A stretch of 64,000 bases of DNA from Dokdonia sp. PRO95. Its GTDB lineage: Bacteria; Bacteroidota; Bacteroidia; Flavobacteriales; Flavobacteriaceae. Below the pieces are notes generated by a model that was given only the letters and a program-made list of their open reading frames with translations, did not search any database and was not told the origin of the DNA. The stretch is from assembly GCF_000355805.1 (NCBI RefSeq), contig NZ_CM001837.1, forward strand, positions 1,720,108 through 1,784,107, written 5' to 3'. A program made the position numbers and the translations under genes. Below are positions 1 to 64,000 of the stretch, piece by piece. How positions within the stretch are numbered: the first letter of the stretch is position 1; each line of letters begins with the position of its first letter.

Positions 1-37
1 TGGTACTGCACTCGTGGGAGAGTAGGTCGCCGCCTTT
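1..37 (+). rRNA. rrf: 5S ribosomal RNA, 3' end (partial)
   Basis: The first ~37 bases match the conserved 3' arm of Bacteroidota 5S rRNA (GGGAGAGTAGGTCGCCGCC followed by a T run). The rest of the gene, and presumably the rRNA operon, lies before the window. A terminator hairpin follows directly. The exact 3' end is uncertain by a few bases. Confidence 0.85.
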
Positions 38-39
38 TT

Positions 40-73
40 AAAGCTCCAATACAACAGTATTGGAGCTTTTTTT
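40..73 (+). terminator. Rho-independent terminator of the rRNA operon
   Basis: A perfect 13-bp stem (40-52 with 57-69) closes over an AACA loop and is followed by a T run. It sits directly after the 5S rRNA end and so should end the rRNA transcript. Confidence 0.9.
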
Positions 74-155
74 ATGCCATTAAGTTAAGGAAACACGAGT
101 CTTAAATATCTTAAGCAATATATAGATGTGGATTCAGTAGCCTCGATCGCTTACT

Positions 156-3100
156 TTACTTTAAAAGCTTAAAAGGACTATGATAGTCATTATCTTTTGG
201 ACTTCCCTTAGGATTATAGAATGCTGTAGTTTTTGTATCAGATCTATAATGCTGTCTTTCTAATGTTGATACCTCAATAGTGATAAAATCAAACTCGGAT
301 ACTACTTTACCGGTTATCTTATAAACTGCTTTACCTTGTATAGGGTATTTCTTTAGTGTAGGTGGAAAGTGAACAGTATCTATCCAGTCACCCTTATAAT
401 CTAAGAAGGTTCCAAAGCACATGCGATTACCATTTGAGGTACCTGTGTTCTTTGCCGTTACCAGATATCCATAGATCGCTACAGTATTATTTAAATAGCC
501 AGGCAAGTCTTTTGCTAAGACTTTTATAGTAGGTGTAGACTGAAGTAAAATGAATGGGTCATAAAGTGAAAGACTCAGAATTTCTATCTGATCAAATGCT
601 TTTTCTACTTCTGGAATATAAAATTCAGGTAACTTATAATTAGTAATGGATACTTTGAATAACTCTTTTTGATTGATTATTGATGGTTTTGCATTGTTTT
701 TATAATGAGCTTCCCATAGTAGTGAGCGCTGATTGTCTTTTATGCTTCTAAAAGCTTCTACTCTTATAAGTAGGTCTAACTGCTCTAAGCTTATAGGAAC
801 CCGCTCTAAGAAGTCGTCTAATGACTTAAAAGGACCATCTACACGAGCATTTATAATCAACACTATATTTTTCTTTTCAAACGTTTGTAAATGTTGAAAT
901 CCTAAATAAATATCTTTTCCATGAATAGTTGTTTGAATATCGCTAGTATTAATACATGGTGGATGTACAGTTGCACCTTTCTTTTTGGCTTCGTGCACAT
1001 ATGTTTCTGTTTTATAGAAACCTCCTCCATTATTGATGGTTGCTACCATGTATTCTAAAGGGAAATAACATTTGAGATATAAACTTTGATAGGACTCTAC
1101 AGCATATGAAGCAGAATGACCTTTCGCGAAAGCGTAACCAGCAAAGCTCTCAATCTGACGCCATACTTCATTTACAACTGCTATGGACTCTCCTTTTGCA
1201 AGGCAGTTTTTTTTAAACTTTTCCTTGACTTGTAAGAACTCTTCTCTTGATCTATACTTGCCGCTCATGCCTCGTCTCAATACATCTGCCTCACCTAGAT
1301 CTAAACCAGCATAATGATGAGCTACTTTAATAACATCCTCTTGATATACCATCACGCCATAAGTGTCTGGCATGATACGCAGTAATACCGGATGTCCTTC
1401 TCTTTCTGCTCGTTTAGGATCTTTGTGACGTAATATATACTCGCGCATCATACCGCTTTTTGACACGCCTGGACGTATAATAGAACTTGCTGCAACTAGC
1501 GTTAAATAATCGCGAACACCTAGTTTTTTTAGTAGCATGCGCATAGCTGGAGACTCTACATAGAAACAGCCGATACAGTCTGCTTGTGAGATCATTTCGT
1601 TTATGCGATCATCTTTAAAAAACTGTTTTGCGTTATGTATATCTGGAAGTTTAATTCCGGGATGATTCTGTTTTATGATAGCTACTGCGTCTTTTATTTT
1701 TCCGAGACCACGTTGCCCAAGGATGTCAAATTTGTAAAGCCCTACATCTTCTGCTATGTGCATGTCAAATTGTACCGTAGGAAAACCTTTAGGAGGTAGA
1801 TTTGTAGCAGAAAAGTAATGAATAGGTTTACTAGATATCAATATGCCAGCAGCATGGATACTCGTATAATTAGGTCTGCCATGTAATACCTGCGCATATT
1901 TTAAAACTAGTCTTTTTATATCATCTAGACTATTTGGATCATAGCGACCATCGCTTAGTTTGTCAATTTCGTACTTAGGCAAGCCAAATACTTTACCTAA
2001 TTCTCTTACTGCTCCACTGTGTTTAAATGTCACATATGAGCCTAGCAGTGCAACTTGATTTTTTCCTTTGAACTCCTTAAAAATATAATCTGTAACGTCC
2101 TCACGATCCCAGGTAGAAAAATCTATGTCAAAATCTGGAGGTGTAGCTCGATAGAGATTCATAAAACGTTCGAAGTACAAATCGAGTTCTATAGGATCTA
2201 CATCTGTAATACGTAATAAGTATGCCACAATACTGTTTGCGCCACTCCCTCTCCCTACGTAGTAATAGTCTTTACTACGAGCATATTCTATAATTTTCCA
2301 ATTTATAAGAAAGAATGCGACGTAGTCAAGATGTTTAATAAGATCTAGCTCTTTCTTTAAGCGATTTTTGATGATATCATCTACAACTTCATAACGTTCT
2401 TTTAATCCCCTTTCACAAAGCTCGAGTAGCTTTTTATAATCTGCTTCGGGACTTTCTAATAGTGTAGTTAAGTTTTGTGAGGGTTTATTTTTACTGAAAT
2501 TGAAATCAATGTTACATTCTTGTAAGAGGTTAATTGTGTTATCAATAAGTGATGGATAGTCTTTAAAAACCTGAATAATCTCTTTTCGTGAGTACATGAA
2601 GTCATTAGGACTTCCTTGATCTGTAGGTGATAGCGTGCTAAGTAACACATTAGTATCTATAGCTCTTAATAAACGATGCGTGTTGAAATCTCGCTTATCG
2701 CGAAAGCTTACCGTGTGAAGAATAACTAACTTTTTTGATAAAGAATTAAGAGAAGAAAATTTGAGTTTGTAAATATCTTTTGCTCGCACACCTATGTATT
2801 CATTATCAGCGAAAGTTATTTTATCTAACTCCATTACATTTTCAAAAGGATAAACAATAATTGCATTTTCAAAATGCGGAGCTTGGTCTGGAAATGGAGT
2901 TTTGTTATGTAAGTGTTTTGATAAGTAGTTATTTATCTCAAGGAAGCCTTGGTTATTCATTGCGAGTGCAACGTAGCACTGCTTCGTATCGTTTCTAAAA
3001 TCGACACCTACGATAGGTTTTATATTTTTTTCTTTTGCGCGACGCACAAAATTTAGACAGCCAGAGGTATTATTAATATCTGTAAGTGCAAAATGAGTAC

Positions 3101-3188
3101 ATCCTTCATGTATCGCAAGGTCTAGTAATTCCTCTTCAGAAATTGTTCCATACCGTAAACTATAATATGAGTGATTATTGAGGTACAT
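156..3188 (-). CDS. dnaE2: Accessory DNA polymerase III alpha subunit (DnaE2/ImuC-like)
   Basis: 1010-residue C-family DNA polymerase. Seen: an N-terminal PHP-type domain, the nucleotide-binding segment VGRGSGANS (311-319), and the catalytic acidic motif PDFDIDF with Asp352 and Asp354, plus Asp488 in KFDILG. It is shorter than the ~1500-residue replicative DnaE of Bacteroidota, so it is probably the error-prone second copy. The PHP metal site looks degraded: the usual TDH is TDIN and the first motif reads NNHS, which suggests no proofreading. The Y-family polymerase gene lies 40 bp upstream on the same strand, so the pair is probably co-transcribed and used in damage-induced translesion synthesis. 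No LexA/ImuA-like gene is adjacent. A copy of the palindromic repeat lies inside it at the conserved YAFAKGHS segment. Confidence 0.85.
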   Translation of the reverse strand: MYLNNHSYYSLRYGTISEEELLDLAIHEGCTHFALTDINNTSGCLNFVRRAKEKNIKPIVGVDFRNDTKQCYVALAMNNQGFLEINNYLSKHLHNKTPFPDQAPHFENAIIVYPFENVMELDKITFADNEYIGVRAKDIYKLKFSSLNSLSKKLVILHTVSFRDKRDFNTHRLLRAIDTNVLLSTLSPTDQGSPNDFMYSRKEIIQVFKDYPSLIDNTINLLQECNIDFNFSKNKPSQNLTTLLESPEADYKKLLELCERGLKERYEVVDDIIKNRLKKELDLIKHLDYVAFFLINWKIIEYARSKDYYYVGRGSGANSIVAYLLRITDVDPIELDLYFERFMNLYRATPPDFDIDFSTWDREDVTDYIFKEFKGKNQVALLGSYVTFKHSGAVRELGKVFGLPKYEIDKLSDGRYDPNSLDDIKRLVLKYAQVLHGRPNYTSIHAAGILISSKPIHYFSATNLPPKGFPTVQFDMHIAEDVGLYKFDILGQRGLGKIKDAVAIIKQNHPGIKLPDIHNAKQFFKDDRINEMISQADCIGCFYVESPAMRMLLKKLGVRDYLTLVAASSIIRPGVSKSGMMREYILRHKDPKRAEREGHPVLLRIMPDTYGVMVYQEDVIKVAHHYAGLDLGEADVLRRGMSGKYRSREEFLQVKEKFKKNCLAKGESIAVVNEVWRQIESFAGYAFAKGHSASYAVESYQSLYLKCYFPLEYMVATINNGGGFYKTETYVHEAKKKGATVHPPCINTSDIQTTIHGKDIYLGFQHLQTFEKKNIVLIINARVDGPFKSLDDFLERVPISLEQLDLLIRVEAFRSIKDNQRSLLWEAHYKNNAKPSIINQKELFKVSITNYKLPEFYIPEVEKAFDQIEILSLSLYDPFILLQSTPTIKVLAKDLPGYLNNTVAIYGYLVTAKNTGTSNGNRMCFGTFLDYKGDWIDTVHFPPTLKKYPIQGKAVYKITGKVVSEFDFITIEVSTLERQHYRSDTKTTAFYNPKGSPKDNDYHSPFKLLK
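1121..1134. repeat. Palindromic repeat, partial copy 1 (inside dnaE2)
   Basis: CTTTCGCGAAAGCG; the two left-most bases of the 16-bp consensus differ. It encodes part of the conserved YAFAKGHS segment, so it may be selected as protein rather than as a repeat. Confidence 0.6.
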
Positions 3189-3228
3189 TGTTTTAATCTT
3201 GGGTTTTGATAAAATAAAGAGTCACCTT

Positions 3229-4449
3229 TTACTGATGTCTATGAGCTAACAGTATAGGAGGCTCTCCATTAAAAGGATTACCTTGATTACCTATGGTTCT
3301 AGATCCTTCACCTATAGTATTTGCTCGTCGCACGCTATGATCACCATATTTATTTCTTAATTCATCCATTGCTTTATACAGATTTACGGTCTTATTAGTA
3401 TTTTCAAAAAGGTCTATTTGATAATGTCCCTCTGTAAGACCACCAAAGCGTACGCCTACTAACCTGATAAGCATCCTACGATTATTGAGTTTATTAAAAA
3501 GTTCTGTTACGGTGGGGATGAGAACATGATCTGCAGCAGTGTAGGGAACACGTAGCTGTTTTGAGTATGTTTGAAAATCTGAATATCTGATTTTTACTGT
3601 TACGACAGAAGTGAGTTTGTTGCCTCGTCTAAGTTGGAAAGCTAGATTTTCTGCCATGGCAGTTATAGTAGTATGTAACTTAATCATATCAATAGTATCT
3701 TGACCATACGTGCGTTCACTAGAGATAGATTTACGTTCGTGATACTGCACAATAGGGCTGTCATCAATACCATTACAACGCTCCCAGATAATGCGTCCAT
3801 TTTTTCCAAAAACAGAAGTCATCATTTCTACAGGCATTTGTTGTACAAGATCTACCGTGCGCACACCGAGATTACAAAACTGAGTAAAAGTCTTCTGTCC
3901 TACCGAAGGAATTTTTTTGATAGATAATGGTGCAAGAAATACTTTCTCATAACCAGGGTCAATTTTAATCTCATTATTAGGTTTTGCTTCTCCAGTAGCT
4001 ACTTTTGATACCGTTTTATTAGGAGACATCCCGAAGGAAATAGGTAAACCTGTTTCTCGCATAATACGCTGGCGAAGCTCTTTTGAATATTTATAGGCTC
4101 CAAAAAACTTATCCATCCCAGTGAGATCACCATAAAACTCATCTACACTTGCTTTTTCAAGAACAGGGAGTTCTTCTTGTAGAATTTGCGTTACCTCTTT
4201 AGACATTTTTGAATACGTACCACCATTTCCTCGTATGTAAATCCCATTAGGGCATAGCTGTCTAGCTACTTTAATAGGCATAGCGCTATGTACACCATAG
4301 GTACGAGCTTCATAACTTGCAGCACTTACCACGCCGCGATCACCAGTACCACCTACAATAACGGGTTTGCCCATAAGGCGACTATCTAACCTACGCTCAC
4401 AAGAAACGAAGAAAGTATCAAGATCAAAATGAATAATTGTACGTTGCAT
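3229..4449 (-). CDS. dinB: Y-family DNA polymerase (DinB/Pol IV-like)
   Basis: 406-residue translesion polymerase. Seen: the N-terminal catalytic motif FDLDTFF with Asp9/Asp11, and SVDE with Asp103-Glu104, matching the E. coli Pol IV acidic residues. A QIDLF segment fits the QxxLF sliding-clamp binding motif. It is followed by a ~55-residue tail (DELRNKYGDHSVRRA) that resembles UmuC/ImuB proteins more than classic DinB. It lies 40 bp upstream of the accessory DnaE on the same strand, suggesting a two-gene mutagenesis cassette in which DinB inserts opposite lesions and DnaE extends. It is transcribed divergently from the M16 peptidase gene. Confidence 0.9.
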   Translation of the reverse strand: MQRTIIHFDLDTFFVSCERRLDSRLMGKPVIVGGTGDRGVVSAASYEARTYGVHSAMPIKVARQLCPNGIYIRGNGGTYSKMSKEVTQILQEELPVLEKASVDEFYGDLTGMDKFFGAYKYSKELRQRIMRETGLPISFGMSPNKTVSKVATGEAKPNNEIKIDPGYEKVFLAPLSIKKIPSVGQKTFTQFCNLGVRTVDLVQQMPVEMMTSVFGKNGRIIWERCNGIDDSPIVQYHERKSISSERTYGQDTIDMIKLHTTITAMAENLAFQLRRGNKLTSVVTVKIRYSDFQTYSKQLRVPYTAADHVLIPTVTELFNKLNNRRMLIRLVGVRFGGLTEGHYQIDLFENTNKTVNLYKAMDELRNKYGDHSVRRANTIGEGSRTIGNQGNPFNGEPPILLAHRHQ

Positions 4450-4617
4450 AATATAGAATTAATCCAAAATTATGGAAATATTCCTATTTAAGTCGTAGGT
4501 AAACTCATTTTAGTTATTAACATTGGTTATTTGTGATTAATCGCGTTAACACTATTTAACAACTTTTCGGTTTCTGTTTTGGTTATCTTGATCCTCTTTA
4601 ATTTTAATATATTTTCG

Positions 4618-7479
4618 ATGAAAATCACACGTCTTATAGCCCTTATTGCGCTGGTAACTATCACATTCTCGTGTAAGCAAGAAGGTGGAGATATTACCGC
4701 TTTCGCGAAAGCGGAAACCCCACAATTCAACGTTCCATTTGAAAAGTTTACGCTAGATAATGGACTTACCGTAATCTTACATCAAGACGACTCAGATCCA
4801 GTAGTCGCAGTAGCACTTACAGCACACGTAGGATCTGCAAGAGAGATAGAAGGACGTACAGGGTTTGCTCATTTATTTGAACACTTATTATTTTTAGAAT
4901 CTGAAAACTTAGGAAAAGGTGGGCTAGACGCAATGAGTGCGCGTATAGGTGGTTCTGGAGCAAACGGATCTACAAGCCGTGATCGCACAAACTATTTTCA
5001 AACAGTACCAAAAGATGCTCTTGAAAAAATGATTTGGGCAGAAGCAGATAAGCTTGGATACTTCATAAATACGGTAACAGATCCAGTACTTGCCAAAGAA
5101 AAGCAAGTGGTAAAGAATGAAAAAAGACAGTCTGTAGATAACCGTCCTTATGGTCACGCACGTTATGTGGTAGGGAAGAATCTTTACCCAGAAAATCACC
5201 CATATAACTGGCAGGTAATAGGATCGCTAGAAGATTTACAAAATGCAACATTACAAGATGTAAAAGATTTTTATAATCGATGGTACACGCCTAATAATAC
5301 AACGCTTACCATCGCTGGAGATTTTGATATCGCGCAAACTAAGGAGTGGGTAGAAAAATATTTTGGCGAAATTCCTAGAGGAGAGGAAGTTCCAGCAATG
5401 GAAAAGCAACCAGTAACAGTAGCAAATACAAAGCGACTGTATTATGAAGATAACTTTGCTAGATTACCACAATTATCAATGACATGGCCTACGGTGCCTA
5501 ATTATGATAAGGACTCTTATGCACTTGAAGTGCTGGCTAGTTACCTCTCTAAAGGAAAGAATGCTCCGTTTAATAAGATTTTAATTGATGAGAAGCAGCT
5601 TACGGCTGGTGTGAGAATGTTCAATTTTGGTTCTGAACTTGCTGGAGAATTTGGTCTAAGTGTAAATGCATATCCTGGAAAAGATCTTGACGAGGTACTT
5701 GTAGGAGTTAATGAGGCTTTTACAAAATTTGAATTAGAGGGAATCTCACAAAAAGATTTAGACAGAATTAAAGCAGGGCAAGAAACACAGTTTTATAACG
5801 GCTTATCAAGTGTATTAGGAAAAGGATTTCAGCTAGCGCAGTATGAGATTTTTGCTGGTGATCCTGCATACATCACAGAAGATGTAGATCGTATTCTTGC
5901 AGTGACTAAGGAAGATGTACAACGCGTTTACGAGCAGTACATAAAAGGGCATAATTATATTGCTACTAGTTTTGTGCCTATAGGTCAAACAACACTTGCA
6001 CTTGAAGATTCTGATCTTGCACAAGTAGTAGAAGAAAAAATAGTAGAAGGAGCAGAGGAGACATTTGATGCGAGTATCGCAGCAGATTATGAGCGTACTC
6101 CTTCATCATTTGATCGTAGTAAAGAGCCAGCATATGGCACTACTGCTCAAGTTGCTGTTCCTAATGTGTGGGAAGATAAACTCTCTTCTGGACTTGAAGT
6201 GTATGGAATAGAAAATGACGAAGTACCTCTTGTACAATTCCAAATGAATATACGTGGAGGATTACTTCTAGAGGATATCAATAAAGTAGGCGTTTCTAGC
6301 TTACTCGCAGATTTACTTTTGAAAGGAACTGCAACAAAAACTACCGCTGCTCTTGAAAATGAGATAGAAAGCCTAGGAGCAAATATTTACACGTATTCAG
6401 ACAAGGAGAATATATACATAGGTGGGAACACACTGGCTAAAAACTATGATAAAACCATTGCCTTGGTTCAAGAAATCCTCTTACAGCCGCGCTGGGATAA
6501 GACGGAGTTTGATTTATTAAAGCAGAGTACATTAAGTCGTCTGGAGCAGCAACAGGCAAATCCTAATAGTATTGCGGCCATACAATTTGATAAATTAATA
6601 TATGGAGAGCGTAGCTTACTAGCTCAAAATACATTAGGAACTCCAGCCTCTGTAAACGCAATCACGATTGAAGATTTAAAGAGTTATTATACTAATTATG
6701 TAGTTCCTAATCTTGTTAAGATGCAAGTAGTAGGTGCCGTAGGTAAAGAACAAGCAACAGCAGTTCTTGCAGGACTTAATGATAACTGGAAGGCTAGAGA
6801 ATTTACAATACCCGTAGTAGCCGTTCCTAAGGCTCCAGAGCAGTCTAACGTGTATTTTTATGATGTGCCAGATGCAAAACAGTCTGTACTTCGTTTTGGA
6901 TATCCAGCAATGGCAGAAACCGATAAAGATTTTTACCCAGCACAAATGATGAATTACCGTTTAGGTGGTGGTGGTTTTGCCTCACAACTCACACAAGAGC
7001 TTAGAGAAGGAAAAGGATACACTTATGGCATACGTTCAGGTTTTTCTGGATCTACACTACCTGGAGCGTTTGCTATCTCAAGTGGTGTGAGGTCTAACGT
7101 TACCTATGAATCTTCGGCGCTAGTAAAAGATATTCTTAAGAACTATGGGAAAAACTTTACCCAACAAGATCTTGACGTCTCAAAAAGTTTTCTATTAAAA
7201 AGTCAAGCACGTGCTTTTGAAACTATGGGAGCAAAGCTCAATATGCTAGATGATATTGCAAACTTGGGTATATCTCCAGATTATATCAAGGAACGCCAGG
7301 CTATCGTAGAAAATATGACAGTAGAAGAAATCAAGAAGTTATCAGATAAATATCTCAATCCAGATAAAATGATATACTTGATAGTAGGCGATAAGAAAAC
7401 GCAGATGGATAAATTAGAGCAGCTAGGTTATGGTACTCCGGTACTTTTGAATGAGAGTAAAGAGCCAGTGAAGAACTAG
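4618..7479 (+). CDS. M16 family zinc metallopeptidase, lipoprotein, two tandem domains
   Basis: 953 residues from the ATG at 4618. This start gives a lipoprotein signal ending TFSC; an upstream in-frame ATG at 4579 would add 13 unneeded residues. The N-terminal M16 domain carries the inverted zinc motif HLFEH (His85, Glu88, His89) and a third ligand Glu168 in KNEKR, 79 residues on as expected. The second half is M16-like but lacks HxxEH, the usual arrangement of a non-catalytic partner domain. It should be a periplasmic or outer-membrane-anchored peptidase acting on small peptides. A perfect palindromic repeat just after the lipobox Cys encodes AFAKA in the linker. It is monocistronic, with a terminator after it. 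Confidence 0.9.
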   Translation: MKITRLIALIALVTITFSCKQEGGDITAFAKAETPQFNVPFEKFTLDNGLTVILHQDDSDPVVAVALTAHVGSAREIEGRTGFAHLFEHLLFLESENLGKGGLDAMSARIGGSGANGSTSRDRTNYFQTVPKDALEKMIWAEADKLGYFINTVTDPVLAKEKQVVKNEKRQSVDNRPYGHARYVVGKNLYPENHPYNWQVIGSLEDLQNATLQDVKDFYNRWYTPNNTTLTIAGDFDIAQTKEWVEKYFGEIPRGEEVPAMEKQPVTVANTKRLYYEDNFARLPQLSMTWPTVPNYDKDSYALEVLASYLSKGKNAPFNKILIDEKQLTAGVRMFNFGSELAGEFGLSVNAYPGKDLDEVLVGVNEAFTKFELEGISQKDLDRIKAGQETQFYNGLSSVLGKGFQLAQYEIFAGDPAYITEDVDRILAVTKEDVQRVYEQYIKGHNYIATSFVPIGQTTLALEDSDLAQVVEEKIVEGAEETFDASIAADYERTPSSFDRSKEPAYGTTAQVAVPNVWEDKLSSGLEVYGIENDEVPLVQFQMNIRGGLLLEDINKVGVSSLLADLLLKGTATKTTAALENEIESLGANIYTYSDKENIYIGGNTLAKNYDKTIALVQEILLQPRWDKTEFDLLKQSTLSRLEQQQANPNSIAAIQFDKLIYGERSLLAQNTLGTPASVNAITIEDLKSYYTNYVVPNLVKMQVVGAVGKEQATAVLAGLNDNWKAREFTIPVVAVPKAPEQSNVYFYDVPDAKQSVLRFGYPAMAETDKDFYPAQMMNYRLGGGGFASQLTQELREGKGYTYGIRSGFSGSTLPGAFAISSGVRSNVTYESSALVKDILKNYGKNFTQQDLDVSKSFLLKSQARAFETMGAKLNMLDDIANLGISPDYIKERQAIVENMTVEEIKKLSDKYLNPDKMIYLIVGDKKTQMDKLEQLGYGTPVLLNESKEPVKN
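4698..4713. repeat. Palindromic repeat, copy 2 (inside M16 peptidase gene)
   Basis: Perfect CGCTTTCGCGAAAGCG, read in frame as part of TAFAKAE in the linker after the lipobox Cys. Confidence 0.9.
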
Positions 7480-7498
7480 AAACTCAAATGTCTTAATT

Positions 7499-7534
7499 AA
7501 AAAAAGCGAACTCTTGATGGAGTTCGCTTTTTTT
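7499..7534. terminator. Bidirectional rho-independent terminator
   Basis: Stem AAAAAGCGAACTC / GAGTTCGCTTTTT over a 6-nt loop, with A and T runs on either side. It sits between the converging M16 and EamA genes and can serve both. Confidence 0.9.
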
Positions 7535-7535
7535 A

Positions 7536-7551
7536 TGCTTTCGCGAAAGCG
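7536..7551. repeat. Palindromic repeat, copy 3 (15/16)
   Basis: TGCTTTCGCGAAAGCG, one mismatch at the left edge, directly after the terminator between converging genes. Confidence 0.85.
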
Positions 7552-7583
7552 TAATTCTATATATAACCTATACTACAGCTATT

Positions 7584-8414
7584 TTAAGCTCTTCTCTTTA
7601 CCCAAACGTTAAGGAGCATCCCTATAACCAGAATTCCCATTCCTACAAGAGGAGCAGTATCGTAGCGTTCATTAAAAAGGAAATAACCTAAGATTAACGC
7701 ATATACGAGTTCCATGTATTTAATAGGAGCTACGGTAGCTGTGTCTGCAAGCTGAAAAGAACGCGTTAAGAAAACTTGTCCAAAAAGCCCGAACACTCCA
7801 ATGCCACTCACATACCACCACTCAACACCCACAGGCATACGCCAGTGTTGTATGAAGAAAAGGCTTCCTATGATGGAGATTACCATAAAGTAGTTGATTA
7901 TGGTTAAAAAGTGCTCACGTGACCCTAAGTAACGCACGATGGTAAACACACCACCTACGAGTACAGAGGACAGAATAATGAGTATAAAACTTATGGTATC
8001 TATTCTAAAATCTACTCCTTTTAAAACCAGTGCTCCTATGACTGAAATTACTAGCGCAACCCATTGCCATGGTTTTACTTTTTCCTTTAAAAACCACAAC
8101 GCAAAAATGGCACTAAATAAAGGAGCTGTATATCGCAAGGCAACGGCAGATCCCAATGGGATGCGCTGTATGACTACAAAATAAAGAGCGAGAGAAACAA
8201 AACTCAATATCCCTCTAGTTATGAGCCAAGAAAAATTATTTCCTATAACGGGAACTTTCTTGATTAGCATGTAAGGAAAAATAAAAATAAAGGTGCCCAC
8301 GCATCTAAAGAATACAACTTGTAGCGGGTGAAAATCTTCTAGGTATTTTGCCAGTAAGTTCATCCACGTAAACGCAAATGCGGCAATAAGCATGTAAACA
8401 ACTCCTTTTATCAC
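7584..8414 (-). CDS. EamA/DMT-family transporter
   Basis: 276 residues that are almost entirely hydrophobic, consistent with about ten transmembrane helices in two EamA repeats, ending in a short basic tail (VKRRA). The length is normal for the drug/metabolite transporter superfamily. The substrate cannot be read from sequence; members export amino acids, metabolites or drugs. It is a single gene converging on the M16 peptidase gene, with a shared terminator. Confidence 0.85.
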   Translation of the reverse strand: MIKGVVYMLIAAFAFTWMNLLAKYLEDFHPLQVVFFRCVGTFIFIFPYMLIKKVPVIGNNFSWLITRGILSFVSLALYFVVIQRIPLGSAVALRYTAPLFSAIFALWFLKEKVKPWQWVALVISVIGALVLKGVDFRIDTISFILIILSSVLVGGVFTIVRYLGSREHFLTIINYFMVISIIGSLFFIQHWRMPVGVEWWYVSGIGVFGLFGQVFLTRSFQLADTATVAPIKYMELVYALILGYFLFNERYDTAPLVGMGILVIGMLLNVWVKRRA

Positions 8415-8552
8415 TGGAAGAATTTTGCCGCAAAGGTATCTGATATTAATCTTAAAATTATGAATAATATAAGTTAATTGTAACTACTCATTAACAGTGC
8501 TCCATGAACAGTAGCAGTACTTTTACACTCTAACCAATAAACAATCATTATT

Positions 8553-8822
8553 ATGAAAAAAGTATTTGTAGTACTAGCACTTGTAGGATTTACATTTTCA
8601 ACAATCTCTTGTAGAGAAACAACTCAAGATAAAATTGAAAACTCTGCAGAAGCAGCTGGACAAGATATAGAAAATGGACTTGAAGAAGCTGGAGATGCTA
8701 TTGAAAATGCAGCCGAGAAAACTGGTGATGCTATTGAAAATGGAGCTAACAAAGCTGGTCAAGAAATAGAAGAGGAAATCGAAGGAACAGACGATTATAA
8801 TGGTGATGACGATAACAATTAA
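8553..8822 (+). CDS. Small lipoprotein with four 11-residue amphipathic repeats
   Basis: 89 residues. A lipoprotein signal peptide ends STISC, followed by four near-perfect 11-mers: EAAGQDIENGL, EEAGDAIENAA, EKTGDAIENGA, NKAGQEIEEEI. The tail is acidic (GDDDNN). The 11-residue period resembles LEA or apolipoprotein-type amphipathic helices that lie on membranes. I infer an envelope or stress role; the family is not one I can name. The gene stands alone and is followed by its own terminator. Confidence 0.75.
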   Translation: MKKVFVVLALVGFTFSTISCRETTQDKIENSAEAAGQDIENGLEEAGDAIENAAEKTGDAIENGANKAGQEIEEEIEGTDDYNGDDDNN

Positions 8823-8840
8823 GAAGTCGTTATTAGTGTA

Positions 8841-8871
8841 AAAAAAGCGAGCAGTGATGCTCGCTTTTTTT
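8841..8871. terminator. Bidirectional rho-independent terminator
   Basis: Stem AAAAAAGCGAGCA / TGCTCGCTTTTTT with a GTGA loop, between the converging small lipoprotein gene and rodA. Confidence 0.9.
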
Positions 8872-8887
8872 GTGCGTTAGATTTTTA

Positions 8888-8903
8888 CGCTTTCGCGAAA
8901 GCG
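8888..8903. repeat. Palindromic repeat, copy 4
   Basis: Perfect 16-mer CGCTTTCGCGAAAGCG, nine bases beyond the rodA stop codon and after the terminator. Confidence 0.9.
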
Positions 8904-8911
8904 GACTTAAA

Positions 8912-10171
8912 TCACCACTCGTTTACTCTATTACCATCTAGTTTTACAAAGATAAATAGCAATATAGTGAAGCCCCATAACCCTGAGCCTCCGTAACTGA
9001 AAAATGGTAGCGGTATTCCTACCGTAGGCAAGAGGCCGATTACCATCCCTATGTTTACCACAAAGTGAATGAATAAAATCCCTGCCAGGCTGTAACCGTA
9101 AATCCGAGAGAAGTCATTTTTTTGTTTTTCTGATAGTTGGATGACTCTTAAAATAAGTGCTATAAATAAAATAATGACAAGCGTACTCCCAAAGAATCCC
9201 CACTCTTCACCTACCGTTGAAAATATATAATCTGTATGTTGTTCTGGAACAAACTTACCTTTAGTTTGTGTTCCTTCAAGAAATCCTCTTCCAAACCAGC
9301 CACCATTACCTATGGCAATCTCACTTTGTTGAGTGTTGTAGCCTATACTTTTTGCATCTACTTCTTTACCTAAAACAATATTAAAACGGTCGCGGTGTCG
9401 TTGTTCGAAGATATTTTCAAAAATGTAGTTTACAGAAAATGCAAAAAGACATGCAGCTGCTACGAGACCTATGTAAAGACGTTTGGAAGGTCGTTTTTTT
9501 CTATTTCTAGCAAACAGTATCAAGGCAATCGCAATTACAATCACTGACACATATATAGGTCCTAAAACTAGTGTAAGCACAAATAAAGTAATCGTAGATG
9601 CTCCTAGAATTAAATAACTAGCGGCAAGTCCCTCTCGATATAATGGAAAGAAAAATGCAGCATAAACTAGTGCACTTCCAGGGTCTGGCTGCGGCACAAT
9701 GATAAGTGCTGGTATTGCGATAATAGCAAGCGCCCGAACTTGATCTTTTATGGTTTTTATATTGGTTTGTATATCGCTCAAGTATTTGGCAAGCGCTAGT
9801 GCGGTAGCGGCTTTGGCAAATTCACTAGGCTGCAAACTCATAAATCCAAGGTTGTACCAACTTGTGGCTCCAGATATGGTCTTACCAAAAACGAATAATA
9901 ATATTAATGAGAGCAACGAGCCTATGTAAATAACACTAGAGAATCGCTCAAAGAATTTTGAATCTAAAAATAGAATAAATGTAATAATAAGAAAGCCTAA
10001 GAATATCCATACAAGTTGCTTGAAGTACAAGTTGTTCATACTTACAAAGGCTTCTGTGTCTGGATCAAAGGCAGCAGAGTAGATGTTAACCCAGCCTATA
10101 GCTACAAGAGCTAAGTATAATAGAATAAGTAGCCAGTCAAAACTACCAACATTCCGTGAAAATCGGCTCAT
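8912..10171 (-). CDS. rodA: Rod-shape peptidoglycan polymerase RodA
   Basis: 419-residue SEDS-family membrane protein with about ten hydrophobic helices and the family signatures near GKTISGATSWYNLGFMSLQPSE and the C-terminal PLPFFSYGGSG loop. SEDS proteins polymerise lipid II glycan strands. RodA works with its partner class B PBP, encoded immediately upstream. The rodA ATG overlaps the mrdA stop by one base (TAATG), so the two are translationally coupled. It is the last gene of the mreB-mreC-mreD-mrdA-rodA operon for lateral wall growth. Context separates it from FtsW. Confidence 0.92.
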   Translation of the reverse strand: MSRFSRNVGSFDWLLILLYLALVAIGWVNIYSAAFDPDTEAFVSMNNLYFKQLVWIFLGFLIITFILFLDSKFFERFSSVIYIGSLLSLILLFVFGKTISGATSWYNLGFMSLQPSEFAKAATALALAKYLSDIQTNIKTIKDQVRALAIIAIPALIIVPQPDPGSALVYAAFFFPLYREGLAASYLILGASTITLFVLTLVLGPIYVSVIVIAIALILFARNRKKRPSKRLYIGLVAAACLFAFSVNYIFENIFEQRHRDRFNIVLGKEVDAKSIGYNTQQSEIAIGNGGWFGRGFLEGTQTKGKFVPEQHTDYIFSTVGEEWGFFGSTLVIILFIALILRVIQLSEKQKNDFSRIYGYSLAGILFIHFVVNIGMVIGLLPTVGIPLPFFSYGGSGLWGFTILLFIFVKLDGNRVNEW

Positions 10172-12039
10172 TAGTAATTTATTTTAAAAGGTTTACCACT
10201 TAGTGGTTTTGCATATTCTTCTTCTAGAGAGTGGGTGAGTATCCAGTTTTCTAAGTCTTTACGAGTCACTTCTCTATTGATGTATTTTTCAATCATAAGT
10301 GATGCAATACGTCCTCCATAACGAGATCCCCAATATCCATTTTCTACAAAGATGGCTATGGCAATCTTAGGATTATCTTTAGGAGCAAATGCTACAAAAG
10401 TGGAGTGGTCTGTAAGTTGTGTAGTTACCCCATCTATTTTTGTATAATTTTCTGCTGTCCCTGTTTTACCAGAGATGTCTATACCTGGGACTTTTAGATT
10501 TGCTGCAGTTCCATAATTGTACACATCATTGAGGCCTTGGATAACAGGCTCGAAATGTCTAGCATCTATAGTAGTATAATTTTTTTGTTCATAAAGTGAA
10601 GGGATTGAGTCCTGTCCTTCTATTTTTTTTATGATGTGTGGTCTGTAAAACCATCCTCTATTTGCAATAGTCGCTGTAAAGTGGGCCATTTGCATTGGGG
10701 TAAGGGAAACTTCACCTTGACCTATAGAATTAGAAAGCGTCGCAGCACTTCCCCACTTCCTATTAGGGTAATCATGTATTCTATTATAATAAGATGCTTT
10801 TGGTATAAATCCTGGTCTTCCTATAGGTAAGTCATATCCCATGAAATCTCCTAGTCCAAAACTTTCAAGATGGCTTTGCCATGCTGTAATTCCTTCTTGT
10901 GGAGTGTTATATTTATTAAGTGTATTTAAATAAGCGGTCCCAAAGTAAGCATTGCAAGAATATGCAATACCATCTATCATTTGTACTGGGCTTTTGTGGT
11001 GGTGACAGCCAAAGGTTCTTCCTCTCCCATAACGCATGCCTCCATTACAATAAACACGATCCTCTAGTGTAATTGCTCCTTCTTGAAGCGCAATAAGACC
11101 TGTTAGTGCTTTAAAAGGAGATCCGGGTGCATATTCTCCTAGTAGCGCCCTGTCATACATAGGTTTTGCAATGGAATCATTATCAAGTTTTGAGTAGTTT
11201 TTAGAACGCTCGCGACCTACCATTAATGCAGGGTCATAATTAGGAGCAGTTACTAATGCTAGTATTTCTCCAGTAGATGGCTCGATAGCTACAATACCGC
11301 CACGCTTACCTTGCATTAATTCTTGACCGTATTTTTGAAGCTCGGAATCTATAGTAAGATGTATATTTTTTCCTTCTTCAGGTTCTTGGTCAAGGGTACC
11401 TTCTTTGTAAGGGCCTATCACTCGGTTAAATCGATCTTTTTGAAGATACTTAATCCCTTTTTTTCCACGTAAGATTTCTTCGTACTTCTCTTCAACACCT
11501 TGTCTTCCTATAAGATCACCGCTTATGTAGTATGGTTTTTCTTTAATAATTCCTTGGTGTACTTCTTGTATGTAGCCTAGGAAGTTTGCACCAAAATCTA
11601 TCTGATAGTCACGTAACGATCGTTTCTGGATAAAGAAACCCTCAAACTTGCGCATTTGCTCACCCAAGTATGCAAACTCTTCTTGTGACATGGTAGGTAC
11701 GATAACAGAAGGGTGCCTAGGAGAATAATGTATTGCCTTGTTAAGTTGCTTTACAAGTCTCTCTTTATCAATGTTTAATAATGAGCATAGCTTAAGTGTA
11801 TCAAAAGGTTTGATTTCTCGAGGTATCGCCATTAAGTCATATGAGGGCTGGTTTGATACTAGAAGTTTACCATAGCGATCATAAATACGCCCACGTTGTG
11901 GTATTTCATATTGTTGTTTTATTGCATTATTCTCAGAAAGAATAGCTGCAGAGGTGTCATAAACCTGTAGATAAAATAATCTAGCAATAAACAGTACACC
12001 CGTAGTCAAGACAATAAAGAGGAGGAGTAATTTTCTCAT
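10171..12039 (-). CDS. mrdA: Penicillin-binding protein 2 (transpeptidase, elongasome)
   Basis: 622-residue class B PBP. Seen: one N-terminal membrane helix, a dimerisation domain, then the transpeptidase motifs SxxK (Ser307-Pro-Phe-Lys310), SxN (Ser361-Cys-Asn363) and KTG (Lys525-Thr-Gly). All catalytic residues are present. It cross-links peptidoglycan on the periplasmic face together with RodA. The start overlaps the mreD stop by 4 bp and the stop overlaps the rodA start by 1 bp, so stoichiometry is probably set by coupled translation. Confidence 0.93.
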   Translation of the reverse strand: MRKLLLLFIVLTTGVLFIARLFYLQVYDTSAAILSENNAIKQQYEIPQRGRIYDRYGKLLVSNQPSYDLMAIPREIKPFDTLKLCSLLNIDKERLVKQLNKAIHYSPRHPSVIVPTMSQEEFAYLGEQMRKFEGFFIQKRSLRDYQIDFGANFLGYIQEVHQGIIKEKPYYISGDLIGRQGVEEKYEEILRGKKGIKYLQKDRFNRVIGPYKEGTLDQEPEEGKNIHLTIDSELQKYGQELMQGKRGGIVAIEPSTGEILALVTAPNYDPALMVGRERSKNYSKLDNDSIAKPMYDRALLGEYAPGSPFKALTGLIALQEGAITLEDRVYCNGGMRYGRGRTFGCHHHKSPVQMIDGIAYSCNAYFGTAYLNTLNKYNTPQEGITAWQSHLESFGLGDFMGYDLPIGRPGFIPKASYYNRIHDYPNRKWGSAATLSNSIGQGEVSLTPMQMAHFTATIANRGWFYRPHIIKKIEGQDSIPSLYEQKNYTTIDARHFEPVIQGLNDVYNYGTAANLKVPGIDISGKTGTAENYTKIDGVTTQLTDHSTFVAFAPKDNPKIAIAIFVENGYWGSRYGGRIASLMIEKYINREVTRKDLENWILTHSLEEEYAKPLSGKPFKINY

Positions 12040-12542
12040 TCGTTACGGCTGCTAAAAAGGATATTAATAGTCAAACAAAGTATAATGGTAAAGATACTAG
12101 TGATTAACGTCTTGTTTAAGGTGTAGAGTATGTTACTTATGTTAAAAACCTCAAGTAAAAACAATACCAAATGGTGAATGAGTACCATTATAGAAATAAA
12201 GATGAATCGCTCGTAAAAGCTCACCTTAGATAATTTTATGGCATTGTATTCGTAGCTTACTCCAAAAGAGAAGCGCAATGCAACCGGCCTGAGATATGCA
12301 AGGAAGAGGCAGGCTGCCGCATGCACACCACCACTATTGCCAAACATGTCCATTGTAAGCCCCGTTAAGAAAGCGATAAAAATATATAAAGCTCTATTAG
12401 CTGTAAATGGAAAGACTAAAAGAAACAAAATGTAAGGATAAGGGTTGATGTACCCAAAGAGATTTACATTATTAAAAATATAAATCTGCACAATCATGAG
12501 TGCTATAAACCTAGCAATATTTACAGAGACACTATTCTTCAT
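12036..12542 (-). CDS. mreD: Rod shape-determining protein MreD
   Basis: 168 residues, very hydrophobic, about five to six membrane helices, poorly conserved in sequence as is normal for MreD. Identification rests on size, topology and position between mreC (11-bp overlap upstream) and mrdA (4-bp overlap downstream). It is an inner-membrane component of the elongasome. Confidence 0.85.
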   Translation of the reverse strand: MKNSVSVNIARFIALMIVQIYIFNNVNLFGYINPYPYILFLLVFPFTANRALYIFIAFLTGLTMDMFGNSGGVHAAACLFLAYLRPVALRFSFGVSYEYNAIKLSKVSFYERFIFISIMVLIHHLVLFLLEVFNISNILYTLNKTLITSIFTIILCLTINILFSSRNE

Positions 12543-13377
12543 CCTGCTGTGTTTCTAGTGCTATAATTTCCTTCTTATAACTGTTTTCTACCACGTATAC
12601 ATGGCCTAGATTAGTCATGTCATTTATAAGCTTTATAGAAAGAGTATAGAAGTTTTTACTTGGATCTAATTCAAACTCATCAACTGTACCTATAGGAATC
12701 CCTTTCGGGAAAATTGCCGATTTCCCACTGGTTTCTATGGTATCACCTAGTTTTACAGGTGCTTGTTGTTGCATGTCAATAACCTGAACGATATTTGGAT
12801 TTTTTCCGTCCCATTGCATTGTTCCAAAATGTTCTGACGCTCTTAGCTTTGCACTTGTGGTAAAGTTAGAGTTGAGAATGGATAGTACGGTGCTGTAGCC
12901 AGCAGATGTTTTGTCAATGATGCCTACGATTCCTTTGCTAGTAATCACTCCTTGGTCTTTGTGAATACTATCTTTTAATCCACCTAGAAGAGTAATGAAA
13001 TTATCTGTCTTTGCGTAGTTGTTATTGAGAACCTTTGCAGGAATGTATGAGAATTTTCGCAAACTATCTGACGGGATAGGGGATGTTGCATCTGTAAGAA
13101 CGTCAAGATCTAGATTATCCTCGTTAGGTGATTTCAACATTTCGCGTAAGCGGGCATTCTCTTCTAGAAGCTGTTTGTTGTATGTTTTGAGTTTAAAATA
13201 ATCTTGAACACTAGTTACAGATCCATAAATGCCACCCGTAAACCAGTTTGCAGAGTTTACAAATTTACTACGGTGATAAGAATGAGATTGTATGGTAAAA
13301 ACAAGCGACAGCATTAGTAAAAATGCAAACAGCAGGAAGTGCTTGTTCCTGATCAAGAAATTGATAATCTGATGCAT
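12532..13377 (-). CDS. mreC: Rod shape-determining protein MreC
   Basis: 281 residues. Seen: one N-terminal transmembrane helix (about 13-29), a coiled-coil stretch around the KQLLEENARLREML segment, then the beta-rich periplasmic domain with the GIVGIIDKTS segment typical of MreC. It forms the periplasmic scaffold that activates PBP2-RodA. It lies 14 bp after mreB and overlaps mreD by 11 bp. Confidence 0.92.
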   Translation of the reverse strand: MHQIINFLIRNKHFLLFAFLLMLSLVFTIQSHSYHRSKFVNSANWFTGGIYGSVTSVQDYFKLKTYNKQLLEENARLREMLKSPNEDNLDLDVLTDATSPIPSDSLRKFSYIPAKVLNNNYAKTDNFITLLGGLKDSIHKDQGVITSKGIVGIIDKTSAGYSTVLSILNSNFTTSAKLRASEHFGTMQWDGKNPNIVQVIDMQQQAPVKLGDTIETSGKSAIFPKGIPIGTVDEFELDPSKNFYTLSIKLINDMTNLGHVYVVENSYKKEIIALETQQDEE

Positions 13378-13391
13378 AACTTAAGAGTTTT

Positions 13392-14420
13392 CTATTTAAT
13401 GAGAACGCTCTTATACTTAGCAATATTTTTAAGGCAAATTCCAGTACCTCTTACTACAGCCCTAAGCGGATCTTCGGCAATATAAACAGGTAGATCTGTT
13501 TTTTGAGAAAGACGCTTGTCAAGACCTCGTAACATAGATCCTCCACCAGCAAGGTAGATTCCTGTGTTGTAAATATCGGCAGCGAGTTCTGGAGGAGTTT
13601 GAGATAATGTTTCCATTACTGCATCCTCTATACGAAGTATAGATTTATCAAGTGCCTTTGCAATCTCGCGATAGCTTATTTGCACTTGTTTAGGTTTACC
13701 TGTAAGAAGATCACGTCCTTGAACGCTCATTTCCTCTGGCGGAACTTCAAGATCCTCTGTAGCGGCACCTATTTGTATTTTAATTTTTTCGGCACTGCGC
13801 TCACCTACGTAGAGGTTGTGCTGGGTGCGCATATAATAGATGATATCATTTGTAAATACATCACCGGCTATTTTTACAGACTTATCACAAACAATTCCTC
13901 CTAGAGCAATCACCGCAATTTCTGTAGTACCACCACCTATATCTACAATCATGTTACCCTTAGGTTGCATGATGTCTACACCTATACCTATGGCCGCAGC
14001 CATAGGCTCGTGTATTAAGTAAACTTCTTTTCCATTTACACGCTCTGCACTTTCTTTTACTGCTCGCATCTCTACTTCTGTAATTCCAGAAGGAATACAA
14101 ATCACCATGCGCAATGCTGGTGGAAAGAATTTCTTTTTAAGCGCAGGGATTTCTTTAATGAACATCGCAATCATTTGTTCACTCGCGTCAAAATCTGCAA
14201 TTACACCATCCTTAAGAGGTCTAATTGTTTTGATATTCTCATGCGTTTTTCCCTGCATTTGAGCAGCTTCCTTACCTACAGCGATGATTTTTTTGGTCGT
14301 CCTATCCCTAGCAACTATGGAGGGGCTATCTACCACTACCTTGTCGTTGTGAATAATCAGTGTGTTTGCGGTACCGAGGTCAATTGCTATATCTTCGGTT
14401 AAAAAATCAAAAAATCCCAT
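13392..14420 (-). CDS. mreB: Actin-like rod shape protein MreB
   Basis: 342 residues, the normal length. Actin-fold ATP motifs are visible: AIDLGTANT near residue 12 (phosphate 1), MIVDIGGGTTEIAV (phosphate 2) and the adenosine motif YLAGGGSMLRG. It polymerises under the inner membrane and guides the elongasome. It is first of the five shape genes. purH lies 109 bp upstream on the same strand with a palindromic repeat between them. Confidence 0.95.
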   Translation of the reverse strand: MGFFDFLTEDIAIDLGTANTLIIHNDKVVVDSPSIVARDRTTKKIIAVGKEAAQMQGKTHENIKTIRPLKDGVIADFDASEQMIAMFIKEIPALKKKFFPPALRMVICIPSGITEVEMRAVKESAERVNGKEVYLIHEPMAAAIGIGVDIMQPKGNMIVDIGGGTTEIAVIALGGIVCDKSVKIAGDVFTNDIIYYMRTQHNLYVGERSAEKIKIQIGAATEDLEVPPEEMSVQGRDLLTGKPKQVQISYREIAKALDKSILRIEDAVMETLSQTPPELAADIYNTGIYLAGGGSMLRGLDKRLSQKTDLPVYIAEDPLRAVVRGTGICLKNIAKYKSVLIK

Positions 14421-14495
14421 AGGGTTATTGTGGAGGTATTAAATGTTAGCAGTTACGCGTTTGTATAAATGTACAAATATTAAAGGGTAAAATTA

Positions 14496-14511
14496 CGCTT
14501 TCGCGAAAGCG
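14496..14511. repeat. Palindromic repeat, copy 5
   Basis: Perfect 16-mer with extended arms (TTA before, TACTC after), in the purH-mreB gap. Confidence 0.9.
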
Positions 14512-14529
14512 TACTCCCTTAAACTTATA

Positions 14530-16062
14530 TTAATGTTTAAAATGTCTTGTTCCCGTCATTACCATTGAGATATTGTTCTCATTACAGTAATCGATGGTAA
14601 GTTGATCTTTTATAGATCCACCAGGTTGAATTACCGATGTGATACCTGCATTATCTGCAATCTCAACACAGTCTGGGAAAGGGAAAAATGCATCACTAGC
14701 CATCACAGATCCTTTAAGATCAAAACCAAAAGAGGTTGCCTTCTCTATAGCTTGTCTTAAGGCATCAACTCTAGAAGTTTGACCTGTACCACTTGCACAA
14801 AGTTGTTTGTTCTTTGCAAGTACAATGGTATTAGATTTTGTGTGCTTACATATTTTTGAAGCAAACAGTAAATCTTCTATCTCCTTATCTGTAGGAGCAG
14901 TGGTTGTTGCGTTTGTTAAATTTTCCTTCACATCTGTCTTGTTATCGCGACCTTGAACGAGTGTTCCGTTAAGGCAAGTGCGCACGGTTGTCTCAGGTAA
15001 TACGATATTTTTGAGCGTAAGGACTATCCTGTTTTTCTTTCCTTTTAAAATTTCTAGTGCATCTGCGTCGTAAGACGGCGCTATCACTACCTCACAGAAC
15101 AATTTATGAATTTCATTTGCAGTCGAAATATCTATGTTTCCGTTTGCGATTAACACTCCTCCAAAGGCAGAAGTAGGATCTCCAGCTAGTGCATCTACAT
15201 ATGCTTGATGCATAGTCTCACGCTGTGCAAAACCACAAGCGTTGTTATGTTTAAGAATAGCAAACGTAGGTGCTTCTCCTTGAAATTCTGAAATCAAGTT
15301 TACGGCAGCATCTACATCAAGCAGGTTGTTGTATGATAATTCTTTACCGTGAAGCTTTTCAAAAACTTCATCAAAATCTCCGAAGAAAAACCCTTTTTGA
15401 TGCGGGTTTTCTCCATATCTAAGTGCTTTCCCATCATTACTACTATGTCTAAGTACCGGGATTTCTTGGTCTGTATTGAAGTAATTAAAGATTGCAGTAT
15501 CATAATGAGAAGAAACTGCAAAACTCTTTGCTGCAAAACGTTTTCTCTCTTCTATTGTAGTACTTCCGTTACCAGCCGTAATAATGTCAAGAACTTCTGC
15601 ATAGTCTTCCATAGAAGATATACATAGTGTGTCTTTAAAATTCTTGGCTGCGGCACGTATAAGTGAAATACCACCGATGTCTATTTTTTCTATAATATCT
15701 TGTTCTGGCGCGCCAGAAGCAACAGTTTTTTCAAAAGGGTATAAATCTACAATTACAAGATCAAGTTGCGGAATTTCAAACTCTTCCATTTCTTTTACAT
15801 CACCTTCGTGATCCTGACGATTAAGAATACCTCCAAAAACTTTTGGGTGTAACGTTTTTACACGGCCACCTAAGATAGAAGGGTATGAAGTTACATCCTC
15901 AACAGGCACAACTGGGATTCCTAAATCTTTAATAAACTTCTCTGTTCCACCAGTAGAATAGAGGGTTACTCCTTGTTCGTGAAGCTTTTGAACGATAGGG
16001 GCTAAGCCGTCTTTATGAAATACTGAAATTAGTGCTGCGCCTATTTTTTTTGTTGTGCTCAT
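14530..16062 (-). CDS. purH: Bifunctional AICAR formyltransferase / IMP cyclohydrolase
   Basis: 510 residues, full length for PurH. The N-terminal MGS-like IMP cyclohydrolase domain carries STGGTEKFI. The AICAR transformylase domain carries the Lys-His catalytic pair in LKHNNACGFA, and the protein ends in the typical GTRHFKH. It performs the last two steps of purine synthesis, AICAR to FAICAR to IMP. purH next to mreB is a familiar flavobacterial arrangement. It could be transcribed into mreB or have a separate transcript. Confidence 0.95.
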   Translation of the reverse strand: MSTTKKIGAALISVFHKDGLAPIVQKLHEQGVTLYSTGGTEKFIKDLGIPVVPVEDVTSYPSILGGRVKTLHPKVFGGILNRQDHEGDVKEMEEFEIPQLDLVIVDLYPFEKTVASGAPEQDIIEKIDIGGISLIRAAAKNFKDTLCISSMEDYAEVLDIITAGNGSTTIEERKRFAAKSFAVSSHYDTAIFNYFNTDQEIPVLRHSSNDGKALRYGENPHQKGFFFGDFDEVFEKLHGKELSYNNLLDVDAAVNLISEFQGEAPTFAILKHNNACGFAQRETMHQAYVDALAGDPTSAFGGVLIANGNIDISTANEIHKLFCEVVIAPSYDADALEILKGKKNRIVLTLKNIVLPETTVRTCLNGTLVQGRDNKTDVKENLTNATTTAPTDKEIEDLLFASKICKHTKSNTIVLAKNKQLCASGTGQTSRVDALRQAIEKATSFGFDLKGSVMASDAFFPFPDCVEIADNAGITSVIQPGGSIKDQLTIDYCNENNISMVMTGTRHFKH

Positions 16063-16232
16063 TGTGAGAAAATTAATAGATTTTGGTTGATCCCGTTAAG
16101 GTGGGTTTTAAAAGCTTCAAAAATAGGTATTTCAAGCCTTTTTGTTTCGGGTTTCTATTAACAAATTGATATGACTTTGTAACAATTTTTAGTGTGTGGC
16201 GTCTTACTCGTATCTTTAGATAAAATCAATCA

Positions 16233-17495
16233 ATGCTAATATATTTAAGAGCCTTAGGGGAGAGTTTTAGATTTGCTGTAAATGCATTGCGCAATAACAA
16301 GCTTCGTACGTTTCTTTCATTGATGGGAGTAACGGTTGGGATTTTCTCAATTATCGGGGTGCTAGCAGCGGTAGATTCACTTGAAAAAGACATTAAGGGA
16401 AGTCTTTCATCCCTTGATCAAGAGAGTATGATTATCTGTCATATCTCCTTTGGACCCACAGAGGTTCCACGCTGGAAGCGAGAGCGTTTCCCGCTTGTTA
16501 CATACGAGGATTACCAGAACTTACAGCGCAATTTGCCTGGCTTAGGGGCTATAAATTATACCATGTCTATACCTTCACAAAAGATAAGTTATGAAGGTAA
16601 AGTAGTAGAGAGTGTTCAAGTAGATAATGCAACGGAGGGACTCTTTGAGATAGAAAAACTAGAATTTGAAGATGGACGTTTTTTTAATGAACAGGAATCT
16701 ACAAATGGTGTTCCCGTTGCAATCATAGGATCTGTTTTGCGTGATAACCTCTTTGGGGAAGGTGTAGACCCAATAGGAAAACAAATAAAAACCTTAAGTA
16801 GAAAATTTACCATCATTGGAGTTCTTAAGAAGCAAGGTATCAACGCCTTTGGAGACTCTAAGGATGAGAAAATAGTAATTCCCGTAAATATTATAAGACG
16901 TATTTATGGGGATAATAATAGATCTACATTTCCTACAATGACAATCGTACCTGCAGAAGGTGAAGACGCAGACGAATTCTACGCTATTGCCGAACAGAAA
17001 ATGAGAGCGGGTAGGTCTATAAAAGCTGGAGAAACTAGTGATTTCTTTATCAATAGACTTAGCGGCTTTACAGATGCTATTGATGGGATCATAGGAGTAC
17101 TTACTACGGTAGGCTGGTTAATAGGTGGCTTTGCATTACTAGTAGGTGGTTTTGGGATTGCAAATATTATGTTTGTGAGTGTCAAGGAACGTACAAATCT
17201 CATAGGTATACAGAAGGCACTAGGAGCTAAGCGTCGTTTTATTTTATTTCAGTTTTTATTTGAATCTGTATTGCTATCTATTTTTGGCGGTTTTATTGGC
17301 TTAATTATGGTTCAGCTTATAGTATGGCTCTTAGATGTTTCAAAAATTGCAGGAGACTTTGAGTTTGTGTTATCATTTGATAATATTTTCTTAGGGCTTT
17401 TTACAACATTTATTATAGGCATCATCGCAGGGATTATCCCCGCAATAGGTGCTTCTCGATTAGATCCTGTAGAAGCAATAAGAACAGGGATGTAA
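16233..17495 (+). CDS. ABC transporter permease, MacB/FtsX type
   Basis: 420 residues. The N-terminal cytoplasmic helix and first membrane segment (ALRNNKLRTFLSLMGVTVGIFSIIG) are followed by a large periplasmic MacB core domain and three C-terminal membrane helices, ending DPVEAIRTGM, the standard end of this family. MacB-type mechanotransmission permeases drive export or lipoprotein/peptide trafficking with an ATPase partner. No ATPase or adaptor gene is adjacent, so the partner must be encoded elsewhere. A terminator follows. Confidence 0.85.
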   Translation: MLIYLRALGESFRFAVNALRNNKLRTFLSLMGVTVGIFSIIGVLAAVDSLEKDIKGSLSSLDQESMIICHISFGPTEVPRWKRERFPLVTYEDYQNLQRNLPGLGAINYTMSIPSQKISYEGKVVESVQVDNATEGLFEIEKLEFEDGRFFNEQESTNGVPVAIIGSVLRDNLFGEGVDPIGKQIKTLSRKFTIIGVLKKQGINAFGDSKDEKIVIPVNIIRRIYGDNNRSTFPTMTIVPAEGEDADEFYAIAEQKMRAGRSIKAGETSDFFINRLSGFTDAIDGIIGVLTTVGWLIGGFALLVGGFGIANIMFVSVKERTNLIGIQKALGAKRRFILFQFLFESVLLSIFGGFIGLIMVQLIVWLLDVSKIAGDFEFVLSFDNIFLGLFTTFIIGIIAGIIPAIGASRLDPVEAIRTGM

Positions 17496-17515
17496 TAGCT
17501 TCACATATTATAAAA

Positions 17516-17553
17516 AAAAGCCTCAATTCTAAATTTAGAATTGAGGCTTTTTA
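17516..17553. terminator. Bidirectional rho-independent terminator
   Basis: Perfect 14-bp stem (17520-17533 with 17534-17547; part of it must open as the loop) flanked by A and T runs. It lies between the converging permease and GAF genes. Confidence 0.9.
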
Positions 17554-17571
17554 ATTAGTGGGAGGTACTTC

Positions 17572-18027
17572 TTACAGCAGTGCTGCAACTTGCACATTTA
17601 CAAACTCAAGGAAATCTTCATCATCCTTTGTAAAAGGATCTACGTGACTTGAGTCTATATCTATCTGCCCTATGTTTTTACCATCTTTAAATAATGGAAT
17701 AACAATCTCACTTTTTACAGTGATAGAGCAAGCAATATAATTGTCTTGTGCTTTTACGTCTGGCACTACAAAGTTTGCATTAGATTCTGCTACCTGACCG
17801 CATATTCCTTTTCCAAAAGGAATTACCGTGTGATCTGTAGGTTCTCCAGCAAATGCTTCTAGGTGTAATGTGCGCTTTTCATGGTTTGCCATGTAAAAGC
17901 CTACCCAGTCATAATATTCTATGCGCTCGCGCAATAACTCGCATATTGCAGTCATTTTGCTTGTAGCGCTATCTTCTTTTTTATCCGCGATGCGGCTTAC
18001 TTCTATTTTTAAATCTTCAAAAGCCAT
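17572..18027 (-). CDS. GAF-domain protein, free methionine-(R)-sulfoxide reductase-like
   Basis: 151 residues forming a single GAF domain of the fRMsr/MsrC kind (WVGFYM, GKGICG, YIACS, KSEIVIPLF, IDIDS). Cys76 and Cys100 are 24 residues apart, the spacing of E. coli MsrC Cys94 and Cys118. At the place of the third family cysteine (E. coli Cys84, from memory) there is His66. It probably reduces free Met-R-sulfoxide, perhaps with an altered resolving mechanism. It is divergent from xrtF with only 33 bp between the starts, so promoters must overlap. Confidence 0.7.
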   Translation of the reverse strand: MAFEDLKIEVSRIADKKEDSATSKMTAICELLRERIEYYDWVGFYMANHEKRTLHLEAFAGEPTDHTVIPFGKGICGQVAESNANFVVPDVKAQDNYIACSITVKSEIVIPLFKDGKNIGQIDIDSSHVDPFTKDDEDFLEFVNVQVAALL

Positions 18028-18060
18028 TTTTCTTGTATTTTAGACGTCAAAACACGCCCC

Positions 18061-18609
18061 TTGCTTAAACTACTACGCAAATATAAGTCCGTACTTCGAT
18101 TTCTCATTATCTTCATAGGAAGTTATTTGGTTTTTGTGGTGCTTTACCAACTATTTTTAACCTACGGAGGCAGTAGTCGCTATTTTCCCGACATTATTAC
18201 ACATACGGTTGCCAGGCAAAGTCAATCTGTCATCACATCATTAGGTTATGACATGCAAGTAGTGCCAAGTAAGTGGGAACCTGCTATGAATCTCACAATG
18301 AATGGAAAAACGCTTGCTCGCGTTGTAGAAGGTTGTAACGCTGTAAGTGTAATGCTATTATTTATTTCATTCATGCTAGCATTCTTTGGTGATATGAAGC
18401 GCACGCTCTTATTCATTTTTGGAGGAGTAGCACTTATTTATGGGATGAATGTCTTGCGCATTGCATTACTTACCATAGGTATTTATGAGTATCCACAATA
18501 TGCAGATGTACTTCATGGAACCATCTTTCCGGCGGTAATTTATGGTACCGTGTTCTTGTTATGGATAGGTTGGATCAACTCTTATAAAAAACCGGTGAAG
18601 GATGAATAA
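18061..18609 (+). CDS. xrtF: Exosortase family protein XrtF
   Basis: 182-residue integral membrane protein. The exosortase catalytic triad is visible: Cys92 in EGCNAV, Arg133 in NVLRIAL and His152 in LHGTIFP. The start is a TTG; no in-frame ATG lies closely upstream and the N-terminus (MLKLLRKYKS) fits the family. XrtF is the Bacteroidota exosortase of unknown substrate, presumed to cleave a C-terminal sorting signal at the inner membrane. The next gene, overlapping by 8 bp, encodes its dedicated partner. Confidence 0.88.
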   Translation: MLKLLRKYKSVLRFLIIFIGSYLVFVVLYQLFLTYGGSSRYFPDIITHTVARQSQSVITSLGYDMQVVPSKWEPAMNLTMNGKTLARVVEGCNAVSVMLLFISFMLAFFGDMKRTLLFIFGGVALIYGMNVLRIALLTIGIYEYPQYADVLHGTIFPAVIYGTVFLLWIGWINSYKKPVKDE

Positions 18610-19033
18610 GTTAATCCGCGTCCTGATAGGTGGATTGTTTTTGTTGGGGTTGTTGTATGTACGCTTTCGCGAAAGCGAACTATTTTACGATCCGCTTATT
18701 GATTACTTCCATGGTGATTATCAGAATACAGCAATACCTCAGTTAATTGAAGGGAAGTTTTTTTTAAATGTACTTTTAAGATATTTCATTAACATGCTAC
18801 TGTCTCTTGGAATTTTATGGATAGTTTTTACAGATAGGAGTATTTTAAAATTCACGAGTATATTTTGCTTGATAGTTTTGGTGATATTATTACTGCCATT
18901 TTACTATTTACTGCATCATCATAACCCTTCAGAATACCTGCCTCTTTTTTATGTGCGTAGATTCTTAATACAGCCATTGTTAATTTTTATCTTATTACCT
19001 GCTTTTTTTTATTACCGTAAGGTTGATAAATAG
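18602..19033 (+). CDS. Exosortase F system-associated membrane protein
   Basis: 143 residues with about four membrane helices, overlapping xrtF by 8 bp. In flavobacteria a protein of this size and pattern (RFRESELFYDPL near the N-terminus, YVRRFLIQPLL near the C-terminus) regularly follows xrtF. Function is unknown. The FRES segment is encoded by a perfect copy of the palindromic repeat read in a different frame from the FAKA copies. Confidence 0.8.
   Translation: MNKLIRVLIGGLFLLGLLYVRFRESELFYDPLIDYFHGDYQNTAIPQLIEGKFFLNVLLRYFINMLLSLGILWIVFTDRSILKFTSIFCLIVLVILLLPFYYLLHHHNPSEYLPLFYVRRFLIQPLLIFILLPAFFYYRKVDK
18662..18677. repeat. Palindromic repeat, copy 6 (inside xrtF partner gene)
   Basis: Perfect 16-mer; here the frame reads RFRES instead of AFAKA. 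Confidence 0.9.
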
Positions 19034-19049
19034 GGTATGTGTATTTTTG
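19023..19049 (+). promoter_or_regulatory. Candidate Bacteroidota promoter for the DUF3347 gene
   Basis: TTG (19023-19025), 16 nt, TATTTTTG (19042-19049) matches the TTG/TAnnTTTG consensus, with spacing at the short end. It overlaps the end of the xrtF-partner gene and would start transcription about 12-15 nt before the ATG at 19069. Confidence 0.5.
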
Positions 19050-19068
19050 TAGCCTAACATGTTATAAG

Positions 19069-19632
19069 ATGAAAAACACTTTATTAGTAATAGCAGCTCT
19101 AGCGATTGTGTCGTGTAAACAACAAATAGTTTCAGATGTACAAACGGCACCTACTCAAATAGGTGTAAACGCTGTAGTTACAGAAAATGGAGATTTAAAT
19201 GTGACTAACGCTGTTGAAGAGGTAACATTTAAGACGGATGAAGCGTCACAAATTCACGCAGCATATTTAAGTTTAAAAGGAGCCTTGGTAAATACAGATC
19301 CTTACGAAGCTGCAGAAATTGCTTCTAACTTTAAGAGCACACTTGAATCACAAACTGAAAGTGATATCGCAAAAGGTTTAAACGATGATCTTACACTTAT
19401 CTCAGTGTCTAAGGATGCTGCAGAGCAACGTGTAGCTTTTGAAAATATTTCTAAAAAGGTAGAGGTGTACTTATCTAACGAGATTACATCTGGCACTATA
19501 TATAAGCAATACTGCCCGATGGCATTTGAGGGTAAAGGTGCTTACTGGTTATCAAATTCTAAAGAAATACGCAATCCTTACTACGGTGATAAAATGCTTA
19601 AGTGCGGCGTAGTAGATAAGGAGATACAATAA
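19069..19632 (+). CDS. DUF3347 lipoprotein (metal-efflux associated)
   Basis: 187 residues from the ATG at 19069, chosen because it begins a lipoprotein signal ending AIVSC. The C-terminal half matches DUF3347: an amphipathic helical segment (YLSLKGALVN) and then KQYCPMAF, YWLSNSKEIRNPYYG, MLKCG. This domain is often found on or next to periplasmic adaptors of copper/silver efflux pumps. The two Cys residues plus Met suggest soft-metal binding. It heads a run of same-strand envelope genes up to 25229. Confidence 0.82.
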   Translation: MKNTLLVIAALAIVSCKQQIVSDVQTAPTQIGVNAVVTENGDLNVTNAVEEVTFKTDEASQIHAAYLSLKGALVNTDPYEAAEIASNFKSTLESQTESDIAKGLNDDLTLISVSKDAAEQRVAFENISKKVEVYLSNEITSGTIYKQYCPMAFEGKGAYWLSNSKEIRNPYYGDKMLKCGVVDKEIQ

Positions 19633-19674
19633 GGACTTGTTTAATATATTCCTTGTCAATAACAGACCTACCTG

Positions 19675-20055
19675 TTGAAAGCAATTTACGCACTTATACT
19701 ATTTTCCATTTTTGCATTACGTCCAGTTATGAACGTAAGCAATGTGCTGTACTATGAGCTTAATATAGATTATATAGTAGAGACGTATTGTGTAAATAAA
19801 GATAAACCAAAGCTACAGTGTAACGGTAAGTGTTATTTGTCTAAGCAGCTATCACTAGATACTTCAGATAGTAGTAAAGAAACTCTGGGTTTACGTATTG
19901 TAGAGGCGTTTTACCCCTTATACTTTCAGTCAGAACAGTCATTTTCTATAACATCTTTAGTAGGTAATTACACTCAGAATTTTTACTCTTTAATAGAGGG
20001 TAAAATAGCCTCCTATCAATCTGATATAGATTGGCCTCCACAACTATCAGTATAG
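19675..20055 (+). CDS. Small Cys-containing envelope protein (uncharacterised)
   Basis: 126 residues from a TTG start at 19675. An N-terminal hydrophobic segment (KAIYALILFSIFAL) is followed by the cysteine-rich motif CVNKDKPKLQCNGKCYLSKQL, with three Cys in 16 residues. The ATG at 19729 would remove the hydrophobic segment, so TTG is preferred. I recall similar short proteins near copper and TonB-related genes in flavobacteria but cannot assign a function. Metal binding is an inference from the Cys motif and the neighbours. Confidence 0.65.
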   Translation: MKAIYALILFSIFALRPVMNVSNVLYYELNIDYIVETYCVNKDKPKLQCNGKCYLSKQLSLDTSDSSKETLGLRIVEAFYPLYFQSEQSFSITSLVGNYTQNFYSLIEGKIASYQSDIDWPPQLSV

Positions 20056-20154
20056 TTATTTCCGAGAATGGTACGTATATGTACTGTTCAAAACCTTATG
20101 CATTCTCTATGAAGAGATATGCTCATTTTACTATACAATAATTTACATATAATA

Positions 20155-21186
20155 ATGAAAAATTTTATAATGGTTTTGCTAGCTATAGCAATGACCACAG
20201 TATTAAGCGCACAAGAAACTCAAACTCAAAACCCTTGGTCAAGTAATCGTCCAGATGGGCATGCTCCTATATCTGTTATGGGTGACCATACTCACAAAAA
20301 AGGAGAATTTATGTTTTCATATAGATATATGAATATGCAAATGAATGATCTTAAAAGAGGTAATGATGATGTAAGTTTTGAGAGTGTATTACTTCCTAAT
20401 GGTGGAGAGTATATGGTTACACCTACAGATATGCCTATGAATATGCATATGCTAGGAGGTATGTATGCCGTATCAGATAAAGTAACCCTAGCTGCAATGA
20501 TAGGATACACATCTATGGATATGGAGCACCTTACTGCAATGGGAGGAAATTTTGAAACTTCATCTAGTGGCATCTCAGATCTTAAAATCTCTGGTCTAGT
20601 TACACTTTTTAATAAGAACAGACAGCAGTTACATGGTAAAGTAGGGGTGTCATTACCTACGGGAAGTATAGATGAAATGGATGTTACTCCTGCATCTAAT
20701 GGTAATGAGGTGATATTGCCTTACCCTATGCAGATAGGAAGTGGTACACTAGATGCATTACTAGGTGCGACTTATATCTGGCAGTCAGACTCTTTTTCTG
20801 GTGGTAACCAGCTAGATGCTGTTGTGCGTACGGGTACTAATGATCGTGACTACCGTTTGGGTAATAGTTATGCTTTAAATAACTGGGTGGCCTACAAGGC
20901 AACAGATTGGATTAGTTTTTCTGCAAGGGTAAAAGGAACTGTAGTTTCAGAAATAGACGGAGCAAATCCAGATTTAAATCCGCTTATGGTAATCACTGCA
21001 GATACTAGAAACTCTGGTGGTACTTATATAGATGGAGGATTAGGGTTTAATCTTTATGCTTACAAAGGAGCATTAAAGAATGTACGTCTCGGTGTTGAGG
21101 TAGGTACACCTTTATTGCAAGATGTAAATGGAGTACAGCTTAAGCGCAAGGAAACTGTGACAGTTGGACTGCAATACTCATTATAA
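20155..21186 (+). CDS. Met-rich outer-membrane beta-barrel protein (transporter-like)
   Basis: 343 residues from the ATG at 20155, which begins a clean signal peptide ending VLSAQ. The mature part is rich in beta-strand patterns and resembles the phenol-degradation MetA-like outer-membrane family, which is often annotated simply as transporter. The region 60-140 is unusually rich in Met and His (MNMQM, MPMNMHMLGGM, MDMEHLTAM), typical of Cu(I)-binding proteins. With its neighbours this suggests copper handling in the outer membrane. No enzyme motif seen. Confidence 0.7.
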   Translation: MKNFIMVLLAIAMTTVLSAQETQTQNPWSSNRPDGHAPISVMGDHTHKKGEFMFSYRYMNMQMNDLKRGNDDVSFESVLLPNGGEYMVTPTDMPMNMHMLGGMYAVSDKVTLAAMIGYTSMDMEHLTAMGGNFETSSSGISDLKISGLVTLFNKNRQQLHGKVGVSLPTGSIDEMDVTPASNGNEVILPYPMQIGSGTLDALLGATYIWQSDSFSGGNQLDAVVRTGTNDRDYRLGNSYALNNWVAYKATDWISFSARVKGTVVSEIDGANPDLNPLMVITADTRNSGGTYIDGGLGFNLYAYKGALKNVRLGVEVGTPLLQDVNGVQLKRKETVTVGLQYSL

Positions 21187-21240
21187 TCAGTGCTACTATA
21201 TAATTACTATGTGATCATATAGGCACAGTAATTGTTATTA

Positions 21241-21275
21241 AAAAGCCAAGTAACATCATTGTTATTTGGCTTTTA
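21241..21275 (+). terminator. Rho-independent terminator
   Basis: GCCAAGTAACA / TGTTATTTGGC stem (11 bp including a G-U pair) followed by TTTTATTTATTTTT. It ends the transcript from the Met-rich protein gene. A promoter for the next gene overlaps it. Confidence 0.8.
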
Positions 21276-21286
21276 TTTATTTTTGC
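21260..21286 (+). promoter_or_regulatory. Candidate promoter, possibly giving a leaderless mRNA
   Basis: TTG (21260-21262), 16 nt, TATTTTTG (21279-21286). The ATG of the next gene is at 21291, only 4 nt after the -7 element, so transcription would begin at or very near the start codon. Confidence 0.45.
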
Positions 21287-21290
21287 ATTA

Positions 21291-21707
21291 ATGAAAAACG
21301 GTTTCCATAAAATAACATCTTTGTTTTTAGCGCTTTTAGTGCTAGGATCAACGATGTCTTTTAGTGTAGATAAGCACTATTGTGGAGATCACTTAATTGA
21401 TGTTGCGATTTTTGGTGAAGCTGCTCCTTGTGAGATGATGCAATCCTTAGACGCTAAGTATGGCAAAGACACTTACAAAAAAATGGGATGCTGCAAGAAT
21501 GAGCAAACCGTTTTTGAAGGTCAAGATGAGCTCAAAATACAATTTGATCAATTTACTACAGATCAACTTGTATTTTTAAAAGCCTTCACCTACAGCTATA
21601 CATATCTTTTTGTAGAAGCAGATAAACACTCTGCATCGGTTACAAATCATCCTCCTCCCTTGATAATTACAGATTATCAAGTTGCTTACAATCAATACCT
21701 AATATAA
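21291..21707 (+). CDS. HYC_CC_PP family protein
   Basis: 138 residues. A signal peptide is followed by the three signatures that name this Bacteroidota family: HYC (DKHYCGDHL), CC (KMGCCKNEQ) and PP (NHPPPLI). Its biochemical function is unknown. Genomic association with metal-transport genes and four Cys residues plus His suggest metal binding in the periplasm. It lies between two outer-membrane beta-barrel genes. Confidence 0.8.
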   Translation: MKNGFHKITSLFLALLVLGSTMSFSVDKHYCGDHLIDVAIFGEAAPCEMMQSLDAKYGKDTYKKMGCCKNEQTVFEGQDELKIQFDQFTTDQLVFLKAFTYSYTYLFVEADKHSASVTNHPPPLIITDYQVAYNQYLI

Positions 21708-21861
21708 TACCTGTATACACAGGTATCTCTTCGTGCAATATCATTGCATATTTGGGATTCCGCTATGGTTTTTATGCCATAAAGATACAAGCTAGTTGCT
21801 CTTTTTAGTAACTACACTTTTATTACTAATTACCCAATCTTTGGGTATAACGAGAATCACA

Positions 21862-22632
21862 ATGAAAAAAATATTTATAGTCTTATTGGTGACATTCGCT
21901 TTCGCGAAAGCGTACTCACAAGGACCACCACTTACCGCAGATAAACCTATCATGTTAGGTGGCGGAAGTTTTATAGCAAAAACACTCACCGAAATACGCG
22001 TTTCAGAAGATGGTACAGCAACGCGAGTACCTCTTATGCTGCATTATTTACCTTCAGCTAACACACTTGTAGCGGTGCATTTACCTTACGTAACTTATGA
22101 TTATGACGATTTTCGCGGAAGCGGAAGCACATTAGGTGACATTAACATTGTAGGTAAATATCAGTTCTATAGAAAAGATGGAACGGGTAAAACCTTCCGA
22201 ATGGTTGCCAAAACGTTACAGACCTTACCTACCGGAGAAGCTCTTGATATTGAGGGTATAAGTACCGGTAAATACTCAGGGTATTATGGTGTGGTAGCAG
22301 GTTATGAATCGCTTAAATATGGTATTTCTAACGAAGCAGGATATAGCTGGATGCCAGATGGTTCTCTTGATAAATTGGTTTATAAATTAGGATTTGGATT
22401 GCCATTGCTCAAACCTACGTATCCTGTAAATCAAGTAAACTTGTATTTTGAATATTCTAGCGAGTGGTTTTTAGAGCGTGATCAATTTGAATTGCTGTAT
22501 GCTCAAGGAATTCAATATGCAAGAAAACAATGGACGTGGGAAGCTGGTGTTCAAGTACCGCTTAGCCAAAACGTTCCTGAGGCAATAGAGAGAAAATATT
22601 CTATATATCTAGGAACACGTTTTATACTTTAA
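21862..22632 (+). CDS. Outer-membrane beta-barrel protein (transporter-like)
   Basis: 256 residues from the ATG at 21862, which begins a signal peptide ending FAFAKAYSQ. The body has alternating beta-strand patterns and ends in a strand closing with Phe-Ile-Leu, as outer-membrane proteins do. It is probably in the same broad MetA-like family as the protein at 20155 but lacks the Met-rich segment. The last third of the signal peptide is encoded by a perfect copy of the palindromic repeat. Confidence 0.65.
   Translation: MKKIFIVLLVTFAFAKAYSQGPPLTADKPIMLGGGSFIAKTLTEIRVSEDGTATRVPLMLHYLPSANTLVAVHLPYVTYDYDDFRGSGSTLGDINIVGKYQFYRKDGTGKTFRMVAKTLQTLPTGEALDIEGISTGKYSGYYGVVAGYESLKYGISNEAGYSWMPDGSLDKLVYKLGFGLPLLKPTYPVNQVNLYFEYSSEWFLERDQFELLYAQGIQYARKQWTWEAGVQVPLSQNVPEAIERKYSIYLGTRFIL
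21897..21912. repeat. Palindromic repeat, copy 7 (in a signal peptide)
   Basis: Perfect 16-mer, followed by TACTC. In frame it encodes AFAKA just before the predicted cleavage site. Confidence 0.9.
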
Positions 22633-22671
22633 TAATAACAGTATCTCATATAGAGAATTAAATTAAATACT

Positions 22672-23298
22672 ATGAAAACAATAATATCAATATTAGTAAT
22701 TGCCTTGTTTGCCACTATGGGTGTGCAAGCGCAAAAAGAAATGGATCAATTTGAAGTACAGGTAGACGGTCTAGGTTGTCCATTCTGTGCATACGGATTA
22801 GAGAAAAAATTCAAAGAGTTTAAAGGAATAAAGAAAGTAGCCATCGATATTGAAACAGGCGACTTTAGTTTTTTATATCCTGCAGGAAAAGCACTTACGA
22901 TGGATGCTGTCGTAAAACAGGTAGAAAAAGCTGGATATACACCTATTACCTCAAAAATCACTAGAGCTGATGGCCAAGTGGAACTCTCTGAAACGAATAC
23001 TACGGAGCTAACAGAAGAGAGCATTGTAAAAACTCAGAAAATGCTTGTAGCAGGAAAGTGTGGAATGTGTGAGGCACGTATTTTAAAAGTTACAAACGGC
23101 ATAGAAGGAGTGACAGACGCTGCTTGGAATCAGAATAATCAAATGCTCGAAGTTAGCTTTGATAACAGCCAGACTACAACAGATGCGATACAAAAAGAAA
23201 TAGCTAAGGCTGGCCATGACACAAAAGCCCACAAAGCTACAGCAGGTGCTTATGACAATCTTCCGGCTTGTTGTAAATACGAGCGTTTAGTACAATAG
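22672..23298 (+). CDS. Secreted protein with two heavy-metal-associated (HMA) domains
   Basis: 208 residues. A signal peptide (ends VQAQ) is followed by two ferredoxin-like HMA domains: the first with Cys36-Pro-Phe-Cys39, the second with Cys130-Gly-Met-Cys133. The C-terminus has a CC pair (PACCKY). HMA CxxC sites bind Cu(I), Zn or Hg. Being exported, it would act as a periplasmic metallochaperone. It begins 40 bp after the outer-membrane protein gene. Confidence 0.85.
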   Translation: MKTIISILVIALFATMGVQAQKEMDQFEVQVDGLGCPFCAYGLEKKFKEFKGIKKVAIDIETGDFSFLYPAGKALTMDAVVKQVEKAGYTPITSKITRADGQVELSETNTTELTEESIVKTQKMLVAGKCGMCEARILKVTNGIEGVTDAAWNQNNQMLEVSFDNSQTTTDAIQKEIAKAGHDTKAHKATAGAYDNLPACCKYERLVQ

Positions 23299-23383
23299 TG
23301 TCTTTCACCCCTAAGGTAGAGACGAGTGAGGCAGTTATGTGATAAGCATGCCGCTGCCTCTCTTTTTTAAACACAAAACAACT

Positions 23384-24256
23384 ATGAAAAATTTATACAT
23401 TATACTCATTGCGGCTCTCACTGTATATAGCTGCAAGGAGGAGCCAAAAACTCAAGTCGCTTGGGTGCATACTAAAACAATTAATCTTCAGGGCATAAAT
23501 CCAATAGGAATTGCACAAGATGAAAATGGACTATGGCTAAGTGATGGAGATCACAATAGGGTCGTTCAAGTCAACCTTAATGGAAGTGTACAGAATACTA
23601 TAGATTCATTAGATAGACCTATGCACATTGCAGCAGATGCTGGTATTGTATACATCCCGCAATACGGTAATGATGAGGTGTTGTCTGTATTAGGGACTAC
23701 AAAAAAGCCTATTGTAATCACAGATAGTCTAGATGCGCCTGCTGGTATAGATGCTAGAGGAAACGCCATAGCCATAGCAGATTTTTATAATAACCGTATT
23801 TTATATACTGAAGATGGTGTGACTTGGTCATCGTTTGGGAAAGAGGGTAAGGCAGCTGGAGATTTTTACTACCCTACTGATGTGCAAATCACAGATGATG
23901 CCATCTGGGTAGCCGATGCTTATAATAATAGGCTTCAAAAGTTTGATAAAAAAGGAAATCACCTGATGACAGTAGGCGAAGATCAAAAGATGAATGCAGC
24001 CACAGGTATTTATGTTTCAGATGATGAAGTGTTTTCTACAGACTTTGAGAATAATAGGGTGTTAGTTTTTGATCATGAGGGAAATTTTAAACAAGAAATT
24101 AATGATGCTGTTTTAAAACCTACAGATATGTTGTTAGTAGGTGAGATATTATATGTGACTAATTATAAAGGGAAGTCGCTGAGTGTTTATGAGCAAAAAG
24201 AAGTGCTCGTAGAAGCTCCTCTTGAGGAGGAACACCATGATGACCATAATCACTAA
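23384..24256 (+). CDS. NHL-repeat beta-propeller lipoprotein
   Basis: 290 residues from the ATG at 23384, chosen for its lipoprotein signal ending TVYSC; an upstream in-frame ATG at 23339 only adds 15 residues before the signal. NHL/SMP-30-like repeats are visible (GLWLSDGDHNRVVQV, AIWVADAYNNRLQKF, EVFSTDFENNRVLVF), fitting a six-bladed propeller. The C-terminus is His-rich (EEEHHDDHNH), a likely metal-binding tail. Its stop overlaps the next start by one base (TAATG). Confidence 0.8.
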   Translation: MKNLYIILIAALTVYSCKEEPKTQVAWVHTKTINLQGINPIGIAQDENGLWLSDGDHNRVVQVNLNGSVQNTIDSLDRPMHIAADAGIVYIPQYGNDEVLSVLGTTKKPIVITDSLDAPAGIDARGNAIAIADFYNNRILYTEDGVTWSSFGKEGKAAGDFYYPTDVQITDDAIWVADAYNNRLQKFDKKGNHLMTVGEDQKMNAATGIYVSDDEVFSTDFENNRVLVFDHEGNFKQEINDAVLKPTDMLLVGEILYVTNYKGKSLSVYEQKEVLVEAPLEEEHHDDHNH

Positions 24257-25029
24257 TGGCTATGATAAAGCAAGCGTATACGGTAAAGGGAATGACTTGT
24301 AATGGTTGCAGGGCAGGTGTAGAAAAAAAGCTAGGCGATATTGATGGTGTTACAAATGCAATTGTTTCTCTAGAAGATGAAGAGGTTATCCTTATGATGG
24401 TTGATCATATTTCTATAAAGACACTGCAAGATGCTTTGCCAGAAAAATATAGCTTGTCATCAAAAATTGTCTCGAGAGCTGCTATTGAAACGCAAGAGAG
24501 CAGTTCTGGAGTGTTTGTAAATAGTGAGAAAGCTGCGCAAGTGGTTGAAGAATCAAAATTGCAACAACTCAAACCGTTGTTTTTGATATTGTTTTACATT
24601 ACAATAGCATCTACATTACTTAATTATAGAGAAGCAAACTGGCAGTCTGCTATGCTAGATTTTATGGGCTTATTTTATATTGTCTTTAGCTTCTTTAAAA
24701 TGCTAGATCTCAAAGGTTTTTCAACAAGCTTTTCTATGTATGATCCGCTGGCTCATTCAGTACCGGTTTATAGTAGGGTATATCCATTTATTGAAACTAT
24801 ACTAGGGCTTATGTTTTTAATGCGTTTTCAGGTAGAAATAGCACTTATAGCTACTATTGTTATTCTTGGTATTACCACGGTGGGTGTGAGTAAAACACTG
24901 TTGAGTAAAAAAGAAATTCAATGTGCATGTTTAGGTACAGCATTAAAACTACCTATGACAGAAGCAACATTTATTGAGAATGCTATTATGATTGTAATGG
25001 CAATAATTATGCTTATAAAATTTATATGA
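24256..25029 (+). CDS. HMA domain fused to a MauE/DoxX-like membrane domain
   Basis: 257 residues. An N-terminal HMA domain (GMTCNGC, Cys15/Cys18) is followed by a linker and a four-helix membrane domain resembling MauE, including the CACLG motif in its cytoplasmic or periplasmic loop. MauE-like domains carry reducing equivalents or metal across the membrane. It probably passes a soft metal or electrons to the periplasmic partners encoded next to it. Start overlaps the previous stop by 1 bp; stop overlaps the next start by 4 bp. The ATG at 24262 is an equally possible start. Confidence 0.8.
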   Translation: MAMIKQAYTVKGMTCNGCRAGVEKKLGDIDGVTNAIVSLEDEEVILMMVDHISIKTLQDALPEKYSLSSKIVSRAAIETQESSSGVFVNSEKAAQVVEESKLQQLKPLFLILFYITIASTLLNYREANWQSAMLDFMGLFYIVFSFFKMLDLKGFSTSFSMYDPLAHSVPVYSRVYPFIETILGLMFLMRFQVEIALIATIVILGITTVGVSKTLLSKKEIQCACLGTALKLPMTEATFIENAIMIVMAIIMLIKFI

Positions 25030-25229
25030 AACTAAAGTTTACCACTGCCCAGATTTGCACTATTATTTTAGTGTTCTTCTATATTGTATGGGAATATAAT
25101 ATTCAAGTATATTTAATTGATGAGAATCTCGATTATGGGGTTGAGGTTCGCTATGATTTGATTTTTATTATTCCATTATTGCTAGTTATGATAGGGGTTT
25201 CTCTATGGCAATATTTCAAAAAGAAGTAA
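25026..25229 (+). CDS. Small two-helix membrane protein
   Basis: 67 residues: two hydrophobic helices (about 10-22 and 46-62) around a short acidic loop, ending in KKK. The 4-bp overlap with the HMA-MauE gene shows it belongs to that operon and may be a subunit. The family is not recognised. It is the last gene of the metal cluster. Confidence 0.65.
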   Translation: MKLKFTTAQICTIILVFFYIVWEYNIQVYLIDENLDYGVEVRYDLIFIIPLLLVMIGVSLWQYFKKK

Positions 25230-25232
25230 TTA

Positions 25233-25248
25233 CGCTTTCGCGAAAGCG
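25233..25248. repeat. Palindromic repeat, copy 8
   Basis: Perfect 16-mer extended by TTA on the left and TAA on the right, so the whole 22 bp (25230-25251) is palindromic. It lies between converging transcription units. Confidence 0.95.
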
Positions 25249-25262
25249 TAACAATAACCATA

Positions 25263-25293
25263 AAAAAACCTCTGCTTAAAAGCAGAGGTTTTT
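25263..25293. terminator. Bidirectional rho-independent terminator
   Basis: AAAAACCTCTGCTT / AAGCAGAGGTTTTT hairpin between the metal cluster and groL, usable from both sides. Confidence 0.9.
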
Positions 25294-25346
25294 GATTTTT
25301 AGAACCACTCCGGGAGTAGCTCATAAATATATATGGCGATTCGCCA

Positions 25347-26996
<1,650 letters not shown>

Positions 26997-27059
26997 TCAG
27001 AGGCTTTAAGCTGTATGCTCTAAGCACTATGTTTAAAATATTTTAATTTTTTCTTAGTA

Positions 27060-27075
27060 CGCTTTCGCGAAAGCG
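27060..27075. repeat. Palindromic repeat, copy 9
   Basis: Perfect 16-mer in the groS-groL intercistronic gap. As RNA it would form a hairpin within the groESL message. Confidence 0.9.
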
Positions 27076-27084
27076 AATACCTAT

Positions 27085-27360
27085 TTATACAATCGCAAGG
27101 ATATCATCCTCTTTCATAATCATATAATCTGCACCGTCAAATTTTAGTTCACTACCCGCATACTTTCCGTATATAACAGTGTCACCCACTTTAACGGTCA
27201 TCTCGTGATCTTTTGTTCCAGATCCTACAGCTACTACTTTACCTCTTTGTTGTTTTTCTTGTGCGCTATCTGGAATATATAAACCAGATGCTGTTTGAGT
27301 TTCTGCCGCAACAGGCTCGATTACAACGCGGTCTGCTAATGGTTTGATTTTAATTGCCAT
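27085..27360 (-). CDS. groS: Co-chaperonin GroES (10 kDa)
   Basis: 91 residues, the normal size. The GroES signatures are present: [12 protein letters not shown] at the N-terminus and the mobile loop region around [20 protein letters not shown]. It caps the GroEL ring. It is the first gene of groESL. No CIRCE element is visible upstream, so HrcA control is unlikely. Confidence 0.97.
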
Positions 27361-27426
27361 TGTTATAGATTTAATTATTGAGTTGAATTGTTTTTGTAAC
27401 GCTTAACTGGTTACGCGAGCGTAAAA

Positions 27427-27442
27427 GACAGAAATTATGCCA
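27427..27442 (-). promoter_or_regulatory. Possible sigma-54-like -24/-12 element upstream of groS
   Basis: On the minus strand the sequence TGGCATAATTTCTGTC resembles the sigma-54 consensus TGGCAC-N5-TTGC, with GG and G at the right spacing but GT instead of GC at -12. A TGTCAG sequence lies just upstream on the same strand. It is suggestive only. Confidence 0.25.
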
Positions 27443-27476
27443 CTCACTAAGCACTGACAAATTTTCATAAAACAAA

Positions 27477-27501
27477 AGAGCCAGCTAAAATAGCTGGCTC
27501 T
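27477..27501 (-). terminator. Terminator of the miaB-secG operon
   Basis: AGAGCCAGCTA / TAGCTGGCTCT hairpin, followed on the minus strand by TTTTGTTTT. It lies just after the secG stop. Confidence 0.85.
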
Positions 27502-27525
27502 TCTAATATGTTATGTTATGAGAGT

Positions 27526-27867
27526 CTATTGATCTCCTCCATTGTCAGGAAGGTTTACCGGTGCTGGTGCAGGAGTAGATTGCTCTACAGCATCTGCATC
27601 AAAAACTTGAGACTCATTTCTTACACTACCGTCAAAAATACTTAGGTTACTTGCAAGAATTAATACTAATAAAATAGTCGCAAGTGCCCATGTAGCTTTG
27701 TCAAGAAAATCTGTTGTTTTCTGAACACCACCCATTTGTTGTGTCCCGCCACCTCCAAAAGAAGAAGATAATCCGCCTCCCTTAGGGTTTTGTACCATAA
27801 TAACGACTACAAGAAGGAAAGCTACTATAATAATCAATCCTAAAAATATATAAAACGTAGTACTCAT
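27526..27867 (-). CDS. secG: Preprotein translocase subunit SecG
   Basis: 113 residues. Two membrane helices flank the characteristic loop VQNPKGGGLSSSFGGGGTQQMGG, then a short acidic/proline-rich tail. It is an accessory subunit of the SecYEG export channel. It begins 6 bp after the TPR gene and is the last gene of the operon. Confidence 0.93.
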   Translation of the reverse strand: MSTTFYIFLGLIIIVAFLLVVVIMVQNPKGGGLSSSFGGGGTQQMGGVQKTTDFLDKATWALATILLVLILASNLSIFDGSVRNESQVFDADAVEQSTPAPAPVNLPDNGGDQ

Positions 27868-27873
27868 AATATT

Positions 27874-28788
27874 CTAATCTTTTTGTTCTTCAAGTTGTTC
27901 TACTGCCCGAATTTGGTCTGCAAAGAAACCACTTTTTTCTGGATATTTCAAACTTAAAATGCGGTATGCTTGTTTTGCCTTTGCAAAGTTTTTTTGCTCA
28001 ACATAAACACGTGCTAAAGTCTCTGTCATCAGGGCGTCAGGAGAATATGGCAACTCTTTAATAATCTTCTTTTTTTCTGACTTAACAGATTTTATGGCGC
28101 TTATTTTTGGATTTGTTTCTATAAAAGAATCTATGATTTTGCGCTTACGCTCCTTGCTATTGTCTTCTTTTTTGAGAGTTAAAATCTCGACATTGTCTTC
28201 ACTTCTTGTTGATTCGGCATCTTCTTTCGTGTCACTAGTGTCAACTCCAACGGTGTCATCTTGAGAACGGTCAATAGGTGTGAAAGAAGAAAGCTGTAGC
28301 CACTCAGAAAAAGAATGTGCTTCAGATTTTGTAAAAGGAAGTGGTTTGCCTACTTGAAGTGTATCTTCTGCCTTTGCCCTAGTCATTATAGAGTCTTTTT
28401 TCTCTACAAATAAATCTGGGTCAAGAATTTGAGAGGCCTTCGCTTGTTCTTCTTGCTCAACCTGTACAGATACATCTAGTGCATCTGTTATTTCTAAATC
28501 CCTTAAGAGTTTTTCTTGATCTTTTATTTGAGTACTTACAGCCGTCTGTAAGAAATGCTCAGATGTTATGTAGTCAAAAAGTACAGCTCTATCTGCCGTG
28601 TGACTAGCTGTACGTTTTAGTGCTTTGTTATAAGCAAAGCTCTCTTGGTTTTTTAATCCTTTTAAATACAGTGCGTGAGCACTTTGAAAAAATGGAAATG
28701 CATCAATGATAGTGCGTAACTCGCCTGTCTGCTCAGTATTAATCTGGTCAGGATGTTCTAGTAAATATGTGTATTGTTCTGTAGTCAT
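27874..28788 (-). CDS. Tetratricopeptide-repeat protein (uncharacterised)
   Basis: 304 residues. The N-terminal part is helical (EQYTYLLEHPDQINTEQTGELR, FFQSAHALYLKGL), the middle is long, acidic and probably disordered, and the C-terminus carries one clear TPR-like unit (TETLARVYVEQKNFAKAKQAYRIL). No signal peptide. It sits 2 bp after lptE and 6 bp before secG, a stable flavobacterial arrangement, so it may work in envelope biogenesis from the cytoplasm. Function unknown. Confidence 0.75.
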   Translation of the reverse strand: MTTEQYTYLLEHPDQINTEQTGELRTIIDAFPFFQSAHALYLKGLKNQESFAYNKALKRTASHTADRAVLFDYITSEHFLQTAVSTQIKDQEKLLRDLEITDALDVSVQVEQEEQAKASQILDPDLFVEKKDSIMTRAKAEDTLQVGKPLPFTKSEAHSFSEWLQLSSFTPIDRSQDDTVGVDTSDTKEDAESTRSEDNVEILTLKKEDNSKERKRKIIDSFIETNPKISAIKSVKSEKKKIIKELPYSPDALMTETLARVYVEQKNFAKAKQAYRILSLKYPEKSGFFADQIRAVEQLEEQKD

Positions 28789-28790
28789 TT

Positions 28791-29303
28791 TTACCAGCGA
28801 GCTAGTGATGCGTTAAAAACATCTTGAGTGATACGCTCGTAAATTTCATCTAAGGCGCCATCGAGTGCACTACCTACTAATTGTGTCTCGCCAGGTACAT
28901 CTGAGAAAAATGAAAACCTACGTTCAAAATCATACTCACCATCCTCACGAGTATTATTAAAAAATCTAACATTTACAGTAACTGTAAGTCGATTTTGTGC
29001 TGCTAGATTTTCAGATGTAGAAGCTTGTGGTGCAATGTAATATTCTATTATCTCGCCTTCATACACTACATCTGCGTTGCTATTTGTAAGCACTAGTGGT
29101 GATTGGTTTTGGATAATATCTCTAAGCTGTTCTGTAAACTCTCTATCTATTCCAGGCTCAACAATTGCAGCCTCGTTTTGAAAAAAGCGAACTTCAAACG
29201 TCTCTTCCTTATCTATAGATACGCCACTTAATGAATACATACCACAGCTTTGAATGGTCAAAGCTGTTATGATTAAAATGAATAGGTTATTTAAAGATTT
29301 CAT
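28791..29303 (-). CDS. lptE: LptE-like LPS-assembly lipoprotein
   Basis: 170 residues from the ATG at 29303, chosen because it opens a lipoprotein signal ending TIQSC; a longer reading from 29366 would overlap the upstream gene. After the lipid-anchored Cys comes GMYSLSGVSI and FEVRFFQNEAAIVEPGID, typical of the Bacteroidota LptE family. LptE plugs the LptD barrel that inserts LPS in the outer membrane. Its place between the sigma-54 activator and secG genes is usual for this family. Confidence 0.85.
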   Translation of the reverse strand: MKSLNNLFILIITALTIQSCGMYSLSGVSIDKEETFEVRFFQNEAAIVEPGIDREFTEQLRDIIQNQSPLVLTNSNADVVYEGEIIEYYIAPQASTSENLAAQNRLTVTVNVRFFNNTREDGEYDFERRFSFFSDVPGETQLVGSALDGALDEIYERITQDVFNASLARW

Positions 29304-29355
29304 GTGGTGTATGGTAAAACGATAATTTTTGAACTTTGGTACAATACGTTTGCTG

Positions 29356-30624
29356 CTACAAGTCAAACTGCTTAATTTTTCTATATAATGTGCGCTCGCT
29401 TATGCCTAGTTCTTGAGCGGCCACTTTGCGTTTGCCTTTGTGACGTTCTAGAGATTTCTTGATAAGTTCAAGTTCCTTATCGTGTAGCGATAGTGTTTCT
29501 TCTTCCTCGATTTCCTCTGCAAAATGATATGGATCTGTAGTAGGCTCTGGTTGAGGTGGAGTAGGGGTTTGTGCTTGTGATTTTTGAGGTATCTGTAGCA
29601 CGTCCATTACTTCTTCTACGGTTTCATAAGAATCATCGTCGTCATCATAAATCTTCTTAATGAGACTTTCATTCTCTTGGCGTACATCTTGCGTATTCCC
29701 GTTTTTCATTAACTCTAGTGTGAGCTTCTTGAGATCATTCAAGTCGGCTTTCATGTCAAAGAGGACTTTGTATAGAATCTCACGCTCGTTTGAGAAGTCA
29801 GACTTTTCTTGAGACTTTACGATAGCAGGAAGTCTAGATCCTGTGTCGGGAAGATAGTTACTTATAGTTGCTGCCGATACTTCTCGATTAGTTTCTAGTA
29901 CAGACACTTGCTCTGCTACGTTGCGTAGCTGGCGTATATTTCCATTCCATCGATATTGTAAGAGCAATTGTACAGCCTCGTCAGAAAGTCGTATGGTGGG
30001 CATCTTGTACTTCATCGCAAAGTCTGATGCAAATTTTCTAAACAGTAAGTGTATATCTCCTTTACGTTCCCTCAATGGTGGGAGTGGGATGTCTACAGTA
30101 CTCAGTCTATAAAATAAATCCTCACGGAACTTCCCTTCCTCTATGGCTTCAAACATCGAGACGTTAGTTGCTGCAACGATGCGTACGTCTGTTTTTTGTG
30201 TTTTTGAAGAACCTACTTTTAAAAATTCCCCATTCTCTAAAACTCTTAATAAACGTACTTGGGTAGGTAGCGGTAGTTCTCCAACTTCGTCTAGAAATAT
30301 AGTCCCACCATCTGCTTCTTCAAAGTATCCACTTCTTGTAGTGGTAGCACCTGTAAATGCACCTTTCTCGTGTCCAAAAAGCTCACTGTCTATCGTTCCC
30401 TCAGGGATTGCCCCACAGTTTACAGCAATATATTTGTTGTGTTTTCTATGAGAAAGCGAGTGTATAATGCGAGGGATACTCTCCTTTCCTACTCCAGATT
30501 CTCCTGTCACCAGTACAGAAATATCTGTAGGAGCCACTTGTATAGCCTTTTCGATAGCGCGATTTAGTGCAGGATTATCTCCTATTATGCCAAATCGTTG
30601 TTTTGTGGTTTGTATTCCTTCCAT
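29356..30624 (-). CDS. Sigma-54-dependent transcriptional activator without receiver domain
   Basis: 422 residues. The AAA+ domain starts almost at the N-terminus: Walker A GESGVGKE (41-48), sigma-54-contacting GAFTGA (88-93), Walker B GTIFLDE (108-114). After a charged linker the C-terminus has a Fis-type helix-turn-helix (KVAAQELGISERTLYRKIKQ). No receiver, GAF or PAS domain precedes the AAA+ part, so activity must be controlled by expression or a partner, as with PspF-type proteins. It is second in the miaB operon; targets may be envelope-stress genes. Confidence 0.92.
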   Translation of the reverse strand: MEGIQTTKQRFGIIGDNPALNRAIEKAIQVAPTDISVLVTGESGVGKESIPRIIHSLSHRKHNKYIAVNCGAIPEGTIDSELFGHEKGAFTGATTTRSGYFEEADGGTIFLDEVGELPLPTQVRLLRVLENGEFLKVGSSKTQKTDVRIVAATNVSMFEAIEEGKFREDLFYRLSTVDIPLPPLRERKGDIHLLFRKFASDFAMKYKMPTIRLSDEAVQLLLQYRWNGNIRQLRNVAEQVSVLETNREVSAATISNYLPDTGSRLPAIVKSQEKSDFSNEREILYKVLFDMKADLNDLKKLTLELMKNGNTQDVRQENESLIKKIYDDDDDSYETVEEVMDVLQIPQKSQAQTPTPPQPEPTTDPYHFAEEIEEEETLSLHDKELELIKKSLERHKGKRKVAAQELGISERTLYRKIKQFDL

Positions 30625-30675
30625 AGTAAACGCCCATTACAGTGGGTATCTATTTGATTAGTATAAAATATGTTA

Positions 30676-30691
30676 CGCTTTCGCGAAAGCG
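30676..30691. repeat. Palindromic repeat, copy 10
   Basis: Perfect 16-mer in the 110-bp gap between miaB and the sigma-54 activator gene. Confidence 0.9.
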
Positions 30692-30734
30692 TTATTCTAA
30701 CAAAAAACTATTGCTAGTGCATCACTTTTGGTTT

Positions 30735-32186
30735 TTATTGCCAGTACTCTGCGTAGCCTGTTGCCTCACCTATAAGTGTGCCTGTTGTACATTCATTAAT
30801 TTTTACATTAACGAAGTCGCCTACTTTGTAATCTCCTTTTGGGAAAACGGCAACGACATTCTGATCATTACGACCGCTCCACTCATCTTTATTCTTTTTT
30901 GACTCCTTTTCTATAAGAATCTCTACCGTTTGATCTTGGTAGCGAAGTAAATTGTCCCTAGAAATTGCTCTTTGTAGGTCAATCACATCTTGTAGGCGTC
31001 TCTTTTTTACCGCTAGCGGGATGTCATCTTCCATCTTACGTTCTGCCAGAGTACCTGGACGCTCAGAGTAGTAAAACATAAAGCCAAAATCATATTTTAC
31101 ATAGTTGATAAGATCAAGAGTGCCTTGATGATCTTCTTCGGTTTCTGTAGGGAAACCAGTAATCATATCTTGACTAATTCCAATATGAGGGATTAGATTT
31201 TTAATATTATCAATAAGAGTTTTATACTCTGAAACCGTATGCTGACGATTCATTAATTGTAAAATCCTATCGCTTCCAGACTGAACTGGCAGGTGAATGT
31301 AATTACATACATTCTTGTGCTTTGCCATTACCTCTATCACATCAAGCGTCATGTCTTGAGGGTTTGAGGTAGAGAAACGTATGCGCATTTTAGGCTGAGC
31401 CTTTGCAACGGTGTCCATGAGCTGTGCAAAATTTACCGCAGTAGCCTTTGCCATTTCACTAGCTTTATCAAAATCTTTCTTGAGTCCGCCGCCATACCAT
31501 AAGTAGGAGTCCACGTTTTGACCAAGTAGTGTGATTTCTTTAAAACCTCTATTAGCAAGATCTTGTACTTCTTCTAGTATAGACTGAGGATCACGGCTAC
31601 GCTCGCGACCTCTCGTAAAAGGAACGACACAGAACGTACACATATTATCACAACCACGAGTGATTGATACAAAAGCAGTAACACCATTAGTTAATAAACG
31701 TACTGGTGAGATATCTCCGTAAGTTTCTTCTTTGGATAAAATTACATTTACTGCATTTCTACCTTCTTCTACCTCGCTAAGTAAGTTAGGAATATCTTTA
31801 TAGGCATCTGGACCTACTACGAGATCAACTATTTTTTCTTCTTCAAGAAATTTGCTTTTAAGACGCTCTGCCATACAGCCTAGCACTCCTACTTTCATAT
31901 TAGGATTTTGCTTGCGCTTTACGGCTTGGTATTTTTCTAATCGTTTACGTACAGTTACCTCTGCCTTCTCACGTATAGAACAAGTGTTTACGAGTACGAG
32001 ATCTGCTTCTTCAAGAATTTGAGTAGTATTATACCCTTCATTTGCAAGAATGGAAGCCACTACCTCGCTATCTGCAAAGTTCATCTGGCAACCGTAACTT
32101 TCTATAAAAAGCTTTTTTGTGTTCTCAAGTTTGCGCTCTAGTGTAAGCGCTTCCCCTTGTTTGTGTTCTTCTATTATTTTTTCCAT
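30735..32186 (-). CDS. miaB: tRNA-2-methylthio-N6-dimethylallyladenosine synthase MiaB
   Basis: 483 residues. The N-terminal methylthiotransferase domain (IESYGCQMN with Cys33), the radical-SAM cluster motif GCDNMCTFC and a C-terminal TRAM domain are all present. It adds the 2-methylthio group to i6A37 of tRNAs reading UNN codons, using two iron-sulfur clusters and SAM. A TTG-N20-TATCTTTG promoter lies upstream. It leads the operon to the sigma-54 activator, lptE, TPR and secG. Confidence 0.95.
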   Translation of the reverse strand: MEKIIEEHKQGEALTLERKLENTKKLFIESYGCQMNFADSEVVASILANEGYNTTQILEEADLVLVNTCSIREKAEVTVRKRLEKYQAVKRKQNPNMKVGVLGCMAERLKSKFLEEEKIVDLVVGPDAYKDIPNLLSEVEEGRNAVNVILSKEETYGDISPVRLLTNGVTAFVSITRGCDNMCTFCVVPFTRGRERSRDPQSILEEVQDLANRGFKEITLLGQNVDSYLWYGGGLKKDFDKASEMAKATAVNFAQLMDTVAKAQPKMRIRFSTSNPQDMTLDVIEVMAKHKNVCNYIHLPVQSGSDRILQLMNRQHTVSEYKTLIDNIKNLIPHIGISQDMITGFPTETEEDHQGTLDLINYVKYDFGFMFYYSERPGTLAERKMEDDIPLAVKKRRLQDVIDLQRAISRDNLLRYQDQTVEILIEKESKKNKDEWSGRNDQNVVAVFPKGDYKVGDFVNVKINECTTGTLIGEATGYAEYWQ

Positions 32187-32222
32187 CTGCTTATTCGTCC
32201 AAAATCTTTGTCAAGGTTTATG

Positions 32223-32253
32223 CAAAGATACGTCTAATGTGGAGTTGTGACAA
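32223..32253 (-). promoter_or_regulatory. Promoter of the miaB operon
   Basis: On the minus strand: TTG (32253-32251), 20 nt, TATCTTTG (32230-32223), an excellent match to TTG/TAnnTTTG. Transcription would start about 30 nt before the miaB ATG at 32186. Confidence 0.65.
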
Positions 32254-32313
32254 AGTGGCAGACGTCAAGAATTACATAAAATTCTCGTTATTTGCTTTTA
32301 TAAAACCCGAAGA

Positions 32314-33246
32314 TTGCTACATAAACTATTTATCTTATCGTTGTTACTAGTCATTCAGACTGGTTATTCCCAATCTGTTGAGGAGACTAAAACACAACGA
32401 TTGTTACAGCAAATCGCTGTGCAGCATGATAACGACTTTGTCTTTGCTATAGATCGTTATTATACAGCAGGAACATTCTTAAGTTATAGTAGGCAATTAA
32501 AAGGAGACTTTATTTTTAAAAAGCAAGAGTATCCGCTGCAATTAGATGTTACATTAGGTCAGGAAACCTACACGCCTAGGGAACTTTTTGAAACTAATTT
32601 TGATTTTTTTGAACGTCCATATGCAGGGTATCTTTTTGTAAAAGGCTCCGTTTCAAAAGCGCAAGAAGATGTGCTTTTTAAAATTGATGCAGAACTGGGA
32701 CTTGCGGGTGAGCAGTCTAAGGCAGGCGATATACAAGTTGCTTATCATGAACTTATCAATGAATTCATACCTGTTTGGGAAGGTGAGATAGGCAATAGTT
32801 TGCATTTTAATGGCTATGGAACTTTTGTTAAAGACTATCATTTAGAAAATTCTAATTTGTTTAAAAACGTTGCATTTCAGTCTACGGTAGCGTTAGGTAC
32901 ACGAAGAGTTTTTGTAAGACAAGAAGCGCTCCTTTTCATAGGTGATCGTGATGTGGTAGCTAGCTCTTCGGCTTTTGGGAGATTGGGACGTAAGCATGAG
33001 TTTTATGGCTTTGCGGGAGTAGGAGCAGAGTATGTATTTCTTAACGCACTTATTGAAGGTCATCCCTTTGGAGATGATTCTCCCTTTACATTACCTGTAG
33101 TCTCAACCCTCTTGTCTTTTAAATCTGGTATTACGTACCGTGGAGAAAAAAATCTATACAGTGTTGTTTATAATTTTCGAACAAGAGAAACAAAACGCGA
33201 AGGCAGAAGTCAGTATGTTGCCTTGCAATTTGCTAGGAGATTTTAG
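32314..33246 (+). CDS. LpxR-like lipid A 3'-O-deacylase (outer membrane)
   Basis: 310 residues from a TTG start at 32314, which gives a good signal peptide ending TGYSQ. LpxR family markers are visible: HDNDFVFAIDRYYTAG, QETYTPRELFE and FERPYAGYLF. LpxR is a 12-strand outer-membrane barrel that removes the 3' acyl chain of lipid A in a Ca-dependent reaction. The protein ends in a final strand with Phe (ALQFARRF). It would adjust lipid A structure after export. Confidence 0.82.
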   Translation: MLHKLFILSLLLVIQTGYSQSVEETKTQRLLQQIAVQHDNDFVFAIDRYYTAGTFLSYSRQLKGDFIFKKQEYPLQLDVTLGQETYTPRELFETNFDFFERPYAGYLFVKGSVSKAQEDVLFKIDAELGLAGEQSKAGDIQVAYHELINEFIPVWEGEIGNSLHFNGYGTFVKDYHLENSNLFKNVAFQSTVALGTRRVFVRQEALLFIGDRDVVASSSAFGRLGRKHEFYGFAGVGAEYVFLNALIEGHPFGDDSPFTLPVVSTLLSFKSGITYRGEKNLYSVVYNFRTRETKREGRSQYVALQFARRF

Positions 33247-33297
33247 TCTGACTGTCGATTAATCTTATATTTTTACGACCTTAATAAAAGATAAAAA

Positions 33298-34068
33298 ATG
33301 ATATTATCAGATATGCTTGTCAAAATTAGACAAGCACCACATATTGATTTTGGAGACTTGTTTGGTCGAGCGATTGATTTGTTTCAAAAAGTATGGCTTC
33401 AAGGTTTACTTATGCAAGTGTTAACGATTGCTGTTTCTTGGGGAGTGTCTATGGCGGTCATGTTGCCTATGGGCTTAGGTGGTGCTTTTATAGAATATGG
33501 CGATGTCTCTTATAATGATGATGAGGTAGGTATCGTTGCAGCTATTCTTATGATGGTGATGTATGTAGTGATTCTAGTGGTTATGTCTGTAGTCAACTTT
33601 GCACTTCAAGCGGCTTTTTACAGAATCATACGTATGAAAGACCGCAACCGAAGTGGAGATCGCGGAGTAGGTTTCGGGATGTTTATCAAGAAAAAGTTTC
33701 TCAAGAAGGTGTTAGTACTTTCAATGATGCAGGTGGGGATTGCTGTGCTAGCCACCCTGTTTTTTATAATTCCATTGTTTTATGTGTTGGTGCCGTTACA
33801 ATTTGCCATTGTGATATTTGCTTTTAATCCTGATTGGTCCGTAAACGATATCTACAAAGCAGCTTTTGCACTAGGGAATAAAAAGTGGGGAATTACTTTT
33901 GGGACTTGTGTTGTTATTGGTTTTCTAGCTATTGTCGTTGGGGTTATGGCCTGCTTTATTGGTGTGTATGCAACCGTTTCTGTTGTCTATTTACCGGCTT
34001 ACCTTATATATAAAGGTGTGGTTGGTTTTACGGAAGATGAAGATATGATTGCTCAGATAGGAGCGTAG
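33298..34068 (+). CDS. Integral membrane protein (uncharacterised)
   Basis: 256 residues. The N-terminus (IDFGDLFGRAIDLFQKVWLQGLLMQVL) resembles the start of several Bacteroidota multi-pass proteins. About five or six membrane helices follow. The segment NPDWSVNDIYKAAFALGNKKW is amphipathic and may lie between helices. The first ATG at 33298 is followed by a second in frame at 33313. It could be regulatory or transport-related; I do not recognise the family. Confidence 0.6.
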   Translation: MILSDMLVKIRQAPHIDFGDLFGRAIDLFQKVWLQGLLMQVLTIAVSWGVSMAVMLPMGLGGAFIEYGDVSYNDDEVGIVAAILMMVMYVVILVVMSVVNFALQAAFYRIIRMKDRNRSGDRGVGFGMFIKKKFLKKVLVLSMMQVGIAVLATLFFIIPLFYVLVPLQFAIVIFAFNPDWSVNDIYKAAFALGNKKWGITFGTCVVIGFLAIVVGVMACFIGVYATVSVVYLPAYLIYKGVVGFTEDEDMIAQIGA

Positions 34069-34076
34069 TAAAGTTA

Positions 34077-34092
34077 CGCTTTCGCGAAAGCT
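34077..34092. repeat. Palindromic repeat, copy 11 (15/16, one arm decayed)
   Basis: CGCTTTCGCGAAAGCT: left arm intact with TTA before it, right arm broken (GCTGC instead of GCGTA). Probably a mutated copy. Confidence 0.75.
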
Positions 34093-34129
34093 GCTATAAA
34101 CAGACTTTTATGATTTAAATAAAAAGCAA

Positions 34130-34975
34130 TTAATTAATGTAAACATTCTTGACAGCCTTCTCTTCAAGCTTCTTAAGTTTTTTTTGGCTTTTTCTTAGAA
34201 ATAGAGTAATACCGATACCTAGTTGATCACCACTTAGAGAATAAGTTCCCTCTGTGCGTTCAGATATTTCTAGATTGTCAAAAAGATATTCTCCAGTGAA
34301 ATAATTAGGTATAGCTTTCTGGTAAATGATAGACACTTGATATAAAATAGGTTTAGTCATATAATAAAAACCTGGACTAATCTTTAGATTTGGATAAATA
34401 GGAAATTTACGTGTTTGCCCCCTTATTCCAAAAATCTCTCTTCTCTCGTTTAGATCTTCTACAAAAGCGCTTACTGTTCCTTCTACCGAACCTTCTCGTA
34501 ATAAGGTTAAGTTTACGCCAATTCTAGCAGAAAAATAGATTCTAGATCCCATCTGCTTTTTCAGTTCCATTTCAAGTGGTACTGAAATTATGAGTTGACC
34601 TAAAGTACGCTCGTTAGATTCAAAATTCGTAAATCCTGGTATATCCCCATCTGGTAGTCTAAATTGAATACTTTCTAAAGGCAGTAAATTAAGATGTACA
34701 CCATATCTAAATGAAAGCTCTCTTTCTGGTTGAATTACTTTATTAAAACCAAAATTTACTCCAGGAATGCTATTTCCTTTAATATCAATGTTTCCTAATG
34801 TTCTAGTGTAGTTAGGGGCTCTGTTTAATACGGGATTAAAGGTGAATCCCCAAGTTTTATAACTAGCAAACTCTGGAAATTTATTTTTACTGTTTTGAGC
34901 GTAGGTCTTTTGTTTTGTTACAAAAATGAGAAGAATAGCAACTAAAATTTTTGTAAATCGAGATGTGTTTATCAA
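34130..34975 (-). CDS. Outer-membrane beta-barrel protein (uncharacterised)
   Basis: 281 residues with a signal peptide ending KTYAQ. The mature part has alternating strands and Gly-rich turns (GVNFGFNKVIQPERELSFRYGVHLNL), typical of small PorT-like or OmpA-like barrels. After the last strand (GIGITLFL) there is a basic tail of about 20 residues, so the barrel does not end at the C-terminus. Function unknown. It stands alone, converging on the membrane protein gene at 33298. Confidence 0.6.
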   Translation of the reverse strand: MINTSRFTKILVAILLIFVTKQKTYAQNSKNKFPEFASYKTWGFTFNPVLNRAPNYTRTLGNIDIKGNSIPGVNFGFNKVIQPERELSFRYGVHLNLLPLESIQFRLPDGDIPGFTNFESNERTLGQLIISVPLEMELKKQMGSRIYFSARIGVNLTLLREGSVEGTVSAFVEDLNERREIFGIRGQTRKFPIYPNLKISPGFYYMTKPILYQVSIIYQKAIPNYFTGEYLFDNLEISERTEGTYSLSGDQLGIGITLFLRKSQKKLKKLEEKAVKNVYIN

Positions 34976-35101
34976 GTTAATTCAGGTTTTTGTTGCTAGT
35001 TGTTATTTGCTTTGCTCATAATAACCGCCAAACTCGGTGTTTATTATGTTGGTTCCTAAAGGATTTCTTTTTTTTGAGCGTTTTTTTTTGATTTTTTATT
35101 A

Positions 35102-35117
35102 CGCTTTCGCGAAAGCG
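35102..35117. repeat. Palindromic repeat, copy 12
   Basis: Perfect 16-mer with full TTA...TAA arms (35099-35120, 22-bp palindrome), upstream of the topA promoter. Confidence 0.95.
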
Positions 35118-35189
35118 TAATAACCCCACAAAACCGTGATTTATGATGCTTCAAAAATTGAAATATCACAGAAATAATGCCCTTGCGGA

Positions 35190-35218
35190 TTGCGATATAA
35201 ATAAAACATCTACTTTTG
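35190..35218 (+). promoter_or_regulatory. Promoter of topA
   Basis: TTG (35190-35192), 18 nt, TACTTTTG (35211-35218), a strong match to the Bacteroidota consensus, 20 nt before the topA ATG. Confidence 0.65.
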
Positions 35219-35238
35219 TACCCTGAAAAATAAGATGT

Positions 35239-37785
35239 ATGGCAAAGAATCTCGTCATTGTGGAGTCACCTGCAAAGGCTAAAACAATAGAAAAATTTCT
35301 AGGCTCTGACTATAAAGTTGAGAGTAGTTTTGGGCACATAGCAGACCTTCCCTCTAAGGAGTTAGGCGTTGATGTAGATGGAGATTTTACTCCTAAGTAT
35401 AAAGTCTCAGACGACAAGAAAAAAGTGGTTAAGAATCTAAAAGCACTAGCAGCAAAAGCCGATATGGTTTGGCTAGCAAGTGATGAGGATCGCGAGGGTG
35501 AGGCCATTGCATGGCACCTCGAGCAAGAGCTTGGATTAACTGCAGACCGCACGAAGCGCATCGTTTTTCATGAGATTACAAAGACTGCGATTTTGAGAGC
35601 AATCGATAATCCGCGACAGATTGATTACGATCTCGTAAATGCACAACAAGCGCGTAGGGTTTTAGATAGACTTGTAGGTTATGAACTTTCACCAGTGTTA
35701 TGGAGAAAAGTTAAAGGAGGGCTTTCGGCTGGGCGTGTGCAATCTGTTTCTGTAAGACTTATTGTGGAGCGTGAGCGCGAGGTGTTGAACTTTGAGCCAA
35801 AGGCATCTTATAGAGTAGATGCAGAGTTTACAACAGAAGATGGGAAATCTTTTAGAGCAAAACTTCCTAAAAATATTACTACTAAGAAAAAAGCACAGGA
35901 ATTTCTTGAGAAAAACCTAAAAGCAACTTTTAAAGTAGATGCGCTTACAAAAAAGCCAGCCAAAAAATCACCAGCACCGCCCTTTACAACTTCTACACTA
36001 CAACAAGAAGCGAGTAGAAAGTTATACTTCTCTGTGAGTAAAACGATGAATATGGCGCAACGTCTCTATGAGGCAGGGCACATTACTTATATGAGAACAG
36101 ATAGTGTAAACCTATCTAAAGATGCAAAAGCCGGTGCGCAAGCAGAAATACTAGCTGCTTACGGTAAAGAATTTCACAAAGAGCGTAACTATAAAGGGAA
36201 ATCCAAAGGAGCACAAGAAGCTCACGAAGCGATACGCCCAACAGATTTTTCTAAACATTCTGTAAATATGGATCGCGATCAAATGCGTCTGTATGAATTA
36301 ATCTGGAAGCGTGCTATTGCTTCACAAATGAGTGAGGCGCAACTAGAACGTACTAATGTTCAAATAGCTTCTAGTGCTGGTACAGATAACTTTACTGCAA
36401 ATGGAGAGATTTTAAAATTTGAAGGATTCTTAAAGGTATACCTAGAGGGTAGTGATGATGAAGATGTGGAAGAGACTGGATTACTTCCAGATCTTAAAAC
36501 AGGAGAGGCGTTGCTTAACAAATACATTACCGCAACAGAACGTTTTACGAGACCACCATATAGATATACAGAGGCTTCGTTAGTAAAGAAATTAGAAGAG
36601 CTTGGTATCGGTCGTCCATCTACTTATGCACCTACTATTACGACGATACAAAATCGTAAGTATGTGGAGAAGGGAACTGTAGATGGTAAAGAGCGATCAT
36701 ATGATGTTTTGAGTCTTGAGAATAACGAGATAAAAGATAGAACCTTAACAGAAATGGTAGGTTCAGATAAAGGAAAGCTAGTTCCTACAGACGTGGGAAT
36801 GGTAGTAAATGATTTCTTGGTACAGCACTTTGAAAATATTCTTGATTACAACTTTACAGCAAAAGTCGAAGCAGATTTTGATGATATTGCAGAGGGTAAG
36901 CAGGAGTGGACGAAGATGATGAAGGATTTTTACACAGATTTTCATCCTCATGTAAAAGATGTTGAGAAAAATGCAGAGCGTGAAGTAGGTGAGCGTATTC
37001 TGGGTAAGGACCCAGAAACGGGTAAGCCAGTAAGTGTTCGTCTAGGGAAATTTGGGCCTATGGTGCAAATAGGCTCTGTAGAAGATGAGGAAAAGCCACG
37101 TTTTGCAAGTTTAGGACCAGATCAAACGCTAGCAAATCTTACCTATGAGCAAGCAATGGACTTGTTTAAGTTGCCTAAAGATTTAGGGACTTTTGAGGAA
37201 GAAGAAGTTTCTGTAAATAATGGACGCTTCGGGCCTTATGTGAAGTTTGGAGCAACTTATGTCTCATTACCTAAAGGTCGCGATCCAATGGATGTAGACC
37301 TAGATGAAGCTATTGTATATATAAAAGAGAAGCAAAAGGCAGATGCTCCTATCTATATGTATGAGGATTTGCCAGTTCAGAAAGGTACAGGTCGTTTTGG
37401 CCCTTATATTAAGTGGAATGGTATGTTCATTAATGTAAATAAGAAGTATGATTTTGATAACCTTTCTGACGATGATATCGTAGAGCTTATAGAAATTAAG
37501 AAGCAGAAGGAGATAGATAAGGTTCTTCAAGACTTTCCAGAAGAAGGCATTCGTGTAGAAAAAGCTAGATGGGGTCGTTCTAATATCATCAAGGGGAAGA
37601 CTAAAATCGAACTAAGTAAAGATATAGACGCGGCAGCGCTTACCTTAGATGAAATTAAAGCCTATATAGAGAAGAAAGCGCCCAAGAAAAAAGCAGCAGC
37701 AAAGAAAAAGGCTCCGGCCAAAAAGAAAGCTACTGCTAAGAAAAAGGCGCCTGTAAAGAAAAAAACGACTGCAAAAAAGAAGTAA
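35239..37785 (+). CDS. topA: DNA topoisomerase I
   Basis: 848 residues. The Toprim domain has the VIVESPAKAKTIEKFLG start and the acidic triad region ASDEDREGEAIAWHL. The active-site Tyr284 lies in ITYMRTDS. C-terminal topoisomerase repeats (GKFGPMVQIG, GRFGPYVKFG, GRFGPYIKWN) take the place of the Cys4 zinc fingers of E. coli TopA. The last ~45 residues are almost only Lys, Ala, Pro and Thr, a histone H1-like tail that probably binds DNA. It relaxes negative supercoils. The next gene starts 3 bp after the stop. Confidence 0.96.
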   Translation: MAKNLVIVESPAKAKTIEKFLGSDYKVESSFGHIADLPSKELGVDVDGDFTPKYKVSDDKKKVVKNLKALAAKADMVWLASDEDREGEAIAWHLEQELGLTADRTKRIVFHEITKTAILRAIDNPRQIDYDLVNAQQARRVLDRLVGYELSPVLWRKVKGGLSAGRVQSVSVRLIVEREREVLNFEPKASYRVDAEFTTEDGKSFRAKLPKNITTKKKAQEFLEKNLKATFKVDALTKKPAKKSPAPPFTTSTLQQEASRKLYFSVSKTMNMAQRLYEAGHITYMRTDSVNLSKDAKAGAQAEILAAYGKEFHKERNYKGKSKGAQEAHEAIRPTDFSKHSVNMDRDQMRLYELIWKRAIASQMSEAQLERTNVQIASSAGTDNFTANGEILKFEGFLKVYLEGSDDEDVEETGLLPDLKTGEALLNKYITATERFTRPPYRYTEASLVKKLEELGIGRPSTYAPTITTIQNRKYVEKGTVDGKERSYDVLSLENNEIKDRTLTEMVGSDKGKLVPTDVGMVVNDFLVQHFENILDYNFTAKVEADFDDIAEGKQEWTKMMKDFYTDFHPHVKDVEKNAEREVGERILGKDPETGKPVSVRLGKFGPMVQIGSVEDEEKPRFASLGPDQTLANLTYEQAMDLFKLPKDLGTFEEEEVSVNNGRFGPYVKFGATYVSLPKGRDPMDVDLDEAIVYIKEKQKADAPIYMYEDLPVQKGTGRFGPYIKWNGMFINVNKKYDFDNLSDDDIVELIEIKKQKEIDKVLQDFPEEGIRVEKARWGRSNIIKGKTKIELSKDIDAAALTLDEIKAYIEKKAPKKKAAAKKKAPAKKKATAKKKAPVKKKTTAKKK

Positions 37786-37788
37786 TAT

Positions 37789-38955
37789 ATGGCCTTTGAG
37801 GTGCTCAGCCCTATACCAGAAATTGCGCTTGCGCATATACAATTACAACACCACCAGTCACTAGGTAATAACATTAGATTACATAGCGGGGAGTTTGGAA
37901 TGCCAGATCTAGAAGGTGTGCAAATTGCTATTATTTGCTTGCGCGAAAATAGGCGTGATCAAAATAACCTCGGAGAGTCATTATCATTTACAGAATTAAG
38001 GACTACTTTTTACGAACTCTTCCCTGGTAACTGGCACACAACAATTGCCGATTTGGGTGACATTCATGGAGGTGAAAGTGTAGATGATAGTTATTTTGCT
38101 ATTAGAACCATCAACGAAGCACTTTTCAAGCGAGGAATTGTACCTATGTACATAGGAGGAAGCCAAGATTTAGTATATCCTATTTATAGATCGTATGATA
38201 AGTTGGATCAAATGGTAAATGTGGTGAATGTAGATAGTCGTTTTGACTTAGGAGATGCCAGCCAGCCTATCCATAATAAATCGTATGTAGGGAAGATTAT
38301 TGTTGAGAAACCATATAACCTTTTTAATTACTCAAATATTGGATACCAAACCTATTTTAACCCTCAGGAGGAGATAGATTTGATGGATAAACTTTATTTT
38401 GATAGTTATCGATTAGGTAATGTCTCGGCCATGATGAATGTTGTGGAGCCCGTAATGAGAGATGCAGATCTCGTCGCGATAGATTTAAATGCTGTGCGTA
38501 GTAGTGAGCTGGGTACTAGGTATAATAAAATGCCTAATGGGTTTGATGGTAAGGAGATATGTACTATTGCTCGATATGCGGGTATTAGTGACAAGGTAAC
38601 GTCATTTGGAGTTTTTGAATATAAGAATGATGCTCATGAGGAAAAAGCAGCGATGCTTGTTGCACAAATAATGTGGTATTTTATTGAGGGGGTGAATTTT
38701 CGCGCAAGCGAAAACATGGATGTTGAGAAAGGTAACTTTCTAACATATCAAGTTCCAATTGAAGATGAGGTGTTAACGTTTTACAAAAGTGAAAAAACAG
38801 CCAGATGGTGGATTGAAATTCCATTTATTATGGGCTTGAATAATAAATTAAAAAGGCACACGTTATTACCTTGCACGTACCAAGATTATCTGGATGCTTG
38901 TAACCAAAACATACCTGAACGCTGGTTCAAAGCAAGGAAGAAAAACGAAATTTGA
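37789..38955 (+). CDS. Arginase/formimidoylglutamase-fold protein with altered metal site
   Basis: 388 residues of the ureohydrolase fold, usually annotated formimidoylglutamase. The metal motifs are changed: the usual GGxHS is GGSQD (His to Gln126), DAHxD is DSRFD (His to Arg151), and DxDxxDP is DLNAV (Asp to Asn234). Half of the six ligands are gone, so binuclear Mn catalysis looks unlikely. The gene begins 3 bp after topA and is followed by gldKLMN, an order I recall as common in flavobacteria. I infer a structural or regulatory role, possibly tied to secretion or gliding. Other His or Asp residues could still form a site. Confidence 0.7.
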   Translation: MAFEVLSPIPEIALAHIQLQHHQSLGNNIRLHSGEFGMPDLEGVQIAIICLRENRRDQNNLGESLSFTELRTTFYELFPGNWHTTIADLGDIHGGESVDDSYFAIRTINEALFKRGIVPMYIGGSQDLVYPIYRSYDKLDQMVNVVNVDSRFDLGDASQPIHNKSYVGKIIVEKPYNLFNYSNIGYQTYFNPQEEIDLMDKLYFDSYRLGNVSAMMNVVEPVMRDADLVAIDLNAVRSSELGTRYNKMPNGFDGKEICTIARYAGISDKVTSFGVFEYKNDAHEEKAAMLVAQIMWYFIEGVNFRASENMDVEKGNFLTYQVPIEDEVLTFYKSEKTARWWIEIPFIMGLNNKLKRHTLLPCTYQDYLDACNQNIPERWFKARKKNEI

Positions 38956-39063
38956 CTATGTGTTTCAACGATGAAATGATTATTTTTGGCGAATAAATTG
39001 TTTATTACAAATAAAATAAATAGGTTTACGCCCTTAACTTTAGAATACTTAACCTAATATCCT

Positions 39064-40434
39064 ATGAAAAAGTATATTGCATTTATTGCGATAGTAGCTT
39101 TGCTGTCTAGTTGTGGCAAAGGCGATCGAGGGGAACTCGTCGGTGCCAAAGGCAAGCGATGGAACCCTGAAAAACCTTATGGAATGACCCTCGTTTCTGG
39201 AGGTGCTTTCATAATGGGTAAGAGTGATGATGATTTTGCTGCGGTAAATGATGCTCCTACAAAAACAGTGACTGTGCGCTCTTTCTATATGGACGAAACA
39301 GAAATCACTAACGCAGAATATAGACAGTTTGTGGAGTGGGTACGTGATTCTACAGTACGTACAAAACTTGCGATTCTAGCAGATGAGCTTGGAGAAACTC
39401 CAGGTAATGGTGGTATAGGTGAGTTTGCTTTTAGCGATGCAGATCCAGAAAATATGACGCCGTACGAACAATACATGTATGACAACTACTTTGGATTAGG
39501 TGAAACTGGTTTTGAAGGTCGTAAACTCAATAAAGATTTAGATATCATTTGGGATACGGCAGAGTATCCAGATGAGTATTATGCTGAGGTAATGGATACC
39601 ATGTATATCCCAATGGAAGAGGCTTATAATGGACAGCGTACTATTGACGTTGATAAATTAGAATTCCGTTATACATATCTCGACATTCAAGAAGCCGCAA
39701 AGAAAAATGGCGGCCGTCGTAAAGATCATATCAAAACAGAAACAGTAAAAATCTATCCAGACACAACGGTTTGGATTAAAGATTTTGCATACTCGTACAA
39801 TGAGCCTATGCATAATGATTATTTCTGGCATGATGCATATGGTGAATATCCAGTTGTTGGAGTTACTTGGATGCAGGCAAAAGCTTTTTGTGAATGGAGA
39901 ACGATGTACAAAAACGCTCACCAAAAATCAAAAAAGAGACAATTTGTAAATCGTTTTAGACTTCCTGGTGAAGCAGAGTGGGAGTATGCTGCTCGTGGCG
40001 GACTAGAAAGTGGTGATTACCCTTGGGGTGGTCCTTATGCAAAGAATGATAGAGGTTGCTTCCTTGCAAACTTTAAACCTCTAAGAGGTGATTATGGTGC
40101 AGATCAGGCATTATATACAGTAGAAGCAGATGCTTACGAACCTAATGATTACAACCTGTACAACATGGCAGGAAATGTGTCAGAGTGGGTAGCTTCTTCT
40201 TATGATCCAGCTTCTTATGAATATATGTCTACTATTAACCCTAACGTAAATGACAAAGACAATCGTCGTAAAGTTATACGTGGTGGTTCATGGAAAGACG
40301 TTGCTTACTTCCTACAGGTAAGCTCACGTGACTATGAGTATCAAGACTCTGCTCGTAGTTATATCGGTTTTAGAACCGTGCAGGACTTTATGGGTGTTGA
40401 TGAGAAAATCAACCTTAGAAAGCCGAACAAATAA
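39064..40434 (+). CDS. gldK: T9SS ring lipoprotein GldK
   Basis: 456 residues. A lipoprotein signal ends LLSSC. The formylglycine-generating-enzyme (SUMF) fold is clear: MTLVSGGAFIMGKSDDD, FYMDETEITNAEYRQF, the EAEWEYAARGG segment and the C-terminal GGSWKD...YIGFRTV. GldK forms the periplasmic ring of the type IX secretion system with GldN, anchored in the outer membrane. It opens the gldKLMN operon; a TATTTTTG sequence at 38981 could be its -7 element. Confidence 0.95.
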   Translation: MKKYIAFIAIVALLSSCGKGDRGELVGAKGKRWNPEKPYGMTLVSGGAFIMGKSDDDFAAVNDAPTKTVTVRSFYMDETEITNAEYRQFVEWVRDSTVRTKLAILADELGETPGNGGIGEFAFSDADPENMTPYEQYMYDNYFGLGETGFEGRKLNKDLDIIWDTAEYPDEYYAEVMDTMYIPMEEAYNGQRTIDVDKLEFRYTYLDIQEAAKKNGGRRKDHIKTETVKIYPDTTVWIKDFAYSYNEPMHNDYFWHDAYGEYPVVGVTWMQAKAFCEWRTMYKNAHQKSKKRQFVNRFRLPGEAEWEYAARGGLESGDYPWGGPYAKNDRGCFLANFKPLRGDYGADQALYTVEADAYEPNDYNLYNMAGNVSEWVASSYDPASYEYMSTINPNVNDKDNRRKVIRGGSWKDVAYFLQVSSRDYEYQDSARSYIGFRTVQDFMGVDEKINLRKPNK

Positions 40435-40515
40435 CGAATTGAATAATTCCCAAATTATAACAATTACTTAATCTAATTTAACTTACTTAACTAAACTTAA
40501 CTAAAAGAATTTATC

Positions 40516-41151
40516 ATGGCACAATCTCAAACAAGAAAAAAAATAATGAATGCCGTTTACGGTATTGGAGCAGCTGTAGTTATCATTGGTGCACTTTTTA
40601 AATTAATGCACTGGCCAGGCGGAGATTTAATGCTTATTATAGGACTTGTAACTGAAGCATTAGTTTTCTTTATCTCTGCTTTTGAACCAGTTGATTCAGA
40701 TCTCGACTGGGCATTAGTTTACCCGGAACTAGCAGGTGGTGCAAGTGGATCAAAGAAAAAGGCAGCAACTCCTGTAGATGCTGAAGCTCAATTATCTAAA
40801 AAATTAGATAATATGCTTAAAGAAGCAAAGATTGACTCTGAACTTATGACGAGCTTAGGAACTAGTATCCGCAGCTTTGAAGGTGCAGCAAAAGGTATTG
40901 CTCCTACAGCAGACGCAATGACTTCTACAAAAAAGTATTCTGAAGAGATGTCTCTTGCAGCTGCGCAAATGGAATCATTAAATAGTCTTTACAAAGTACA
41001 AGTTGAGTCATCTAGCCGTCAAGCGGAAATCAACGAGCAAGTAACTCAAAATGCTGGTAAACTTAAAGATCAAATGGAAAGTCTAGCGACAAACCTTTCT
41101 TCTTTAAACGGAGTTTATGGTGGAATGCTTTCTGCAATGAACAAAAACTAA
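40516..41151 (+). CDS. gldL: T9SS motor protein GldL
   Basis: 211 residues. Two N-terminal membrane helices (about 12-30 and 37-55), the second with a buried Glu47 (GLVTEALVFF) equivalent to the proton-path glutamate of GldL. A long helical cytoplasmic tail follows. With GldM it forms the proton-driven motor of gliding and T9SS. 47 bp separate it from gldM. Confidence 0.95.
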   Translation: MAQSQTRKKIMNAVYGIGAAVVIIGALFKLMHWPGGDLMLIIGLVTEALVFFISAFEPVDSDLDWALVYPELAGGASGSKKKAATPVDAEAQLSKKLDNMLKEAKIDSELMTSLGTSIRSFEGAAKGIAPTADAMTSTKKYSEEMSLAAAQMESLNSLYKVQVESSSRQAEINEQVTQNAGKLKDQMESLATNLSSLNGVYGGMLSAMNKN

Positions 41152-41198
41152 TTTTAGTTGTTTACACAATTAATAAACTAACAACTAAAATTTAAAAA

Positions 41199-42767
41199 AT
41201 GGCAGGAGGAAAACAAACCGCAAGGCAGAAGATGATAAACTTGATGTACTTGGTGTTTATAGCGATGCTAGCACTACAGATGTCAAGAGAAGTATTATCT
41301 GCTTTCGGATCAATAAATGAAAAGTTTGAGCGTTCAAATGTTTCATTTGAAGCTAAAAATGACTTAGCATTTGCAGATATATCAAAAAAAGCAAATGAGA
41401 ATGAAGAGTTCAAAGCAGCTGCAGTTACGGCTAAGAATGCTAAGGAACTAGGTAACACGTTGTTTTCATTTTTAGAAGAGGAGAAAGCCGCGCTTACTGG
41501 AGATATGGAAGATCCTACAGATTATGAGGCAATGGATAAAACGACTTTCATAGATGAGAGATACTATGCTGGCGGAAAAATCACACCAAAAGGAAGTGAG
41601 TATCTAAGTCAAATGGACACTTACCGTGAAGGTATGTTGAAATTAGTTGGTGATAATGAAGCATTGGCTACTCAAATTAAAAATGACTTTAGTACTAGCG
41701 ATGTAGTAACTGGGGGTGAAGGTGATGATGTTAAGAAAACTCAAGACTATATTTCTTATCACTTTGTAGGTTTCCCATCAGTTTCTTCTTTAACTAAGAT
41801 GTCTCAATTACAGAATGATATTAAGGTTGTTGAAAACGAACTATTAACTAAACTACTTTCGGGTAATCTTAAGGAGCTTGCTTCTTTAGATAACTATGAA
41901 ACTGTAATGACAACTTCAAAAGGAGCTTATTATACTGGTTCTACTTTTGATGGTGTTCTTTCTTTAGGTCGTGTAGATGCATCTACAAAGCCTTCTAGAG
42001 TAGAATTAAAGCTAGATGGACGCCCAATTCCAGAAAGTAAAGTTTCTTACGACGGTGGTAAACTCGTTTTAGGAGTTAATACTGGAGGAGTAGGTGATCA
42101 TAAAATTACAGGATCATTGTTTTACCCTCAAGATGGTAAAGAAATTGAAGTAGCGGTTGAACAAGCTTTTACAACGATTAACAAGCCTAACTCTGCAACT
42201 ATTGCTGCAGATAAAATGAACGTGGTATATCGTGGTGTTGCAAACCCGATGACTATATCATTTGCAGGTGTTGCAAATAATGCTGTAAGTGCATCTGGTG
42301 CTGGTCTTTCTAAAAGATCTGGTACTAGCTACACAATGACACCTGGTCAAGGACGTGAAGTAACTATTAATGTAACTGCAAAGCTTCCTGATGGAGGTGG
42401 TACGGTTTCTGATAAAGCTGTTTTCCGTATTAAAGATATTCCACGTCCAGTAGGTACTCTAGGTGGAGATGATAAAGGAAATCTTAAAAAGCCTAGAAAT
42501 ACAGTTGCAGCGGCACCAATAGGCGCTAGTCTTCCGGATTTTGATTTTGATCTTAACTTAAGGGTTAATAGCTTCAAGTTTAGAGCAGGAGATGCGGCAA
42601 CAGTTTCTGTACAAGGAAACAAGCTTAATGCAGCTGCTAAATCTGCACTAAAGCGTGCAAAAAGAGGATCTACAGTACAGATCTTTGATATTAAAGCAAG
42701 TATACAAGGTAACTCAGGATACAGATTGAAGACAGTTTCTCCAATTATCATTGAGTTAGCAAACTAA
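41199..42767 (+). CDS. gldM: T9SS motor protein GldM
   Basis: 522 residues. A short cytoplasmic start (AGGKQTARQKMINLMYLVFIAMLALQMSREVLSAF) contains the single membrane helix, followed by a long periplasmic part with helical D1 and Ig-like D2-D4 domains. GldM spans the periplasm and passes torque from the GldL motor to the GldK/GldN ring. Length and domain order are normal. Confidence 0.95.
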   Translation: MAGGKQTARQKMINLMYLVFIAMLALQMSREVLSAFGSINEKFERSNVSFEAKNDLAFADISKKANENEEFKAAAVTAKNAKELGNTLFSFLEEEKAALTGDMEDPTDYEAMDKTTFIDERYYAGGKITPKGSEYLSQMDTYREGMLKLVGDNEALATQIKNDFSTSDVVTGGEGDDVKKTQDYISYHFVGFPSVSSLTKMSQLQNDIKVVENELLTKLLSGNLKELASLDNYETVMTTSKGAYYTGSTFDGVLSLGRVDASTKPSRVELKLDGRPIPESKVSYDGGKLVLGVNTGGVGDHKITGSLFYPQDGKEIEVAVEQAFTTINKPNSATIAADKMNVVYRGVANPMTISFAGVANNAVSASGAGLSKRSGTSYTMTPGQGREVTINVTAKLPDGGGTVSDKAVFRIKDIPRPVGTLGGDDKGNLKKPRNTVAAAPIGASLPDFDFDLNLRVNSFKFRAGDAATVSVQGNKLNAAAKSALKRAKRGSTVQIFDIKASIQGNSGYRLKTVSPIIIELAN

Positions 42768-42780
42768 AATATAAGTAATT

Positions 42781-43671
42781 ATGAGTCTTAAACGTTTAAT
42801 TTTTGTTGCACTCGGTCTATTGATGGCAGTCCCAGCTTTTGCGCAAGGAAATATCCTTAATGCAAAGACACCGGATGAAATGTTTGAAGTGACCGAAGAG
42901 CAAAAAGCAAAGGACAATGACAATCCATTGCCATATGGTTATGTTGAAAAACGTGACGTATTATGGGCAAAAAATACTTGGGAGGTTGTTGATCTTGATG
43001 AGCGCGTAAACTTCCCTTTATACTATCCTATCGATACTGTAAATATGGGGTCAGATCGTCGTTCACTTTTTGATGTTCTTGTCAAGAATATTAAGAACGG
43101 TAAAATAGATGCTATTTATAGAGACTCATACTTTACAGAAAAAATTCAGTTAGGAGATCTTTCTGCCGCAATGGTAAAAATTGATACTTCTGATGCTGGA
43201 TATGATCAACTAAATGCTGGAGAATCTATCTCTGATTATAATATTGAGCGTACAGAGATTACTGCTTATGATATTAATGCATACCACATACGTGGTTACT
43301 GGTATATCGATAAGCGTCAGGGAGAGCTTAAATACCGCTTATTAGGTATTGCTCCAGTTTCTGGTGATGTAAACTTCTTAGATGATGCAAGTGCTGCAGA
43401 TATTGAACTTTTCTGGATATGGTTTCCAGGAGCGCGTGACGTATTGCACAATGCAAAAGCATTTAATCGTAAGAATACATCAATGCCTATCTCATTTGAT
43501 CACTTGTTAAATAGTAGACGTTTTAATGCTACTATCTATAAGGAGGACAATGTTCAAGGTGATCGTAAGGTTAAAGAGTACATCAATGATAACTCAATGA
43601 TGCAGTTATTAGAGTCAGATCGTATCAAAGAACGCATTAGAGATATTGAACAAGATCTTTGGAATTACTAG
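42781..43671 (+). CDS. gldN: T9SS ring protein GldN
   Basis: 296 residues, signal peptide ending PAFAQ. The family segments PYGYVEKRDVLWAKNTWEVVDLDERVN and FWIWFPGARDVLH are present. GldN pairs with lipoprotein GldK to make the periplasmic ring. It is the last gene of the operon, 13 bp after gldM, and a terminator follows. Confidence 0.95.
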   Translation: MSLKRLIFVALGLLMAVPAFAQGNILNAKTPDEMFEVTEEQKAKDNDNPLPYGYVEKRDVLWAKNTWEVVDLDERVNFPLYYPIDTVNMGSDRRSLFDVLVKNIKNGKIDAIYRDSYFTEKIQLGDLSAAMVKIDTSDAGYDQLNAGESISDYNIERTEITAYDINAYHIRGYWYIDKRQGELKYRLLGIAPVSGDVNFLDDASAADIELFWIWFPGARDVLHNAKAFNRKNTSMPISFDHLLNSRRFNATIYKEDNVQGDRKVKEYINDNSMMQLLESDRIKERIRDIEQDLWNY

Positions 43672-43692
43672 AATAATTTCCAATCATATTAT

Positions 43693-43727
43693 AAGCCACC
43701 TAAGCAATTCGTTTAGGTGGCTTTTTT
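43693..43727 (+). terminator. Terminator of the gldKLMN operon
   Basis: AAGCCACCTAA / TTTAGGTGGCTT stem over a short loop, then a T run, 22 nt after the gldN stop. Confidence 0.9.
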
Positions 43728-43802
43728 ACTTTATAACTTTTAACTTATAAATAGGAGTGCTACCTACAAGCTGTTAGGCTACTATTCTTGTATTTTTGTA
43801 AG

Positions 43803-44858
43803 GTGAAAGAAGTAGATTATATTATTGTAGGTCTGGGGCTGGCAGGAATCGCCTTTTGTGAAGAATGTGAGCGCAATGGGAAGACTTTTATTGTTATAGA
43901 TAAAGGAATAGAAGGAGCTAGTCGTGTCGCCGCTGGTTTGTACAATCCAGTAATACTTAAACGTTACTCATTACCTTGGAAGGCTATTGAGCAATTTGAT
44001 CTTGCAATACCGTATTTTAGAACTTTAGAAGAGAAACTTGGTGAGTCCTTTATGGAGGAGTTGCCTGTGCGCAAAGTATTCCATTCTATCGAAGATCAGA
44101 ATAATTGGTTTACTGCAAGTGATAAGCCTGGCCTAGATCGGTTTGTGAAAACGGCGATAATAAAGGAAGAACGAGATGAGATTTCCGCACCATTTCACTA
44201 TGGGGAAGTGCTAGAGACAGGGAGAGTTGCAATTACAAAACTGCAGTCTTCTTATGAGAAATATCTTGCGGGTAAGTCCGCTTTCGCGAAAGCGGTATTT
44301 GATTATGACTTATTACAATTACAAGACTCCTCAGTAACTTACGATGGTTATAGAGCCACTCGAATCGTCTTTGCCGAAGGTTATGGAGTGAAGAGAAATC
44401 CTTATTTCGGAAAATTGCCCTTAGTAGGTAATAAGGGAGAATATATAATTATCAGTGCGCCACAATTACAATTAAATGCAGCGATAAAATCTTCATTTTT
44501 CATCGTTCCATTGGGAAATGATCTTTATAAAGTAGGAGCAACTTATAATTGGACAGATAAAGACTGGCAAACTACAGTAGAGGCTCGTGAAGAGCTTTTA
44601 GAAAAGCTTGATGCGCTAATTAATGTGGCTTATGAGGTAGTTGGCCAAGAGGCAGGTGTGCGTCCAACAACGGGGGATAGAAGGCCACTGCTAGGTATTC
44701 ACCCTATCTACAGCCAGCTAGCTATATTAAATGGGCTAGGTACAAGAGGTATTATGGCAGGGCCGTTGCTAGCAAAGTTGCTATATAATTTTTTAGAATA
44801 TCAAGAAGCGCTCCCTACTGAAGTGGATGTGATGCGTTTTCCTAAAAAATTTAAGTAG
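43803..44858 (+). CDS. FAD-dependent oxidoreductase (DAO family)
   Basis: 351 residues from a GTG at 43803, preferred to the TTG at 43788 because the Rossmann motif then lies at the usual distance from the N-terminus (VDYIIVGLGLAGIAF, GxGxxA type). Later DAO-family features are GASRVAAGLYNPVI and the C-terminal GVRPTTGDRRPLLG...LNGLGTRGIMAGPLLA. The substrate is probably an amine or amino acid; it cannot be specified. A TATTTTTG element ends 4 nt before the GTG, hinting at a leaderless transcript. A perfect palindromic repeat encodes an in-frame AFAKA. Confidence 0.82.
   Translation: MKEVDYIIVGLGLAGIAFCEECERNGKTFIVIDKGIEGASRVAAGLYNPVILKRYSLPWKAIEQFDLAIPYFRTLEEKLGESFMEELPVRKVFHSIEDQNNWFTASDKPGLDRFVKTAIIKEERDEISAPFHYGEVLETGRVAITKLQSSYEKYLAGKSAFAKAVFDYDLLQLQDSSVTYDGYRATRIVFAEGYGVKRNPYFGKLPLVGNKGEYIIISAPQLQLNAAIKSSFFIVPLGNDLYKVGATYNWTDKDWQTTVEAREELLEKLDALINVAYEVVGQEAGVRPTTGDRRPLLGIHPIYSQLAILNGLGTRGIMAGPLLAKLLYNFLEYQEALPTEVDVMRFPKKFK
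44279..44294. repeat. Palindromic repeat, copy 13 (inside FAD oxidoreductase gene)
   Basis: Perfect 16-mer read as SAFAKAV in the middle of a folded enzyme domain. Confidence 0.9.
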
Positions 44859-44867
44859 TGAAAACTT

Positions 44868-45263
44868 TTATTTGCTTGATAGTTGATCTTTAGTGGGGTC
44901 ATACTTCATGAAGAAGTTAATCCAAATATTGCGAGCTAGTCGCATGATCACAGGCATGAATATAATCATAGTTCCTACAATTGCAATAAATGTATTAACT
45001 AGCGTTGCCTCAAAAAAGAAGTAGGTGATTACAAATGCTGCTGTCGCAAAAGCAATCCCAACAGGGTAGCTTACATACATCGCTCCGTAAAAGAAAGAAG
45101 GCTCTATTTTATATTTGGTGTTGCAATGAGAGCAGCGTTCATGCATTTTAAGCGTTTGGGAAAGTACGTACGGATTTGGGTTTTTGTACATAGATTCATT
45201 TTGACAAACCGGACATTTTCCATTAATAATACTGTTTAGTTTGCTGCCTTTTAGAATTCCCAT
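44868..45263 (-). CDS. DUF983 family protein
   Basis: 131 residues. A zinc-ribbon-like N-terminus (GKCPVCQNESMY and ERCSHCNTKY, two CxxC pairs) is followed by two membrane helices, the standard DUF983 layout. Function is not established. It converges on the FAD oxidoreductase gene and is divergent from the ABC-F gene. Confidence 0.85.
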   Translation of the reverse strand: MGILKGSKLNSIINGKCPVCQNESMYKNPNPYVLSQTLKMHERCSHCNTKYKIEPSFFYGAMYVSYPVGIAFATAAFVITYFFFEATLVNTFIAIVGTMIIFMPVIMRLARNIWINFFMKYDPTKDQLSSK

Positions 45264-45345
45264 AATCTCTTTGGTTTATGAGTACAAATTTAAGCATCTT
45301 TGCAGTCCTCATACTTTATAAATCATAATATTTACTTATCTACTT

Positions 45346-47256
45346 ATGCTTAATATTCATAACCTTTCTGTCTCATTTCAAGGTGAATATCTTTTTGAAG
45401 AAATCACTTTTCGTCTCAATGGTGGAGATCGTGTGGGACTTGTAGGTAAAAATGGTGCAGGTAAGTCTACTATGTTGCGCATTATTTCTGGAGAGCAACC
45501 TTATGATACAGGCTCAATTGCCATTGAGAAGGAAATAAGTATTGGTTTTCTTAAGCAAGATATTGACTTTATTGAAGGGAGAACTGTACTTGAAGAGTCA
45601 TATGAAGCATTTAAAGAAATTAAAGAGCTAGAGGCAAAACTTGATGAAATTAACAATCAGCTGGCTACTCGTACGGATTATGAGAGCGAAGGCTATAACC
45701 AGCTGATGATTGATATTAATGATGTGCAACATCAATATGAAGTACATGGAGGTTATAACTATAAAGGAGAGACAGAACGTATACTTCAGGGATTAGGATT
45801 TAAACGTGAAGATTTTGATAAGCTTACAGATACCTTTTCTGGTGGATGGCGTATGCGTATTGAGCTAGCAAAGCTATTACTTCAAAATCATGATATCTTA
45901 TTGCTGGATGAACCTACAAACCACTTAGATATAGAATCTATTATCTGGCTTGAGACTTTTTTAAAAGGATATTCTGGGGCTGTGGCAATTGTATCACACG
46001 ATAAAATGTTTTTAGATAACGTTACAAATCGTACAATAGAGATTTCTTTAGGTCGCATATATGATTATCCAAAACCGTATACAGAATACCTCGTATTACG
46101 CAAAGAATTAAGAGAGCAGCAGCTAGCTTCTCAAAAGAACCAGCAAAAGCAAATAGAGCAAACCGAGAAACTCATCGAGAAGTTTCGTGCAAAAGCTTCT
46201 AAGGCTACTATGGCGCAATCGCTTATTAAAAAGCTTGATAAGATAGATCGTATCGAGGTAGATGAGGATGATAATAGCGTGATGACATTAAAATTCCCAG
46301 TATCTATTACTCCCGGAAAGGTGGTGGTAGAGGCAAATGATGTAGAAAAGAGCTATGGTGATAAAAAAGTACTTAATAACATAGATCTACTTGTTGAGCG
46401 AAATACAAAAACTGCCTTTGTAGGGCAAAATGGCCAAGGTAAATCTACGCTGGCAAAGATAATTGTAGGAGAGCTAGAGCATCAAGGGAATGTGAAGTTG
46501 GGTCACAATGTGCAAATAGGATATTTTGCTCAAAATCAAGCTGAATATTTAGACGGTTCAAAAACCGTTGAGGAAACTATGATTGACGCAGCAGATGAGC
46601 GCACCAGGCCACTTGTGCGTAATATTCTAGGTTCTTTTCTCTTTAGGGGAGAAGAGGTTGATAAATACGTACGTGTACTTTCTGGAGGTGAGCGTAACAG
46701 ACTTGCACTGGCTAAGTTGATGTTACAGCCTTTTAATGTGCTTGTGATGGATGAGCCTACTAATCACCTTGATATAAAATCTAAGAATGTGCTTAAGGAT
46801 AGCCTTAAGCAGTTTGAAGGAACTCTTATCGTTGTATCTCACGATCGTGATTTCTTACAAGGACTTACAGATCGTGTTTATGAATTTAAAGACCACCGTA
46901 TACGCGAGTTTCTAGGTGATGTAGATTACTATCTTGAACAGCGCGAGGTGACTAACTTACGCGAGATTGAAAAAAGAGACGTTATTAAAAAAGAAGCTCC
47001 TGTAAAAAGTTCAAAAAAATCATACGAAGATCAGAAGAAGCTCAAATCGCTTAATAATCGGTTGAGTAAGGTGGAGTCTAATATCAATAAGTTAGAAAGA
47101 GAAGTTAAGCAGCTTGATGCAGACCTAGCAACTAATTATGATGAGACCGTGGCTAAGCCAGATTTCTTTGATAACTATAATAGTAAGAAAAAGAAACTAG
47201 ATGGATACATGGAAGATTGGGGTAAGATAACGGAGGAGCTGGATGCGTTAAATTAA
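45346..47256 (+). CDS. ABC-F family ATPase (Uup/YdiF-like, ribosome-associated)
   Basis: 636 residues. Two ABC cassettes with Walker A GKNGAGKST and GQNGQGKST, signatures LSGGERNRLAL (second) and FSGGWRMRIEL (first), and Walker B LLLDEPTNHLD and LVMDEPTNHLD. The inter-domain linker is helical. A C-terminal coiled coil (KKLKSLNNRLSKVESNINKLEREVKQL) is typical of Uup. There are no membrane segments. ABC-F proteins act on the ribosome; resistance versus housekeeping function cannot be decided from sequence. Confidence 0.9.
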   Translation: MLNIHNLSVSFQGEYLFEEITFRLNGGDRVGLVGKNGAGKSTMLRIISGEQPYDTGSIAIEKEISIGFLKQDIDFIEGRTVLEESYEAFKEIKELEAKLDEINNQLATRTDYESEGYNQLMIDINDVQHQYEVHGGYNYKGETERILQGLGFKREDFDKLTDTFSGGWRMRIELAKLLLQNHDILLLDEPTNHLDIESIIWLETFLKGYSGAVAIVSHDKMFLDNVTNRTIEISLGRIYDYPKPYTEYLVLRKELREQQLASQKNQQKQIEQTEKLIEKFRAKASKATMAQSLIKKLDKIDRIEVDEDDNSVMTLKFPVSITPGKVVVEANDVEKSYGDKKVLNNIDLLVERNTKTAFVGQNGQGKSTLAKIIVGELEHQGNVKLGHNVQIGYFAQNQAEYLDGSKTVEETMIDAADERTRPLVRNILGSFLFRGEEVDKYVRVLSGGERNRLALAKLMLQPFNVLVMDEPTNHLDIKSKNVLKDSLKQFEGTLIVVSHDRDFLQGLTDRVYEFKDHRIREFLGDVDYYLEQREVTNLREIEKRDVIKKEAPVKSSKKSYEDQKKLKSLNNRLSKVESNINKLEREVKQLDADLATNYDETVAKPDFFDNYNSKKKKLDGYMEDWGKITEELDALN

Positions 47257-47267
47257 GATTTTAGTTA

Positions 47268-47283
47268 CGCTTTCGCGAAAGCG
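47268..47283. repeat. Palindromic repeat, copy 14
   Basis: Perfect 16-mer with TTA before and TACTC after, 12 nt past the ABC-F stop. Confidence 0.9.
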
Positions 47284-47310
47284 TACTCATCACAACACAT
47301 AAACTGTAGA

Positions 47311-47339
47311 CCCCACTATTTGAGTGGGGTTTTCTTTTT
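47311..47339 (+). terminator. Terminator of the ABC-F gene
   Basis: CCCCACT / AGTGGGG-type stem followed by TTTTCTTTTT. Confidence 0.8.
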
Positions 47340-47592
47340 GTAAACATTTTTTTTAGAAATAGTATCAAGTGTTATTTGGTTTTTATTAAGAATGAGGGAG
47401 TTAAGGGTGAGATTGTCACCGTTAAATCTTACTTCTGTATCCATAACCTAATCAGTATTTTAAGTGGTGGAGGTTCATTTTGTGCTTCTAGGAGTTATGA
47501 GGTTTTTTAAGACATCGTTAACAACAGTCGCGGCTTGACATGGTTAGCTTTGCGTATTGATCATTAGGTCATATTCAACCAAAAAAAATACG

Positions 47593-48729
47593 ATGCGTAA
47601 AATCATCCTTTCTCTATTAGGAGTACTACTCATAATAGGCGCTTTCTTTGCTTCTGAGGCAATTGTTGCTAGTAACCAACGTACACGGCCAAAACCTGAA
47701 AAGGTGGTTAAAACAGTCTTTGTAGAGGACGTGGTTAATGGTGTGGTTCCTATCGAGATTTCGGCAAATGGTAACCTTGTGGCGCAACGCAGATTAGAGG
47801 TGTTCTCTGAAGTACAAGGAATTTTACAAAAAGGAAGTAAGCTCTTTAAGCCAGGTCAAACCTATAGAAGAGGAGAAACTATATTACGTTTAAATAGTGC
47901 AGAGTATTATGCATCTGTGCAATCTCAAAAGAGTGCTTTGTTTAATCAAATTACTGCTATTATGCCAGATTTGAGATTAGACTATCCAGAGGCTTACCCT
48001 AAATGGCAGAAGTATATTAGCAACTTTGATGTAAATAAGTCAACACCTGCACTTCCAGAAATTACCTCAGAAAAGGAAGGTTACTTTATCTCAGGGCGTA
48101 ACATTCAGACTGCATACTATAATGTGAAGAACCTCGAGCAACGACTTGGGAAGTATAATATAGTAGCACCTTTTACTGGAATACTAACCGAGGCATTGGT
48201 TACTGAGGGAACTTTAGTGCGCCCAGGTCAAAAACTAGGAGAATTTATTGACACAAGTGTTTATGAGCTTGAAGTTGCAATAAGTAAGAATTATGCAGAT
48301 TTGCTTAAAGTGGGTAATGAAGTAGCGCTTACAACGATTGATGGAGACCAATCGTACACTGGGAAGGTGACAAGAGTAAACGGTAATATAGATCAAGCTT
48401 CACAAACTATAAATGCATACATAGAAGTAAAGGACAGCGCGCTTAGAGAAGGTGTTTATCTTGAGGCTGTGCTCCAAGCTAAAGAGGAGACAGATGCGAT
48501 TGCAATAGCAAGAGGATTGCTGCAGCCAAATAATCAAGTCTTTACCGTAAGAGATTCTATTCTTGATATTATCGATGTAAAGCCAGTGTACTTCTCAGAT
48601 AAAGAGGTTGTTGTAAAAGGAGTGCCTAATGGAACAAAGCTTGTAAGCAAGCCAGTTCCAGGAGCTTATGCAGGTATGCTTGTAAAAATTTACCAGGAGA
48701 AAGATTCATCACAAGCACCAGCCGAGTAA
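47593..48729 (+). CDS. RND efflux periplasmic adaptor (membrane fusion protein)
   Basis: 378 residues from the ATG at 47593, which begins a clean N-terminal membrane anchor (MRKIILSLLGVLLIIGAFF). The HlyD-type barrel-sandwich halves are visible (GNLVAQRRLEVFSEVQGIL and NIVAPFTGILTEALVTEGTLVRPGQKLG). It links the inner-membrane pump at 48731 to the TolC channel at 52664. The pump gene starts 1 bp after its stop. Confidence 0.92.
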   Translation: MRKIILSLLGVLLIIGAFFASEAIVASNQRTRPKPEKVVKTVFVEDVVNGVVPIEISANGNLVAQRRLEVFSEVQGILQKGSKLFKPGQTYRRGETILRLNSAEYYASVQSQKSALFNQITAIMPDLRLDYPEAYPKWQKYISNFDVNKSTPALPEITSEKEGYFISGRNIQTAYYNVKNLEQRLGKYNIVAPFTGILTEALVTEGTLVRPGQKLGEFIDTSVYELEVAISKNYADLLKVGNEVALTTIDGDQSYTGKVTRVNGNIDQASQTINAYIEVKDSALREGVYLEAVLQAKEETDAIAIARGLLQPNNQVFTVRDSILDIIDVKPVYFSDKEVVVKGVPNGTKLVSKPVPGAYAGMLVKIYQEKDSSQAPAE

Positions 48730-48730
48730 G

Positions 48731-51700
48731 ATGCGTAAAATTATAGAGTACTTCATAAAGTACCACGTAGCTGTTAACGTGGTGGTATTAATGTTTGTGG
48801 TTTTTGGGATATTTGGAGCCTTATCATTAAAGTCTTCATTTTTTCCACTTGTAGATTCAAAAAATATAAACATTACTGTTGTTTACCCTGGAGCTTCCCC
48901 ACAGGAGGTAGAGGAAGGTATTGTACTCAAAATAGAAGATAATCTTAAAGGCCTAGATGGTGTAGAGCGAGTAACTTCTACTTCAAGAGAGAATAGCGGA
49001 AATATAAATGTAGAGATCGAGAAGGGAAAGGATATTGACTTTATGCTTCTTGAGGTTAAGAATGCTGTAGATCGTGTGCCATCTTTTCCCTCTGGTATGG
49101 AGCCACTAGTAGTGGCAAAGCAAGAAGCAATACGCCAGACCATATCTTTTTCTATAAGTGGAGAAGATGTGACGCTAGCTACGCTTAAACAAATAGGGAG
49201 GCAGGTTGAGAATGACCTAAGAGCAATTGAGGGTATATCACAAATAAACGTATCAGGTTATCCTGATGAGGAAATCGAAATCGCCGTAAACGAGAATAGC
49301 TTGCTAGCTTATAATCTTTCGTTTGCAGATGTATCTCAGGCAGTAAGTAGATCAAATATCCTTACTACGGGAGGATCTATAAAAACAGAAGCAGAGGAGT
49401 ATCTCATACGAGCAAATAACAGGGCTTATTATGGCGACGAACTCTCTAATGTTATTGTAAGATCTGACGCCAGCGGAAGAACCATACGTCTTAAAGATGT
49501 AGCAACCGTAAGAGATCGCTTCTCTGAAACACCTAATGCAAACTACTTCAATGGAAATCTTGCTGTAAATGTTTCTATCACCTCTACAAACACAGAAGAC
49601 CTTATAGGTGCTGCAGAGAAAGCAAAAGAATATATTGCAGACTTTAATGACAAATACAATAACGTGCAACTTGCCGTTGTAAATGACTTATCTATAACAC
49701 TTGTACAGCGTACTGCTTTACTTACAGAGAATGCTGTAGTAGGGATGATACTTGTGCTTATTTTTCTATCATTATTTTTAAATACCCGACTTGCCTTCTG
49801 GGTAGCCTTTGGACTTCCAGTAGCTTTTTTAGGAATGTTTATGCTGGCGGGGTATTTTAATGTAACTATAAACGTATTGTCTTTATTTGGGATGATTATC
49901 GTTATAGGTATTCTAGTAGATGATGGTATTGTAATTGCCGAAAATATCTATCAGCATTATGAACGCGGTAAGTCACCAGTGCAAGCTGCAGTAGATGGTA
50001 CCATGGAAGTATTGCCTCCTATTATTTCTGCTATATTAACGACTATTCTTGCGTTTGGTATTTTCTTATTCTTGGATGGGAGAATAGGGGAGTTTTTTGG
50101 AGAAGTTTCTGTAATTGTAATGCTTACCCTAGCAGTATCATTAGTTGAGGCTCTTATTATTCTTCCGGCCCACCTTGCGCATTCTAAAGCCTTAAAGAAA
50201 CAGGATAACCGCCCCAAAAAAGGAATTGCAAATGTGTTTTCAAAACTGCGCTATGTAAACGAGTTTGGAGATCGCATTATGGTCTGGTTACGTGATAAAG
50301 TGTATAGCCCTATATTGCGTTTTGCATTAGACTACAAATTTTTGATGTTCTCCTTCTTTATTGTTTTTATCTTATTGACTTCAGGGAGTTTTCAAGCGGG
50401 GATTATAAGAGGTGCATTCTTTCCTAATGTAGCAAGTGATAATGTACGTATAACTCTCAATATGCCTAACGGTACAAATGCGGGAGTGACAGATAGTATT
50501 ATCTCTATGATTGAAATGAAAGCTATTGAAGTAAATAAAGAGCTTTCAGAAAAATACAACAACGAGATAGACGGACCATTGTTTGAGAATATCATCAAAA
50601 CATTAGGCCCTGGAACTTCTACAGCGACGCTCAGTGTAAACTTACTCCCTGGTGAAGAAAGACCTAATGATATTACTTCCATTCTTGTTGGTAATATGAT
50701 ACGTGAGAAAGTGGGGCCAGTCATAGGGAAAGAGAGCCTCGTGTACGGAGGTGGTGGAAACTTTGGAGGAAGCCCAGTAGCAGTTTCCTTACTAGGAAAC
50801 AATATTACAGAGCTTAAAGCAGCTAAGGCAGAATTAAAGCAATCTCTTGAGTCCAATCCTGTACTTAAGGATATTACAGATAATGATCCAGCGGGAATCA
50901 AGGAAATAAGACTACAGCTTAATGAGTCTGCTTATGCTCTTGGCCTCAACTTGCAAACAGTAATGACGCAGGTGCGTGCAGGATTCTTTGGGTCACAAGC
51001 ACAACGTTTTCAAAGGGGGCAAGATGAGATAAGAGTTTGGGTGCGATATGATCGTGATAATAGATCTTCTATTACAGACCTAGATGATATGCGCATACTT
51101 ACCCCTAGTGGTTCAAAAGTGCCACTTAATGAGATAGCGAGCTATACCATAGAAAGAGGTGATGTGGCTGTTAACCACCTAGAGGGAAGGAGAGAAATAC
51201 AAATACTTGCAGATCTCAAAAATCCAAAAGAGGTAAGTGCTACAGATGTTATGACAGATTTGCGCACTAATGTAATGCCAGAAATCTTATCAAAGTATCC
51301 TACGGTAACCCCATCTTATGAAGGTCAGAATAGAGAGGCTGGTAAATTAACAGGTTCTTTAAAGCCGGTGGGACTTACTGTGCTCGCGCTTATATACATT
51401 GTGATTGCTTTTACCTTTAGAAGTTATAGTCAGCCATTAATGTTGTTGCTTTTAATTCCTTTAAGTCTTCCTGCAGTAGCATGGGGGCATTGGGTACATG
51501 ATTTTCCGCTTAATATTTTATCTATGTTAGGTATTATCGCACTCGTAGGTATTATGGTAAATGATGGCCTCGTATTAATAGGTAAGTTCAATACTAATCT
51601 TAGAGAGGGGATGACCTTTGACGATGCTATTTTTGACGCTGGGCGTTCACGTTTTAGAGCTATATTCTTGACATCTATAACAACGATAGCAGGACTTGCA

Positions 51701-51979
51701 CCACTTATTTTTGAAGAAAGTAGACAAGCACAGTTCTTAATACCTATGGCGATTTCTATCGCTTATGGAATTGGTTTTGCCACGATACTTACACTTGTAA
51801 TGCTACCTATTTTTCTTTCCTTTAGTAACTGGGCAAAAGCGACCACAGATAGACTTATAAAGGGGCGTAAAACTCCTCGAGAAAATCAAGAGCGAGCAGT
51901 AAAAGAGATGGAAGAAGAGGCAGAAAATGAAGCTCAAGAAGATCGAGCAGCTTTACCACATAATACAAACATAGCTTAA
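48731..51979 (+). CDS. RND efflux pump, inner-membrane permease (AcrB/HAE1 family)
   Basis: 1082 residues with the 12-helix RND layout and two large periplasmic loops. The proton-relay pair Asp397-Asp398 (ILVDDGIVIAENI) is intact in TM4. The C-terminus is long and acidic (EEEAENEAQED). The heavy-metal (CusA) Met triad is not evident, so I favour drug, bile-like or lipid export. It is co-transcribed with the adaptor and TolC genes. Confidence 0.93.
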   Translation: MRKIIEYFIKYHVAVNVVVLMFVVFGIFGALSLKSSFFPLVDSKNINITVVYPGASPQEVEEGIVLKIEDNLKGLDGVERVTSTSRENSGNINVEIEKGKDIDFMLLEVKNAVDRVPSFPSGMEPLVVAKQEAIRQTISFSISGEDVTLATLKQIGRQVENDLRAIEGISQINVSGYPDEEIEIAVNENSLLAYNLSFADVSQAVSRSNILTTGGSIKTEAEEYLIRANNRAYYGDELSNVIVRSDASGRTIRLKDVATVRDRFSETPNANYFNGNLAVNVSITSTNTEDLIGAAEKAKEYIADFNDKYNNVQLAVVNDLSITLVQRTALLTENAVVGMILVLIFLSLFLNTRLAFWVAFGLPVAFLGMFMLAGYFNVTINVLSLFGMIIVIGILVDDGIVIAENIYQHYERGKSPVQAAVDGTMEVLPPIISAILTTILAFGIFLFLDGRIGEFFGEVSVIVMLTLAVSLVEALIILPAHLAHSKALKKQDNRPKKGIANVFSKLRYVNEFGDRIMVWLRDKVYSPILRFALDYKFLMFSFFIVFILLTSGSFQAGIIRGAFFPNVASDNVRITLNMPNGTNAGVTDSIISMIEMKAIEVNKELSEKYNNEIDGPLFENIIKTLGPGTSTATLSVNLLPGEERPNDITSILVGNMIREKVGPVIGKESLVYGGGGNFGGSPVAVSLLGNNITELKAAKAELKQSLESNPVLKDITDNDPAGIKEIRLQLNESAYALGLNLQTVMTQVRAGFFGSQAQRFQRGQDEIRVWVRYDRDNRSSITDLDDMRILTPSGSKVPLNEIASYTIERGDVAVNHLEGRREIQILADLKNPKEVSATDVMTDLRTNVMPEILSKYPTVTPSYEGQNREAGKLTGSLKPVGLTVLALIYIVIAFTFRSYSQPLMLLLLIPLSLPAVAWGHWVHDFPLNILSMLGIIALVGIMVNDGLVLIGKFNTNLREGMTFDDAIFDAGRSRFRAIFLTSITTIAGLAPLIFEESRQAQFLIPMAISIAYGIGFATILTLVMLPIFLSFSNWAKATTDRLIKGRKTPRENQERAVKEMEEEAENEAQEDRAALPHNTNIA

Positions 51980-51980
51980 T

Positions 51981-52664
51981 ATGAATTTGTATAAAAATCA
52001 TACACAACGTGAGATACTAGCAGTGCTAGAGCAAAGCGATAAACTTACGTACGAGGCGAAGCTTAACTTGCTTAGAGAGATAAACAAACGTTCTATAGCG
52101 GTACCTACAGACGCGTTGCAGTCGCAAATCGCACAAAAAGAAGTTGCAATTAATAATCTAGACTATTTAAAGGACATAGGATTCATTTATGTTATGGATG
52201 AGCAAACGGATACTATCACCATACGTAGAGCTTCTGGAGCAAAGTTAATGGACATAGCAGCAGTTGTTGTAGGAGTGATTTTATCACTTGTGGGACTCAT
52301 TCATTGCTGGTTGTTACTTGCTATTTTTACTGGAAGTAATGAATTTACGCTCACAAAACTATTTACCTACGCATTCATGATAAGTCTGGGACTCATTGGG
52401 TTTAAGATGCTAGGAGGGATTAACCGTTTTTTAGATTACAATAAGTTTTTACTAGTGCAACATCGAGACACTGTAAGAATTAAGAAGGGTGATGTAAAAG
52501 GCGAGCATACATTTAATACAGCAGATTTAAAGCTAGAAGAAGAAGGTGAAGATGAGCTTATTTTAAGTGCAGGTGAGATTGAGATTATGCGTAGCTCCCC
52601 GCACAATTTAGTTCAAAAACTCACTATGGAAGCGCTATTGCATAACATTTTAAGGAATCAATAA
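51981..52664 (+). CDS. Uncharacterised membrane protein in the RND operon
   Basis: 227 residues. A soluble N-terminal half (YKNHTQREILAVLEQSDKLTYEAKLNLLREINKR) leads to two membrane helices (about 88-110 and 123-142) and a C-terminal acidic cytoplasmic part. It starts 1 bp after the pump stop and its stop overlaps the tolC start by one base, so it is translationally coupled to both. It may be an accessory subunit or regulator; the family is not recognised. Confidence 0.65.
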   Translation: MNLYKNHTQREILAVLEQSDKLTYEAKLNLLREINKRSIAVPTDALQSQIAQKEVAINNLDYLKDIGFIYVMDEQTDTITIRRASGAKLMDIAAVVVGVILSLVGLIHCWLLLAIFTGSNEFTLTKLFTYAFMISLGLIGFKMLGGINRFLDYNKFLLVQHRDTVRIKKGDVKGEHTFNTADLKLEEEGEDELILSAGEIEIMRSSPHNLVQKLTMEALLHNILRNQ

Positions 52665-53998
52665 TGAAACTTTCAGTACAAAATATAGCAGTATTTCTTT
52701 TATTGTTCGCTTTCGCGAAAGCGTACTCTCAAGAAACTCCAACCTCATTGCTTACTAAGGAAGAGGCGGTACGTACTATGCTTGAGAATAATTTTGGGAT
52801 TCTACTTGCCAATAATCAAGTGGCAGTTGCCGAAAATAATACAGGAATTTTAAATACAGGATATTTACCTACGATAAGCACTACAGCGGGTATAAATTAT
52901 AATGTAGACAATCAAGAAGCTACTTTTCAAGATGGTACATCAAGATCTGTAAATGGAGCAGAGACGACAAGATACAACGCGTCTGTAAATCTAGATTATA
53001 CACTTTTTGATGGCTTAGGGAGGTATTATAACTACAAGACTCTCAAGGAGCAATATGGTTTATCTAAGCTACAGGCTAGAGAGACAATTGAAAATGTGAT
53101 GGTGCAGCTATTTACAGTATATTATGAAGTTGCGCGTGTCGAGGAGAATCTGGGTGTGCTAGAAAATGCACTTGAAATATCAAAAGAGCGTGAGCTTAGA
53201 GCACAATATCAATTTGATTACGGGCAAGTAAACAAGCTTGAAATCCTTAACGCGCAAGTAGATATTGTAACAGATAGTACAAATATTCTTAATGCAAGAC
53301 AGCAGCTGCGCAACGCACAGCGTGATCTTAATGTGGTGCTCGCAAGAGAACTTGAAGACCTGAAGGTGGCAGATACTACAGTTGCTTTTATAAACCCTAT
53401 AAGCATAGAAGAGTATATTAATGAAGGGACTGTAAATAACATTTCGCTTTTACAATCAGAACAAAATATAATCATTAGTGATTACCAGATAAAGCAGGCT
53501 AAATCACTTTTACTTCCTACAGTAGGAATAACAGGAAGCTATGGATGGAATGAAGGGAATTTTCCTGCGACTAACTTTCTTGCTTCAAGTACATCTACTG
53601 GTTTTCAAACGGGAGCAACCTTACGATGGAATTTATTTGATGGAGGTAGTACTATAGTTGGCATTAAGAATGCTAAAATAGCACTTGACAGCCAAGAGTA
53701 TATTAAAGAGCAACTTAAGCAACAAGTAGAACGTGATATTTCAAATGCAAAAGGCAACTATTATAATGCACTTGCAATTTATAACTTACAAGAACAGAAT
53801 GTAATTACGAGTAAAGCAAACTTTGATAGGTCTGAGGAGCGGTTTAAATTAGGTCAAATCACAAGTATAGAATTTCGTCAGGCGCAGTTAAATCTCCTTA
53901 ATGCGCAAACTACCAAGAACGCAGCAAAGTATACCGCAAAGCTAGCAGAGATACAATTATTACAGCTCACAGGTCAATTACTTAATGTAGATTATTAA
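52664..53998 (+). CDS. TolC-family outer-membrane efflux channel
   Basis: 444 residues, signal peptide ending FAFAKAYSQ. Two outer-membrane-factor repeats, each with long helices (LQARETIENVMVQLFTVYYEVARVEENLGVLENALEIS... type) and short strands, the second ending before LLNVDY. It completes the tripartite pump. The end of the signal peptide is encoded by a perfect palindromic repeat, as in the gene at 21862. Confidence 0.92.
   Translation: MKLSVQNIAVFLLLFAFAKAYSQETPTSLLTKEEAVRTMLENNFGILLANNQVAVAENNTGILNTGYLPTISTTAGINYNVDNQEATFQDGTSRSVNGAETTRYNASVNLDYTLFDGLGRYYNYKTLKEQYGLSKLQARETIENVMVQLFTVYYEVARVEENLGVLENALEISKERELRAQYQFDYGQVNKLEILNAQVDIVTDSTNILNARQQLRNAQRDLNVVLARELEDLKVADTTVAFINPISIEEYINEGTVNNISLLQSEQNIIISDYQIKQAKSLLLPTVGITGSYGWNEGNFPATNFLASSTSTGFQTGATLRWNLFDGGSTIVGIKNAKIALDSQEYIKEQLKQQVERDISNAKGNYYNALAIYNLQEQNVITSKANFDRSEERFKLGQITSIEFRQAQLNLLNAQTTKNAAKYTAKLAEIQLLQLTGQLLNVDY
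52708..52723. repeat. Palindromic repeat, copy 15 (in a signal peptide)
   Basis: Perfect 16-mer followed by TACTC; encodes AFAKA at the end of the TolC signal peptide, nearly identical to the copy at 21897. Confidence 0.9.
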
Positions 53999-54009
53999 TA
54001 CGTAGGTGG

Positions 54010-54025
54010 CGCTTTCGCGAAAGCG
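54010..54025. repeat. Palindromic repeat, copy 16
   Basis: Perfect 16-mer followed by TACTC, 12 nt after the tolC stop and 25 nt before the next gene. Confidence 0.9.
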
Positions 54026-54049
54026 TACTCCTATATAAATTAGATCATC

Positions 54050-54229
54050 ATGTACGAACATTTTTTTCAATGCCCATACTGTTGGGAAGAGATTTCTATG
54101 CTCTTAGATCCATCTGTAAGTAGTGTTTATGTAGAAGATTGTGAGGTGTGTTGTAATCCTATTGAACTACAAGTAGGTTTTGACGATGGAACTTTAACCT
54201 CATTCTCTGCTATAGACATTGAACAATAG
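54050..54229 (+). CDS. CPXCG-motif cysteine-rich small protein
   Basis: 59 residues starting MYEHFFQCPYCWEEIS, with a second Cys pair in DCEVCCNPIEL. This matches the small CPXCG-type family, which has two zinc-binding knuckles and no known function. ATG at 54050, stop TAG at 54227-54229. It stands between tolC and the SpoIIAA-like gene. Confidence 0.8.
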   Translation: MYEHFFQCPYCWEEISMLLDPSVSSVYVEDCEVCCNPIELQVGFDDGTLTSFSAIDIEQ

Positions 54230-54298
54230 ACTATTTTCTTACAATACGTTTTACTTTTCCATTCATAAAAGATTTATCTTTCTATTAATAAATTCTTC

Positions 54299-54655
54299 AT
54301 GATTATAGAACTTAATATCGCAGATGACACTCTAGGCTTTGTTTATGAAAACAAAATAGCGCAAGATGGTGTTAATCAAGTGAAGGCGGCGATAGAGAAA
54401 AAGCTTGAGAGTCACGATAAAATCAATATCTATCTTGAAGATGACGATGTGGATGAGATTGAGATAAGAGCATTTATTGACCATACTTTTTTTGATATCT
54501 CTTATGCAAAGCGTATTAATCGATTAGTGATCGTATCTAAGAGATCGTGGATACGCCGAGTAGTGCGTCTCAAGGATTTATTAATGACCTCAGATGTGAA
54601 GGCTTACCCATCAAAAAAACGTGTAGATGCTTTGTGCTGGGTTATGAAAAAGTAA
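54299..54655 (+). CDS. SpoIIAA/STAS-like protein
   Basis: 118 residues. The alternating strand-helix pattern and the acidic middle (KINIYLEDDDVDEIEIRAFIDH) with RINRLVIVSKRSW resemble the SpoIIAA-like (PF11964) family. No membrane segment. The family is found in many environmental bacteria with unknown ligand. Converges with the AsmA-like gene, only 3 bp between stops. Confidence 0.65.
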   Translation: MIIELNIADDTLGFVYENKIAQDGVNQVKAAIEKKLESHDKINIYLEDDDVDEIEIRAFIDHTFFDISYAKRINRLVIVSKRSWIRRVVRLKDLLMTSDVKAYPSKKRVDALCWVMKK

Positions 54656-54658
54656 GAA

Positions 54659-56215
54659 TTACCCTTTTCCTGCGAGCGTTTTTATCAAACCAGACTTGAG
54701 GTTAAGCCAAAGATAATTGAAGAATGACTTAGTTGTATCTCTTTCTGTCTCACCAGAGCCTTCTCTAAAATCTGTAGGTTTATCATTACTATCTTCTTTG
54801 ATAAATAGGTTTATAACCTTAGATAATAACTTGTTAATGCCTTTCCCTTTTTTACGCATTATTTCAATCTCAAAATCATCATATTTCATACGCATATCAA
54901 TGCTAGACTTGCTAGCATTACCGCCTATGGTAAAGTAGGTATGGTGCGTTTCTCCAGTAAGTTTTGCATTGAGATTAGGAGCCGTAAATTGATTCATTTG
55001 CTCTCCTTCTAATTTGCCTATGCTACCTTGAAATAGAAACTGATCACTATAATCGTTTACATCAAAAGACCAATCCACTTCAATAGGAGTGTTATCCATA
55101 AAAGTAGCGGTGAGTTTTAAGGCTGTTTTATCGCCAGCGGGATATGTGTTTCCTAGTTTGTTTATAGATGCATTAAGAGCAGAAAATTCAATGCGCCCTC
55201 CTTGATCTTCATCCTTTAATTTTTCTTGATAAACAATACTGCCATCTTTAATAGTAACATCATCTACTAGGAGGTTAATAGGAGCATCCCTGAGCATTTT
55301 ACTATAAAGAGGCTTGTAACTATTATCATCAGTAACTAGCTTGTCTCTATAAACATCTAAAGTAGGCTTGCTAATGGTAATTGAGTTAGCTCCTGCAAAT
55401 AACTCACTATTTTCAAATCCAAAAGTGGGATTGTCTATTTCAATGACTGCTATTTCTAGATTAAAATGATCTCTTTCCGCTGGGATTACATTCGAGAGGT
55501 CAGCCTTACTGTATTTTGTATTCAGTGTGATATTGTTGAAACGTCCTTTTCTATCAGTTATGGTAAAATCGTCAAGAGTGAGTCGTTCGTAGTTGCCTAC
55601 TTTTAGAGATATATCAGAACCTTTAGCATTGTAGTCGGAGTAATCTAGAGGTAGCTTTCTGGTTAACGTCTTACTATCTATATAAATGTCGTCTATTTCT
55701 AAAGTTATATCTGCTACGCTAACGGATATTGAATCTTTCGTTCCATCATAAATCTTCAAGGAAGCATTATCTATACTTAATTCTTCAACCAGAATGGGTT
55801 TAAAAACTTTGGCAAGAGGTTTTCTTACCGTGTCTGTTGATTTCTTGAATTTATGCTTGCTGTAAGTAATTGCTGCATCGTTGAGTTTTATATCTTCTAT
55901 TCTAATTTCTTTACGAACTAGATAGCTCCAGTAGCTCACATCTTCAATTGTAAATGAGTTTGCCTTAACAATTGTGTGCGTTATAGTATCCGTTTTGTTC
56001 TGAATATGCACTTCTGGATCTATAATAGTGATAGTTCCAGATAGACTTTTAAGATTTATGTCTTTATAAGTGACGGTAAAATGATCAGGAAGTCGATTTT
56101 TTAGAAAAAATTCTGCTTTATTTTTTACTGCACGATTTATTAAAAGTTGAGCTGTAAAAAGTGCTAGTATTAAGATTGCCAGCGAGATGAGAATCGTTCT
56201 TGTTTTTTTATTCAT
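54659..56215 (-). CDS. AsmA/DUF748-like envelope protein
   Basis: 518 residues. One N-terminal membrane helix (about 7-29) is followed by repeated beta-strand segments typical of AsmA-like bridge proteins (TVTYKDINLKSLSGTITIIDPEVHI, IRIEDIKLNDAAITY, ISKPTLDVYRDKLV). Such proteins form long hydrophobic grooves that move phospholipids between membranes, or affect outer-membrane assembly. The length is short to medium for the family. It is the only gene on this strand nearby. Confidence 0.7.
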   Translation of the reverse strand: MNKKTRTILISLAILILALFTAQLLINRAVKNKAEFFLKNRLPDHFTVTYKDINLKSLSGTITIIDPEVHIQNKTDTITHTIVKANSFTIEDVSYWSYLVRKEIRIEDIKLNDAAITYSKHKFKKSTDTVRKPLAKVFKPILVEELSIDNASLKIYDGTKDSISVSVADITLEIDDIYIDSKTLTRKLPLDYSDYNAKGSDISLKVGNYERLTLDDFTITDRKGRFNNITLNTKYSKADLSNVIPAERDHFNLEIAVIEIDNPTFGFENSELFAGANSITISKPTLDVYRDKLVTDDNSYKPLYSKMLRDAPINLLVDDVTIKDGSIVYQEKLKDEDQGGRIEFSALNASINKLGNTYPAGDKTALKLTATFMDNTPIEVDWSFDVNDYSDQFLFQGSIGKLEGEQMNQFTAPNLNAKLTGETHHTYFTIGGNASKSSIDMRMKYDDFEIEIMRKKGKGINKLLSKVINLFIKEDSNDKPTDFREGSGETERDTTKSFFNYLWLNLKSGLIKTLAGKG

Positions 56216-56287
56216 AGGTTAAATATAATATGCAGTAATGGCTGAGAAAAAAGTTTGTGATTTCTTGTTAAATATGCCCTTTGTGAT

Positions 56288-56319
56288 TTGGTAATAAGGA
56301 AAAGTTTGTTGTATATTTG
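56288..56319 (+). promoter_or_regulatory. Promoter of tRNA-fMet
   Basis: TTG (56288-56290), 21 nt, TATATTTG (56312-56319), a good Bacteroidota promoter about 60 nt upstream of the tRNA. The leader can form an imperfect hairpin (CTCCA near 56322 with TGGAG near 56368). Confidence 0.6.
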
Positions 56320-56378
56320 CACTCCAATTAACGCAGTACTGATGGCCTAATCAAGAAACGTGTTACTGGAGCATATAT

Positions 56379-56451
56379 CGCGGGATAGAGCAGTAGGCAG
56401 CTCGTCGGGCTCATAACCCGAAGGTCACTGGTTCGAGTCCAGTTCCCGCTA
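56379..56451 (+). tRNA. Initiator tRNA-Met (CAT)
   Basis: Cloverleaf with acceptor CGCGGGA / TCCCGCT in which the first pair is a C/T mismatch, the expected non-paired 1-72 of initiator tRNA. The anticodon stem has three G-C pairs (GGG CTCATAA CCC). T-loop GGTTCGAGTCC. The encoded 3' end continues CTA, so CCA is not encoded. Terminator follows. Confidence 0.93.
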
Positions 56452-56457
56452 CTAAGT

Positions 56458-56489
56458 AAAAAGCTTCACAGCAATGTGGAGCTTTTTTT
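56458..56489 (+). terminator. Terminator after tRNA-fMet
   Basis: AAAAAGCTTCACA / TGTGGAGCTTTTT stem (one G-U) with a GCAA loop and a T run. Confidence 0.9.
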
Positions 56490-56718
56490 ATTTCCTCTAG
56501 TTTCCTACTGTACCTACAGTATATTCCCTCTACTTCATAATGCTGCTGCAGCATGCTTTTTTGCTATTCTTTAGCATTTAGACAGTTTTCTTAAATAAAA
56601 GTTTTCACATTCTAGTTGATTACTCTAAAGTGTCGCCTGAAGTAAGTATCCTCAAAATAAGTCGTCCAAACCCTAAACTATTTTACTACTATTGTTGTGT
56701 AACCTAAATGATTAATAT

Positions 56719-57396
56719 TTGAAGACAATCACAAAATACTGGTTTTTAGAGGGTTTTAATCTCTTTAAGAAGCTCGGAATGATCAACATGATGAAAATGT
56801 GCGAGATTCTTGAAATGGATACTATAGAAAAAGGTAAGCGCATCGAACTTAGAGATGAGCATAAGAATAGTGTTTTTTTCTTAAAAAAGGGAAGTGTCAA
56901 AATTGTAGATAAAACGAGCAACACTGCTAAGTACATAGTTAAAAGGGGAAATGTCTTTGGGGAGCTTGCTTTATATGATAAGGCAGCTGCAAGTGAAGAA
57001 ATTGCTTATGCGTTAGAAAGCTGTGTTATATGTTATATAGAATCCAATGAGATGGAATCGCTTATGGATAAGCACAAATCCCTTAAAAATGGACTTCTCA
57101 AAATCTATGGCTTACGTATTCAAAAACTTGAACGACGACTACATGATTTGTTATACAAAGACAGTACAACAAGAATTAAGGAGTTTATATCAGATTATCT
57201 AGAAGAATTTGGAGAGGCTGAAGTATCTGGTCGTTTACACGACAAGAACCTTTTAAGACACAAGGATATTGCAAACCTCACAAATACTTCTAGGCAAACT
57301 GTTAGCAATGTATTGAGTTCCATGAGAAAAGAAGGCTTTATAAATTATAATATGGAATTCATTTCAAAAGCATCTCAGAACCTTGATGAGGTTTAA
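56719..57396 (+). CDS. Crp/Fnr-family transcriptional regulator
   Basis: 225 residues from a TTG at 56719; a shorter ATG start at 56779 would cut into the first part of the sensor domain. N-terminal cyclic-nucleotide-binding-like beta-barrel (FFLKKGSVKIV, GNVFGELALYD), dimer helix and C-terminal winged helix (HKDIANLTNTSRQTVSNVLSSMRKEGFI). The cAMP-contacting Arg-Ser of Crp is not seen after GELALYD, and no Fnr-type N-terminal Cys cluster exists, so the signal is unknown. It lies 271 bp upstream of the envelope operon at 57668 and may control it. Confidence 0.85.
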   Translation: MKTITKYWFLEGFNLFKKLGMINMMKMCEILEMDTIEKGKRIELRDEHKNSVFFLKKGSVKIVDKTSNTAKYIVKRGNVFGELALYDKAAASEEIAYALESCVICYIESNEMESLMDKHKSLKNGLLKIYGLRIQKLERRLHDLLYKDSTTRIKEFISDYLEEFGEAEVSGRLHDKNLLRHKDIANLTNTSRQTVSNVLSSMRKEGFINYNMEFISKASQNLDEV

Positions 57397-57667
57397 AGAG
57401 ACTATTTGAACAATTGTGTTGAGTGATTCTAGCTTACTATAGAGATTTCAATTTTTAACGTAGTGCACAGTGGTTCTGCAAACGTATAAGTTCTTACTTG
57501 AACAGGTAATGGTTGATTACCATTTAAAGGACAAAATATTCTCAAGTTCTATGATTTGTGAATGAAAGCTATTAGCTACTCTATATAATAATTAACAAAT
57601 TTTTTCAATTTATGAAAGGAATTTTAACATATGTCGACATAAACCAAACTAACTGATTGAAAATTAG
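57397..57667. promoter_or_regulatory. Regulatory gap before the 57668 operon
   Basis: 271 bp with no gene. It contains the 12-bp palindrome TATGTCGACATA at 57630-57641, 26 nt before the operon start, and a GGTAATGGTTGATTACC inverted repeat near 57505. Either could be an operator, e.g. for the neighbouring Crp/Fnr protein. This is inference only. Confidence 0.3.
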
Positions 57668-58333
57668 ATGAAACTAACCAAATTTTTAGGCTATTTAGGC
57701 CTTTTCGCTTCGCTCCTTGTTGGGCTGGGTGAGTATCTTTTGCATTACTCTCCTGATATTTTAGAACATTCAAAAGACTATGAATTTTTCAAATACGTGT
57801 CTTTAGGTAATCTATCGATGGGACATTATATAGCAATTATAGGATTACCATTTTATTTTGCGGGTTATATACACATATATAGAATGCTTAAATCTGGTAG
57901 TGAGATGTTAGCTCGAGTGGTTCTAGTGATAGGTTTTATTGCATTTGCAGTAGGAGGTGTTTGGATAGGTTCTCGAGCATCAATAGGTAATGTAGTGCAT
58001 CTAAAAAATAGTATAGACGCTACTACCTACACAACCCTCTTAGATCATTATACAGGCCACATGGAAGTGCTGGTCAAAATACTCCGTATAGTTATAGCAG
58101 TATTATCTATTGCCTTCATTGTGGCGATCCTTAAAGGTGGAACCTACTATAAAAAATGGATGGCTTTCTTTAGCCCTATAGCGATTCTCATATTATTAGT
58201 AATTATAGGTAAAATTATTCCATCTTTAGGAGCACACATGTTACCTATTTTAATGAATGTAACTCATTTCATGCTCTTCACGCTTTCTCTTATTCAATTA
58301 AAAAACCTTACTAACAACCATCAAAATGCTTAA
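57668..58333 (+). CDS. Six-helix membrane protein (DUF6796-like)
   Basis: 221 residues with about six membrane helices and conserved polar spots in the first loops (GLGEYLLHYSPDIL, GHYIAIIGLPFYFAGYIHIYRM). This pattern resembles the DUF6796 family, an assignment from memory. No enzymatic motif is evident. Its end overlaps the FG-GAP gene by 8 bp, so it is the first gene of the operon to 64000. Confidence 0.6.
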   Translation: MKLTKFLGYLGLFASLLVGLGEYLLHYSPDILEHSKDYEFFKYVSLGNLSMGHYIAIIGLPFYFAGYIHIYRMLKSGSEMLARVVLVIGFIAFAVGGVWIGSRASIGNVVHLKNSIDATTYTTLLDHYTGHMEVLVKILRIVIAVLSIAFIVAILKGGTYYKKWMAFFSPIAILILLVIIGKIIPSLGAHMLPILMNVTHFMLFTLSLIQLKNLTNNHQNA

Positions 58334-59978
58334 AAAAATACTTAAAACACTTGGCGTCATTATTCTTCTTTTAATCATTTTGGTTTTAGGTTTTTTTTGG
58401 AGAGATTCAGTTTCAGATAAGTATGATATTACAATCTCAGAAGAAAAAATACCAACATTCACTCCAATCTCTATAGACTTTAATCATCAATATAATGGTG
58501 ATAAATCATTGCCTATTGCTCCATCAGCATTAATTGATATTGACAATGATAATGTAGATGAGGTCTTCTTTGGAGGTGGGATGAATCAAGAGGATGCGAT
58601 TTTTGCCTTCAGAAATAACGAATTTGTAAATATTTCTGAAGAGATCAATTTACCTACAAAGGGTAAGACCACCACTACTGTTGGTGTTGTCTCTGCAGAT
58701 TTTGATAATAATGGGTTTGCAGATATTATTTTAGGTAGGGAGGATGGCCTCCGTATTTACTATAATACGAATGGCAAATTCACTGAAAAAATTATTGACA
58801 CTCCTATGAATGCCAAATCTAACCCAGCTGGAATTACTGTCGGTGATATTGATAAAGATGGTGATTTAGATATTTTTCTTGCCACATACCTTAAAAAGGA
58901 ATTGATGGAGGGGCAAACCATATTTGAGGATTATACCTACGGTGCTACTAGCGAGCTCTTACTTAATAATGGCGATGATACGTTTGTAAGTATTACCAAA
59001 GCTGCCGGTCTAGATTACATTCATAATACTTTTCAAGGAGTATTAGTAGATATTGATGATGATACGTGGTTAGACTTAGTTGTGGTCCATGATACAGGAG
59101 AGGCTAGAACTTATAGGAACAATGGAGATTTAACTTTTACGATGAAGCCTAATCCGCTCACTAAGAAGTTTGCTTATCCTATGGGATTAGCGGTAGGTGA
59201 TTATAATAATGATGGATTAGTTGATTTCATGTTTTCAAATACTGGTAGTACTTTACCTAGAGTACTTGCAAAGGGAGACATAAAAGACGCTTCATTGTTT
59301 AATGAGAAGTGGATTTTATTTAGAAATGATGGAGATTTTAAATTTACAGATACAGCAGAGGAGGCTAAAATAGCAGACTATGAATTTTCATGGGGTTGTA
59401 CCTTTGCAGATCTTAATAACGATGGTCTTCAGGATCTTATGGTTGCAGAGAACTATGTAGACCTAGCTCCTAATAAACTTTTTAAACTACCTAGTAGAGT
59501 CCTTATTCAAAAAGAAGATGGAACATTTGCTCCTACTGAGAAAGAAAGTAAACTTGTAAATCCTCACTATGCGATTACATCATTAGTAAGTGATTTTAAT
59601 CAAGATGGCTATTTGGATATGATTTGGGTAAATATCGATTCTCCTGCGCTTGCTTATTTAAATGAGGGTGGCACAAATAATTACCTACAGGTAGATCTAG
59701 GCGAGACAATTAATGCGCAAGGTGCTAAAATAACTGTAACGACGCCTACAAAGAAATTAACAGATTGGTTAGTTACTGGAGAAGGCTTAGCTAGTGATCA
59801 AACATCATTAATTCAATTTGGACTAGGTGCAGAAACTACCGTTTTAAATATTAATGTACGCTTATCAAATGATAAGGAGGTTAATGTTGCAAATCCAAAA
59901 ATTAATAGCATTGTTGACTTAAAGTCTTTAATTAGAGATAGTCAGGATACCGAAGAAGTTTTAGATACTCAAGAATAA
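58326..59978 (+). CDS. Membrane-anchored FG-GAP/ASPIC beta-propeller protein
   Basis: 550 residues. One N-terminal membrane helix (about 5-25) anchors a periplasmic part with seven Ca-binding type motifs: DIDNDNVDE, DFDNNGFAD, DIDKDGDLD, DIDDDTWLD, DYNNDGLVD, DLNNDGLQD, DFNQDGYLD, i.e. a seven-bladed FG-GAP propeller as in integrins. The C-terminal ~100 residues resemble the ASPIC/UnbV domain (LQVDLGETINAQGAKITV). It probably binds a protein or glycan partner in the periplasm or on the surface. Coupled to its upstream gene by an 8-bp overlap. Confidence 0.8.
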   Translation: MLKKILKTLGVIILLLIILVLGFFWRDSVSDKYDITISEEKIPTFTPISIDFNHQYNGDKSLPIAPSALIDIDNDNVDEVFFGGGMNQEDAIFAFRNNEFVNISEEINLPTKGKTTTTVGVVSADFDNNGFADIILGREDGLRIYYNTNGKFTEKIIDTPMNAKSNPAGITVGDIDKDGDLDIFLATYLKKELMEGQTIFEDYTYGATSELLLNNGDDTFVSITKAAGLDYIHNTFQGVLVDIDDDTWLDLVVVHDTGEARTYRNNGDLTFTMKPNPLTKKFAYPMGLAVGDYNNDGLVDFMFSNTGSTLPRVLAKGDIKDASLFNEKWILFRNDGDFKFTDTAEEAKIADYEFSWGCTFADLNNDGLQDLMVAENYVDLAPNKLFKLPSRVLIQKEDGTFAPTEKESKLVNPHYAITSLVSDFNQDGYLDMIWVNIDSPALAYLNEGGTNNYLQVDLGETINAQGAKITVTTPTKKLTDWLVTGEGLASDQTSLIQFGLGAETTVLNINVRLSNDKEVNVANPKINSIVDLKSLIRDSQDTEEVLDTQE

Positions 59979-59990
59979 TACAATATCAAG

Positions 59991-60257
59991 ATGAATTTTA
60001 TAAAAGAATTATTTGGAGATAAGGTTAAAGCTGTATCTGATCTATCGATAGGGTACTGTCCAAATTGTTGGGGTGATCAGGAGTATGATAATCTTATAAG
60101 AGAAAAGTATAATGACGTCCAAATAAATGTAAACAACCACACTGCTAGTTATGCGTTTGTACAGGATTTCATTGTAACTCATATGAATGGAATCAAACTT
60201 AAGAGTACTGTAAAAGGTACTGAGTGTCCTACTTGTAAAATTGTAAACAAGAAATAA
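59991..60257 (+). CDS. Small CxxC protein (zinc ribbon-like)
   Basis: 88 residues with two CxxC pairs, YCPNCWG near residue 22 and ECPTCK near the C-terminus, that together could hold one zinc. No signal peptide or membrane helix. Its stop overlaps the start of the next gene by one base. The family is not recognised. Confidence 0.6.
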   Translation: MNFIKELFGDKVKAVSDLSIGYCPNCWGDQEYDNLIREKYNDVQINVNNHTASYAFVQDFIVTHMNGIKLKSTVKGTECPTCKIVNKK

Positions 60258-60637
60258 TGAGTACAAAAATCACATACTATTTAATTGTTGTACTCTTAAT
60301 TATAGGGCTGTATGGAGCGGGAACTCTCGTGATTGATGAACTCGCCACTGGTGATAGTTGTCCAAAAATACTGTACATACCGATGTGCATTGTAGTACTA
60401 GTATGTTTTTTAGTACCACTTGTAGCACATCTTCTTAAAAAATGGAATGTATTGTATTTTCTATTTGCAGGATTAGCTTTTGGCATAGCCTTCATCGCAT
60501 CTATAATGCAATACCTAGGAGAAGCTGAGTGCCCAAAAACAGAATCAGGGACACCTATGTGTTACTATTCCTTAGTGCTATTTAGTAGCATAATTGGTTT
60601 AAGAATTTTTTATTTAAAATCTAAGAATGACCACTAA
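60257..60637 (+). CDS. Four-helix membrane protein with paired cysteine loops
   Basis: 126 residues with four membrane helices. The two loops after helices 1 and 3 carry similar motifs: CPK-x4-PMC (around residue 34) and CPK-x5-PMC (around residue 94), so the protein seems an internal duplication with two Cys pairs on the same side of the membrane. Paired cysteines suggest a redox or metal role. The family is unknown to me. The next gene starts 1 bp after its stop. Confidence 0.65.
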   Translation: MSTKITYYLIVVLLIIGLYGAGTLVIDELATGDSCPKILYIPMCIVVLVCFLVPLVAHLLKKWNVLYFLFAGLAFGIAFIASIMQYLGEAECPKTESGTPMCYYSLVLFSSIIGLRIFYLKSKNDH

Positions 60638-60638
60638 T

Positions 60639-63600
60639 ATGAAAACTTTCCATCTAAAAAAATCACCTCTATTATGTGCGTTACTATTAGTAAGCTATTT
60701 TGCTACTGCACAACAATTAGAGACTTCCATATTTGTAACTGCAAATACAGGAAATACAGACGATCAAGCTGTTTTAACTAAAATAAATAATGAAGCCAAA
60801 ACATTGAGTGATTCACAATTACTCATACTTGGTAATGCAGTATCTGACAATGGTTTTACAAAAGGAGCTAGTGCAGAAATAGCATCGCAACTAGAAATAT
60901 TAGAATTATTTAATGGTAAAGTGATTTTTACTCCAGGTCAGAACGAATGGGCCGCTAATGGGCACAGAGATGTGAGAAAGATAGAAGCGTTTATTCAAGA
61001 AAATAGTAAGTCAAAATTCTATCCAGATAAAGGTTGCCCCATTAAAAAGGTAAATATTACTGACAACGTCGTTCTAATAACTGTAGACTCACAATGGTAT
61101 CTAGAAGACTGGAATGAGCATATCTATCTAAACGAAGATTGTGATATTAAAAACAGGACAGAGTTTTTTCTAGCTTTTGAGAGTATGCTTAAAAAGTCGC
61201 AAGGAAAAACAATAATGGTAGCAATGCATCATCCTGTTTTTTCAAATACTAATGAAGGATTAATAGCTAGAACAGGTGGGACTTCTCTACACGATTTTCA
61301 AAACAAGCAAAACAGAAAATTTAGGAATCGTCTAGTCACTCTTGCAAGGCAGACAAAGGATATTTTCTTTGTTTCTGGACACGATAAAAATTTACAATAC
61401 ATTAATAAATATGGAGTTCCTCAAATAATAAGTGGAGCCGCAGGTAAAACAAGAAAGGCATCTGTAAAAGGTGATAAAGATTTCGCTTCAAGCGAAAATG
61501 GCTATGCACGAATTGATGTTTTTAAAAACGGTACTGTAAAAGTTTCTTTTCAAGGTATCTCAACGCCATTCTCAGCTACAATCATGGAGGCAGAGAAGGA
61601 AGAAATCGTTAATTATAAAGAAAGAAGTAGCTTTAATAATACGTTTAGCTCATCTGTATATACGTTAGAAGAAACCGAAAAAAGCAAACTGTACAAAGGG
61701 CTTTGGGGAGACCATTATAGAGAATACTATAGTAAATCAGTAAATGCTAAAGTAGCTTTTATAGATACCTTAAAAGGAGGGCTCACTCCTGTAAGGCGAG
61801 GAGGTGGCCACCAGTCTAAATCGCTGCGACTAGAGACTAAAGACGGAAAAGAATATGTAATGCGAGCTCTAAAGAAAAGCGCGATTAAGTTTTTACAATC
61901 TACTGCGTTTCAAGACAAATATGTAGAAGAAGAACTAGAAGGAAGTTTTGCAGACAAATTTCTCTTAGATTTTTATACAACTGCTCATCCTTACACTCCT
62001 ACAACTATAGGAACTCTCGCAGATGCTGTAAATATTTTCCATACTAACCCAGAGTTGTACTATATACCTAAACAACGAGATTTAGGTGAGTATAATGACG
62101 AGTATGGTGATGAATTGTATCTTATTGAAGAACGCGTAGAATCTGGACATAAAGACTTAGAAAGTTTTGGAAAGCCAAAAGATATTTTAAGCACAAGCGA
62201 CGTACTCTTAGAAATAAATAAAACGGGAAAGTCTATAGTAGATGAACCATCATACATTAGAGCAAGACTTTTTGATATGCTCATAGGCGACTGGGACAGG
62301 CACGAAGATCAATGGCGTTGGGCACTTTTTGAAAATGAAGACGGTTCGGAAATATGTAAACCTATTCCAAGAGACAGAGACCAAGCGTTTTCAGTTTTTG
62401 ATGGAAGTATATTGGGATTTTTGCGTTGTGCAGTTCCGAGCTTACGTATGATGCAGTCGTTTGATGAGGAATTACCAAGCCCTAAGTGGTTTAGTTTTGA
62501 GCCATACCCATTAGATATGACTTTTATTAATCAATCTAATTGGGAAGATTGGGAAAGAGAAGCAATAACCTTACAAACTGGATTAACAGATGAGGTAATA
62601 GAAAATGCATTCCAAAATCTACCAGCAGAAGTTGAAGGTCAAACAATTGAAGAAATTAAGAAAAGTCTTAGAGGAAGAAGAGGTAATATTATAGATATCG
62701 CTCGCAGATACTATGATTATGTAAACAAACACGAAGTTATTACTGGAACACAGAAAGATGATGTCTTTGATATCACAAGGCTTCCAAACGGGCAAACTAA
62801 AATTACCGCTCAAAGAAAAGACCTAGAAATCTTTGAAAGAATATTTAATAAAGATGAAACTAAAGAAATTTGGATTTATGGTTTAGATGGTAATGATACC
62901 TTCAACGTAACAGGAGAAGGAAACAATCACATCACTATAAAGGTTTTAGGAGGAAAGAAAAATGACATTTATAATTTTGAGAATACAAAAAAAGTGAAAC
63001 TCTATGATTATAAAGGGAAGAATAATACCATCGTTAATAACAAGTCAAAAAAATGGCTAGTAGATGATTATGAGATAAATAACTACGATTATAAAAAACG
63101 TAAATATAGTATTAATCAATTTTTGCCCATCATAGGCGCAAACCCTGACGATGGATTACGTATAGGTTTTGTGAATAACTTTACAACATATGGGATTCAG
63201 CGCAATCCATTTACTACAAAGCATTCGGTGAGTGCTTCATATTATACTGGTAATTCCGGTTATGATGTTTCTTATAAAGGAGAGTTTGCAAATATATTTC
63301 ATAACTGGAATTTTGGAGTAGAGGGGAAATATACGAGTCCAAATTTTGCACAAAACTTTTTTGGTTTTGGGAATGAAACGCTTTATGATAAAGATGAAGT
63401 GGAGATTGATTTTAATAGGGTAAGTATAAAAGAATGGAATGTAGCTATTTCCTTGATTTGGAATGGTAGAGATGGAGGTTCGTTTTACTTCAAACCTTTA
63501 ATAGAATCTTTTGAAGTAGAAAATGTAGAAGATAGATTCATAAACTTTCTACCTGCGACGGCTTCAGTTTTTGAAAAACAAACCTATGCAGGTGCAGAAG

Positions 63601-64000
63601 TTAATTACAGTTTTAAAAACAAGGATGATATCGCTTACCCTACATTAGGATTAGATGCGAGTATCACGGCAGGTTATAAAGCTAATATTGATGGAGAAGA
63701 CATCGACAATAATTTTGGATATGTACGTCCTCACATAGCAATAGATCATAGATTAAACAAAAGTGCCAGTCTTGTACTAGCAACAAAGATAGGTGGAGAA
63801 GCTATTCTTGGTGATAATTTTGAGTTTTACCACGGGGCTTCTTTAGGCGGTAATCACAGTCTGCGAGGGTTTAGAAAAGAACGTTTTATTGGTAAGTACT
63901 CAGTATATCAAAATACAGACTTGAGATTGCTGTTAGGTAAATTTAAAACCAGTTTTATACCACTTAAGTATGGTGTAACTGGAGGTTTTGACTACGGGAG
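60639..64000 (+). CDS. Metallophosphoesterase-like / kinase-like / Omp85-like fusion protein (partial)
   Basis: Open for 1120 codons, running off the window. A signal peptide ends FATAQ. Domain 1 (about 25-300) has a calcineurin-type metallophosphoesterase layout but key motifs are changed: GDxGN is ANTGN (35-39), GDN is GNA (65-67), GNHD is GQNE (100-103); HHP (197-199) and GHDKN (247-251) remain. Domain 2 (about 370-720) has kinase-like motifs: GGGH loop, Lys in YVMRALKK (406-413), DWDRHEDQW (551-559) and PRDRDQAF (577-584), like HipA/Fam20-type kinases. From about 770 it is a beta-rich barrel resembling Omp85/BamA, with GNHSLRGFRKERF near the end. It lies last in the visible 57668 operon, 1 bp after the previous stop. 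The kinase assignment is my inference. Confidence 0.7.
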   Translation, partial: MKTFHLKKSPLLCALLLVSYFATAQQLETSIFVTANTGNTDDQAVLTKINNEAKTLSDSQLLILGNAVSDNGFTKGASAEIASQLEILELFNGKVIFTPGQNEWAANGHRDVRKIEAFIQENSKSKFYPDKGCPIKKVNITDNVVLITVDSQWYLEDWNEHIYLNEDCDIKNRTEFFLAFESMLKKSQGKTIMVAMHHPVFSNTNEGLIARTGGTSLHDFQNKQNRKFRNRLVTLARQTKDIFFVSGHDKNLQYINKYGVPQIISGAAGKTRKASVKGDKDFASSENGYARIDVFKNGTVKVSFQGISTPFSATIMEAEKEEIVNYKERSSFNNTFSSSVYTLEETEKSKLYKGLWGDHYREYYSKSVNAKVAFIDTLKGGLTPVRRGGGHQSKSLRLETKDGKEYVMRALKKSAIKFLQSTAFQDKYVEEELEGSFADKFLLDFYTTAHPYTPTTIGTLADAVNIFHTNPELYYIPKQRDLGEYNDEYGDELYLIEERVESGHKDLESFGKPKDILSTSDVLLEINKTGKSIVDEPSYIRARLFDMLIGDWDRHEDQWRWALFENEDGSEICKPIPRDRDQAFSVFDGSILGFLRCAVPSLRMMQSFDEELPSPKWFSFEPYPLDMTFINQSNWEDWEREAITLQTGLTDEVIENAFQNLPAEVEGQTIEEIKKSLRGRRGNIIDIARRYYDYVNKHEVITGTQKDDVFDITRLPNGQTKITAQRKDLEIFERIFNKDETKEIWIYGLDGNDTFNVTGEGNNHITIKVLGGKKNDIYNFENTKKVKLYDYKGKNNTIVNNKSKKWLVDDYEINNYDYKKRKYSINQFLPIIGANPDDGLRIGFVNNFTTYGIQRNPFTTKHSVSASYYTGNSGYDVSYKGEFANIFHNWNFGVEGKYTSPNFAQNFFGFGNETLYDKDEVEIDFNRVSIKEWNVAISLIWNGRDGGSFYFKPLIESFEVENVEDRFINFLPATASVFEKQTYAGAEVNYSFKNKDDIAYPTLGLDASITAGYKANIDGEDIDNNFGYVRPHIAIDHRLNKSASLVLATKIGGEAILGDNFEFYHGASLGGNHSLRGFRKERFIGKYSVYQNTDLRLLLGKFKTSFIPLKYGVTGGFDYG

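What the first reader, a model, noticed from the sequence alone, without database searches (positions are those of the whole stretch)
60639..64000. Phosphoesterase-like, kinase-like and Omp85-like parts in one outer-membrane protein
The N-terminal domain keeps the phosphoesterase layout but has lost several metal ligands (ANTGN, GNA, GQNE in place of GDxGN, GDN, GNHD). The middle has a GGGH loop, VMRALKK, DWDRHEDQW and PRDRDQAF, which together look like the catalytic core of HipA/Fam20/CotH-like kinases. The C-terminal part is a BamA-like barrel. An extracytoplasmic kinase-like domain delivered with its own Omp85 barrel would be new to my knowledge; it could modify surface proteins, glycans or lipids.
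Basis: partly seen in the sequence, partly recalled or inferred. Interest (0 to 1): 0.82.

Follow-up and report, generated by a model that had tools for sequence, protein, structure and literature searches.

The report
Kinase-like enzyme on outer-membrane barrel
A widespread but uncharacterised bacterial protein joins a worn-out phosphatase-like part, a kinase-like part with its key residues intact and an outer-membrane barrel, and in many relatives its gene sits near genes linked to making polyphosphate, so it may be a phosphate-transferring enzyme working just under the outer membrane.

Summary
The gene (start 60639; cut by the window end; 1175 aa counted from 60627) encodes a degenerate metallophosphoesterase (MPPE), a middle domain, a small beta domain and an Omp85 barrel without POTRA. 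The middle domain has no Pfam family, but a confident AlphaFold2 model (pLDDT 89) matches protein-kinase-like structures (HipT, RIO2, PI4K-II). Twelve kinase-type positions checked are kept in 139-145 of 146 homologues; four rows lost many at once. The phosphoesterase decayed repeatedly while the kinase part stayed constrained. The parts also occur apart, once as three adjacent genes. MPPE-Omp85 fusions were listed in 2014 ('Metallo'; PMC4104836); my searches found no paper naming the kinase. New here: the gene is linked to PycTM genes (48 of 72 genomes, 14 of 19 families) and, less often, to polyphosphate kinase (10 of 67 genomes), in places as compact operons. Most likely it is a periplasmic kinase, with or without a working phosphatase, anchored under the outer membrane and tied to polyphosphate physiology. 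Activity, donor, acceptor and topology are inferred, not shown.

The parts
60257..60637 (+). 126-aa membrane protein ORF; one base lies between its stop codon and the ATG at 60639 (probable translational coupling)
   Evidence: ORF list, DNA; its cluster lies directly before the kinase gene in 9 of 122 loci, L006 included
60639..60710 (+). signal peptide (MKTFHLKKSPLLCALLLVSYFATA, then QQ; type I by eye, no signal-peptide program was run)
   Evidence: sequence
60726..61562 (+). metallophosphoesterase-type domain with metal ligands lost (ANTGN, GNAV, GQNE, GHDK; MHHP kept)
   Evidence: motif positions; paralogue P0003 hits PF00149 at 1.3e-9, the window copy has no PF00149 hit; 74 of 110 homologues intact, 36 not
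61659..62726 (+). protein-kinase-like domain (residues 345-700)
   Evidence: AlphaFold2 pLDDT 89 for residues 330-832; Foldseek top hits are kinases; conservation
61797..61811 (+). glycine-rich loop RGGGH between two strands
   Evidence: G392 and G393 in 142 of 146, G394 in 140 of 146; strands 387-391 and 397-403
61857..61877 (+). next strand, VMRALKK: R413 at the place of the usual kinase lysine (equivalence recalled, not measured), K417 four residues on
   Evidence: R413 142 of 146, K417 143 of 146; strand 409-417
62283..62315 (+). catalytic-loop motif IGDWDRHEDQW (D557 presumed catalytic, Q562 at the metal-Asn place)
   Evidence: D557 144 of 146, H559 142 of 146, Q562 143 of 146
62361..62390 (+). 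metal-site motif PIPRDRDQAF (D583 presumed DFG-Asp equivalent, D585 beside it)
   Evidence: D583 143 of 146, D585 142 of 146
62727..63071 (+). small beta domain between kinase and barrel (GGxxND-like turns)
   Evidence: strands in the model; occurs with the kinase without a barrel (L119, L120) and with a barrel without a kinase (L155)
63102..64000 (+). Omp85-type beta-barrel, cut by the window end
   Evidence: 16 long strands in the model of orthologue L008; BamA/TamA/SAM hits; NCBIfam Omp85_fam 9.6e-14, below its curated cut-off; ShlB 0.00097, below cut-off

Best explanation
It is an outer-membrane-anchored kinase. An Omp85 barrel without POTRA and a small beta domain hold an atypical protein-kinase-like domain in the periplasm under the outer membrane. 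The domain transfers phosphate to an envelope acceptor (protein, lipid or glycan). In most of the near relatives a fused MPPE acts on the same phosphate pool, removing the mark or hydrolysing the donor; in this copy, and in several other lineages, that phosphatase has lost its metal ligands and only the kinase and a possible regulatory role remain. The system is tied to polyphosphate physiology: in some distant lineages the gene lies in or beside an operon with PPK1, a SixA-like phosphatase, HD-PycTM and an SdiA-regulated-type propeller. Shown: sequence, predicted fold, conservation, separable modules, gene linkage. Inferred: catalysis, periplasmic site, acceptor, donor and the functional meaning of the linkage.
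For: Kinase-like fold with high model confidence and Foldseek probability 1.00 to HipT 7vkb, RIO2 and PI4KIIalpha, with PI3K and Fam20-type kinases further down. Kinase-type residues kept in 141-145 of 146 for R413, K417, D448, E501, D555, D557, R558, H559, Q562, D583, D585. The four rows that break the DRH triad (L121, L135, L137, L126_2452) also lost four to nine of the nine other positions checked; nine further rows differ at one position only (E501, D561 or Q562). Picked by HMM without a motif filter, 112 of 113 kinase-domain ORFs in L006-L117 keep DRH; the other, L072, is cut before the motif. Mean pairwise identity among 25 of the 36 degenerate-MPPE rows: MPPE 0.558, KIN 0.703, barrel 0.677; among 46 rows taken as intact (300 random pairs; one, L067, has one changed motif): MPPE 0.645, KIN 0.678, barrel 0.557: constraint relaxed on the MPPE alone. 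Three-gene split version in L119 and other partial fusions. Linkage: PycTM within 10 kb of a KIN gene in 48 of 72 KIN genomes (62 have PycTM), 49 of 78 copies, against about 0.008 expected per copy; PPK1 within 10 kb in 10 of 67 genomes that have it, 12 of 96 copies; compact gene rows in L147, L123, L190.
Against: Foldseek TM-scores are low (in the 50 rows shown 0.13-0.35 by query, at most 0.49 by target, rmsd 7.6 A or more). No sequence-level match to a known kinase family; hhalign to HipA is in register but not significant (E 0.37, probability 0.2). The usual lysine appears to be an arginine and the usual Asn a Gln. Periplasmic ATP is scarce (general knowledge). In the window's own genome no PPK1 lies near any copy. 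All 15 further genomes with PPK1 at 10-20 kb belong to one family, f23, so they may be one inherited arrangement. 24 of 72 genomes have neither PPK1 nor PycTM within 10 kb (some are fragmented drafts).
Confidence: 0.5

Rival explanations
1. Pseudokinase sensor. The domain keeps the kinase fold and binds a nucleotide or polyphosphate, but gates the barrel or a partner instead of transferring phosphate.
For: R in place of the usual lysine and Q at the metal-Asn position; in this protein the neighbouring MPPE has itself lost its metal ligands.
Against: D557, R558, H559, D583 and D585 are kept across deep divergence, and rows that break the DRH triad lose other positions too, as expected of enzymes rather than binders.
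Confidence: 0.22
2. Surface-delivery Omp85. The barrel translocates the kinase and phosphoesterase to the outside, where they act on host, neighbour or matrix molecules.
For: Omp85 barrel fold; enzyme domain N-terminal to the barrel as in PlpD.
Against: The PlpD enzyme domain was found exclusively in the periplasm (PMC11116518, abstract); in L119 the kinase and phosphoesterase carry lipoprotein-like signals by eye and the barrel is a separate gene, so fusion to the barrel is not needed there.
Confidence: 0.13
3. Envelope lipid or glycan kinase-phosphatase unrelated to polyphosphate: it phosphorylates an outer-membrane lipid or lipopolysaccharide group; the PPK1 linkage only reflects general phosphate physiology.
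For: PI4KIIalpha is among the nearest folds; the PlpD paper has a section titled as altered membrane lipids in its mutant (outline); an isoprenoid-pathway gene (diphosphomevalonate decarboxylase by eye) lies four to seven genes away in 11 of 122 loci; another kinase-like family is predicted to decorate lipopolysaccharide (PMC9758233, section 9 read).
Against: The neighbours that recur across distant families are PycTM, PPK1, SixA-like and the propeller; I saw no lipopolysaccharide gene among the recurrent clusters printed, which I judged by eye and Pfam for eight proteins only.
Confidence: 0.15

Closest known systems
Omp85 'Metallo' subfamily (Heinz and Lithgow 2014, PMC4104836; section 10 and found passages read)
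   Same: PF00149 domain N-terminal to an Omp85 barrel in a non-POTRA architecture; its barrel is said to resemble the 'noNterm' class. Probably the same proteins (inferred; their sequence tables were not seen).
   Different: The paper calls PF00149 a metalloprotease domain and its main text holds no occurrence of 'kinase'. The kinase-like domain, the repeated loss of phosphoesterase ligands, kinase-barrel proteins without MPPE and the gene neighbourhood are not in the text I read.
PlpD, patatin-like Omp85 of Pseudomonas aeruginosa (PMC11116518; abstract and outline seen)
   Same: Enzyme domain N-terminal to an Omp85 barrel; a precedent for a periplasmic, barrel-anchored enzyme.
   Different: Patatin lipase with a POTRA domain; here MPPE plus kinase-like domains and no POTRA found.
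HipA/HipT, PI4K-II, RIO2 and Fam20 kinases (protein-kinase-like fold)
   Same: Fold; order of motifs, DRH-type catalytic loop and metal Asp by recalled comparison.
   Different: No significant sequence relation found (HipA and CotH also by hhalign); R-x-x-x-K in the lysine strand, Q after DRH, exported, joined to a barrel.
Other bacterial kinase-like families predicted to decorate secreted or envelope molecules (Lani_1194, Lcin_0519; PMC9758233, passages and section 9 read)
   Same: Kinase-like fold; proposed envelope targets; the passage on Lani_1194 names Flavobacteriales homologues.
   Different: Lcin_0519 carries a methyltransferase domain and is said to lie near O-antigen transport genes; the section says the same of a methyltransferase in Lani_1194. 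No sequence comparison with the present family was made.
Calcineurin-like and related polyphosphatases (yeast PPN1, PPN2; PMC6973038, passages read)
   Same: Metallophosphatase class, as in the intact MPPE copies; such enzymes can act on polyphosphate.
   Different: No test that the MPPE here acts on polyphosphate; the window copy lacks the metal ligands.

Membership tests
Omp85 superfamily | 16-stranded C-terminal barrel with the RGF-type motif loop | tested here: met
   16 long strands, 824-1170, in the L008 model; LRGFR at 1079-1083 of the window protein; BamA/TamA/SAM hits, E 8.6e-11 to 1.9e-8 in the 50 rows shown
[quoted passage not shown]
   MPPE, kinase and beta domains precede the barrel in the model; no POTRA family among Pfam hits of three copies. 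Non-POTRA subfamilies are accepted in PMC4104836, so this does not exclude membership
Protein-kinase-like fold | Kinase fold by structure comparison | tested here: met
   Foldseek rows shown carry kinase-fold titles, probability up to 1.00, E down to 7.8e-5; TM-scores low
Protein-kinase-like fold | Catalytic Asp, metal Asp, glycine loop | tested here: met
   D557, D583, G392-G394 conserved; equivalence rests on motif order and recalled motifs, no coordinates superposed
Protein-kinase-like fold | Lysine of the third strand paired with a helix-C glutamate | tested here: inconclusive
   R413 and D448 conserved instead (142 and 144 of 146); geometry not measured
HipA_C (PF07804) | Sequence match to the family | tested here: not met
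   Not among the hits listed for 76 members (25 of 28 families shown) or three full copies; hhalign E 0.37
CotH (PF08757) | Sequence match to the family | tested here: not met
   Not among the hits listed for 76 members (25 of 28 families shown) or three full copies; hhalign E 0.41, not aligned on the catalytic motif
Fam20C (PF06702), PI3_PI4_kinase (PF00454) | Sequence match to the family | tested here: not met
   Not among the hits listed (25 of 28 families shown); no alignment-to-alignment comparison was made
Metallophosphoesterase PF00149 | Metal-ligand motifs (GD, GDN, GNHD, GHxH) | tested here: not met
   Window copy lacks most ligands and has no PF00149 hit; paralogue P0003 meets them
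Omp85 'Metallo' subfamily | PF00149 domain plus Omp85 barrel | tested here: inconclusive
   Met for paralogue P0003 (barrel by homology); the window copy no longer matches PF00149. Their sequence list was not seen
Active protein or lipid kinase | Phosphoryl transfer | not testable with these tools
   Needs biochemistry

The most novel reading that the evidence does not exclude
A polyphosphate-powered envelope kinase: PPK1-derived polyphosphate replaces ATP as phosphate donor outside the cytoplasm, the atypical kinase domain (conserved R413 and K417 instead of the usual lysine) uses it to phosphorylate outer-membrane components, and the fused MPPE trims the polyphosphate or removes the mark; HD-PycTM and the propeller serve transport or control. 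This would be a new kind of extracytoplasmic phosphorylation system.
Probability: 0.1. Interest if true: 0.94.

Novelty: new variant of a known kind. Interest (0 to 1): 0.72.

Why it matters
Extracytoplasmic kinases are few in bacteria and lack an obvious phosphate donor (general knowledge). This kinase-like family, absent from the Pfam copy used here, is fused to an outer-membrane barrel; it is present in 26 of the 27 genomes of the window's family that one search lists (14 of the 26 from one genus; 108 unmatched genomes of that call are not listed) and more thinly across the phylum (18 of 198 class genomes). It gives a concrete protein for asking how the outer membrane is phosphorylated and what polyphosphate does outside the cytoplasm. 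It also bears on an Omp85 subfamily described in 2014 as a metalloprotease fusion, and gives PycTM-domain proteins, which PADLOC reads as defence effectors, a second, apparently different context.

Tried and rejected
Pfam, NCBIfam and PADLOC gave no kinase family for the middle domain (the Pfam hits of single members were scattered weak families). PADLOC gave two weak matches of paralogue P0003 to PDC-M03A (E 0.0024 and 0.0059) on 25-49 residues at 593-641, i.e. around the catalytic loop; not followed up. A profile search of PDB sequences gave only weak unrelated hits. hhalign against 11 HipA-type and 15 CotH-type sequences was not significant. The BFVD search gave viral kinase-like proteins, a phage PI3/4-kinase-type protein first, with similarly low TM-scores. 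A plasmid tblastn found 5 records (Hymenobacter 3, Persicobacter 1, Parabacteroides 1); four are annotated 'hypothetical protein', one has no feature. The idea that Riemerella OMP76 is this protein was dropped: the passages describe a 710-aa protein with extracellular loops; a Riemerella metallophosphoesterase paper cited there is not held, so whether that enzyme is a relative is unknown. The anti-phage reading of the locus was not pursued: only the PycTM half of the neighbour matches strongly.

Paper searches for the kinase or the polyphosphate link: 20 of 21 papers listed; 10 of 15; 12 of 13; 2 of 3; 10 of 44; 8 of 8; 10 of 7,377; 1 of 1. None of the listed titles and abstract starts described either; the library holds open-licence papers only. 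Distribution outside Bacteroidota was not tested beyond the plasmid search.

Caveats on counts. The 110 near homologues were picked with a DRH motif filter; one search repeated the pick by HMM without it: 113 ORFs in 112 loci, two more than the filter found (L092, which has DRH; L072, cut before the motif); L088 was dropped as a duplicate. The 36 distant rows come from 34 of 40 loci that I chose from the hits. The 46 'intact' and 25 'degenerate' rows are subsets chosen by me. Tree labels were set by hand: L035 and L067, degenerate by one motif, were labelled intact; L140 and L148, labelled intact, also lack some ligands; L156 and L157, kept apart as 'check', are degenerate; four decayed rows were left out. 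The lipobox pattern (35 of 74 intact, 3 of 36 degenerate) is crude and not relied on. Equivalences to PKA, PI4K and Fam20C motifs are recalled; no coordinates were available. A notebook entry calls the two paralogues divergent; they are convergent.
Full report
What is there. The ORF is open from 60627 to the window end. In the genome the gene is 1175 aa long counted from 60627. The genome holds two further full-length paralogues, side by side and convergent: P0002 (partly degenerate MPPE) and P0003 (intact MPPE motifs; PF00149 E 1.3e-9). Four parts can be told apart: MPPE 34-312, kinase-like 345-700, beta domain 701-815, barrel 826-1175 (boundaries set by me).

Kinase-like domain. Pfam has no family for it: the window protein gives no hit up to E 10, and the hits of 76 alignment members are scattered, weak families (25 of 28 shown). 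AlphaFold2 on residues 330-832 with 76 sequences gives pLDDT 89 and pTM 0.89. Foldseek against the PDB returns kinases: a bacterial kinase complex (7vkb; the Legionella HipT-type protein lpg2370 according to passages of PMC9758233), RIO2, PI4KIIalpha, ABC1/COQ8-type, HipT, PI3K-gamma and Fam20-type. TM-scores are low (at most 0.49 by target in the rows shown), so the domain is a divergent member of the fold and no close copy of a known kinase. hhalign to HipA aligns DWDRHEDQW with NYDDHTKNF in register but without significance.

Conservation. Over 146 kinase domains (110 near, 36 distant) the counts are R413 142, K417 143, D448 144, E501 141, D555 145, D557 144, R558 144, H559 142, D561 139, Q562 143, D583 143, D585 142. 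Thirteen rows differ at any of these twelve positions: nine at one position only (E501, D561 or Q562), and four (L121, L135, L137, L126_2452) with a broken DRH triad and four to nine of the nine other positions changed or missing; these look like decayed pseudokinases. By recalled comparison with PKA, PI4K and Fam20C, R413 sits where the ATP-binding lysine usually is, Q562 where a metal-binding Asn usually is, and D583 at the DFG-Asp place.

Phosphoesterase. 74 of 110 near homologues keep the metal ligands and 36 do not; two of the 36 (L035, L067) differ in one motif only. The label 'degenerate' needs 5 changes on a kinase-domain tree of 142 rows, at least 3 forced by well-supported branches (hand-set labels, see Tried and rejected); L156, L157, L140 and L148 are further cases of lost ligands. 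In the degenerate subset the MPPE is clearly less conserved than kinase and barrel; in the intact subset it is nearly as conserved as the kinase and more than the barrel. So the kinase part, not the phosphoesterase, is the constant feature.

Modularity. In distant genomes the kinase-like domain occurs alone (L118), with the beta domain (L119, L120; two genes in L187 and three in L188), as kinase-beta-barrel proteins (frames of 855-934 aa) without MPPE, and as the full protein. L119 encodes kinase-beta, MPPE and barrel as three adjacent genes on one strand; the first two begin with lipoprotein-like signals by eye. L155 has beta-barrel without kinase. These splits are consistent with a shared function.

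Barrel and topology. The full-length model of orthologue L008 (pLDDT 86.8, pTM 0.83) shows 16 long strands; the window protein has LRGFR at 1079-1083, which corresponds to the stretch between strands 11 and 12 of that model; Foldseek hits are BamA, TamA and SAM barrels. No POTRA domain is seen. In PlpD the N-terminal enzyme domain was found exclusively in the periplasm (abstract). I infer the same here.

Neighbourhood. Clustering of neighbouring ORFs over 122 loci and Pfam scans of eight representatives pointed to PycTM (often HD-PycTM), PPK1, a SixA-like histidine phosphatase, an SdiA-regulated-type propeller and an 800-aa protein with a borderline GAF hit. Whole-genome searches in 72 genomes with a kinase-region match (distances): PycTM within 10 kb in 48 of 72 genomes (62 have PycTM), 49 of 78 copies, 14 of 19 families; PPK1 within 10 kb in 10 of 67 genomes that have it, 12 of 96 copies, 6 of 19 families; 25 of 67 within 20 kb, the 15 added ones all from family f23. 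Random placement predicts about 0.008 per copy; counting families instead of genomes, with 12 copies each, gives about 1e-11 for PycTM and 0.005 for PPK1. This assumes random placement and independent families. L147 has HD-PycTM, PPK1, propeller, MPPE-kinase-barrel and the GAF-type gene in a row on one strand; L123 has kinase-barrel, propeller, PPK1 and HD-PycTM on one strand; L190 has HD-PycTM, propeller and the full protein in a row, with a PPK1 fragment at the locus edge; L192, L122, L124 and L127 are variants; L189 has SixA-like, PPK1, two short ORFs that both match HD-PycTM, and a lone MPPE 2.7 kb on. PPK1 and PycTM are within 10 kb of each other in 12 of the 72 genomes. Against: in the window's genome no PPK1 is near any copy, although both of its PycTM genes lie near kinase genes, at 0.8 and 7.4 kb; 24 of 72 genomes have neither nearby.

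Distribution. At least 91 of 247 sampled phylum genomes have a match reaching the kinase region (counted by me from the cut listing; two of them partial); 119 of 247 match some part of P0003. A profile of the domain finds 18 of 198 class genomes at E 1e-10. Other phyla were not tested.

Known work. Heinz and Lithgow (PMC4104836; section 10 and passages read) list 'Metallo' Omp85 proteins with PF00149, called metalloproteases; 'kinase' does not occur in the main text. I found no paper describing the kinase domain or the polyphosphate link in the searches named in Tried and rejected. PPN1 and PPN2 (PMC6973038, passages read) show that metallophosphatases can act on polyphosphate.

Verdict. A real, conserved protein family with a divergent kinase-like domain on an Omp85 barrel; enzymatic activity, donor, acceptor and topology remain to be shown.

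Noticed in passing
L007:12204-13466 (+), beside and divergent from paralogue P0003: HD-PycTM protein (PF18967 8.2e-37, HD 1.2e-7); PADLOC reads the PycTM half as a Pycsar effector, yet PycTM genes sit near kinase-barrel genes in 14 of 19 families, so this type may be a housekeeping protein misread as defence.
   Followed up: partly
L119:3949-8094: Kinase-beta, MPPE and barrel as three adjacent same-strand genes, a natural split of the fusion.
   Followed up: yes
L121, L135, L137, L126 (ORF at 2452): Kinase-barrel proteins with a broken DRH triad and other changed kinase-type residues: likely pseudokinases; in L126 a decayed copy lies next to an intact one.
   Followed up: partly
L187:3936-7275 and L188:4129-9148: Clusters of two and three kinase-beta genes without a barrel.
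   Followed up: no
L007:13520-15955 (-): An 812-aa protein with a borderline GAF hit; its ORF cluster occurs in 29 of 122 loci, most often two genes from the kinase gene; function unknown.
   Followed up: no
window 56719-57396: Crp/Fnr-like regulator (by eye); its ORF cluster lies upstream on the same strand in 23 of 122 loci, directly before the kinase gene in 17.
   Followed up: no
P0003 residues 593-641: Weak PADLOC matches to the candidate PDC-M03A around the catalytic loop (E 0.0024 and 0.0059).
   Followed up: no
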